NCBI GenBank assembly: GCA_016190245.1 | Contig: JACPQY010000027.1 | Span: forward strand, 1-36,384 | DNA from: Nitrospirota bacterium | Lineage (GTDB): Bacteria > JACPQY01 | DNA length: 36,384 nt | Reading direction: 5' to 3' | Shown here: positions 1 through 36,384 of the stretch, piece by piece | How the letters are laid out: every line of letters begins with the position of its first letter | Position numbering within the stretch: the stretch's first letter is position 1 | Notes under the pieces: generated by a model | The model's database searches: none | Told to the model about the DNA's origin: nothing | Seen by the model: the letters and a program-made list of their open reading frames with translations, nothing else | Translations under genes and position numbers: made by a program

Positions 1-2106
1 GGGCGGGGAGGGCGGCGTCGCGCGGGCTGTGCGGCTCTGGAAGCGGACAATCTCGGCCTGGAGCTGTTCCGCCACCTCTCCCAGCTCGCCCGCCTTCTCG
101 GCGATCTGTTCGATGCTTTCCATCGAGAGGAGCACGACTTCCTGCACGCGTTCGATCCCCTGCTCGATCTGCCGGCCTCGTTCCGTCGCGCCTTCCTTGG
201 CGGATTGGAGCTGCTCCACGCCCGAGAGGATCGTCTGGATCCCCTTGGCCACGTGGTTCGAGGCGTCTGCCTGCTCGGCGACCATGCGCGTCCCCTGCGC
301 GGCGATCGCCCTTAGTTGCTCGGTGGATCGGTGGACGATCTCGGCCGACGCCGACTGCTCGCCGGTGGCCTGGGAAATGGCCTGGGACATGTGCTGGACC
401 TGCTCGATGGTGAACCGGAGGCTGTCCGTGCCCTCTTTCTGACCGCGCGTGAGTTGGCTGATTTCCTGCGCGGTCTCGGCCGCCGTGGCGAGGTGCTCCA
501 GGATGGATCGGAGCGACTGGCCCATCTCGTCCGAGAGCGTCAGCCCGCGTTTGACACGCTCTTCGCCCGTCTCGACGGCCTTGCGGACCTGCACGCCTTT
601 CTCGAGCACGGAGGTCACCGTGGTCTCGATGACACGGAGCGAATTGGTCGTCGAGTTGGCGAGCTGCTTCATTTCGTCGGCAACGACCATGAAGCTCTTC
701 CCGTGTTCCTTGGCTTGGGCGGCGATGATGGCGGCGTTGAGCGAGAGCACGTTCGTGCGGTCGGCGAGGTCCTCGATGACCTGGACGACCTCCGTGATCT
801 TGCGCAGCTCCGTGTCGAGCGTCTGGGTGTGGTTATTGATCACCGTGAAGGTCTGGAAGATGTCCTTCGTGCTCTCGGATGTTTTCCGGAGCATGTCGCT
901 GCCGCGTTCGGCGGCGGTCTGCGCCTCGCGGGAGAGTCGTGCGCTGTCGAGGGCGCGCCGCGAGATCTCCTCGGTTTTCTGGGCGAGGGTCTTGGTGGCG
1001 GCGGTGGATTCATCGCTGACGTGCCGCAGGTTCTTGGCGCTTTCGGCGATGGAGGTGATGGAGGCCGTCATCTGGCTGATGCTGGAGGCCGTTCGCGCGA
1101 GGTGGTCCATGAGAGAGGCGAAGTAGTTGCGCATCTCGCGGGTCGAGGCGTCCATCTCCTGGATGGAGGCGGAGACGCGCGTGGTGGATTCGCCGATCCC
1201 CTCGGCCTCCTTGGCCACTTGGCCGAGAGCGTCACCCATGGCGACGGTCTCGGTGTGGGCTTTCTCGAACTCATCTTTCTGGAGCTGCGCGCCCTCGCGG
1301 AGAGATTGGGAGGAGGCCTCGAGAGTTTGATTCGCGTCCTGCATGGCGGAGATGGCGGATTGGACATGCCCGATGGCGCGCGAAAGCCCCTGGGCCACGT
1401 GGCCGAGCGCCCGGCCCAGCGCGCCTACCTCGTCGGGGCTCGCGTCGCGCAGGGGGCGTGAGAGGTCGCCTTGGGAAATGATCATCGCCGCGCTGGTCAT
1501 CTCGTTGAGTCGCCGGGCCAATCGCGAGACGGGTGCATTCATCACCAGAAGGAGGAGGAGGGTCAGCGCGGCGCTGAACGCGACCAGCATCAGCAGGGCG
1601 TTTCTGCGCCACTCCGCGAGGGCGGCCTTCCCGATGGCGGTGCGCACATAGTAGACGGTCTCGGCGGTGCTCCCGTCCTCGTGTACGGTGAGCGAGGTGG
1701 CCTTGCCCCAGACCTCGCACGTATCCGGGCCGTCCCGGAGGTCGAGTTGGCCGGGCGCCAACTCTTGGAGGGCGGCGATGACCGGGGTGGGAGGTTTGAC
1801 GCGGCTATGGGAATAGGCGGCAGTGCCATCGGCGCGGTAGATCTCCAGCCATGACACCTCGGCGTCCAGCGTGAGAGGCGCCAGGGTGTGTTCGAAATCC
1901 TCCTCGCGTGTGGCTCTCACGGCGAGGGTGGTGGTCTTGTTGAGGGTGCGCGCCTTCTCCAAGAGGCGTGCCTCGAGCGGGCGGGCCACCTGGAGGTAGG
2001 CGAAGGTGCAGTAGCCCACGGCGGCGATGACCAGAACCGCGCCGAGGAGCGCCAGCAATCGGCCGCGCAGGCTCCGGACCACCGGAGGGGCAGTTGACTC
2101 AGCCAC
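1..2106 (-). CDS. Methyl-accepting chemotaxis protein (3' end outside window)
   Basis: Transmembrane chemoreceptor that would pass a periplasmic signal to the CheA-CheW array. I read it from GTG at 2106, preceded by GGAAAG and 23 nt after the upstream cheW stop; no stop occurs before position 1, so at least 702 residues are present. A first membrane segment lies near residues 17-38, a short periplasmic region of about 130 residues follows, the second membrane segment is near 170-190 and a HAMP domain near 191-240. A long helical signalling domain follows. Its hairpin tip reads DRTNVLSLNAAIIAAQ and then VVADEMKQLA, recognisable but divergent from the usual [16 protein letters not shown]. The sensory domain is too short for a double Cache and I cannot name it. 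It is the last visible gene of the chemosensory operon. Confidence 0.9.
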   Translation of the reverse strand, partial: MAESTAPPVVRSLRGRLLALLGAVLVIAAVGYCTFAYLQVARPLEARLLEKARTLNKTTTLAVRATREEDFEHTLAPLTLDAEVSWLEIYRADGTAAYSHSRVKPPTPVIAALQELAPGQLDLRDGPDTCEVWGKATSLTVHEDGSTAETVYYVRTAIGKAALAEWRRNALLMLVAFSAALTLLLLLVMNAPVSRLARRLNEMTSAAMIISQGDLSRPLRDASPDEVGALGRALGHVAQGLSRAIGHVQSAISAMQDANQTLEASSQSLREGAQLQKDEFEKAHTETVAMGDALGQVAKEAEGIGESTTRVSASIQEMDASTREMRNYFASLMDHLARTASSISQMTASITSIAESAKNLRHVSDESTAATKTLAQKTEEISRRALDSARLSREAQTAAERGSDMLRKTSESTKDIFQTFTVINNHTQTLDTELRKITEVVQVIEDLADRTNVLSLNAAIIAAQAKEHGKSFMVVADEMKQLANSTTNSLRVIETTVTSVLEKGVQVRKAVETGEERVKRGLTLSDEMGQSLRSILEHLATAAETAQEISQLTRGQKEGTDSLRFTIEQVQHMSQAISQATGEQSASAEIVHRSTEQLRAIAAQGTRMVAEQADASNHVAKGIQTILSGVEQLQSAKEGATERGRQIEQGIERVQEVVLLSMESIEQIAEKAGELGEVAEQLQAEIVRFQSRTARATPPSPP

Positions 2107-2129
2107 GGCTTTCCAGTATCCGGCGAATC

Positions 2130-2642
2130 TCAGGCGGGCGCAAGCAGTTTGCCCAGGTCGAGAATGACGAGCAGCCGGTGGTCCTCGAGCTTCGCCACGC
2201 CGACCACGTAGTCCGCATAGTCGGGGGTGGTGAGGGCGGTGGGGGGTTCCACGATTTCCGGGGGGACGGTGAGCACCTCCAGCACCGAGTCCACGATGAG
2301 GCCGATCAGGGCCGATCCGCTGCCGACCACGATGACGCGTTGAGTGTGGGGGTCGGGTTCCATCATGGTCTCTATCCTCATGCGCCGGCGCAGATTGGCC
2401 ACCGGCAGGATGCGCCCTCGCAGGTTGATGAGGCCCTCCAGATGGGGGGGGGCGTTGGGGAGCGGACAGATTTCCTGGTAGCGGATGATTTCCTGGATGG
2501 ATTGGATCGGGACGCCGTAGTACTCGGCGCCGAGCGCGAACGTCACGAGATGAAAGGGTTGGTCGCTCCCCGGTCCGGCCGGCAAACCCGGACTTGGGGG
2601 CAGAGCGCTCGCGGGGCCGGGGGGGGGGTAGGAATCGGTCAT
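2130..2642 (-). CDS. cheW: CheW-type coupling protein (first copy)
   Basis: Cytoplasmic adaptor that couples receptors to the CheA kinase. The 170-residue protein has a Pro/Gly-rich N-terminal tail of about 27 residues followed by a CheW/SH3-like fold. Family hallmarks are GVPIQSIQEII, the NLRGRILPV segment and a C-terminal VVGVAKLEDHRLLVILDL. The ATG at 2642 lies 6 nt after the stop of the other cheW, so the two are probably translationally coupled. A C10 run covers codons 5-8 (plus-strand G10 at 2619-2628); a one-base slip there would abolish the protein. A second in-frame C9 run lies in the NAPPH segment. Two adjacent CheW paralogues suggest that each serves a different receptor or array position, which is inference. 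Confidence 0.95.
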   Translation of the reverse strand: MTDSYPPPGPASALPPSPGLPAGPGSDQPFHLVTFALGAEYYGVPIQSIQEIIRYQEICPLPNAPPHLEGLINLRGRILPVANLRRRMRIETMMEPDPHTQRVIVVGSGSALIGLIVDSVLEVLTVPPEIVEPPTALTTPDYADYVVGVAKLEDHRLLVILDLGKLLAPA

Positions 2643-2648
2643 CGGGCC

Positions 2649-3107
2649 CTATGCCGATTGGAGATACAGCTTCTCCTCGGGTGTGAGGAGCTCGTGGACG
2701 TTGAGCATGTACACGATGCGATCCTCGATCTTGGCGATGCCCAGGACGGCGTGCTCGGGCAGGAAGGTGAAACTTCGAGGGGGGGGGTCGAGTTGGGCGG
2801 GGTCGAGGTCCACCACCTGAAACACGGCATGGACGCGAAACGCCACCCGCGCCGGCTGGGGCGCCTCGGGGAAGAGCGTGGAGACGATGAAGCGGGTGCG
2901 AAGGCCCTCCTGGTCCACTTCGGTCAGACCCAGCTTTCGTGAGAGGTTCATGACGGTGATGATCTGTCCTCTCAGGTTGACCACCCCTTCGATGTATTCG
3001 GGCGATTGGGGCAGGAGCGTGATCGAGACCGGGCGGACGATCTCCTGGATCTGGGCGATGTCCATTCCGAATTCGAGGTCCGCGATGCGGAAGATGACGA
3101 ATTTCAC
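2649..3107 (-). CDS. cheW: CheW-type coupling protein (second copy)
   Basis: A 152-residue CheW-like adaptor. It begins almost directly with the fold (KFVIFRIADLEFGMDI), then IQEIVRPVSIT and the conserved VVNLRGQIITVMNL stretch, and ends with IAKIEDRIVYMLNVHELL. The start is GTG at 3107, preceded at close range by GGGAGG, a good ribosome binding site. It lies about 80 nt downstream of the sensorless MCP. A C9 tract encodes part of LDPPPR. It lacks the Pro-rich tail of the neighbouring copy, so the two are paralogues and not a recent tandem duplication. Confidence 0.95.
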   Translation of the reverse strand: MKFVIFRIADLEFGMDIAQIQEIVRPVSITLLPQSPEYIEGVVNLRGQIITVMNLSRKLGLTEVDQEGLRTRFIVSTLFPEAPQPARVAFRVHAVFQVVDLDPAQLDPPPRSFTFLPEHAVLGIAKIEDRIVYMLNVHELLTPEEKLYLQSA

Positions 3108-3186
3108 CCCACCTCCCGCAACGGTGGAACCCCGATCCGATTCTTGCGGCCCAGAGGGCCGGTTGAGGGTGGTGGGGTCACCCCGT

Positions 3187-4425
3187 TCACACCTTCAGCG
3201 TGGCCACCAGGCCCATGAGCTCCCCGGTGAGCTTCTTGAGCTCGTCGGCGGCCTGAGAGACCTCGCTGATTCCGCTCGCGGTCACTTTGGACAGGGAGGA
3301 GATGGCGCCGATGTTCGAGGAGATCTCCTCGGTGGCCGCCGATTGCTCCTCGGCGCTGGCGGCGATCTGGCCGATCATGTCGGCCACCTTCTCCACGCCG
3401 GTGAGGATGTTCTTGAGGGCTTCTCCGGCCCGCGCGGCGAAGGTGCTGCCTTCTTCCACTTTCTCCACACCGCGGCGCATGGCGTCCACCGCGCCGGAGG
3501 TCTCCTGCTGGATGGTCCGGATCGTTTCCGCGATCTCCTTGGTGGCGCGGGTCGTTCGTTCGGCCAGCTTCCTCACCTCGTCGGCCACCACCGCGAACCC
3601 GCGCCCCTGCTCGCCCGCCCGCGCGGCCTCAATGGCGGCGTTGAGCGCGAGCAGGTTCGTCTGATCGGCGATGTCGTCGATCACCTGCACCACCTTCCCA
3701 ATTTGCTCCGATTTCTCGCCGAGCCGCCGAATCGTCTGGGCGCTCTCCATGACGACGGAAGAGATCTGCTGCATGCGGGTGACCGTCTCGGAGACGACCT
3801 CGCTGCCGTGCATGGCGGTCTTCTTGGCCTCGTCCGCCGCGAGGGCGGCGTCCTGCGCGTTGCGGGCCACCTCCAGCACGGTGGCGGACATCTCCTCGGC
3901 GCTCGTGGCCACCTGGCCCACCTTGGCGGCCGACTCGTCGGCCTTGTGGGCGATATCCTCGGTGACGGAGGAGACCTGGTTGGTGGAGGCGACGACCATC
4001 TCGGTGGACCCCATGATTTTCTTGAAGACGGGCAGGAGGCGGTCGAGGTGGCTGCTGAGACCCCGGGAGAGGTCGCCGAGGACGTCCTGGGAGTCCACGG
4101 TGGGACGTGTGTCGGGGCTTCCCGAACCGGACGCGAGGATCCCCGAGAGCTGCACCAGCGGTCGGACGATGAGGCGTGTGACGAGCGCCAGGCCGACGGC
4201 GGCGGAGATGAATCCCACCGCCGCGCCGGTCACCGCGAAAAGGGCCATCTCCCCGGGCCCCGGGAAATCCATCACCAGGTATCCGATGAGAGGAAGACTG
4301 ACCCCCGTGATGAGAGCCGAGAGCGCCGGGAGGGCGACCCGGAGCAGGTCCAGGCGGCTGCGTCCGGGGTGGGGAAACCATCCGCGACGCCGAGTTACAG
4401 GGGCTTGGGGGGGGGTGGGCTCCAT
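3187..4425 (-). CDS. Sensorless transmembrane methyl-accepting chemotaxis protein
   Basis: Chemoreceptor-type signal transducer of 413 residues. Two hydrophobic segments (about residues 28-52 and 60-87) are joined by only about seven residues, so there is no periplasmic ligand domain. A HAMP-like stretch follows (IVRPLVQL, then [15 protein letters not shown]), then a canonical signalling domain with [19 protein letters not shown] and [17 protein letters not shown] chose ATG 4425 because GAAGGAGG lies just upstream and it begins after the PilZ stop at 4439; a longer reading from 4521 would run through the PilZ gene. A C9 tract covers codons 4-7. The lack of an external domain suggests that it senses an intracellular or membrane cue, or signals from a partner such as the adjacent PilZ protein (inference). 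Confidence 0.93.
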
Positions 4426-4438
4426 GAGGTGTCCTCCT

Positions 4439-4894
4439 TCATCCGTCGGTGGCGGATTTCTTGGATTCGACGTAGGCCATAAGGGCCTCCTGGTCGTCGG
4501 GATCGATATTGACGAAAACAACTCCGAGGTCGTAGGTGGTGTCGGGGACCACTTCCTCGACGCGCACGATCCGACCGAGCACGACCAGCCGCTGCTGGTC
4601 CGGCCGGCCCGGCTTGATGAAACCGGGGCGGAAGCGTTCGATGCCGGAGAGGTCGAGCTGCAGGCGCAGGCTTGTCCCGAGCGGCAGAGGTGCGCTCGAC
4701 CGGATGAGGATGCCGGCCGCGCTCACGTTCTGCACCATCCCCGTTCGATGGGGCTCGCGGCCCCACTTCAGTTCGGAGAATTCCACGAGGGCGTGCCTCG
4801 GCAGCCTGAAGAAGCGACGTTGGTCGGGCCCCGGGTCCATCAGGGGTTGTACCGGGCCGTTCGGCCTCCGGTGGTGCGCGAGCTCATGTTGCAT
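4439..4894 (-). CDS. PilZ-domain protein, predicted cyclic di-GMP receptor
   Basis: Small cytoplasmic protein of 151 residues with the two hallmarks of cyclic di-GMP-binding PilZ domains. An RxxxR motif (RRFFR, residues 26-30) precedes the barrel, and an [D/N]xSxxG motif (NVSAAG, residues 56-61) follows. Both are intact, so binding is predicted. The ATG at 4894 overlaps the TGA of cheB as TGATG, implying translational coupling; a GTG one codon earlier is possible. Its place between cheB and a chemoreceptor suggests that it brings cyclic di-GMP status to this chemosensory array. The partner is unknown. Confidence 0.9.
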
Positions 4895-5958
4895 CACGCG
4901 TGCTGGATGATCTCCGCCGCGATTCGGTCGATCGGGAGCACCCGATCCACCACCCCCGCCTCGATGGCTGCTTTGGGCATGCCAAAGACCGCGCAGGTGG
5001 GCTCGTCTTGGGCGATGGTGTAGCCGCGGCTGTTCCGGATGGCCTGGAGACCCTCGACGCCGTCGTTTCCCATCCCGGTGAGCAGAACGCCCATGCAGGC
5101 TCCCGGATAGATCTGGGCAACGGAGGTCATGGCGGTGTTGATCGAGGGGCGGTACAGGGTCTCGTGCTGGTCCTTGGTGAGGTGGATCACGCCCTCGGTG
5201 CCGCTCCGCCGGAGCGACAGGTGGTGATCGCCGGGCGCGATGTAGACCTGTCCGGCGGCCAGCCGATCCCCGTCGCGCGCCTCCGTCACATGGAGAGCGC
5301 TCACGTGCCCGAGCCGCTCGGCGAACATCTGGGTGAACATCGGCGGCATGTGCTGCACCACGAGGATGGGAACTTTGAAGCCTTGGGGGAGCCGGGGAAT
5401 GATTTCCTGAACGGCGCGGGGACCGCCGGTGGAGGCCCCGATGATGATCGAGCGAAAGCGCGTGCCGTGATGGATGGGGAGAGCGGCCGCCGGCGGGGGC
5501 GCGCCGGCCTTGGGCCGTGGGGGGAGGACGCGCGAACCGGCGGCGCGGCGGATCCTCGCGATGAGTTCCTCCTTGAGGCGCAGGATGTTGAGTGTCTTCC
5601 CCTCCAGGTTCTTCGGCACGAAATCCACCGCGCCCAGTTCGAGCGCCTCCATCGTGGCCCGGGCGCCTTCCGTGGTGAGCGAGCTGACCATGACGACCGG
5701 CAGGGGGTTCGATTGCATCAGCCGCCGAAGAGCCTCCGTGCCGGACATGACGGGCATCTCCACGTCCATCGTCACCACGTTCGGTTTGAGTTGGGCGACC
5801 TTTTCGATGGCCTCGAGACCGTTGGCGGCTTCGCCCACCACCTTCACCGTGCCGTCGGACTCGATCATGTCTTTCAAGGCGCGGCGGATGAAGAAGGAGT
5901 CGTCCACCACGACGACCGTGACGATCTGCGGCGCAGCGGGGGGGGGGGAAGGGGTCAT
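4894..5958 (-). CDS. cheB: CheB protein-glutamate methylesterase/deamidase
   Basis: Response-regulator methylesterase that removes methyl groups from receptor glutamates for adaptation. The 354 residues comprise a receiver domain with acidic residues D19/D20 and phospho-acceptor D65 (TMDVEMP), a Pro-rich linker near 145-163, and a catalytic domain. The triad is visible: S176 in GASTGG, H203 in VVQHMPP and D299 in GMGNDG. Codons 4-7 are a C11 run (plus-strand G11 at 5938-5948), the longest homopolymer in the window. I see no clear ribosome binding site before ATG 5958. The partner methyltransferase CheR is not visible and may lie further left. Confidence 0.96.
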   Translation of the reverse strand: MTPSPPPAAPQIVTVVVVDDSFFIRRALKDMIESDGTVKVVGEAANGLEAIEKVAQLKPNVVTMDVEMPVMSGTEALRRLMQSNPLPVVMVSSLTTEGARATMEALELGAVDFVPKNLEGKTLNILRLKEELIARIRRAAGSRVLPPRPKAGAPPPAAALPIHHGTRFRSIIIGASTGGPRAVQEIIPRLPQGFKVPILVVQHMPPMFTQMFAERLGHVSALHVTEARDGDRLAAGQVYIAPGDHHLSLRRSGTEGVIHLTKDQHETLYRPSINTAMTSVAQIYPGACMGVLLTGMGNDGVEGLQAIRNSRGYTIAQDEPTCAVFGMPKAAIEAGVVDRVLPIDRIAAEIIQHA

Positions 5959-6034
5959 AGGGAGTGCGAGGTCACGCCCCCACCCATCTGAGATCTTGGA
6001 TTTGAGATTTCAGATTTCATCGGTGGTGGTGGGG
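5959..6034. other. cheA-cheB spacer with GATTT repeats
   Basis: This 76-nt gap inside the operon is more AT-rich than its surroundings. It contains several closely spaced GATTT/GAGATTT units (about 5990-6020). No terminator or clear promoter is visible. Confidence 0.5.
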
Positions 6035-7942
6035 TCATGCTGCGATGGCTCGGTCGCGAAAGCCGAGCGCGAGATCGGAGAACAGCGCGGGCAGGTCCAC
6101 CACCAGCACGATTTTCCCGTCGCCCGTGATGCTGGCCCCGGCCACGCCGCGCACCTGGCCCATCACGGCGCCCACGCTCTTGAGCATCAGTTCCTCGCCG
6201 CCCAGGAGTTCGTTCACCACCAGGCCGACGCGCCTCTCGGCCACGCCCAGAACGACGATGTACGAACACGCCTCGAGCGGGCGCGCGCCGGCCAAGCTGA
6301 GCCGCGCGGCCATCGAGACCAGCGGGAGGATCTGGTTGCGGAAGTTGATCGCCTTGCGCCCGTTCACGAGGCGGATCTCGTCGGCGCGCAGCTTCGCGAT
6401 CTCGACCACCGAGCTCAGCGGGAGGGCAAAGACGCGGCCCGCCTCGCGGACGAGCAGCGTCTGGATGATGGCGACCGTGAGGGGGAGCCGGAGCGTGATC
6501 GTCGAGCCCCGGTTCTCCTCGGTCTGAACATCAATCGTGCCGTTGAGCTTGGCCACGTTGTTCTTGACCACGTCCATGCCGACGCCGCGGCCGGACAGGT
6601 CGTCCACCTGCTTGGCCGTGCTGAAGCCGGGGAGGAAAATGAGCTGGAGCGACTCCTCACGGCTCATCCGCTCGATTTCTTGGGAACTGAACTTGCCGGA
6701 TTCGAGGGCCTTCTGCCGGATGCGCCCGATGTCGATGCCCCGCCCGTCGTCCTCGACGATGATGGCGATGCGGTTCCCCTCGTGGAAGGCGCGCAGGCGG
6801 ATGCGTCCGATCGGGGGCTTGCCCAGCCGGGTCCGTGTCTCGGGGTCCTCGATGCCGTGGTCGATCGAGTTGCGCACGAGGTGGGTCAGCGGATCGCCGA
6901 TCTCGTCCAGGACGGACTTGTCGAGTTCCGTGTCCTCGCCCTCCACGACGAATTCCACCTGCTTGCCGCGTTTCTTGGCGATGTCGCGCACCGTGCGTGG
7001 AAACTTGCTCAGGATACGGCGCAGCGGCTGCATGCGGGCCTTCATGACGCCACCCTGGAGGTTGGTGGTGATGAGATTGAGGTGGTTGACGGTTTCCGTC
7101 AGCGATTCGGCCAGGGGGCCCGAGGCCGCCCGTTCCTCGAGGTCCGAGGCGATCTTCATGAGTCGATTGCGGCTGAGCACCAGCTCGCCCACGAGGTTCA
7201 TGATCTCGTCAAGGCGGGCCACGTCCATCCGGATGCTGGTCTCCCCCTCCTTGGTGGCGCCCTTTTGCGTGACCTGCTGGATCCGCAGCGCCTCGCTGAT
7301 GTCCTTCGGGTGGGCCAGTCCTTTCGTGACGAGGAGCTCTCCGAGACGGACCTGTTCGCCATGGACCTGCTGCTCCGCAAGGCACGCGTAGAGATCCTGT
7401 TCGGTGATGATGCCGAGATCGATGAGAATCTGGCCAAGGAGTTTGCCTCGGGTTTCCTGGCCCTCCGGAGGCGCCGGCGCGGTGGCCGGCCGCTGGGGGG
7501 GGGACTCGGGAAAGGGTGGCGGTGGGGGGGCTGCGGCGCTGGGCGCCGGCTTCGCACCCGCCTCCTGCACGGCCCCGAGCTCGCGGATTAGTCCGCCCAC
7601 TTCGACCGACTCGGCCCGCCCCTGTTCGACGGCGGCGAGGCAGGTCTTGACCCCGTCCACGGCGCGGAGGATCACGTCCGTGATGTCCGGCGTGAACCGC
7701 ATCTCTCCCTGCCGGATCTTGTTGAGCAGACTCTCGGCGTGGTGACAGAGGTCCACCAGCTTCTGGAAACCGAGGAAGCCGCCGCCGCCCTTGATCGTGT
7801 GGAAGGAGCGGAAGACCTTGTTGATGAGTTCCTGGTCCTCGGGGTTCTGCTCGAGACGAACGAAATCCTGATCGAGATCGTTGAGAAGGTCGAACGATTC
7901 CCGGAGGAAGTCTCCGGTGATTTCTTTCAGCTCGTCTTCCAC
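6035..7942 (-). CDS. cheA: CheA histidine kinase with an MshEN-like insert in place of P2
   Basis: Central kinase of the array; it autophosphorylates and passes phosphate to CheY and CheB. I read 635 residues from GTG 7942, because upstream in-frame sequence lies inside cheY. The order is: HPt domain with H48 (SFHTIKGG), a Pro/Ala linker, residues 166-223 with two repeats resembling MshEN (type II secretion ATPase N-terminal) motifs, the dimerisation helices from about 236 (RLDEIMNLVGELV), an ATPase domain with N-box HLVRNSIDHG (354-363) and GRGVGMDVV, then a C-terminal CheW-like domain. The usual CheY-binding P2 domain is not recognisable. The first repeat has LLG and the second RLG at the motif start. 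A C9 tract and no good ribosome site precede the start, so the start is moderately certain. Confidence 0.94.
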   Translation of the reverse strand: MEDELKEITGDFLRESFDLLNDLDQDFVRLEQNPEDQELINKVFRSFHTIKGGGGFLGFQKLVDLCHHAESLLNKIRQGEMRFTPDITDVILRAVDGVKTCLAAVEQGRAESVEVGGLIRELGAVQEAGAKPAPSAAAPPPPPFPESPPQRPATAPAPPEGQETRGKLLGQILIDLGIITEQDLYACLAEQQVHGEQVRLGELLVTKGLAHPKDISEALRIQQVTQKGATKEGETSIRMDVARLDEIMNLVGELVLSRNRLMKIASDLEERAASGPLAESLTETVNHLNLITTNLQGGVMKARMQPLRRILSKFPRTVRDIAKKRGKQVEFVVEGEDTELDKSVLDEIGDPLTHLVRNSIDHGIEDPETRTRLGKPPIGRIRLRAFHEGNRIAIIVEDDGRGIDIGRIRQKALESGKFSSQEIERMSREESLQLIFLPGFSTAKQVDDLSGRGVGMDVVKNNVAKLNGTIDVQTEENRGSTITLRLPLTVAIIQTLLVREAGRVFALPLSSVVEIAKLRADEIRLVNGRKAINFRNQILPLVSMAARLSLAGARPLEACSYIVVLGVAERRVGLVVNELLGGEELMLKSVGAVMGQVRGVAGASITGDGKIVLVVDLPALFSDLALGFRDRAIAA

Positions 7943-7974
7943 AAAGGAACCCGGACGCCGCGCGGGGGGGGGCC

Positions 7975-8397
7975 TTACGGAGGGCCCGGCCGGTCCGCGG
8001 ACGACTCGGGTTGACTCTCGAACACCTGGCCCAGTTTCTCCAGGAGCGTTTTGGCGGTGAAGGGCTTGACGATGTAGTTGTTCACGCCCGCGCTGATGGC
8101 GTTCTTGACCTTCTCCAGTTCGTTTTCGGCGGTGACCATCAGGACGGGGAGCGACTTCAAGCCATCGTCGGCTCGAATGGCTTTCAACATGTCGAGGCCC
8201 GTCATGCGCGGCATGTTCCAATCCGAGATGACGAGTCCGAACGTGTTCACCTTGAGGCGCTCGAGCGCCATGAGGCCGTCCTCCGCTTCCTCAACGTTCT
8301 CGTACCCGATCTGTTTCAGGAGGTTGCGAATGATCTTGCGCATGGTCGCGAAATCGTCCACAAGGAGGATGCGGATTTGCTTGTCGGGCAACGCCAT
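7975..8397 (-). CDS. cheY: CheY-like response regulator
   Basis: Single receiver domain of 140 residues and the first gene of the chemosensory operon. Residues D14/D15 bind metal, D59 (VISDWNMP) is the phospho-acceptor, a Thr lies in LMVTAE and a Lys in IVKPF. The sequence around the phosphorylation site resembles flagellar-motor CheY proteins (family knowledge). A short Ser/Pro-rich tail of about 14 residues is extra. I chose ATG 8397; a GTG at 8427 is possible, but the predicted -10 box lies at 8408-8413, so the ATG fits better. The stop lies 32 nt before the cheA start. Confidence 0.95.
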   Translation of the reverse strand: MALPDKQIRILLVDDFATMRKIIRNLLKQIGYENVEEAEDGLMALERLKVNTFGLVISDWNMPRMTGLDMLKAIRADDGLKSLPVLMVTAENELEKVKNAISAGVNNYIVKPFTAKTLLEKLGQVFESQPESSADRPGPP

Positions 8398-8409
8398 GGT
8401 GCATAGTAT
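8381..8409 (+). promoter_or_regulatory. Possible promoter of the Kelch gene
   Basis: TTGTCG (8381-8386), a 17-nt spacer and TAGTAT (8404-8409) are placed to drive the rightward Kelch gene. The boxes overlap the cheY start and its -10 region, so the two divergent promoters would interfere. Confidence 0.35.
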
Positions 8410-8435
8410 TCTACAGGAGGAACACACGCGATCAA
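8408..8435 (-). promoter_or_regulatory. Predicted promoter of the chemosensory operon
   Basis: On the minus strand TTGATC (8435-8430), a 16-nt spacer and TAGAAT (8413-8408) match sigma70-type boxes. The -10 box is 10 nt before the cheY ATG, so the transcript would have almost no leader. Confidence 0.55.
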
Positions 8436-8463
8436 GGGAGCGCGAGGGAAGAGGAGGGGATCT

Positions 8464-10127
8464 TTGAACGGCCTCTGCCGGTGGATCTTCGCGGGAGGCC
8501 TCGCCCTCGTCGGTGGAGCGTCGCCCGCCTGCGAAGAAAACGTCGGCACCGTCACCGTTCGCCTCGTGAGCCCCCCCCCGCCTACCCCCAGACGCTGGCG
8601 GGAGTGCGGCGCTTCGTGCTCAAAGTCGAGAAAGCGGGCGAGGTGCTGGCAGAACACGCGTTCACGAGCCGTGAGGAAATCACGGTGCCGGGTGTGGATG
8701 TGGTGGACGGCGCGTACATCGTGCTCGAGGGGCGGACCCCGGCCGGCAAGCTTCTGGCAAAAGGAAAGGTGGGGCCGATCGACCTGTCGCGGGCGCGGGC
8801 GAACGGCGAGCTGACCGTCACGATGTTCTTCGGCGACGTGCGGCTCTTCACGCCATTTGCCGAATCTAGCTTGGGGAGGGTGGATCACCGGGCGGCGCGG
8901 CTGCCCAACGCAGATGTCCTCATCACGGGCGGCGACCGCCTCGTCTCCTTGGATGTCGATCTTGACGGCGACGGCCGGAACGAGACGATCCAGCAGCCGC
9001 GTTCTTCCTCCACCTACGAGGTGTTGAGTCTCCAGACGCTCGAACTCACGACGTACCCGAACCGGGTGGATTTCTCTCCCGCGCCCCGGACGAAGCATCA
9101 GGCCGTGGTCCTGCCGGACAACCGCGTGGTGCTGGTGGGCGGGGCCTCACGGCTCCCCACCAGCCTTAACCTGGGCATTGGCGACTATCGCAATGACGTC
9201 GAGATCTTCGACCCGGATGAAGTCACGATTCAGGCCCGCGCCGCGCTGGCCTTCGGGAGGTGGGACCACTCGGCCACGCTGCTCCCCGATGGGCGCATTC
9301 TGGTGGCGGGGGGCCGGGGGGGGGAAGGCAAGGGATCCCTCCCGGGCTCGGTTCTCGCCCATGCCGAACTGCTGGAGGTCGAGCCCAAAGGCTTCGTCCC
9401 GTCGGATCCGTCCGAGGCGGCGACGCGTACGACCGCTCTCGAACCGGGCCCCACCTGCGCGCGGGCCGGGCATTCGGCCGCCTACGTGCCCTCGGTCGGC
9501 AGGGTTCTCCTGGTGGGAGGCGTGGATTCGACCGGGACGGCGACGGACTGCGTGGAGGCCTACATTCCGGAGGAGCGGCGGTTCGAGAAGGTCGAGATGG
9601 TGTCTTCGGACGGCTCGACGGTCTGGCGGGGACGGACCGGCATCGCCACGGCCTATTCCGCCGCGCGCGGCGAGCTCTACCTTGTGGGGGGGGCGGCCAT
9701 CCCGAGGGACTCAGCCGACCAGCCCACGGGCACCGCTCGGCCGGTCAATTTTCTGGATGTGCTGACGTTCGACCTGACGGCTCCCCATCGCGTCACGTTC
9801 GAGCGGGTTCCCATGGTGCTCGATAGCGGGACCGTGGAATCCCGCGCTCAGTCACGCGCGGCCTTCCTCCCGGATGGCCGCCTCCTGATCGTGGGTGGGG
9901 AGGCGATCATTCTCGATCAGGTGCTCCCGGCCCGGGCGTGGCTCATCTTCGATCCCGCGACCCGCCGGTTCAGCTCCTCGGGAGACCAGGGCCTCACGGA
10001 AGCCCGTCGCATGGGCCATTCGCTCGCCGTCCTGCCAAATGGAGAGGTGCTCGTCATAGGCGGCGAGGTCGCCTCCGACCGCTACGCGAAACTGGTGGAG
10101 TGGTACACGCCGGAGGAGGGGTCGTGA
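8464..10127 (+). CDS. Secreted seven-repeat Kelch propeller protein, frame broken at a C9 tract
   Basis: Translation most likely begins at TTG 8464, just after a strong GAGGAGGGGA site. It encodes a signal peptide (LNGLCRWIFAGGLALVGG, then ASPAC) and about 13 mature residues. At the C9 run 8571-8579 this frame must shift by -1 to enter the long frame that continues YPQTLAGVRRFVLKVEK and ends at 10127. One more C would restore a single reading frame of about 555 residues. The long frame has seven Kelch-like blades, each with a D/GHSA-LPDGRVLVVGG-type signature (near 8885, 9095, 9265, 9470, 9640, 9855 and 10010). The product is probably a periplasmic or surface beta-propeller; its ligand is unknown. 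The frame that skips the signal peptide begins with an implausible Arg-rich stretch. Confidence 0.8.
8571..8579 (+). repeat. C9 homopolymer at the Kelch frame break
   Basis: Nine consecutive C residues join the signal-peptide frame to the propeller frame. A C10 allele would give Ser-Pro-Pro-Pro-Ala-Tyr and a continuous protein. Slipped-strand mispairing, transcriptional slippage and a sequencing indel are all possible explanations. Confidence 0.85.
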
Positions 10128-10134
10128 GCTCCGG

Positions 10135-10162
10135 TTGCAGCGGCGCGCGCTTGGGGTAACAT
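10135..10162 (+). promoter_or_regulatory. Predicted promoter of gcdH
   Basis: TTGCAG (10135-10140), a 16-nt spacer and TAACAT (10157-10162). The -10 box ends 8 nt before the gcdH ATG, so the mRNA is predicted to be leaderless or nearly so; no ribosome binding site fits in the gap. Confidence 0.5.
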
Positions 10163-10170
10163 CGCGGGCC

Positions 10171-11328
10171 ATGGACCTCTACGCGAACGAGCAGCTCCTG
10201 GGCCCCGAGGAGCGGAGCGTACGCGATGCCGTACGCCAGTTCGTGAAGGCCGAGTTCATGCCTCTGGTGCGGCGTCACCACCGGGAGGGCACGTTCCCCA
10301 TCGAGATCGCGCCACGCCTGGCCGCCCTCGGCGTGTTCGGCGCGCATCTCAAGGGCTACGGCTGCGCGGGGCTCGGCGCCGTGTCCTGCGGGCTCATCAT
10401 GCAGGAGCTCGAGCGCGGCGATTCCGGCCTGCGGAGCTTCGCCTCGGTCCAAAGCTCCCTGTGCATGACCGCGATCCACCAATTCGGCACGGAGGCCCAC
10501 AAGCAGGAGTGGCTGCCGCGTCTGGCCAAGGCGGAGCGGTTCGCCTGCTTCGGCCTTACCGAGCCCGATTTCGGCTCCAACCCCTCCGGCATGCGGACCA
10601 CGGCCCGCGAGGTGAACGGCGGGTACGTGCTCAACGGCACGAAGATGTGGATCACCAACGGTTCGATCGCCGACGTGGCGGTGGTCTGGGCCAAGACAGG
10701 CCCAGGCGCCGACAGCATCCGCGGATTCCTCGTGCGGAAGGGCACCCCCGGGTTCTCCGCGAGGGACATCCATGGCAAGTTCTCGATGAGGGCTTCGATC
10801 ACGTCGGATCTCGTGTTGGAAGATGTCCGCGTGGATGAAGGTGACCTCCTGCCGGCCTCGAACGGGCTCAAATCCGCGCTGGCCTGCCTGAACCAGGCGC
10901 GGTACGGCATCATCTGGGGCGTGATCGGCGCGGCGCGGGCCTGCTTCGAGGAGGCCCTCGACTACGCGAAGACGCGCGTTCAGTTCTCACGACCGATCGC
11001 GGGACACCAGCTCGTGCAGGAGAAACTCGTGCGGATGGCAACGGAGATCACGAAGGCCGAGCTCCTCGCCCTCAGGCTCGCCTCGCTCAAGGACGGTGGA
11101 CAGGTCCGCCCGGCACAGATTTCGCTCGCAAAAATGAACAACGTGGAAATAGCCCTCGACGTCGCTCGAATGGCCCGCGACATCATGGGAGCAAACGGGA
11201 TCCTCGACGATTACCAGACGATTCGCCACCTTCTGAACCTGGAGACGGTCAAGACCTACGAGGGCACGCACAACATCCACCTCCTCGTGGTGGGGCAGGC
11301 ACTCACCGGGATAGGCGCATTTGATTGA
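10171..11328 (+). CDS. gcdH: Glutaryl-CoA dehydrogenase (acyl-CoA dehydrogenase family)
   Basis: FAD-dependent enzyme that oxidises, and in most members decarboxylates, glutaryl-CoA to crotonyl-CoA in lysine/tryptophan or aromatic degradation. The 385 residues align along their length with the human and bacterial enzymes as I know them: YGCAGLGAVSCGLI, LRSFASVQSSL with substrate-carboxylate Arg R88, CFGLTEPDFGSNP, NGTKMWITN, GKFSMRAS, and the catalytic base E364 in TYEGTHNIH. I chose ATG 10171 because a -10 box lies just upstream and longer starts lack support. It is monocistronic as far as visible; no other genes of the pathway are nearby. Confidence 0.93.
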   Translation: MDLYANEQLLGPEERSVRDAVRQFVKAEFMPLVRRHHREGTFPIEIAPRLAALGVFGAHLKGYGCAGLGAVSCGLIMQELERGDSGLRSFASVQSSLCMTAIHQFGTEAHKQEWLPRLAKAERFACFGLTEPDFGSNPSGMRTTAREVNGGYVLNGTKMWITNGSIADVAVVWAKTGPGADSIRGFLVRKGTPGFSARDIHGKFSMRASITSDLVLEDVRVDEGDLLPASNGLKSALACLNQARYGIIWGVIGAARACFEEALDYAKTRVQFSRPIAGHQLVQEKLVRMATEITKAELLALRLASLKDGGQVRPAQISLAKMNNVEIALDVARMARDIMGANGILDDYQTIRHLLNLETVKTYEGTHNIHLLVVGQALTGIGAFD

Positions 11329-11427
11329 GTATGGGATGGCGGAGTCTCGGTGGGGTTCACGTACCCCAAGGTTGGTGACGGGCGTCACGGCGGGCAGGTT
11401 GCGGCATGGCGGCGGGATTGGTTCCAT

Positions 11428-11455
11428 TTGGATTTATTTTGTGTAATAATACATT
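11428..11455 (+). promoter_or_regulatory. Possible promoter of the large lipoprotein gene
   Basis: TTGGAT (11428-11433), a 16-nt spacer and TACATT (11450-11455) lie in a strikingly AT-rich island within GC-rich sequence. This places transcription start near 11462 and argues against the ATG at 11406. Confidence 0.4.
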
Positions 11456-11474
11456 AGCACTTCGCGCCAATGGC

Positions 11475-13715
11475 ATGTCGGTTGCTGATAACCGGTTGGT
11501 GGAACGGACGGTGACGGCTCGGGAGACCTTCCGGCTGGCCTTGGCCGGCTGGCTATTCCTCGGCTCGGTCCTGGCTGGATGCGGGTCGCAGTCCAGCGGG
11601 ACCGGGACCCCGCGCGTCGATCCGGAGTCCACGCCGTACTTGCTCGCCGGTGCGGCCGAGGTTGTAGCCGCCGTGGATGAGGCCATCTCAGCGCTCGATT
11701 CCATCACCACGTCCAACGAATCGGTTGATTCTCTTTCGACGGCGGCGCTCGGTCTCGAAGGTGTGAGAATGGAGGACTCGTCCGCCTCATCCGGCAAGTC
11801 CTCCGGTGGAAAAGGCGGAAAGGGGTCGCCTGCCCGGGCGCCGAATCAGAACGCGCCTCTCTGCAACGAACTGAAGAGTTTGGAGTCCGAGGCGCTGCGC
11901 CAGATCACCCGTGGCCTTGGGTCGCTCCCGCTGACCCTTTCCTGCCGGGTGGTGACGAAGCCCGGGCCCCAGTCGTACGAAATTAATTCTCTCTTCACGG
12001 CGGACTATCCGTCCGACCCGAGCTACACGGATGGGCGGCTCGTGGCCCGCCTCAACGTCCCGCTCGGCGAGATCCCGCTTGGCGCTCGCTCCCTCGTGGC
12101 CAAAGATCTGACGGAACGGACCACGGCCCAGGGGTTCACCTGCGACACCGAAACCGTGACGCTCACCTGTTCACGACAGTTCATCCCCTTCTGCGCCGAA
12201 CCCGAGACGAGTCTCGACACGTGCGCGCCCGTCTATCTGGGGAAGCGCCTCGATCCGGCGCGCGTGAAACCCGGCCGCGGCTATCTCGACGTTTCGAAAG
12301 ACGAGGCGCGCTCCTTCATGGAGGCACTTCGATCGGGCGCGACCGCCGCTTCATCGTGGACCGTCAGCGACGCGGCTTGGATCACACGGATCGATCGGCG
12401 CACGATCGAAACGACCGAGCAGACCCGTGCCAAGGGCGCGTCCGTGGTCTCCTCTCGAACGGAGAGGACGGAAATCGTCAGCCATCGCTTCTCCACCACC
12501 GATGCCGCAGCGGAGCTCCCGGCGGCCATCCGCGCGGTGGTCGAGAAGGAAGACATTTCGTGGTTGGACCCGACGGGGAGCACGGTGCTCGGTGTGGCCC
12601 TCCGCTACCGATTCGAGGGCGCCGAAGAGTCGGCGTGCGAGGTCCGCGATCCGTACGACAGCGTGTGGTCCGCGTCCGGGAAGGCGATGCGGGGCGGCTC
12701 GCTGGAGCTGGGGAGCCAGGGGTCTTTTGCGGGAAGCGAATCGGCCGGTTGCCGTGCCTACACCACCGGGGCCACCGAGGCGGAGAAGCAGATGGTGATG
12801 TCCGTTTCGGAGACGGTCCACCGGGAGTTTGCGTCCCCGGCGGAGGGGGCGGCGGAGGTGAGGCCGGTCTCCGAGGTGGCGGCCCGCCGAACGGCCGTGC
12901 GGACGACGTGGCCGATCCCCGAGGGTGAGACCTGCCCGGGCGCCGGAGAGATTCGCGTGCAGAGCCGCGTGACGTTCAGCGACGGTCACTCCGAAGAGCG
13001 CGAACAGCGTCTTCGGAAGAAGGACAAGGTTTGCGAGCCCGTCGTGAAGGCCATAGACGGCGACGACACGAAGACCTCAAAAGGGGATCTCGCCGTGGAC
13101 GAGGAGACCGGGAAGCTGTCGGGAAGGGTGCGTGACGTAGACGTGGAGGTTTCGGGAGATGCGGAAGGGGTGCGCGAGGTGAAGCTGAGCCGAGTGGGCT
13201 CGGGCCGCACGGTCGAGGGCACCGTCACCCTCCACACCCTGCCTGGTCCCGACGGGGTGAAGGGCCGGGGGAACGTGACGATCACAACGGGGGGCGGCGC
13301 CCGGGTGGCGCTGACGCTCACCATCGGGTCGGAGGGGATCCGCGAGGCGCGGGGAACGCTTGCGCGGCCCGATCGGCCCACGATGGAGGTGATCCAGACG
13401 CGGGGCCGCGAAGGCTACTCGATCGTCGCCCGGGAACTCGGCGGGGGCGCCGTGTCGTCCGCATCCCCTGATGCCGCGGGGCAGACGGCGGAAGTCCTGA
13501 CCGAGCTTCGCGTCACGTACCGCTCCCAGAGCGACGCGGGAAACACCTGCGAGGTGCTCGGCGAGGGTGAGTTCACCGATTTCCGCAAAGACCGGGACGC
13601 CGCCGTGATTCTTTATGAGGACGGGAGCGTGGCGCTGATCGACGCCGCCACGGGGCAAGTCACGATGGGCGAGGGACAGTCAGGCTCCACCTGCGCCGAC
13701 CGCGCCTCGGGCTGA
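11475..13715 (+). CDS. Large lipoprotein of unknown function
   Basis: I do not recognise this family. The N-terminus has a hydrophobic segment ending in a clear lipobox (GSVLAGCGSQSSG), so the mature protein is probably anchored in the outer membrane or periplasm. A Ser/Gly/Lys-rich low-complexity stretch follows (near SSGKSSGGKGGKG), then a long region rich in beta-type sequence with scattered Cys residues, and a C-terminal third that alternates GKLSGRVRDVDVEVSG- and VEGTVTLHTLPG-like segments, suggestive of beta-sandwich repeats. I chose ATG 11475 because the putative promoter lies just upstream; GTG 11511 would give a more typical signal peptide and is a good alternative, and ATG 11406 is possible. 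It stands alone between gcdH and tRNA-Ser. Confidence 0.75.
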   Translation: MSVADNRLVERTVTARETFRLALAGWLFLGSVLAGCGSQSSGTGTPRVDPESTPYLLAGAAEVVAAVDEAISALDSITTSNESVDSLSTAALGLEGVRMEDSSASSGKSSGGKGGKGSPARAPNQNAPLCNELKSLESEALRQITRGLGSLPLTLSCRVVTKPGPQSYEINSLFTADYPSDPSYTDGRLVARLNVPLGEIPLGARSLVAKDLTERTTAQGFTCDTETVTLTCSRQFIPFCAEPETSLDTCAPVYLGKRLDPARVKPGRGYLDVSKDEARSFMEALRSGATAASSWTVSDAAWITRIDRRTIETTEQTRAKGASVVSSRTERTEIVSHRFSTTDAAAELPAAIRAVVEKEDISWLDPTGSTVLGVALRYRFEGAEESACEVRDPYDSVWSASGKAMRGGSLELGSQGSFAGSESAGCRAYTTGATEAEKQMVMSVSETVHREFASPAEGAAEVRPVSEVAARRTAVRTTWPIPEGETCPGAGEIRVQSRVTFSDGHSEEREQRLRKKDKVCEPVVKAIDGDDTKTSKGDLAVDEETGKLSGRVRDVDVEVSGDAEGVREVKLSRVGSGRTVEGTVTLHTLPGPDGVKGRGNVTITTGGGARVALTLTIGSEGIREARGTLARPDRPTMEVIQTRGREGYSIVARELGGGAVSSASPDAAGQTAEVLTELRVTYRSQSDAGNTCEVLGEGEFTDFRKDRDAAVILYEDGSVALIDAATGQVTMGEGQSGSTCADRASG

Positions 13716-13770
13716 GATCCGGCGCGCGGTGCACCCTACGTGGTGAACCGCGGCACCCTCGTTTCCTTCC

Positions 13771-13785
13771 GGGCCATCCTGGCCC
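13771..13785 (-). terminator. Possible hairpin downstream of tRNA-Ser
   Basis: A perfect 6-bp GGGCCA/TGGCCC stem with a 3-nt loop lies about 34 nt beyond the 3' end of the tRNA. No U tract follows, so intrinsic termination is uncertain; it could also end the converging lipoprotein transcript. Confidence 0.25.
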
Positions 13786-13818
13786 TCCCCGTTTCCTCGG
13801 GTGCCGAACATCCTCGTT

Positions 13819-13905
13819 CGGAGAGGGAGGGATTTGAACCCTCGAGCCGGTTTCCCGACTACACGCTCTCCAGGCGTGCCGTTTCAACCGCTCACGCACC
13901 TCTCC
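13819..13905 (-). tRNA. tRNA-Ser(GGA)
   Basis: The reverse strand folds as a class II tRNA. The 7-bp acceptor pairs GGAGAGG (13905-13899) with CCTCTCC (13826-13820). The anticodon arm CACGC-CTGGAGA-GCGTG gives anticodon GGA, a long variable arm (TCGGGAAACCGG region) is typical of serine tRNAs, and the T arm is GAGGG-TTCAAAT-CCCTC. The discriminator is G and the CCA end is not encoded. Confidence 0.96.
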
Positions 13906-13921
13906 ATACATGGATGTATGG
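13904..13921. repeat. Palindrome abutting the tRNA-Ser 5' end
   Basis: CCATACAT-GG-ATGTATGG is an 18-nt inverted repeat touching the tRNA start. It could be a protein-binding site or part of the tRNA promoter, although no matching -35 box is visible. Apart from this, 13922-14120 holds only a short CGTGAATCGTGACG-type motif and the dodecin leader. Confidence 0.4.
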
Positions 13922-14120
13922 CCCCCGGAGTCGTGCCGAGGGCCTGGAGGGCCCGAGACCGATCGGAGGGGGCCGCGACTCGTGAATCGTGACGTGTGAG
14001 GCGAAACTGCGCCCGCCGCTCCTCACGCATCACTCATCTCACGGGCCATGCGAATGGTGAACGCCGGAGGGCGAACAGTCAAGAATAGCTTCCGGTCTGG
14101 AATCGTGGTAAAGGAAAACC

Positions 14121-14324
14121 ATGCCCGTTGAGCGCGTGACGGAGATCATCGGCATCTCCAGCAAGAACTGGGACGATGCCGCGGTGCAGGCCTACGAGCG
14201 GGCAAAGAAGACGATCCGTGGGATCACTTCGTTCGAGGTGGTCCGCCAGACGGCCAAGGTGGAGAAGGGCGGGATCAAGGAATACCGGGCGCTCGTCAAG
14301 ATAACGTTTGTGGTGGAGGACTGA
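14121..14324 (+). CDS. Dodecin
   Basis: Small protein of 67 residues that matches the dodecin family in length and pattern: V-E-R-V-T-E-I-I-G-I-S-S at the start, NWDDAAVQAYERAKKTI in the helix, and EYRALVKITFVVED as the last strand. Dodecins form hollow dodecamers that bind flavin and sometimes CoA, acting as flavin buffers. A good AAAGGA site precedes the ATG. The 3' end overlaps the convergent scpB gene by 29 bp. It is close to gcdH, but a functional link between this flavin-storage protein and that flavoenzyme is speculation. Confidence 0.92.
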   Translation: MPVERVTEIIGISSKNWDDAAVQAYERAKKTIRGITSFEVVRQTAKVEKGGIKEYRALVKITFVVED

Positions 14325-14916
14325 CCTCCTCCGCGGCAGTTCCCGCAGGGTCAACCTCCGGTTCATCTTTCGGGACGAGTTCATCAATCTGGCGCAGCGT
14401 GGGCAGATCGCCGATCTCGTTGAGTCCGAAGAGCTCCAGAAACTCCTTCGTGGTCCCGTAGAGAAGCGGCCGGCCGGGCACTTCCTTCTTGCCTGTGATC
14501 CGGACCAGCCCCTTCTCGAGCAGCTTCCCCATCACGGCGGTGCAGTCCACGCCGCGGATGGCCTCGATCTCGGCCCGCGTGAGCGGCTGTTTGTAGGCGA
14601 TGATGGAAAGGGTCTCGAGGGCGGAACGGGAGAACCGTTCCGGCTTGGCGGCGAGGAACTTTTGGAGCCACGGAGCGAGAGCATGGTCCGTTCGGAGTTG
14701 GTAGCCGCCGGCCACGTGAACGAGCACGATCCCATGTCCCTCGCGATACTGCTCTTCGAGCTCGAGGAGGGCCTGGCGAATCTTTTCGCGCAGGCCTTCG
14801 CGCCGGTCCGCCGGCGTGTTCCGCTCGATGAACGAGGCCAGCGAAGGGAAGGTGAGCGGTTTCTGGGCGATGAAGAGCAGGGCCTCGACGATTTTTCTAG
14901 TGTCCGTTGTTTCCAT
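14296..14916 (-). CDS. scpB: Segregation and condensation protein B
   Basis: Winged-helix partner of ScpA in the SMC condensin complex, which compacts and segregates chromosomes. From ATG 14916, with GGAGG upstream, the protein has 206 residues. Conserved segments are IVEALLFIAQKPLT at the start, LVHVAGGYQLRT, and the hallmark ALETLSIIAYKQPLTRAEIE followed by IRGVDCTAVMGKLLEKGLV. A Pro-rich acidic tail ends the protein. It overlaps the end of scpA by 20 bp, so the two are coupled, and it converges on the dodecin gene. Confidence 0.96.
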   Translation of the reverse strand: METTDTRKIVEALLFIAQKPLTFPSLASFIERNTPADRREGLREKIRQALLELEEQYREGHGIVLVHVAGGYQLRTDHALAPWLQKFLAAKPERFSRSALETLSIIAYKQPLTRAEIEAIRGVDCTAVMGKLLEKGLVRITGKKEVPGRPLLYGTTKEFLELFGLNEIGDLPTLRQIDELVPKDEPEVDPAGTAAEEVSPPPQTLS

Positions 14917-15637
14917 AGTCCGTCCTCCGAAGCAGCACGCTGCCGAACGCTTCCTTCTGAAAGATCGCGAGCCTGCGCCGCTTGGCCAACTCGAGCACCG
15001 CAATGAAGCAGAGCACCAACTCGAAGCGGTTCCGGCTCATCTGGAAGATTTGTTCGAGGAGTCCTTCGCCGCGCTCGGCCAGCCAGGCGAGGATCTGTTC
15101 CATCTTCTGCTCGGCGGTCATGGGCTCGAGTTCGATCTCGTGCTGCAGCTCGTGGGGCATCCGCGAAAGCACCTCGCGGTAGACGCGAAGGAGGTCGAAG
15201 AGACTGGCGGCGAGCTCCGGCTCCGGCACCCCGATCGAGTCGGTCTCCTCCTGCGGCATCTCGCGGGCGAAGACATCACGCCCGAGGAGCGCGAAAGCCC
15301 CGAGGTGCTGGCCGGTCTCCTGGAAGAGTTGGTGCTCCAAGAGCCTCCGGGCCAGTTCCTCGCGCGGATCCTCCTCGTCGTCCTCGAAGGCCTCGGGGAG
15401 GAGCATGCGGGACTTGATGTAGAGCAGGGTGGCCGCCATGGCGAGGAACTCGCCGGCCACGTTGATGTTGAGGCCCTGCATGAGCGTCAGGTATTCGAGA
15501 TACTGCTCGGTGATGCGGGAGATGGGGATGTCGTAGATGTTGAGCTTGTCCTTGCGGACGAGGTGGAGGAGGAGGTCGAGGGGCCCCTCGAACACGTCAA
15601 GCTTGACTTCGATGTGCCCTTCCACGTGTCCTACCAC
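14897..15637 (-). CDS. scpA: Segregation and condensation protein A
   Basis: Kleisin subunit that bridges the SMC heads. The 246-residue protein shows the family start (KLDVFEGPLDLLLHLVRKDKLNIYDI), the helix QYLEYLTLMQGLNINVAGEF with LLYIKSRMLLP, and a C-terminal winged-helix end (FELVLCFIAVLELAKRRRLAIFQ). The start is GTG at 15637, only 2 nt after the trpS stop; a second GTG at 15625, with AGGA close upstream, is a possible alternative. It is the middle gene of trpS-scpA-scpB. Confidence 0.96.
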   Translation of the reverse strand: MVGHVEGHIEVKLDVFEGPLDLLLHLVRKDKLNIYDIPISRITEQYLEYLTLMQGLNINVAGEFLAMAATLLYIKSRMLLPEAFEDDEEDPREELARRLLEHQLFQETGQHLGAFALLGRDVFAREMPQEETDSIGVPEPELAASLFDLLRVYREVLSRMPHELQHEIELEPMTAEQKMEQILAWLAERGEGLLEQIFQMSRNRFELVLCFIAVLELAKRRRLAIFQKEAFGSVLLRRTDYGNNGH

Positions 15638-15639
15638 GG

Positions 15640-16623
15640 TCAGTTCACCCGCACGGCTTCGCGGATTTCCCGCAGCGTGGTTTCAGCCACGGCGCGCGCG
15701 CGGGCGGAACCCTCGCGGAGGATCTCCCATACGCGCTCGCGCTGGGCCTCATATTCCCGGCGCCTTTCCTGGTAGGCCGGCAGGGTGCGTCGGAGGCTCT
15801 CGAGAAGGAGCTCCTTGTCTTCGCGGCATCCGAGCGTAGCCGCCCGGCAATCGCGCTCGATCGGCGCCACCGCCTCCGGGGTGGAATGGAGCTTGTGATA
15901 GGGGAACAGGACGCACAGATCGGGGTGGCCGGGATCGTTCCGTCTGGGGCGCTGCACGTCGGTCACCATGTTCCTCACCTTCTCTTCGATAACAGGCCAA
16001 GAATCGGATAGATAGATAGCATTGTTAAAGCTCTTGCTCATCTTTCTGCCGTCCGTTCCGAGCAGCTTGGAGGTCCCCGTGAGGAGGGCCTGGGGCTCCG
16101 GGAGTTTGAGGCCGAAGAGGTGGTTGAATCGGCGGACGATCTCCCGCGCGAGTTCGAGGTGGGGCACCTGGTCGGCTCCCACCGGAACGTGGTTGGCCCG
16201 GTAGAGGACCACGTCGGCGGTCTGGAGGATCGGGTAGCCGAGAAAGCCGTAGGTCGAGAGGTCCTTGCCGCCGGCTTGGCTCATCGCATCTTTATAGGTG
16301 GGGTTGCGCTCCAGCCAGCCGAGGGGGGTGACCATGGAAAGCAGGAGATACAGCTCGGCATGTTGTTTGACTTCGGATTGGAGGAAGAGGGTGCTCCGCT
16401 CGGGATCGAGGCCGGCCGCAAGCCAGTCAATCACCATTTCGATGACGCTCTCGCGCATGTCGGCCACGCTCTCGTATTCGGTGGTCAGGGCGTGCCAGTC
16501 GGCCACAAAGTAGTAGCACCGGTGACGCGCCTGGAGATCGGCCCAGTTGGTGAGAACGCCGTGGAGATGCCCGAGGTGAAGTTTCCCGGTCGGCCTCATG
16601 CCGCTGACGACCACTTCCTCCAT
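15640..16623 (-). CDS. trpS: Tryptophanyl-tRNA synthetase
   Basis: Class I synthetase that charges tRNA-Trp. The 327 residues have the nucleotide-binding HIGH-type motif in PTGKLHLGHLHG and the KMSKS loop in GRKMSKSFNNAI. Other signatures include FVADWHALTTEY, YPILQTADVVLY and PVGADQVPHLELAREI. The length is usual for the family. The start at ATG 16623 is followed by GGAGGA inside the gene, but no site lies upstream, because the predicted -10 box is only 11 nt away. It is the first gene of a three-gene operon with scpA and scpB. Confidence 0.97.
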   Translation of the reverse strand: MEEVVVSGMRPTGKLHLGHLHGVLTNWADLQARHRCYYFVADWHALTTEYESVADMRESVIEMVIDWLAAGLDPERSTLFLQSEVKQHAELYLLLSMVTPLGWLERNPTYKDAMSQAGGKDLSTYGFLGYPILQTADVVLYRANHVPVGADQVPHLELAREIVRRFNHLFGLKLPEPQALLTGTSKLLGTDGRKMSKSFNNAIYLSDSWPVIEEKVRNMVTDVQRPRRNDPGHPDLCVLFPYHKLHSTPEAVAPIERDCRAATLGCREDKELLLESLRRTLPAYQERRREYEAQRERVWEILREGSARARAVAETTLREIREAVRVN

Positions 16624-16634
16624 AAAGTTGGACC

Positions 16635-16663
16635 ATTTTATTCGCTTTTCTTCAGATGCGCAA
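16635..16663 (-). promoter_or_regulatory. Predicted promoter of trpS-scpA-scpB
   Basis: On the minus strand TTGCGC (16663-16658), a 17-nt spacer and TAAAAT (16640-16635). The -10 ends 11 nt before the trpS ATG, implying a leader of about 5 nt. Confidence 0.55.
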
Positions 16664-16674
16664 TCCGATTCGTG

Positions 16675-18915
16675 TCAGAGGTGGCTGAAGACCCAGAGAT
16701 AGTACTCGTTCCAAGCCTCGGAGAGGGGTTGGATGTCGATCGTGAGTGTGCCCTTGTCGCGGGTGAGTTCAGGGGGGATCTCGAAGTCGTCGTCTCTCCA
16801 TCGCTTGTGGGGATTGCCGCCCGCGTAGTACCAGATCCCGGCGTCGTGGCCGTCCACACGCACGAGGGCGCGCTGCCGCGCCATTTCCTGATCGAATCGT
16901 CTTCGCAATCGAACGCCTCGATTCGCAGGGTCCACGGTGACCTTGACGCTGTAGGGCGAGGTGACGTAGCGGCCGTCATCCGCCACGGCCTCCGGCGACT
17001 CCATCGGCGGCGGCGTAGTGGGGGGATTGCCGATCATGGTGAGGTTGAGCTGCATCGCCTCGCCGGGCGTGCTGTCGGCGAGGCTTCTCTCGACGTAGGG
17101 TTCGACGACGCTCCCGTCTCGGTCGCCCTCGTAGTAGGCGGTCATGGATGGAGCGGCGCCGGCATCGCCGCCCCAGGAATAGCCGTGGGCCGCCTCGGAG
17201 TCGGCCTTGCCCACATCCACCTCGTCTGTGAGCGACAGGGTGGCGAACGGCAGGGCGTAGTAGAAGGCGAGACTCGAGTAGTTGATCGGGACGTTGTTGA
17301 TGCCTCCGTGCTGGATGCCGAAACGGATCGAACGGGAGAACGGAACGAAATCGGTCAGATGGAAGCGGTACATCGTGAGGTCGAAGCGTCCGAACAGCTT
17401 CCCTTCTCTGAGGATGATCACGGGCGCGCCCTGGAAGGGGAGGCTGTAGGGATTCTCGCCGAAATACCAGCTCCCTTGGAAGTAGCATTCGGTGGCGGTG
17501 CCGGCGACCTGGGGGGTCAGACTGCCGTCCACATAGACCCGCTCATCCCCCTCGAGTACCGTCTCCTGCGTGTCGTTGGCCAGAATGACTGTCCCCACGT
17601 AGTGGCCGGTGCCCTCGGTTTGGAGAAGCACGTAGTCGCGCCCGAGAAGCTCCCGATCGGTTGAACTCGATCGTGTGGTGCTTCGGTACTGGGTCATGAA
17701 GTAGCCCTCGGTTTCGCCCGGTCGCTCCTCCGGCAGGAGAGGGCGGAACTCGATGGCGTAGTCGAGTTTCACGGGAGCTCCGGTGGTGGTGTCCCCCTCA
17801 CCCGGCCGATAGCTCACCTCAATGCGCGCCGAGCGGGCAAAGGGCATGGGGAAATATGAATAGAGCTCGCCCGAGTCGGTCTCGCCGACCATGAGGCTCC
17901 TCACAGGAACTTCTTTCACCACCGCCCCGAGCGGAAGGGAATCGGTGGACGTTTGCCGATGGCCGACCGCGAAAAAGTGCGCCAAGGGGGCTTCGACGCC
18001 TGGCCGGCCATCCCACTCCATCTCGATCCAGATGCGCCTGCGCAGGACGGCCGTGGAATCGTCGGAGGACCGCGGTTTCAGGCGGAGGCTTTGGATCCGC
18101 CCACCGCCCGTCATCTCAAAGATGACACCCCTCGCGGCTTCACGCCCCGGTGCCGGCCGCTGAAGAGAAATGGTCCCGTCGGTACGCTCGTTCAGTCGGG
18201 TGGACTTGGGGTCGGAGCCGACGAGCGGTCCAAGCGAGGGAATCTCGGGTCGGGGTTCCGTGCCCGTGAATGTGGCGACGCCCTCCGCATCGCGGTAGCG
18301 GTGTGTCCAGATCTGGTAGAAGAACATCGGTTGGGGACCTGCGGTCTGGCGGATGAGGATGGACTCTCTGAACGGGATCGGGAGGTAGGAGCTTGTGCCG
18401 AGGCCGGATTCCTCGGCGCCGAAGACGAAAGGAGCGAGGAAAGGGGAGTGCTTCTTGTCGAAGAAGGCGTCCGGGGGCAGGTCTATGGTGGGTGACGCGG
18501 AGCCGTCGAGGAAGATCTGGGTGTGACCAAGTTTGGCCAGGATCGATTGCTCAATCTCCTTTGTCACTCCGGTGTTCCACCACGCGATGAACATGCTCTG
18601 GATGCTGCCGGGCCCGACGGCATCCATCAGAACGGTGGCGCCCTCGGAATCGAGATAGAGGAACTCTTCGGTGCCGGTGAAGCCGTTGTCGTTGTATCCC
18701 TGCCGGTCGTAGGAAGAGAATTCCACCGCCCGAACGCCGCGCCTCACTCGGGGGAGGGCGTCCATCGCCTCGAAGGCCTGGAGTCCGGTCGGCCCTTTCT
18801 CGGCGTGGGGCCAGTAGGGCTTGTCCGCGCCGCCGTTGTCGGGCGTGCAGGCGCTCAGCAATAGGATGGGCGTTAGCTTCCTCAGTTCGATGCCGACGGC
18901 GTAGCCCGCACGCAC
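16675..18915 (-). CDS. DUF2961/GH172-type lipoprotein, putative glycoside hydrolase
   Basis: Exported protein of 746 residues. A short hydrophobic start ends in a lipobox (PILLLSACTPD). The N-terminal domain has the DUF2961 pattern: EFSSYDRQGYNDNGF, EEFLYLDSEGATVLMDAVGPG and FIAWWNTG. DUF2961 is now glycoside hydrolase family GH172, with known fructofuranosidase and arabinofuranosidase members. The usual TGTEDYF segment appears here as GTATECYFQGSWYF: the Glu is kept, but Asp is replaced by Cys. A later part (HGGINNVPINYSSLAFYY) also fits the family. The substrate is unknown. GTG 18915 is supported by a promoter whose -10 lies 6 nt upstream. It is divergent from glyS. Confidence 0.75.
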   Translation of the reverse strand: MRAGYAVGIELRKLTPILLLSACTPDNGGADKPYWPHAEKGPTGLQAFEAMDALPRVRRGVRAVEFSSYDRQGYNDNGFTGTEEFLYLDSEGATVLMDAVGPGSIQSMFIAWWNTGVTKEIEQSILAKLGHTQIFLDGSASPTIDLPPDAFFDKKHSPFLAPFVFGAEESGLGTSSYLPIPFRESILIRQTAGPQPMFFYQIWTHRYRDAEGVATFTGTEPRPEIPSLGPLVGSDPKSTRLNERTDGTISLQRPAPGREAARGVIFEMTGGGRIQSLRLKPRSSDDSTAVLRRRIWIEMEWDGRPGVEAPLAHFFAVGHRQTSTDSLPLGAVVKEVPVRSLMVGETDSGELYSYFPMPFARSARIEVSYRPGEGDTTTGAPVKLDYAIEFRPLLPEERPGETEGYFMTQYRSTTRSSSTDRELLGRDYVLLQTEGTGHYVGTVILANDTQETVLEGDERVYVDGSLTPQVAGTATECYFQGSWYFGENPYSLPFQGAPVIILREGKLFGRFDLTMYRFHLTDFVPFSRSIRFGIQHGGINNVPINYSSLAFYYALPFATLSLTDEVDVGKADSEAAHGYSWGGDAGAAPSMTAYYEGDRDGSVVEPYVERSLADSTPGEAMQLNLTMIGNPPTTPPPMESPEAVADDGRYVTSPYSVKVTVDPANRGVRLRRRFDQEMARQRALVRVDGHDAGIWYYAGGNPHKRWRDDDFEIPPELTRDKGTLTIDIQPLSEAWNEYYLWVFSHL

Positions 18916-18921
18916 CGGCGG

Positions 18922-18949
18922 ATTCTATCTTCGCAGGTTGTGGGAGCAA
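18922..18949 (-). promoter_or_regulatory. Predicted leaderless promoter of the GH172-type gene
   Basis: On the minus strand TTGCTC (18949-18944), a 16-nt spacer and TAGAAT (18927-18922), followed by six bases (CCGCCG) and the GTG start. The geometry is almost identical to the cimA promoter. Confidence 0.55.
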
Positions 18950-18973
18950 GCGATTCGGTCCGGCGAGAGTGGC

Positions 18974-19002
18974 TTCAAATTCGCGACTGAATGCGCAATA
19001 AT
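18974..19002 (+). promoter_or_regulatory. Possible promoter of glyS
   Basis: TTCAAA (18974-18979), a 17-nt spacer and AATAAT (18997-19002) lie about 57 nt before the glyS start. The -35 box is weak. Confidence 0.3.
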
Positions 19003-19059
19003 CCGCCCGCGCCGCAACCCGCCCGACAAGGTCGCGTGGGGTGTCGGTGCCGGAAGACG

Positions 19060-20415
19060 ATGACACCGCTGACGACCCTCGATCCCATCGTGTCGCTGTG
19101 CAAGCGGCGCGGTTTTGTTTTCCAATCGAGCGAGATCTACGGCGGGATCGGCAGCACGTGGGACTGGGGCCCGCTCGGCGTGGAGCTCAAGAGGAACATC
19201 AAGGAGGCCTGGTGGCACCGCGTGGTGCTGGAGCGCGACGACATGGAAGGACTGGACGCCGCGATCGTCATGCATCCCAAGGTCTGGGAGGCCAGCGGGC
19301 ACGTGGAGGGGTTCCACGATCCGTTCACCATGTGCACGGCATGCAAGCGGCACTTCCGGGCGGACCACGTGAACGGTACCGCCTGCCCGGCCTGTGGGGG
19401 CGTCCTGTCCGAGCCCAAACCCGCCAGCCTGATGCTCGAGACCTTTCTGGGGCCGGTGAGGGAAACGGCACTCCGGACGTACCTGCGGCCGGAAACCGCG
19501 CAGGGCATTTTCGTCAACTTCGACAATGTCCTCACCACCTCGCGGCGGAAGATCCCGTTCGGCATCGCGCAGATCGGCAAGGCATTCCGGAACGAGATCA
19601 CGCCCGGCAACTTCGTGTTCCGCTCGCGCGAGTTCGAGCAGATGGAGATCGAGTTCTTCGTCGAGCCCGGCACGGACGAACAGTGGCACGCACACTGGGT
19701 GGACGAACGGATGAGATGGTACGGAGATCTCGGCTTGAGCCGCGAGCGGCTTCGGAAACGGCTCCACGGCAAGGATGAACTGGCCCACTACGCCAAGGCG
19801 TGTTTCGACATCGAGTACGAGTTCCCGATCGGCTGGTCGGAGCTCGAAGGGATCGCGAACCGCACGGATTTCGACCTCAAGAGGCACGCGGAGTGCTCCG
19901 GGAAGTCGCTGACCTACTTCGACGAGAAGAAAAAGGAACACTACGTGCCCTACGTGATCGAGCCGAGCGCGGGGGTGGACCGCAGCGCGCTGGCCTTCCT
20001 GGCGGACGCGTACCACGAGGAGGAAGTGCGCGGCGAGAAGCGGACGGTGTTGAAGCTGCACCCGGATCTGGCGCCCGTTCAGGTGGCCGTCCTGCCGCTG
20101 TTGCGCAATCGCCCGGACGTGGTGCAACTCGCCCGCGAGGTCCACGCGGATCTCAGGCGCCGTCGTTCGGGGGGGGGGACGCTCCGCTGCCGCTACGATG
20201 ACACCGGCTCCATCGGACGGCTCTATCGGCGGCAGGACGAGATCGGTACGCCGTTCTGCATCACCGTGGACGTGCAGTCGCTCACGGACCGGAAGGCGAC
20301 CGTGCGCCACCGGGACACGATGGTGCAAGACCGGGTGGGGGTGGAGCAACTCAGTGAGTACCTCGAGGGGAAGCTGGGGGAGGTGGGCGCGGCGCGGGAC
20401 GGGAAGGGGGCGTAG
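19060..20415 (+). CDS. glyS: Glycyl-tRNA synthetase, homodimeric type
   Basis: Class II synthetase of the one-chain type (as in Thermus, archaea and eukaryotes), not the alpha2-beta2 type of most Proteobacteria. From ATG 19060 it has 451 residues. Visible are SLCKRRGFVFQSSEIYGG and WDWGPLGVELKRN near the start, a four-Cys zinc-like site (CTACKRHF, then CPACGG), motif 2 in GKAFRNEITPGNFVFRSREF with QMEIEFF, motif 3 in GVDRSALAFL, and an anticodon-binding domain with DDTGSIGRLYRRQDEIGTPF. A G10 run (20169-20178) encodes part of RRSGGGT and is in frame. An upstream ATG at 18991 would add an unconserved Pro/Arg-rich tail and is less likely. Confidence 0.96.
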   Translation: MTPLTTLDPIVSLCKRRGFVFQSSEIYGGIGSTWDWGPLGVELKRNIKEAWWHRVVLERDDMEGLDAAIVMHPKVWEASGHVEGFHDPFTMCTACKRHFRADHVNGTACPACGGVLSEPKPASLMLETFLGPVRETALRTYLRPETAQGIFVNFDNVLTTSRRKIPFGIAQIGKAFRNEITPGNFVFRSREFEQMEIEFFVEPGTDEQWHAHWVDERMRWYGDLGLSRERLRKRLHGKDELAHYAKACFDIEYEFPIGWSELEGIANRTDFDLKRHAECSGKSLTYFDEKKKEHYVPYVIEPSAGVDRSALAFLADAYHEEEVRGEKRTVLKLHPDLAPVQVAVLPLLRNRPDVVQLAREVHADLRRRRSGGGTLRCRYDDTGSIGRLYRRQDEIGTPFCITVDVQSLTDRKATVRHRDTMVQDRVGVEQLSEYLEGKLGEVGAARDGKGA

Positions 20416-20468
20416 GAGATGGGCAATGGAGGATTGTGTGTGAGGCGTAGAGCGGGAGGATCGGATTC

Positions 20469-21113
20469 ATGAGTCGCGGCCTCTGGATCGTAGTGGGGGT
20501 CCTCGTGGCCCTTGTGCTGGGCGTAGTGGTGGTGGCCTGGAGGATCGGGCAGAAGGCGCTCGACATCCCGCAGGCCCAAGCGCCGATCGTCGTGCCCGCC
20601 CCATCAGAGCAGGTGCTGCCCGATGTCGGCGATGCGCCACGCCAGAGGGCGGCGGTCCCGGCCATGCCCGTGCCTCGCCCAACCACCCCCGCGGCGCCGG
20701 CGCCGGCGAGGCGGGAAGTGCCTCTGGGTGATATGGAGAGCTTCAAACGCCTGGCCGGCGAACCGTTTCCGACCCAGAAGGAGTGGGAAGGATTTCTCAG
20801 CCGGGCGGACCAGGTCGCCAAGGAGTTTGTTGATGGGCAACGCGAAAGGATGGACCGCCAGATTCAGGACTTGCACGCCCTTGGGGACAAGGCCAACCTC
20901 GAGCGCCAGGCCCTCAAGACGCAGCTCATCGCCCGCCGCCAGACCAACCAAGCCCAGTTCGAGGATTTCCAGAAGCAGCTCGACGGCGTCTACCGGCAGT
21001 CGGGGGACAAGAGGCCCGCGCCTCCTCCGGAGGTCTTCGCAAAGATGGTGGAGAACCTTGTTCGCCTCCGAGCCGAGAACCAAGTGCTTGAGGACCATAT
21101 CAACAAACTCTGA
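20469..21113 (+). CDS. Membrane-anchored coiled-coil protein of unknown function
   Basis: I do not recognise the family. The 214-residue product has one N-terminal membrane segment (LWIVVGVLVALVLGVVVVAW, residues 5-24). A Pro/Ala/Val-rich linker follows to about residue 85, then a charged, Gln-rich helical region (about 110-214) likely to form a coiled coil. The ATG follows a GGGAGGA site at good spacing. It lies 53 nt after glyS and about 40 nt before the VWA-type membrane protein, on the same strand. It may work with that neighbour at the membrane, but this is inference from order only. Confidence 0.8.
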   Translation: MSRGLWIVVGVLVALVLGVVVVAWRIGQKALDIPQAQAPIVVPAPSEQVLPDVGDAPRQRAAVPAMPVPRPTTPAAPAPARREVPLGDMESFKRLAGEPFPTQKEWEGFLSRADQVAKEFVDGQRERMDRQIQDLHALGDKANLERQALKTQLIARRQTNQAQFEDFQKQLDGVYRQSGDKRPAPPPEVFAKMVENLVRLRAENQVLEDHINKL

Positions 21114-21152
21114 GTCCGAGCGCCCCTGGCCGGGGGCGGACTGCACGGCCGG

Positions 21153-23486
21153 GTGCCGTTCTGTCCCGGCGTCGCCGCGTTGACTGAACCGCTGAGCCCC
21201 GCGATCGAGAAGCTTTCCCTGGCGTTCAGCCCGGTGGTTCCGGACTGGGTGGTGATGGTCCTGTCGGGCGTGCTCGCTTTGGTCCTCGTCTTCTACTCCC
21301 GCCGGGTGGCCCGCACGGTGCGCGCCGCGCGCTCGCTGGCGCTGACCGCCCTGCGGCTCGTTTTTTTCCTCGGGCTCCTCGCGGTCGTGCTCCGGCCCGC
21401 GATGGTCCTCTCGCGGATGAGGGCGGTGCAGGGCACCTTGGTAGTGGCCGTGGACCGATCCGCCAGTATGGCGCTCCGCGCGTCCGCCGCCGACCCGTCC
21501 GGCTCCGGCGAGCGCCCGCAGGCCAGGGCCGACTGGGTCCGGCGGTGGGTTTCCGATTCCGTCTTCCGCGCGCAGTTGTCGGCGTATCGCGTGCGTTTCG
21601 TGGCCTTCGGGAGCGAGGCCGTCGAGATTCCGGAACTTGCCCCTGACGTCTTGGAGCCGGGCGAGGAGACGACGCGCCTGTCGGATGCCCTCGACCTCAT
21701 CGGCACGTGGAGCCAGACCGAGAACGTCACCGGCGTCCTGCTCTTCACCGATGGGGTGGACCGGTCCGGGCTTCGCGAGCGGTTGGAGCGCGACGACCGC
21801 CCCCTTGCCCTCGAACGCGCGCCGGTGCCCGTGACCGCGATCGGTTTCCCGCGTCCCTCGCGCGTCAGGGACCTTTCGATCGAAGACGTCGAAGCGCAGG
21901 AGTTTGCCTTTGTGCGGACGGGAATCCGCGTAAAGGCGCGGCTGAAGGCGCGCGGCCTGGATCTGGACGCCGTGCCCGTCACGCTCAGGCGGGAAGGGGA
22001 GGTCTACTCCGCCCAATCGGCCGCGCTCGATCGAAGCGGCGAGGCGGAGGTGGTCTTCGAGCTGCAGCCGGCGGAGGTGGGGGAGGCCGTCTACTCCGTG
22101 TCCGTCCCCGTGTACGAGGGCGAGGCGGCTTCCGAGAACAACGAACGCGCCTTCGTGCTTCGAGTGCTCCGGGACAAAACCCGCATCCTGCTCATCAGCG
22201 GCCGGCCGTCGTGGGAGCTGCGATTCTTCCGCGAACTGATCAAACGTCACCCGCACTACGACCTCGTGAACTTCAACATCCTGCGCACCCCGAGCGACGT
22301 ATTCGCCGTGCCGGAGAGAGAGCTCAGCCTCATCCCCTTCCCGAGCGAGGAGCTGTTTTCGAAGGACATCAAGGATTTCGACCTGCTGGTCCTCCTCGAT
22401 TTCACCCCTCAGGCCCTGCCCACTTTCCCGCCCTACATCAGCGCCGCCGGCCTCCAGAAGATTCGGGAAAGGGTGTCGGACGCGGGCCTCGGCCTGTTGA
22501 TTGTGGGGGGCGAGCAGACGTTTTCCGGGGCCGTGCTCCACGGCTCGCCGCTATACGATCTGCTTCCGGTCGAGGTTCCAATGCTCAGCCGCGGGTTCGA
22601 TCCCGGCCCCTTTTCCCCCGCCATCACGCCGACCGGAGCCTCGCACTTCATCCTCAGTGCCGAGGGGGCGGAAGCGCCGGACTGGAGCTCTCTGCCGCCC
22701 CTCTTGGGCAGCGCCACGATCGGTCCGCTGAGGGAGGGGGCCATGGCCCTACTGGCGCATCCCGTGCTGAAGGCTGGCGGTCAGGCGGTCCCCGTGGTCG
22801 CGCTCTGGGAGAAGGGGAAAGGCCGCGTCATGCTGACTTCCACGGACACCTTCTGGCGATGGGGTTTCCCTCCTCCGGAGAAGACGGACGCCGTGGCGGC
22901 CTATCATCAGTTTTGGTACCGCGCGATCCGGTGGCTCACGCAGGATCCTCAGACGCGCCGCATCGCGGTCTCCTTCGACCGAAAAGGGCCCCACCGGTTC
23001 ACCGCCGCGGTCCGCGTCTCGGACCGATCCTACCGGCCCGCGCGAGGCGCCCAAGTTGAAATCGTGGTGGACGACCTGCACGGGCACCGCGTGACAGAGC
23101 CGGCATCGGAGACGGGTGAGGGCACCTACGAGGCATCGCTTTCGCTGCCGGCGGCGGAGGTGTACCGCGTCTCGGCGCGCGCGCATCGTGGCGAGGTGGA
23201 GCTTGGCGAAACCGAGACCGTGTTCACGGACGCCTCTTCCCGGGCAGAGCTACGGGACCACCTGCCGGACCAGACTCTTCTCGATCAACTCGCCCGGCGC
23301 ACGGGGGGACGCTTCGTGGATATCACGACGACCTTGCCCGCCGACCTGCGCTGGCCCCCCACGGAGGCCTACGTGCAGGAGGGCTCGCAGCACCTGCCCG
23401 TGTGGAACACAGTCTACAGCCTTCTTGCCATGGTCGTCGCCGCCGCGGCCGAGTGGACCCTCCGCCGCCGCTGGGGATTGATGTAG
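21153..23486 (+). CDS. Membrane protein with VWA and glutamine-amidotransferase-like domains
   Basis: The 777 residues begin with two membrane helices (near 33-50 and 62-84), as in large Bat-like or COG-type aerotolerance proteins. A von Willebrand A domain follows, with MIDAS motif DRSASM and a later FTDGVD. Then comes an Ig-like stretch, and a region from ILLISGRPSWELRFF through LLVLLDF to GLGLLIVGGEQTF that resembles the class I glutamine-amidotransferase fold found in this family; no catalytic Cys nucleophile is evident. A C-terminal helix (NTVYSLLAMVVAAAAEW) re-enters the membrane. The start is uncertain: GTG 21153 or TTG 21180, neither with a good site. Its MoxR ATPase partner, often nearby, is not in the window. 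Confidence 0.85.
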   Translation: MPFCPGVAALTEPLSPAIEKLSLAFSPVVPDWVVMVLSGVLALVLVFYSRRVARTVRAARSLALTALRLVFFLGLLAVVLRPAMVLSRMRAVQGTLVVAVDRSASMALRASAADPSGSGERPQARADWVRRWVSDSVFRAQLSAYRVRFVAFGSEAVEIPELAPDVLEPGEETTRLSDALDLIGTWSQTENVTGVLLFTDGVDRSGLRERLERDDRPLALERAPVPVTAIGFPRPSRVRDLSIEDVEAQEFAFVRTGIRVKARLKARGLDLDAVPVTLRREGEVYSAQSAALDRSGEAEVVFELQPAEVGEAVYSVSVPVYEGEAASENNERAFVLRVLRDKTRILLISGRPSWELRFFRELIKRHPHYDLVNFNILRTPSDVFAVPERELSLIPFPSEELFSKDIKDFDLLVLLDFTPQALPTFPPYISAAGLQKIRERVSDAGLGLLIVGGEQTFSGAVLHGSPLYDLLPVEVPMLSRGFDPGPFSPAITPTGASHFILSAEGAEAPDWSSLPPLLGSATIGPLREGAMALLAHPVLKAGGQAVPVVALWEKGKGRVMLTSTDTFWRWGFPPPEKTDAVAAYHQFWYRAIRWLTQDPQTRRIAVSFDRKGPHRFTAAVRVSDRSYRPARGAQVEIVVDDLHGHRVTEPASETGEGTYEASLSLPAAEVYRVSARAHRGEVELGETETVFTDASSRAELRDHLPDQTLLDQLARRTGGRFVDITTTLPADLRWPPTEAYVQEGSQHLPVWNTVYSLLAMVVAAAAEWTLRRRWGLM

Positions 23487-23593
23487 GGCATCCCGCCTCG
23501 TCTTCCTCGCGCGTCGGGATCATGCTGTTGGATGGACGACCGTCGGGTGTACAGTGAAACCCGAGCGATGGGAGCCTCTGGGGCGAGGGCGTC

Positions 23594-24602
23594 TGGGGTC
23601 AGACATGAAGATTGCGTCTAAGGAGTGGTCGGAGTAAGCTGACTCAGTGGCTCGCAAGCCTCGAATTCTCTTCCCCGGGGCGCTCTATCACGTCATCAGC
23701 CGCGGCAATCAAAGGCGGGCGATTTTCCTGGACGACGAGGATCGGCTCCGATACCTCGACCGGCTGGAGCACTATCGCACCCGATACGACGTCTCCATCT
23801 ACGCCTATGTTTTGATGTCCAATCACGTCCACCTGCTTGTGGAGACCTCGATCACACCCCTGTCCAAGTTCATGCAGGGGCTGCAATTCACTTACACGCA
23901 GCGGTTCAACCGCAAGTACCGCAAGGTCGGGCACCTGTTTCAAGGCCGGTACAAGGCGATCCTGTGCGATCGGGATGCCTACCTTCTGGCGCTGGTGCGG
24001 TATATTCATCTGAATCCGGCCCGGACACGCAAGCACACGGACCCCTTCCGATTCCGGTGGAGCAGTCACCGGGCGTACCTGGGGAAGCGGACGGGTGTGG
24101 GAGTTCGGACCGATGTGGTCCTAGGTCAATTGGGTGGCCGGGAGGGTTCGGGCCGCCGGGGCTATGTCAGGTTCCTGCGGGACGGGTTGGGGATGGGGCA
24201 CCAGGCGGAGTATTATGAGGCGGTGGATCAGAGGCTACTGGGAGGGGATGGATTTGTGAGGGAGGTGGATCGGAGGGCGGGGCGATCGGCGCGGGTGAGT
24301 ATTGGTGAGCGCCGGGCGAGGTGGGGGGAATTGATTCGGGCGGTGAGCGTTGTGACGGGACAGGAGGCGGAGGCACTGGTTGGGCGCGGCCGGGGGGAGC
24401 GCCTTGTGATGGCCCGCTCGTTGTTGGCTTACTTGGGTCGAGAGTGGGGGAGGATGAAGGTGGTGGAGATGGGGGAGCGGATGGGGCGGGATCCGACGGC
24501 GGTCAGTCGGCTGATCGGTAGATGGGAGGGGCGCAGGGACGAGGGGGCAATGCAGAGGGTGGCCTCCTGCCTCGATAAACTCCAAAATCATGCCTGACCC
24601 CA
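23594..24602 (+). mobile_element. REP-associated tyrosine transposase unit with inverted ends
   Basis: TGGGGTCAGACATG (23594-23607) and CATGCCTGACCCCA (24589-24602) are inverted copies with 13 of 14 positions matching, and they bracket a Y1 transposase gene tightly. The right end overlaps the stop region of the gene. No target duplication is evident. RAYT genes are usually single-copy and flanked by REP-like palindromes, and this fits. Confidence 0.75.
23647..24597 (+). CDS. REP-associated tyrosine transposase (RAYT) with DnaA-like C-terminus
   Basis: HUH single-strand transposase of the Y1 type. The 316 residues start with RILFPGALYHVISRGNQR. The metal-binding HUH motif is H60-V61-H62 in SNHVHLLVE, and the catalytic tyrosine is Y119 in RYIHLNPAR. 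FQGRYKA between them is typical of the family. The C-terminal part (RSLLAYLGRE, then VVEMGERMGRDPTAVSRLI) resembles the DnaA-type helix-turn-helix fused to one RAYT group. All key residues are present, so activity is possible. The start is GTG 23647; GGAG lies 12 nt before it. The gene's last third is unusually G-rich and rich in GGG codons. Confidence 0.92.
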   Translation: MARKPRILFPGALYHVISRGNQRRAIFLDDEDRLRYLDRLEHYRTRYDVSIYAYVLMSNHVHLLVETSITPLSKFMQGLQFTYTQRFNRKYRKVGHLFQGRYKAILCDRDAYLLALVRYIHLNPARTRKHTDPFRFRWSSHRAYLGKRTGVGVRTDVVLGQLGGREGSGRRGYVRFLRDGLGMGHQAEYYEAVDQRLLGGDGFVREVDRRAGRSARVSIGERRARWGELIRAVSVVTGQEAEALVGRGRGERLVMARSLLAYLGREWGRMKVVEMGERMGRDPTAVSRLIGRWEGRRDEGAMQRVASCLDKLQNHA

Positions 24603-24704
24603 TGCTTCTCACGTCATTTGGGAGGGGCGCATGAGGTGGGTGCCACACTGCGCGGTGTGGGGTCCGCCGCTCACGTCCGGGGTGCGCTCGGGCGGGCCGC
24701 GGTT

Positions 24705-24733
24705 TTGACGGGGTGCGTCACGGCCGATAGAAT
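24705..24733 (+). promoter_or_regulatory. Predicted leaderless promoter of the cimA operon
   Basis: TTGACG (24705-24710), an ideal 17-nt spacer and TAGAAT (24728-24733), with the cimA ATG only six bases further on. The mRNA should start at or next to the A of ATG. This is the strongest promoter match in the window. Confidence 0.65.
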
Positions 24734-24739
24734 AGGCTC

Positions 24740-26341
24740 ATGTCGGGTGGAAAGGTCTACATCTACGATACCACCTTGCGGGACGGGACCCAGGGGGAGG
24801 GTGTGAACTTCTCCGCGCGCGACAAGGTTCGCGTGCTCCATCTGCTGGATGACTTGGGCATCGACTACGTGGAGGGGGGGTACCCGGGCTCGAATCCCCG
24901 GGATCGGAGATTCTTCGAGCTGTGCCGAACCGCCAAGTTGCGGCATAGCCATCTGGTGGCGTTTGGGATGACGCACAAGACCGGGAGGAAGCCGGACTCC
25001 GACCCGCTGATTGACGAGCTTGTCCAGTCCGGTGCGGAGGCGTTTGCCATCGTGGGAAAGACCTCCCTGCTGCATGTTCGGGAGGTGCTGGGAACGACTC
25101 CCGAGGAGAACCTCCAGAGCATCCACGACACTCTGAGGTACTTGGCCAAGTTTTCGAAGGAACTTATTTTCGATGCGGAGCATTTTTTCGATGCATTCAA
25201 GGAGGATCGGGACCACGCGTTCAAGGCCCTCGATGCAGCCAAGGCGGGCGGAGCCGCTTGGCTGGTGCTGTGCGATACGAACGGCGGCAGCCTCACCCAC
25301 GAGGTGGTGGCGGCGACGCGCGCCGTGGTGGAGCGGTTCAGCGGAGCGGGCGTCGGGATCGGCATTCACACGCACAACGACGGCGAACTCGCCGTCGCCA
25401 ACGCCTTGGCGGCGGTGGAGGCGGGTGCCACCCAGGTCCACGGCACCATGAACGGTTTCGGGGAGCGTTGCGGGAACGCCAACCTCTGCTCCATCATCCC
25501 GAACCTCGAGCTCAAGATGGGGTGCCAAACGGTGGGGCGGGAGAACCTTAAGAAGCTGCGCGAGGTGTCGCACCTGCTCTTCGAGTTGGCCAACATCGTC
25601 CCGCCCCGGCACCAGCCGTACGTGGGCGACGCGGCCTTCGCCCACAAGGGGGGCATGCACGTCAGCGGTGTCACCAAGGTGTCTCGATCCTACGAGCACG
25701 TCGATCCCGAGGCGATCGGCAACCGCCGGCGAGTCCTCGTGTCCGATCTCTCGGGCGGGAGCAACGTGGTGGCCAAGGCCCGGGAGTACGGAGTGAAGGT
25801 GGACACGGGTTCGAAGGCCGTGCAAGCGATCCTCGCGGAGCTGAAGGATCTCGAGAATCGCGGCTACGAGTTCGAGGGCGCCGAGGGGTCGTTCGAGCTT
25901 CTCATGCAGAGGCTCAACGGCCGGAACGCGCGGTATTTCAAGCTTCTCGGCTTCCGCGTGATCGACGAGAAGCGCAAGGAGGGCGAGGCGCCGATCTCGG
26001 AAGCGACCATCATGATCGAGGTGGACGGTGTATCGGAGCACACGGCGGCCGTCGGAAACGGCCCGGTGAATGCGCTCGACAACGCCCTTCGGAAGGCGCT
26101 CGAGAAATTCTATCCGGCGATCCGCGAGGTGGAATTGCGGGACTATAAGGTGCGGGTCCTCACGGGGGATTCCGGCACCGGCGCGCAGGTGAGGGTGCTC
26201 ATCGAATCCGGCGACCACGAGGATACGTGGGGAACCGTGGGCGTATCGCACAACATCATCGAGGCTTCGTGGCAGGCGTTGGTGGACAGCCTTGCCTACA
26301 AGCTCTACAAGGACGAGAAAAGGCGGGCGGTGGCATCGTGA
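24740..26341 (+). CDS. cimA: (R)-citramalate synthase
   Basis: Condenses acetyl-CoA and pyruvate to citramalate, opening a threonine-independent route to isoleucine. The 533 residues have the HMGL-like barrel with DTTLRDGTQGEGVNFSARDK, VEGGYPGSNPRD, CDTNGGSLTHEV, the metal-binding HTHNDGELAVANA and NGFGERCGNANL. The C-terminal regulatory domain (from about 385, with EATIMIEVDG and NALDNALRKALEKF) fits the CimA/LeuA type. GQGEGVNF and overall length favour citramalate synthase over isopropylmalate synthase. It is the first gene of a five-gene unit, and its stop overlaps the next start as GTGA. Confidence 0.94.
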   Translation: MSGGKVYIYDTTLRDGTQGEGVNFSARDKVRVLHLLDDLGIDYVEGGYPGSNPRDRRFFELCRTAKLRHSHLVAFGMTHKTGRKPDSDPLIDELVQSGAEAFAIVGKTSLLHVREVLGTTPEENLQSIHDTLRYLAKFSKELIFDAEHFFDAFKEDRDHAFKALDAAKAGGAAWLVLCDTNGGSLTHEVVAATRAVVERFSGAGVGIGIHTHNDGELAVANALAAVEAGATQVHGTMNGFGERCGNANLCSIIPNLELKMGCQTVGRENLKKLREVSHLLFELANIVPPRHQPYVGDAAFAHKGGMHVSGVTKVSRSYEHVDPEAIGNRRRVLVSDLSGGSNVVAKAREYGVKVDTGSKAVQAILAELKDLENRGYEFEGAEGSFELLMQRLNGRNARYFKLLGFRVIDEKRKEGEAPISEATIMIEVDGVSEHTAAVGNGPVNALDNALRKALEKFYPAIREVELRDYKVRVLTGDSGTGAQVRVLIESGDHEDTWGTVGVSHNIIEASWQALVDSLAYKLYKDEKRRAVAS

Positions 26342-26760
26342 CCCCGCAGGGCATCCTGATCCTGGCGATGGGCGCGGCCATCGGTGCACAGGCGCTTGAT
26401 GGGGCGAATCTGGGTGGGCGGCGTCCGGCGGGCGGTGGGGAGACGGCCGGGCCTTCGGGGCCCGACGTGGCCGAGGTCCAGCTCGAGGGCCGGCGGCATG
26501 TCGTTTCAGCCGACGCCTCGACTGCCGGCCTCGCGATCGATCCCGTCCGAGGGTTGCTCTTCTTCCGCCGGATGCCTTTGAACCGGGTGGATGAGCGGGA
26601 CTTGAACGAGATCCCGGGCGTCGGGCCCGCCCTGGCTCGGCGGATCGTGGAGTTGCGCGACGGTCTGGGTCGGCCGCTCACGCGCCACGACCTGGGCCAT
26701 CTTCCGGGCGTCGGGCCCGTGACCCTGGAGACGCTCGACCTGTATGTGGATATCCCATGA
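26338..26760 (+). CDS. ComEA-like helix-hairpin-helix protein
   Basis: Small protein of 140 residues from GTG 26338, whose GTGA overlap with the cimA stop marks the start. A short hydrophobic N-terminus (GILILAMGAAIGAQAL) may be a signal or anchor. The C-terminal 60 residues hold two helix-hairpin-helix motifs: LNEIPGVGPALARRIVELR and LGHLPGVGPVTLETL. This fits the ComEA family, which binds incoming DNA in natural transformation, or small nucleic-acid-binding relatives. The ATG of gmk overlaps its TGA (ATGA), so all three genes are coupled. A competence role is a family-based suggestion only. Confidence 0.8.
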   Translation: MTPQGILILAMGAAIGAQALDGANLGGRRPAGGGETAGPSGPDVAEVQLEGRRHVVSADASTAGLAIDPVRGLLFFRRMPLNRVDERDLNEIPGVGPALARRIVELRDGLGRPLTRHDLGHLPGVGPVTLETLDLYVDIP

Positions 26761-27377
26761 GCGAATTCACGTCTAGGAATGGGAGGGGACTGGTGTTCGT
26801 CGTCTCGGCGCCGTCGGGTACCGGGAAGAGCACGGTTGTCTCCCGTGTGCTCAGGCGTGCTCCCCGCTTGGCGCGGTCGGTTTCATGGACGACCCGCACG
26901 CCGCGGCGCGGAGAGCGGGAGGGGCGCGACTATCGGTATGTGGGCCTGTCGGAGTTTCAGCGGATGGCCCGTCGGGGCCAGTTCGTAGAGTGGAAGCGCG
27001 TGGTGGGGCACTACTACGGCACGCCGAAGTCCGACCTCGAACAGGCGTGGAGCCGTGGGTATGACTTGGTCTGTGTCATCGATGTCCAGGGCGGTCGGGA
27101 GATGCGGCGGCGGGTGCCGACCACCGTGCTCGTGTTTCTGCTGCCGCCTTCTCTCAAGGAGCTGGAGCGCAGGCTCCGCGAGCGGGGAGACACGCCGGGG
27201 GAGGAGATCCGCCGGCGACTCACAACGGCGCGGCAGGAGTTGCATGCCGCCCGGGAATACGATTATCTCGTGGTCAATCGAGACCTGAGGACGGCCGCCG
27301 AAAGGCTGCGGTGCATCGTCGAAGCCGAGCGTTGCCGCCGGCGCGGTCGAGCCTCGATGAACTTCTTGGAAGCATGA
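26757..27377 (+). CDS. gmk: Guanylate kinase
   Basis: Phosphorylates GMP/dGMP to the diphosphate. The 206 residues have the P-loop APSGTGKST, the GMP-binding SVSWTTRTPRRGEREGRDYRY segment, FVEWKRVVGHYYGTP, and IDVQGGREMRRRVP. The family core is complete. A few N-terminal residues precede the beta strand GLVFVVSAP. It supplies GDP/GTP, the substrate of the downstream Rel enzyme, and the gmk-rpoZ-rel order is common in bacteria. Confidence 0.97.
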   Translation: MSEFTSRNGRGLVFVVSAPSGTGKSTVVSRVLRRAPRLARSVSWTTRTPRRGEREGRDYRYVGLSEFQRMARRGQFVEWKRVVGHYYGTPKSDLEQAWSRGYDLVCVIDVQGGREMRRRVPTTVLVFLLPPSLKELERRLRERGDTPGEEIRRRLTTARQELHAAREYDYLVVNRDLRTAAERLRCIVEAERCRRRGRASMNFLEA

Positions 27378-27392
27378 AACGGAGGATCTAGT

Positions 27393-27608
27393 ATGGCACG
27401 TATCACCGTCGAAGACTGCCTCGACCGGGTGGACAACAGGTTCGAACTGATCCTGATGGCCAGCCAGCGCGTGAAGCAACTGCTCAACGGCTCGCGGCCC
27501 CTGGTCGAGTGCGACAACAAGGAGATCGTGACGGCCCTGCGCGAAATTGCCGCGGGGTCCGTGAAAAAGCGGACCGATGAGTCCGCCCCGCCGGAGGCAG
27601 GTGGCTAA
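27393..27608 (+). CDS. rpoZ: RNA polymerase omega subunit
   Basis: Small polymerase subunit that helps fold beta-prime and, in some bacteria, forms part of a ppGpp site. The 71 residues show the expected pattern [23 protein letters not shown]... with [14 protein letters not shown] and [19 protein letters not shown] site precedes the ATG. Its last codons overlap the start of rel (GTG 27601). Placement between gmk and rel is the standard arrangement. Confidence 0.96.
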
Positions 27609-29763
27609 GTTCAGCGATCTCCTCGACGCGCTCGCCGAGCGCTTCTCGCCCGTTCACCTGGATGTGGTGAAACGGGCCTACGTTTTTTCCGCCCGCGTCC
27701 ACAAAGGCCAGGTGCGGGTCTCGGGCGAGCCCTATCTCAATCACCTCATCGAGGTGGCCTACGTCGTCACCCAGATGAAGATGGACCCGGAGTCCGTGGC
27801 GGCGGCCCTCCTGCACGACACGGTGGAGGACACGGGCACGAGCCTCGAACAGGTCGAGGAGGCTTTCGGCAACCGCATCCGGGACATGGTGGAGAGCCTC
27901 ACCAAGATCAGCCGGATCGATTTCAAGAGCCGCGAGGAGAAGCAGGCGGAGAACTTCCGGAAAATGGTTCTTCACCTGGCCGGCGACTACCGCGTCCTGC
28001 TCGTGAAGCTGGCCGATCGCCTCCACAACATGCGAACGATCGAGTACCTGCCGCCGGAGCGCCGGGAGAAGGTGGCGGAGGAGACGATGCAGATCTACGG
28101 CCGCCTGGCGCATCGGCTCGGCGTGGACTGGATCCGGCGCGAGCTCGAGGACCTGGCATTCCGAGCTCTGAAGCCCGTCCTCTATCGCAACATCGAGACG
28201 CAGCTCAAGAAGCTGCGCACCGCGCGCGAGGATCTCGTGAAGGAAGTGACCGAGACGGTGAGCGCCAAACTGAAAGAGATGGGGATCCAGCACGAGGTGG
28301 AGGCACGGTTGAAGAACGTCTTCAGCATCCACCGCAAGATGGAAATGGAGGGGCTCGAGTTCGACCAGATCAACGACATCCTGGGCTTCCGCATCATCGC
28401 CGAGACGACGAATGACTGCTACGCCGCCCTCGGCGCCGTGCACGCCGTCTACACGCCCGTTCCTGGACGCTTCAAGGACTACGTCGCCTTGCCCAAGGCC
28501 AACATGTACCAGTCGCTCCACACCTGCGTGATCGGGCCGGCGGGTTTCCGGATGGAGGTCCAGATCCGTACGAGGGACATGCACTGGGTTGCGGAGGAGG
28601 GGATCGCCGCCCACTGGCGGTACCGCGAAGGGCGCTCCGGGACGAGCAAAGAAGATGAGACCTTCGCCTGGTTGCGCCGCATGATCGAATGGCAGAAATC
28701 CATCCGCGATCCCAACGAATTCCTCGATTCCCTCCGGCTGGACCTGTATGCCGACGACATTTTCGTATTCACGCCCAAGGGCGACATTCGCAGGTTCCCC
28801 AAGAGCGCCACGCCGCTCGACTTCGCGTACAGCATCCATTCCGGGCTCGGGCACCACTGCGTGGCGGCGAAGGTCAACGGCCGACTGGTTGAGCTGGGCT
28901 ATGTCCTAACGGACGGCGACACCGTCGAGATCGTCACGTCGCCTACCCAGACGCCCAAGAAGGAGTGGTCCGATCTCGTGAAGACGGCCAAGGCCCGGGC
29001 CAGCGTACGGAGGTGGGTAAAGAGGGAGGAGCGTGAGAAGAGCCGCCGCCTCGGGCGCGAGCTTCTTGAAAAGGAATTGATCAAGCATGGCGTGAACCTC
29101 GAAGTGGTGCTGCAGAACGGCGCGTTGGCGGGCGTGCTGGAGGGATTCCAGCTCACGGAGGTCGAGAAGCTCTTTCAGAAGATCGGGTACGGCAAGTTGG
29201 CGGTGGGTGACGTGGCGGAGAAACTGTTGCCGGGTGGGGAGCCCAAGAAGGACCTGACGCAGCGGATCATCACGCCCATCCAGCAGATCTTCATGCGCGC
29301 CATGGGGCGCACGCCGGGGGTGGTGAAGGTGGAGGGGAAATCGGATGTGCTCGTCCACTTTGGCCGGTGTTGCGACCCGCTACCGGGCGAGAGCATCGTG
29401 GGGTACATGGTGTACGGGAAGGGCGTCAGCGTCCACGCCGCGTCGTGTCCGAACGCCATGCGCCACGATCCCGAGCGGCGGGTGGACGTGAAATGGGACC
29501 TGAAGGAGGGCAACACCCTGCCGGTGAAGATCCGCGTGTTCTCCGCCGACACGATGGGCCTCCTGGCCAAGATCAGCCGCGTCATCTCGAAGACCAAGAC
29601 GAACATCATCTCGGCGCGTGTCTACACCACGCACGACCAGAAGGCCGTGCAGATTTTCGAGCTCGTGGTGTCGGATGCGGATCAGCTCCACTCGGTGATG
29701 CGGGCGATCGAGAAGGTCCCGTCGGTGATCGCGGTCGAGCGGTTCCGAGAGGCCGCGGGCTGA
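27601..29763 (+). CDS. rel: Bifunctional (p)ppGpp synthetase/hydrolase
   Basis: Makes and degrades the alarmone (p)ppGpp. From GTG 27601, preceded by CGGAGGCAG and overlapping the rpoZ end by 8 nt, it has 720 residues. The N-terminal hydrolase carries the HD motif ([10 protein letters not shown]), the synthetase carries [20 protein letters not shown], followed by a TGS domain ([14 protein letters not shown]), a zinc-like region ([16 protein letters not shown]) and a C-terminal ACT domain ([14 protein letters not shown]). RFKD corresponds to the RxKD type of bifunctional enzymes, and the HD box is intact, so both activities are expected. It ends the operon; the hairpin near 29825 may terminate it. 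Confidence 0.97.
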
Positions 29764-29821
29764 GTGCCCAGCCTAGCGCCGATGCTGACGGCTCTGGAAC
29801 TCCCCACCCCGACCCTCCCCG

Positions 29822-29847
29822 CCTGTCCGCCTCGGCGGACGGGCAGG
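29822..29847 (+). terminator. GC-rich hairpin after rel
   Basis: GTCCGCC and GGCGGAC form a perfect 7-bp stem with possible outer pairing (CCT/AGG). No T tract follows, so it is a weak terminator candidate or part of a dispersed intergenic repeat. Confidence 0.3.
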
Positions 29848-29895
29848 TCCTCTTCGAGGAGAAGGAGCGCTCCCTCTCATTGAAAGGCCTTGGTC

Positions 29896-30022
29896 CATGC
29901 CGCGCCGTCCTGGGCGCGGCGACACCTGGACAACGAGTCCTGGTGCCACGAAAGGAAGGCAGGCCAGGAAGGCCTGCGAATAGCGTGGCATTGCATGGCC
30001 CCATGCCGTCCTCGGCAAGGGG
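29896..30022. repeat. Dispersed intergenic repeat, copy A
   Basis: Three blocks recur in the spacer at 32660-32729: CATGCCGCGCC (29896), CGCGGCGACA (29915) and a 29-bp block starting CATGGCCCCATGCC (29994-30022) and ending GGCAAGGGG with 27 of 29 matches. In this copy the second and third blocks are separated by about 70 nt. The rest of the 309-nt gap (29764-30072) has no gene, only C- and G-rich low-complexity sequence. Confidence 0.7.
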
Positions 30023-30072
30023 GAGAGGGGGGGATGAGGGTTTCCGAGTAGTCTCTTGACCGGCAATCCGCC

Positions 30073-30795
30073 TCACTCCGGCCGGGCCGGTCGTCGGGGG
30101 CGGTGGAGGATAAGGACGAACTCTCCGCGGGGTTCGCCTTCGCTGAGGCGCGCCGCCAGATCGGCGGGGCGGCCTTGGAGGATCGTTTCGTGGACCTTCG
30201 TGGCTTCCCGGATGAGACAAACGGTTGCGTCGGGCGTTTGTGCGGAGAGCGCGTCGAGCGTGTCCTTGACCCGGTAGGGTGATTCGAAGAAGACGTACGT
30301 GCCGCTGTCCCTCCGCATGCGTTCGCAGATGCGCCGTTGGTGGCCGGGTTTCCGCGGAAAGAACCCGCCGAACACAATGGGGAGGGTGGGGAACCCGGAG
30401 ACGGACACGGCGGCCGTGAGGGCAGACGCGCCGGGAACCGGCGAGACGGGAAGGCCGGCATCGAGAACGGCAGAGACGATGGTGGCCCCGGGGTCCGAAA
30501 CCCCGGGTGTTCCGGCCTCCGACACGAGCGCCAAGCGTCTCCCCTCCCCGAGCCATTCCAGCACCTGCCGGGCCCGCCGGCTCTCGTTGTGCGCGTGCAG
30601 GCTGACCAGTGGGCGGTGGATGGCGTGGTGCGAGAGGAGCGCGCGCGTGGTGCGCGTGTCCTCCGCCAAGATGAAATCGGCCTCCCCGAGGATCCGGATC
30701 GCCCTCAGCGTGATGTCTTCGAGGTTGCCGATCGGCGTGGCGACGACGTACAGGATGCCGGGTTGGGGGGGAGTGTTCTCCGCCAAGTTCGGCAT
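30073..30795 (-). CDS. rsmI: 16S rRNA (cytidine-1402 2'-O) methyltransferase
   Basis: SAM-dependent enzyme that methylates the ribose of C1402 in 16S rRNA. The core begins GILYVVATPIGNLEDITLRA and continues with ILAEDTRTTRALL, LVSEAGTPGVSDPG, VSPVPGASALTAAVSVSGF and FFPRKPGHQRR, all hallmarks of RsmI. About 240 residues remain, which is usual. ATG 30795 overlaps a perfect TATAAT (30799-30794); if that is the true -10 box, translation could begin at TTG 30786, seven bases further on, as a leaderless start. Longer readings would add an unconserved Arg-rich tail. Confidence 0.94.
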   Translation of the reverse strand: MPNLAENTPPQPGILYVVATPIGNLEDITLRAIRILGEADFILAEDTRTTRALLSHHAIHRPLVSLHAHNESRRARQVLEWLGEGRRLALVSEAGTPGVSDPGATIVSAVLDAGLPVSPVPGASALTAAVSVSGFPTLPIVFGGFFPRKPGHQRRICERMRRDSGTYVFFESPYRVKDTLDALSAQTPDATVCLIREATKVHETILQGRPADLAARLSEGEPRGEFVLILHRPRRPARPE

Positions 30796-30855
30796 TATAG
30801 CGCGGGGCGGCGAGACCGCACGTCGAGGCCGCCCTTCGGCGACTTCCACACGCGG

Positions 30856-30884
30856 TTGATTCATAGTACCCTGCCGCGTAAAAT
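30856..30884 (+). promoter_or_regulatory. Predicted promoter of the UbiB-family gene
   Basis: TTGATT (30856-30861), a 17-nt spacer and TAAAAT (30879-30884). The leader to ATG 30930 would be about 40 nt; AAGGA abuts the ATG directly, which is too close for a standard ribosome site. Confidence 0.5.
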
Positions 30885-30929
30885 GTTTCTCGCCCTCATC
30901 AAGGATCGCACATAGAGCATTTCCAAGGA

Positions 30930-32624
30930 ATGGATCTCCAGCAATTCCTCACCGTCCACCGAACTTACAAGAGCTTCGGCCGGCTCCGGGAGATTGTGAC
31001 CATCCTTTCGAGGCACGGCCTTTCCCAGTTCTCGCAGGCGACGCCGCTGATCGGGCGCATCCCGGGGGTGTCGCGGTGGCGAAGGGGGGCCAAGGGGGGC
31101 CTGGAAGATGCGCCCCTGCCTCGTCGCATTCGCTGGGCGATGGAGGAGTTGGGTCCCACCTTCGTGAAGCTGGGGCAGATGCTCTCCATGCGGCCTGATC
31201 TCGTGCCGCCCGACTACGTTGCGGAGTTCCAGCATCTCCAGGATGCCGTGAATCCGCTCCCCTGGGACGCAGTTCGACCTCTCTTGAAGGAACGGCTGGG
31301 AGGCGAGCCGCACGAGGTGTTCGCGGCGATCAACGAGCGGCCCATGGCCTCGGCCAGCATCGCGCAAGTTCACGAGGCGCGGCTCCGGTCGGGCGAGGTC
31401 ATCGTCGTCAAACTCCAGCGGCCCGGCATCGGGCCGACCGTGGAAGAAGACCTCGACATCCTCGGTCTCCTCGCGCAGTTCATGGTCAAGGCCTTCCCGG
31501 AGCTGGAAGTTCTCAACCCGGTGGGCGTGGTGGAGGAATTCGGAAGAACGATCCGCCGCGAGCTCGACTTCCGGATCGAGGCCCACAATATCGAGGTGAT
31601 CCGCCGGAATTTCGAGACCTACGAGGGCGTGCGGATCCCCCGCGTCCACACGGAGCTGACCGGAGAGCGCGTGCTCGTCATGGAGAAGATCGAGGGGGTG
31701 AAGGTGACCGACATCGAGGCCATCCGGCGGATGGGTCACGACCCCGTTGCGCTGGCCCGCCGCGGCGCCGACATCGTCATCAAACAGGTGCTCAAGGACG
31801 GCGTTTTCCATGGCGACCTCCACGCGGGCAACATCCTTGTGACGCCGAAAGGCGAAGTGGGCCTCCTCGATTTCGGCGTTCTGGGGCACATGGACAAGAA
31901 ACTCATCCGCGGCATCGCGACCATTTTCGTGGGTCTGATGGAACAGGAGTTCGGCCTGATCGCCGAGGAGATCATTGACCTGTGCCAGCCCCGTTCGTAC
32001 GTGGACATCACGCAGTTCGAACGCGACGTCCGCAACGCGGTTTTGCCTTACTTCGGGCTGGAGTTGGCGCAACTGAACGTGGGCTTGGTCCTCCTGGAGA
32101 CTTTCGGCCTCGCGTTCAAGTACAGGCTGAAGGTCCCGCAGGACCTTTTCCTTCTGGCCCGATCACTGGTTACCATCGAAAGCATTGGTCGCACGCTGGA
32201 TCCGAAGTTCGACGTCCTCGCCGTCGGCTCCACCTACACGAAAGACCTGGCGGCGAAGCAGTTGGATCCGGAGACGCTGCGCAAAGAAGCGCTGGTGCTC
32301 GGGCGGACCTACCTTCGGGTCGCGTCCCAGCTTCCCTACCAGGCGAGGGCCTTCGCCGCGCGGGCGGTCACCGACGGAATCCGTATCGAGGTGAATCACC
32401 CGGGGCTCGAGGGGGCCGTGCGCCGCCAGGAGCGGGCCGTCAATCGCGTGGCCCTTTCGATCCTGAGCGCCACGCTCCTTGCAGGGGGGGGGCTGCTGCT
32501 GGCCGCGGGAGCGGACATCCGATTCCACGGCGTCCCGATCCTCTTTACAGTCTCGGCCCTGGGAGCGGCGGCCTTGGGCGCGTTCGCGCTCGTGGGGATG
32601 CTCGGCCCCGTGCTCAGGAGGTAG
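30930..32624 (+). CDS. ubiB: ABC1/UbiB-family atypical kinase
   Basis: Membrane-associated kinase-like ATPase of the family required for isoprenoid quinone synthesis. The 564 residues carry the family KxGQ element (FVKLGQMLSMRPDLVPPDY), the Ala-rich ASIAQVHEA loop, VVKLQRPGI with the ATP-binding Lys, the catalytic-loop equivalent FHGDLHAGNIL and the metal-binding LLDFGVLG. Two C-terminal hydrophobic helices (VALSILSATLLAGGGLLLA and LFTVSALGAAALGAFALVG) anchor it. A G9 run falls in LLAGGGLL. The symbol follows the family; the actual quinone pathway (ubiquinone or menaquinone) cannot be told here. Confidence 0.9.
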   Translation: MDLQQFLTVHRTYKSFGRLREIVTILSRHGLSQFSQATPLIGRIPGVSRWRRGAKGGLEDAPLPRRIRWAMEELGPTFVKLGQMLSMRPDLVPPDYVAEFQHLQDAVNPLPWDAVRPLLKERLGGEPHEVFAAINERPMASASIAQVHEARLRSGEVIVVKLQRPGIGPTVEEDLDILGLLAQFMVKAFPELEVLNPVGVVEEFGRTIRRELDFRIEAHNIEVIRRNFETYEGVRIPRVHTELTGERVLVMEKIEGVKVTDIEAIRRMGHDPVALARRGADIVIKQVLKDGVFHGDLHAGNILVTPKGEVGLLDFGVLGHMDKKLIRGIATIFVGLMEQEFGLIAEEIIDLCQPRSYVDITQFERDVRNAVLPYFGLELAQLNVGLVLLETFGLAFKYRLKVPQDLFLLARSLVTIESIGRTLDPKFDVLAVGSTYTKDLAAKQLDPETLRKEALVLGRTYLRVASQLPYQARAFAARAVTDGIRIEVNHPGLEGAVRRQERAVNRVALSILSATLLAGGGLLLAAGADIRFHGVPILFTVSALGAAALGAFALVGMLGPVLRR

Positions 32625-32659
32625 CCCGCCTTGCTCATCAACTCTGCGAGGCCATGTCC

Positions 32660-32729
32660 CATGCCGCGCCATCTCCGCCGCGGCGGACGCGGCGACATCT
32701 CATGGCCCCATGCCCTCCTTGGCAAGGGG
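32660..32729. repeat. Dispersed intergenic repeat, copy B
   Basis: Same three blocks as at 29896-30022 in the same order and orientation, but compact. A perfect 14-nt palindrome TCCGCCGCGGCGGA (32674-32687) sits between the first two. It lies in a 308-nt gene-free gap (32625-32932). Confidence 0.7.
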
Positions 32730-32788
32730 CCAAGGCGCGCGGGCACCCCCGTACCCTCGCGCTACGCGATGGTGCGGCCGCTTGCGGC

Positions 32789-32873
32789 GGATTACTCACT
32801 CGCCACCTTCAGAATGACATGGGGTCTGGACCCTTGCGGGGAGCTCACCCATCCAAGAGCGCGTGAGTAATCC
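32789..32873. repeat. 85-nt inverted-repeat unit before the GGDEF gene
   Basis: GGATTACTCAC (32789-32799) and GTGAGTAATCC (32863-32873) are perfect 11-bp inverted arms around 63 nt. The interior contains ATGGGGTCTGGACCC, which resembles part of the RAYT end sequence. It may be a small non-autonomous element; no coding potential is seen. Confidence 0.5.
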
Positions 32874-32932
32874 TGGGTAGAGGGAGAGAGGCCGTCCGGG
32901 TGGGATCGTGAGGGTGGGCAGGAACTGAATTC

Positions 32933-35086
32933 ATGGGACGCCTCGGGCGCCTTTTCCTGCGGCACTACCTCATGGTTTTCGGTGTGGGTGGGTGCGCGAT
33001 GTGGATCGCGGGGCTGTACGATCCGGGCCGCCGTCTGACCTACCCCACGCTCTTCTTCCTGATCCTCGTGACGTTCCTCGCGTTCTACCAGCTCTTCACC
33101 TATCTCCGGGACCCGCACCCGAGCTGGATCAAACAGCTCGATCAGGCCGTGGGTGTCGGGGTGAGCATGCGGTTGATGATCGAAACGTTGGGAGGCTTCC
33201 AGAGTCCATTCTATCCGGTCCTGTACCTGGCCATGGCGTTCGCCTCCGCGCTATTCAGCGTTCGCGTGGCCCTGGCCGTGGCCGGTCTGGTCGTGGTCTC
33301 CGAGCACCTCCATGCCTGGCTGCACGGCGTGTGGACCACGCGGTTCCCGCCCGAACTGCTCAACCAGGTGCTTCTGGGCGCGTTCGCGTTTCTGCCGGGT
33401 TTCTTCCTGAACCACGAACGGCGGGAGCGCATGCGCGCGCTGATCCAGTTGCGGAGCTACGAGAAGGACGCGGCATACTTCGACTTCGCCCGCTACGCGG
33501 ACATGGTGGACGGCCGGGTCTCCACGCGCGAACTATCGAGGTCGCAACTGGAGCGGGACCTCGTCTCCATCCTTCATCATACCCGCCCGCCGCTGGACGA
33601 GATCACCGCGCTGCTTTTCGAGCGCCTCAAGGCTCACACGGTCGCCGTCTACCTCGTGGACAACGGCGGCCGGTCCGCCTGGCTCCGTTCCAGTCGAAGC
33701 CACGGCGAGGCGCTCGACGTCTGTCATCCCATTGCCGTCAGGGACAGCCTTTTCGCCTGGCCCTTCAGCCAGAAGAAAAAGTTCTACATTCCCCAGGTCA
33801 AGTCCCCCGAGGTTCTTCAGTACTACACCGAGCCGCCCGACGTGAAGTCGCTCGTGTGCTTCCCCATCACCCACGGCGAGTGGGTCGAGGGTTTTCTGCT
33901 CATCGATTTCCTCCGGGAGGAGGGGCTCACGGGGAGTTCCGAGTCCCTGCTCGAGATGGCGGTGGCCGCGACCGGACAGGCGATCTCCAGCATGAAGACG
34001 CTCCAGCGGATCCACCAGGAAGGGATCGTGTTTGCGGCGTTCAACCGCGCCTCGCGCGAGATCTCCTCCAGCCTCAACCTCCGTGAGATCTCGAAGGCCG
34101 TCGGGGAGGTGGTCCGCCAGATCCTGGAATGCGACGTGGTCGCCCTCGCTATCTGCGAGACGATGCCCGAACAGATCGCGATCTACGAACCTCTGGGCCT
34201 CCGGGTGGTTCGAGCGCGCACGCGGACGGCGAGCGGCGTAGAGGAGGACCCGATCATCCTGAGGCCGGGCGAAGGGCCGATCGGATGGACGATCGATCAC
34301 AAGGAGCCTTTCCCCAAGCTGACGGTGGAGGAGACGATGCCGCTCCTGGGAGACCACAAGCTTCTGCGCGAGGTCCAATCCTTCGTGTGCCTGCCGCTGA
34401 GCCTCAAGGAGGCGTGCCATGGCGCCATGCTGGTGGGTTCGTACGAAGCGGATCATTTCGGCGCCCGCGAGCTTCACCTGCTCCGAACGATCGTGCACCA
34501 GGCGGCGCTGGCGGTATCCCACGCCATGGCGTACAGGGAGAAGGAGCGCCAGTCGCTCACCGACGGGTTGACCAATCTCTACAACCGCCGGTTCTTCATG
34601 GAGGCGTTGGACCGGGAGATCGACCGCGTGGAGCGGTTCCCGCAGGACTTCACCGTTCTCATCATGGATCTCGATCACTTCAAGAAGATCAACGACACCT
34701 ACGGGCATCCCGCGGGAGACCTCGTGCTCAGGAAAGTGGCCCGGCAACTCAAGAGGATATCGCGCCGCATCGACACGGTGGCGCGCTATGGCGGGGAGGA
34801 GTTCGGGGCGATCCTGGTCAATACGGGGGAGAAGGAGGGGCTCAAGTTCGCCGAGCGGGTCCGGCGCGATGTCGCAGATCTTTCGTTCCCCGTTGCGGAG
34901 CTTGGGGTGACGGGGAAGGAGCTCGTGAAGCTGACGGCCAGCCTCGGCCTCGCAACGTATCCCCAGGACGGCCGCAGCGGGAAGGAACTCGTTGACCATG
35001 CGGATAAGGCGCTGTACTACGCAAAGAACACGGGCCGGGACCGGGTGTCGATTTTTTCGAAAGTGAAGAATCTCATCCCCGGCTGA
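32933..35086 (+). CDS. Membrane GAF-GAF-GGDEF diguanylate cyclase
   Basis: Predicted to make cyclic di-GMP from two GTP. The 717 residues begin with about five membrane helices (residues 10-165), then two GAF-like domains (about 205-350 and 365-525) and a GGDEF domain from about 545. The active site is intact: DLDHFKKINDTYGHPAGD and RYGGEEFGAIL. An inhibitory I-site RxxD (RRID) lies five residues before GGEEF, so product inhibition is expected. AGGA lies about 10 nt before the ATG. The GAF domains may sense a small molecule; the ligand is unknown. It could feed the PilZ and CheA modules at the other end of the window, but this is inference. Confidence 0.93.
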   Translation: MGRLGRLFLRHYLMVFGVGGCAMWIAGLYDPGRRLTYPTLFFLILVTFLAFYQLFTYLRDPHPSWIKQLDQAVGVGVSMRLMIETLGGFQSPFYPVLYLAMAFASALFSVRVALAVAGLVVVSEHLHAWLHGVWTTRFPPELLNQVLLGAFAFLPGFFLNHERRERMRALIQLRSYEKDAAYFDFARYADMVDGRVSTRELSRSQLERDLVSILHHTRPPLDEITALLFERLKAHTVAVYLVDNGGRSAWLRSSRSHGEALDVCHPIAVRDSLFAWPFSQKKKFYIPQVKSPEVLQYYTEPPDVKSLVCFPITHGEWVEGFLLIDFLREEGLTGSSESLLEMAVAATGQAISSMKTLQRIHQEGIVFAAFNRASREISSSLNLREISKAVGEVVRQILECDVVALAICETMPEQIAIYEPLGLRVVRARTRTASGVEEDPIILRPGEGPIGWTIDHKEPFPKLTVEETMPLLGDHKLLREVQSFVCLPLSLKEACHGAMLVGSYEADHFGARELHLLRTIVHQAALAVSHAMAYREKERQSLTDGLTNLYNRRFFMEALDREIDRVERFPQDFTVLIMDLDHFKKINDTYGHPAGDLVLRKVARQLKRISRRIDTVARYGGEEFGAILVNTGEKEGLKFAERVRRDVADLSFPVAELGVTGKELVKLTASLGLATYPQDGRSGKELVDHADKALYYAKNTGRDRVSIFSKVKNLIPG

Positions 35087-35134
35087 AGGCCGGCGCGGCC
35101 GGGTCGGGCGTTTACAACTCACGATTCGCGATTT

Positions 35135-35247
35135 ACCCCGCACCTTGGGGTAGGAGGCATGAACGGTGATGGAGGCGTCTTTGGGTGTGTGTGGGTTCCA
35201 AGGTCCTGCCACCGGAGGGCTCATCTTGCACAGGCAAGGTGCGGGGT
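35135..35247. repeat. Inverted repeat after the GGDEF gene
   Basis: ACCCCGCACCTTG (35135-35147) and CAAGGTGCGGGGT (35235-35247) are perfect 13-bp arms around 87 nt. Short ACGATTC[A/G]CG motifs lie just outside both arms. No gene is visible in 35087-35391. Confidence 0.55.
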
Positions 35248-35265
35248 TTACGATTCACGTCCAAC

Positions 35266-35282
35266 GAGGCTGTAGCTCAGTC
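35266..35282 (+). pseudogene. 5' fragment of a tRNA-Lys-like gene
   Basis: GAGGCTGTAGCTCAGTC is identical to the first 17 bases of the intact tRNA-Lys at 35392. The copy then breaks off into a CCGCC-ACG-GGCGG hairpin with no anticodon arm, so it cannot be a functional tRNA. Confidence 0.75.
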
Positions 35283-35360
35283 CGCCACGGGCGGATACCA
35301 GCCGGGATGGCGCGGTATCGACTGGCCTGAGCAGGATGCGGTGGATGGGGCTGTGTTCCC

Positions 35361-35369
35361 TGATACAAT
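35361..35369 (+). promoter_or_regulatory. Extended -10 box upstream of tRNA-Lys
   Basis: TGATACAAT is an extended -10 element (TG plus TACAAT). Transcription would start near 35376, about 16 nt before the tRNA. The -35 box is weak. Confidence 0.4.
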
Positions 35370-35391
35370 GACGCTCTCGGAAGTTTGAGTT

Positions 35392-35464
35392 GAGGCTGTA
35401 GCTCAGTCGGTAGAGCATCTGCCTTTTAAGCAGGTGGCCGCGAGTTCGATTCTCGCCAGCCTCA
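35392..35464 (+). tRNA. tRNA-Lys(TTT)
   Basis: A 73-nt cloverleaf. Acceptor GAGGCTG pairs with CAGCCTC, the D arm holds GCTCAGTCGGTAGAGC, the anticodon arm CTGCCTTTTAAGCAG gives TTT, and the T arm contains GAGTTCGATTCTC. The discriminator is A; CCA is not encoded. Confidence 0.97.
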
Positions 35465-35521
35465 CGAAGGATGCCACTCCGTCGCCAGGGTGCGGTTGAA
35501 AAGACGCCGCGTTCCTGTCAA

Positions 35522-35551
35522 AGTTCCTCGCCCTCGGGCCCGCGAGGAACT
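35522..35551 (+). other. Stable hairpin between tRNA-Lys and tRNA-Glu
   Basis: AGTTCCTCGC (35522-35531) and GCGAGGAACT (35542-35551) form a perfect 10-bp stem with a 10-nt loop, ending 8 nt before tRNA-Glu. No T tract follows. It may guide tRNA processing or be a remnant of a terminator. Confidence 0.6.
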
Positions 35552-35559
35552 CGAGTGAG

Positions 35560-35634
35560 GTCCCCATCGTCTAGCCTGGCCTAGGACACAGCCCTTTCAA
35601 GGCTGGAGCACGAGTTCAAATCTCGTTGGGGACG
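35560..35634 (+). tRNA. tRNA-Glu(TTC)
   Basis: A 75-nt cloverleaf. Acceptor GTCCCCA pairs with TGGGGAC, the anticodon arm CAGCCCTTTCAAGGCTG gives TTC, and the T arm contains CGAGTTCAAATCTCG. The discriminator is G. It overlaps the end of the integrase gene on the other strand. Confidence 0.96.
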
Positions 35635-36195
35635 CAGCATCTCCACCCGTGGTTTCGGGCGCTTGCGGGATTGTGGGGCCACCGTTTCACCGTCTGTTTC
35701 ACTTTTCCCGTCCACCTTCCCTATCCATGGAACCTTGGACATCTGATCGACTTCATCAGGCAGAATGTACTTCCCATACCGTGTCTCAATCATGGCGACC
35801 GAGGTGCCACAACGTTCGGCCAGCAGCTTGATTTTGAGCCCCGAGCTCAAGGCCAGTGAGATGAAGGTATCTCGGGTGCAGTACAGCCCGCGTGCCCGAA
35901 TGTCGATGGCCGCGAAGCACGGTGCCCAGTGCTCCCGGCCGAATTCCGCCTGGTTGATCGGGAGATTCTTTCGGTTTTTGAACAGGCAGCCGGTTGCATC
36001 GCCGCTAGGTGGGATGACGCGCCGGAGTTCCTTTATGATCTCCTGACGCAGGATGATCGTTCTCCGGCTCTTCTTTGTTTTGCAGGTGTTGGTCTCCCCG
36101 AGGTACCGCGATTCCTGGATTTCCATCGCTCCCCGTTCAAGATCCAAATGGCACCGCCGGAGCGCGACGGCTTGGCTCGGCCTGGCACCCGTCAT
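35581..36195 (-). pseudogene. Tyrosine integrase, 5'-truncated remnant
   Basis: C-terminal catalytic half of a site-specific integrase, 204 residues. It starts inside the domain at TGARPSQAVALRR (catalytic R5). Later come K41/K42 (TKKSRRTI), the TRDTFISLAL box (R108), CGTSVAMIE and the nucleophile Y140 in TRYGKY. TRDTF and GTS in place of His-containing boxes occur in a known integrase group. Four codons before ATG 36195 the same frame meets TAG (36207-36205), so the N-terminal DNA-binding domain is missing. The last 18 codons lie antisense in tRNA-Glu, as expected of an integrase next to its attachment site. It is probably inactive. Confidence 0.85.
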
Positions 36196-36228
36196 TATTG
36201 ACCTCTAGATAAGTAATGGAGGCATCCC

Positions 36229-36384
36229 TCATAGTCGCAGCGGGAGATCGGAGGCGTTGATGCAGGCCCGGAGAAGACGTTGGGACTGCTGAAGGCGGCG
36301 GACCGACCGGCGCAGGTTCTCACGCAGGCCGGCGAGGTGGGCGGGCCGACCGTTCGAGAGGGCGTGGTCCAGATTGTTCCACAC
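36229..36384 (-). CDS. IS630-like transposase, C-terminal end (5' end outside window)
   Basis: A reading frame entering from the right edge encodes 51 residues, starting VWNNLDHALSNGRPAHL and ending LRACINASDLPLRL, then TGA at 36231-36229. The VWNNLDHAL start and the RRLQQSQRLLRACINASDLP-type end resemble the C-terminus of IS630-family DDE transposases. The visible part is short, so the family call is moderate. It ends about 25 nt before the broken integrase frame, suggesting that the insertion removed the integrase start. Confidence 0.6.
   Translation of the reverse strand: MWNNLDHALSNGRPAHLAGLRENLRRSVRRLQQSQRLLRACINASDLPLRL

Follow-up and report, generated by a model that had tools for sequence, protein, structure and literature searches.

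A CheA kinase with a predicted cyclic di-GMP-binding MshEN module in the linker between P1 and the dimerisation domain

The window, a 36,384-nucleotide stretch of DNA from a Nitrospirota bacterium, encodes a chemosensory cluster in which cheY, cheA, cheB, pilZ, a chemoreceptor gene (MCP) and two cheW genes follow one another on the same strand. The genes, and the parts of CheA that concern us here, are as follows.

7975..8427, minus strand: cheY, a stand-alone receiver domain, upstream of cheA (Pfam Response_reg)
6035..7942, minus strand: cheA, 635 amino acids, GTG start (Pfam domains and NCBIfam CheA models)
7628..7921, minus strand: Hpt domain (P1) of CheA, residues 8-105, with the phosphorylation-site His48 in HTIKG (PF01627, E 9e-16)
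7274..7441, minus strand: MshEN_N (GSPII N-subdomain) four-helix module of CheA, residues 168-223 (NF053729, AlphaFold model)
7370..7441, minus strand: motif I, residues 168-191, LLGQILIDLGIITEQDLYACLAEQ (read from the translation)
7349..7369, minus strand: spacer QVHGEQV, 7 residues, 192-198 (read from the translation)
7277..7348, minus strand: motif II, residues 199-222, RLGELLVTKGLAHPKDISEALRIQ (read from the translation)
7040..7240, minus strand: dimerisation domain (P3, H-kinase_dim), residues 235-301 (Pfam PF02895)
6476..6895, minus strand: HATPase_c kinase domain (P4), residues 350-489 (Pfam PF02518)
6074..6463, minus strand: CheW-like domain (P5), residues 494-623 (Pfam PF01584)
4894..5958, minus strand: cheB (Pfam CheB_methylest and Response_reg)
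4439..4897, minus strand: single-domain PilZ protein (PF07238, 43 bits) with RRFFR and NVSAAG motifs (found by reading)
3187..4521, minus strand: chemoreceptor (MCP) open reading frame (Pfam MCPsignal)
2649..3107, minus strand: cheW (Pfam CheW)
2130..2642, minus strand: second cheW (Pfam CheW)

The cheA product was identified as a CheA by an Hpt domain with a phosphorylatable His, a dimerisation domain, HATPase_c and a CheW-like domain in that order (Pfam and alignment), and H48 of the Hpt domain is invariant in an alignment of 23 MshEN-fused CheAs. No Pfam model for P2 or a CheY-binding domain matched the protein at E-values up to 1, and its build is not the classical one of five domains. In the full-length model, residues 171-220 are ordered, with 132-165 and 228-239 disordered, and the MshEN module is the only ordered part between Hpt and P3; in this predicted structure, the MshEN island occupies the position where classical CheAs have P2. 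The absence of P2 is by itself ordinary, because more than half of all CheAs are without it, as found in a survey of 13,673 CheAs (Berry et al, 2023; PMC10542144). The P2-less CheAs of that survey have the same core of Hpt, dimerisation, HATPase and CheW domains as ours. Its auxiliary CheA domains are P2, CheY-like and CheC/CheX, with MshEN unmentioned, and the region in P2-less CheAs is described as extended and unstructured (PMC10542144). Elsewhere in the genome there is a second CheA frame of 706 residues, for which the match was limited to the dimerisation region and did not cover the MshEN part.

The sequence-only reading had singled out two segments of the CheA linker as a tandem MshEN-like motif, and both were found, at residues 168-191 and 199-222. 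Every position of motif I agrees with the extended consensus (R/K/L)LGxx(LVI)(LVI)xxG(LVI)(LVI)xxxxLxxxLxxQ, and motif II departs from it only at position 12 (Ala) and position 17 (Ile). The residues that mark the tandem 24-residue motif (Gly3, Gly10, Leu/Ile17, Leu21 and Gln24) are all present. Leu17 touches guanine in PilF and MshE; Ile17 is frequent in motif II of the ATPase controls (8/17). As for the claim that the pairing is of MshEN type, the motif pattern stands, and the spacing, at 7 residues, is not that of V. cholerae MshE (5 residues) yet falls inside the range of 5 to 8 residues seen in ATPase MshENs (n=17). The Leu said to replace the usual Arg of the first repeat is indeed at motif I position 1, so the literal 2016 consensus, with Arg1 in both motifs, is matched at this position by motif II only. 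Arg1 is not family-defining, however, because later work showed it to be dispensable and broadened the consensus to R/K/L. The RLG of the second repeat, whose conservation had been named as a check, is retained in the sole same-phylum relative compared (two genomes in all, the relative being G001), which has Met at motif I position 1. Among 60 CheA-borne motif pairs from 54 loci, the window's pair deviates least (2 departures, next best 4), a ranking somewhat biased toward it because the profile used for collecting the pairs, together with the motif pattern, contained its own sequence.

Motifs of just 24 residues that are rich in Leu and Gly might also arise by chance in a helical linker, and we therefore considered this reading alongside the profile evidence. 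NCBIfam NF053729, a 53-position model of an MshE-related c-di-GMP motif, matches CheA at 48.8 bits (E 4e-13; curated cut-off 38 bits), and weaker NCBIfam matches to NfrB and EpsG fall on the same segment. All 23 of the aligned fused CheAs match NF053729 at E up to 0.001. A profile made from ATPases only (14 MshENs, all from other genomes) scores CheA at 47 bits, far over the best of 1000 linker shuffles (8.1 bits), and CheAs without the motifs gave background scores. When the PDB was searched with a profile of CheA-borne MshENs, the matches at E below 0.001 were solely MshEN-bearing pilus ATPases, 5HTL included. On the side of chance, Pfam PF05157 (named MshEN, 90 positions) matched neither the whole CheA nor two segments of it. 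However, this silence is expected, as PF05157 covers the C-terminal subdomain, which is missing from CheA, and it begins after motif II in all three ATPases of this genome. By these profile alignments, CheA carries the N-terminal MshEN subdomain only. The HMM search that had been suggested thus gave a significant match with NF053729 and none with PF05157; in its Pfam form the check fails trivially, because that profile models the other subdomain.

Structure prediction of the segment, also suggested from the sequence, returned an MshEN-like fold. The AlphaFold model, made with 16 CheA segments, has four helices, with pLDDT of 90 or more across most of the core. The top 8 Foldseek matches in the PDB are all c-di-GMP-bound MshE or PilF GSPII-B (probability 1.00), with 5HTL and the PilF GSPII-B complexes closest, and the best two have an rmsd of about 1 Å over 57-58 columns; the E-values of the top matches are weak (0.2 to 0.6), as the shortness of the domain would lead one to expect. 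X. citri PilB, through its MshEN-like domain, was matched with a probability of 0.69-0.77, and the remaining entries were below 0.2. The VIA structural comparison with MshE/PilF entries gave Z values of 9.3-9.9, which helical bundles may reach, and for this reason the fold claim is based on sequence and structure pointing the same way. The VIA rmsd is larger than that from Foldseek because the alignment runs past the core. As modelled, the CheA module is an MshEN-type four-helix bundle. The chance reading is refuted by NF053729, the 1000-shuffle test and the Foldseek match, and we give it a negligible probability. The MshEN assignment passed sequence, profile and fold tests, and we are nearly certain that residues 168-222 of the linker are an MshEN N-subdomain.

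Two characterized domains bear on whether this module binds c-di-GMP. V. cholerae MshEN_N (MshE, 5HTL) shares with CheA the two 24-residue motifs, the four-helix bundle, the motif II RLG, and Gly3, Gly10, Leu21 and Gln24 in both motifs, and the CheA model superposes on it at ~1 Å over 57 residues. Besides Leu for Arg at motif I position 1, the 7-residue spacer, and Ala12 and Ile17 in motif II, CheA differs from 5HTL by having no C-terminal subdomain and by its host, a CheA kinase as opposed to a pilus ATPase. Thermus thermophilus PilF GSPII-B (8PDK; K167L, 8PE0) has the same fold, the same Gln contacts and, like CheA, a non-Arg motif start; it differs in a motif II that is one residue shorter and in having the C-terminal subdomain. 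The first residues of its two motifs are Lys and Leu, with no Arg, and its KD is 6 nM (PMC11731258). Changing Lys167 (motif I position 1) to Arg lets the affinity fall to 150 nM, and K167L, which places Leu at exactly the position where CheA has it, gives a KD of 2 nM (PMC11731258). The PilF authors widened the consensus to (R/K/L)LG and suggested that very high affinity can be expected where the first residue is hydrophobic (PMC11731258). The sequence-only reading had doubted binding on account of the Leu; this doubt is answered by PilF, and the caveat becomes support, because Leu at the same position there gives the tightest binding. The missing C-terminal subdomain is no obstacle, because isolated MshE residues 1-62 (the N-subdomain without the C-subdomain) bind c-di-GMP with a KD of 0.35 µM (Wang et al, 2016; PMC5013675). 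Nearly all ligand-contacting positions are retained in the CheA module. Against binding, there are Ala12 and Ile17 in motif II and the spacer of 7 instead of 5 residues; in addition, PilF GSPII-A has a near-consensus motif, yet does not bind c-di-GMP. Overall, c-di-GMP binding by the module is probable.

We propose that this CheA has a c-di-GMP-binding MshEN_N module in its P1-P3 linker (probability roughly 0.6). One c-di-GMP would be bound per CheA subunit in the manner of MshE and PilF, probably tightly, and binding would stiffen or re-orient the module between P1 and the dimer core. Cellular c-di-GMP could in this way alter the rate of P1 phosphorylation or of phosphate transfer to CheY and CheB, as an internal messenger input on top of the chemoreceptor input. 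The neighbouring single-domain PilZ protein, a candidate for the cluster's second c-di-GMP receptor, would provide a second input to the same pathway. For a regulatory effect of the module on the kinase, we see even odds. The broader proposal, that the CheA autokinase is itself a tight c-di-GMP receptor integrating messenger and chemoreceptor signals, with related fusions across many phyla that CheA surveys have overlooked, is put forward tentatively.

The MshEN fold might instead serve in the place of P2 as a docking platform for proteins (CheY, CheB or PilZ), with no binding of c-di-GMP. The module lies at the P2 position between two flexible linkers; the non-binding PilF GSPII-A has been proposed as a landing pad; and in X. 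citri PilB, an MshEN-like domain without c-di-GMP motifs binds a PilZ protein, a pilZ gene being present in both the window's cluster and that of G001. Most other CheA-borne motif pairs are also more degenerate than the window's, with a spacer of 1 residue in 23/60, and this degeneracy would suit a family whose role is, overall, structural. However, the window's CheA keeps the guanine-stacking, Gly and Gln positions far better than a pure scaffold needs, and the X. citri PilZ contact extensively uses the C-terminal ND1 subdomain, which is absent from it, so we consider docking alone unlikely. Alternatively, c-di-GMP could be a structural cofactor that is bound constitutively, always occupying its site and not signalling. 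This would be in keeping with Leu1 of motif I, which predicts very tight binding, and the PilF authors raise the same idea where a KD lies under the cellular concentration of c-di-GMP (PMC11731258). We regard it as quite improbable, as cutting the affinity of PilF to the MshE level altered motility and adhesion, meaning that affinity matters there (PMC11731258), and as the motif II departures in CheA may lower its affinity.

We favour a c-di-GMP-responsive CheA, and a search for CheAs with the same architecture, as had been suggested, found others in many phyla. In a broad sample, about 40/386 genomes had matches that extended over both the dimerisation domain and the MshEN part, a count of spanning matches not all of which were individually confirmed as CheA. 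A GTDB scan with one dimerisation-domain pattern, which returned many ordinary CheAs besides fusions, added Gemmatimonadota, Actinomycetota, Acidobacteriota, Planctomycetota, Nitrospirota, Spirochaetota, Geomonas and others. Three spacer classes occur among the CheA-borne pairs: 1, 2-3 and 5-8 residues. The spacers of L073, L075, L077, L082, L103 and others (Geomonas, Nitrospirota, Spirochaetota) consist of one residue, mostly Lys, for which the pocket geometry must differ from that of MshE. Three loci (L026, L034 and L069) have four consecutive MshEN motifs upstream of the dimerisation domain, and L026 additionally contains at least two Hpt-like sites (HTIKG/HTLKG). The domain is present in three genomes of one rare phylum and missing from the CheA of a fourth, which has the same build (L025). 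When a tree of the CheA core was labelled by spacer class, the classes clustered, with automatic labels that were loose (the motif-less L025 was labelled 'single').

CheA, a histidine kinase, is described as having no sensor domain itself. Should MshEN-CheAs bind c-di-GMP, the chemotaxis kinase would be directly tuned, in many phyla, by the messenger that decides between swimming and attachment. The architecture is not unique or new: Wang et al (2016; PMC5013675) name CheA in one clause among the domains fused to MshEN, the same domain combination as in the window, and their main text gives no sequence, affinity or function for any CheA fusion. A search of the open-access literature returned no paper on a c-di-GMP-binding CheA, absence there being weak evidence. 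The window's CheA is a well-preserved member of an architecture that is known but neglected, and, as none of the other fusions examined has motifs so close to the binding consensus, it is the best candidate here for a first binding test.

The pilZ gene had been placed next to cheA; it is in the same cluster but not directly adjacent, with cheB between. In P. aeruginosa, the PilZ adaptor MapZ acts on a chemotaxis methyltransferase, which likewise brings c-di-GMP into a chemosensory pathway, and the window's cluster also has a PilZ protein. The receptor in MapZ is a separate adaptor on the methyltransferase, whereas in CheA it would be a domain of the kinase. The 25 families found most often near the 23 MshEN-CheA fusions do not include PilZ, so its pairing with MshEN-CheA may be phylum-specific; the neighbours of these fusions are ordinary chemotaxis genes, with FliM and FliN in some. 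The genome as a whole has 19 GGDEF matches over the cut-off, 10 PilZ domains and one FliM. At 32933-35086 (plus strand), the window encodes a 717-amino-acid GGDEF protein (PF00990 match at C13:34556-35044), a possible local source of c-di-GMP. By eye, the MCP at 3187-4521 (minus strand) seems to have two hydrophobic helices and almost no extracytoplasmic loop, which suggests that it perceives an internal or membrane signal.

In G001, the che cluster has a ParA/MinD-type ATPase gene after cheW (L138:12501-13253), a gene that the window lacks at this place, its two cheW genes lying side by side. The G001 cheA (L138:7011-9112) changes frame after P1 and before the MshEN part, close to a stretch of nine C, and this is probably an assembly error and not a split gene. 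Divergent from cheY, the window has a gene at 8481-10127 (plus strand) whose product shows, by eye, repeats of a Kelch-like GG motif, and a similar N-terminus is seemingly encoded upstream of the G001 cheA (L138:4899-6539, minus strand).
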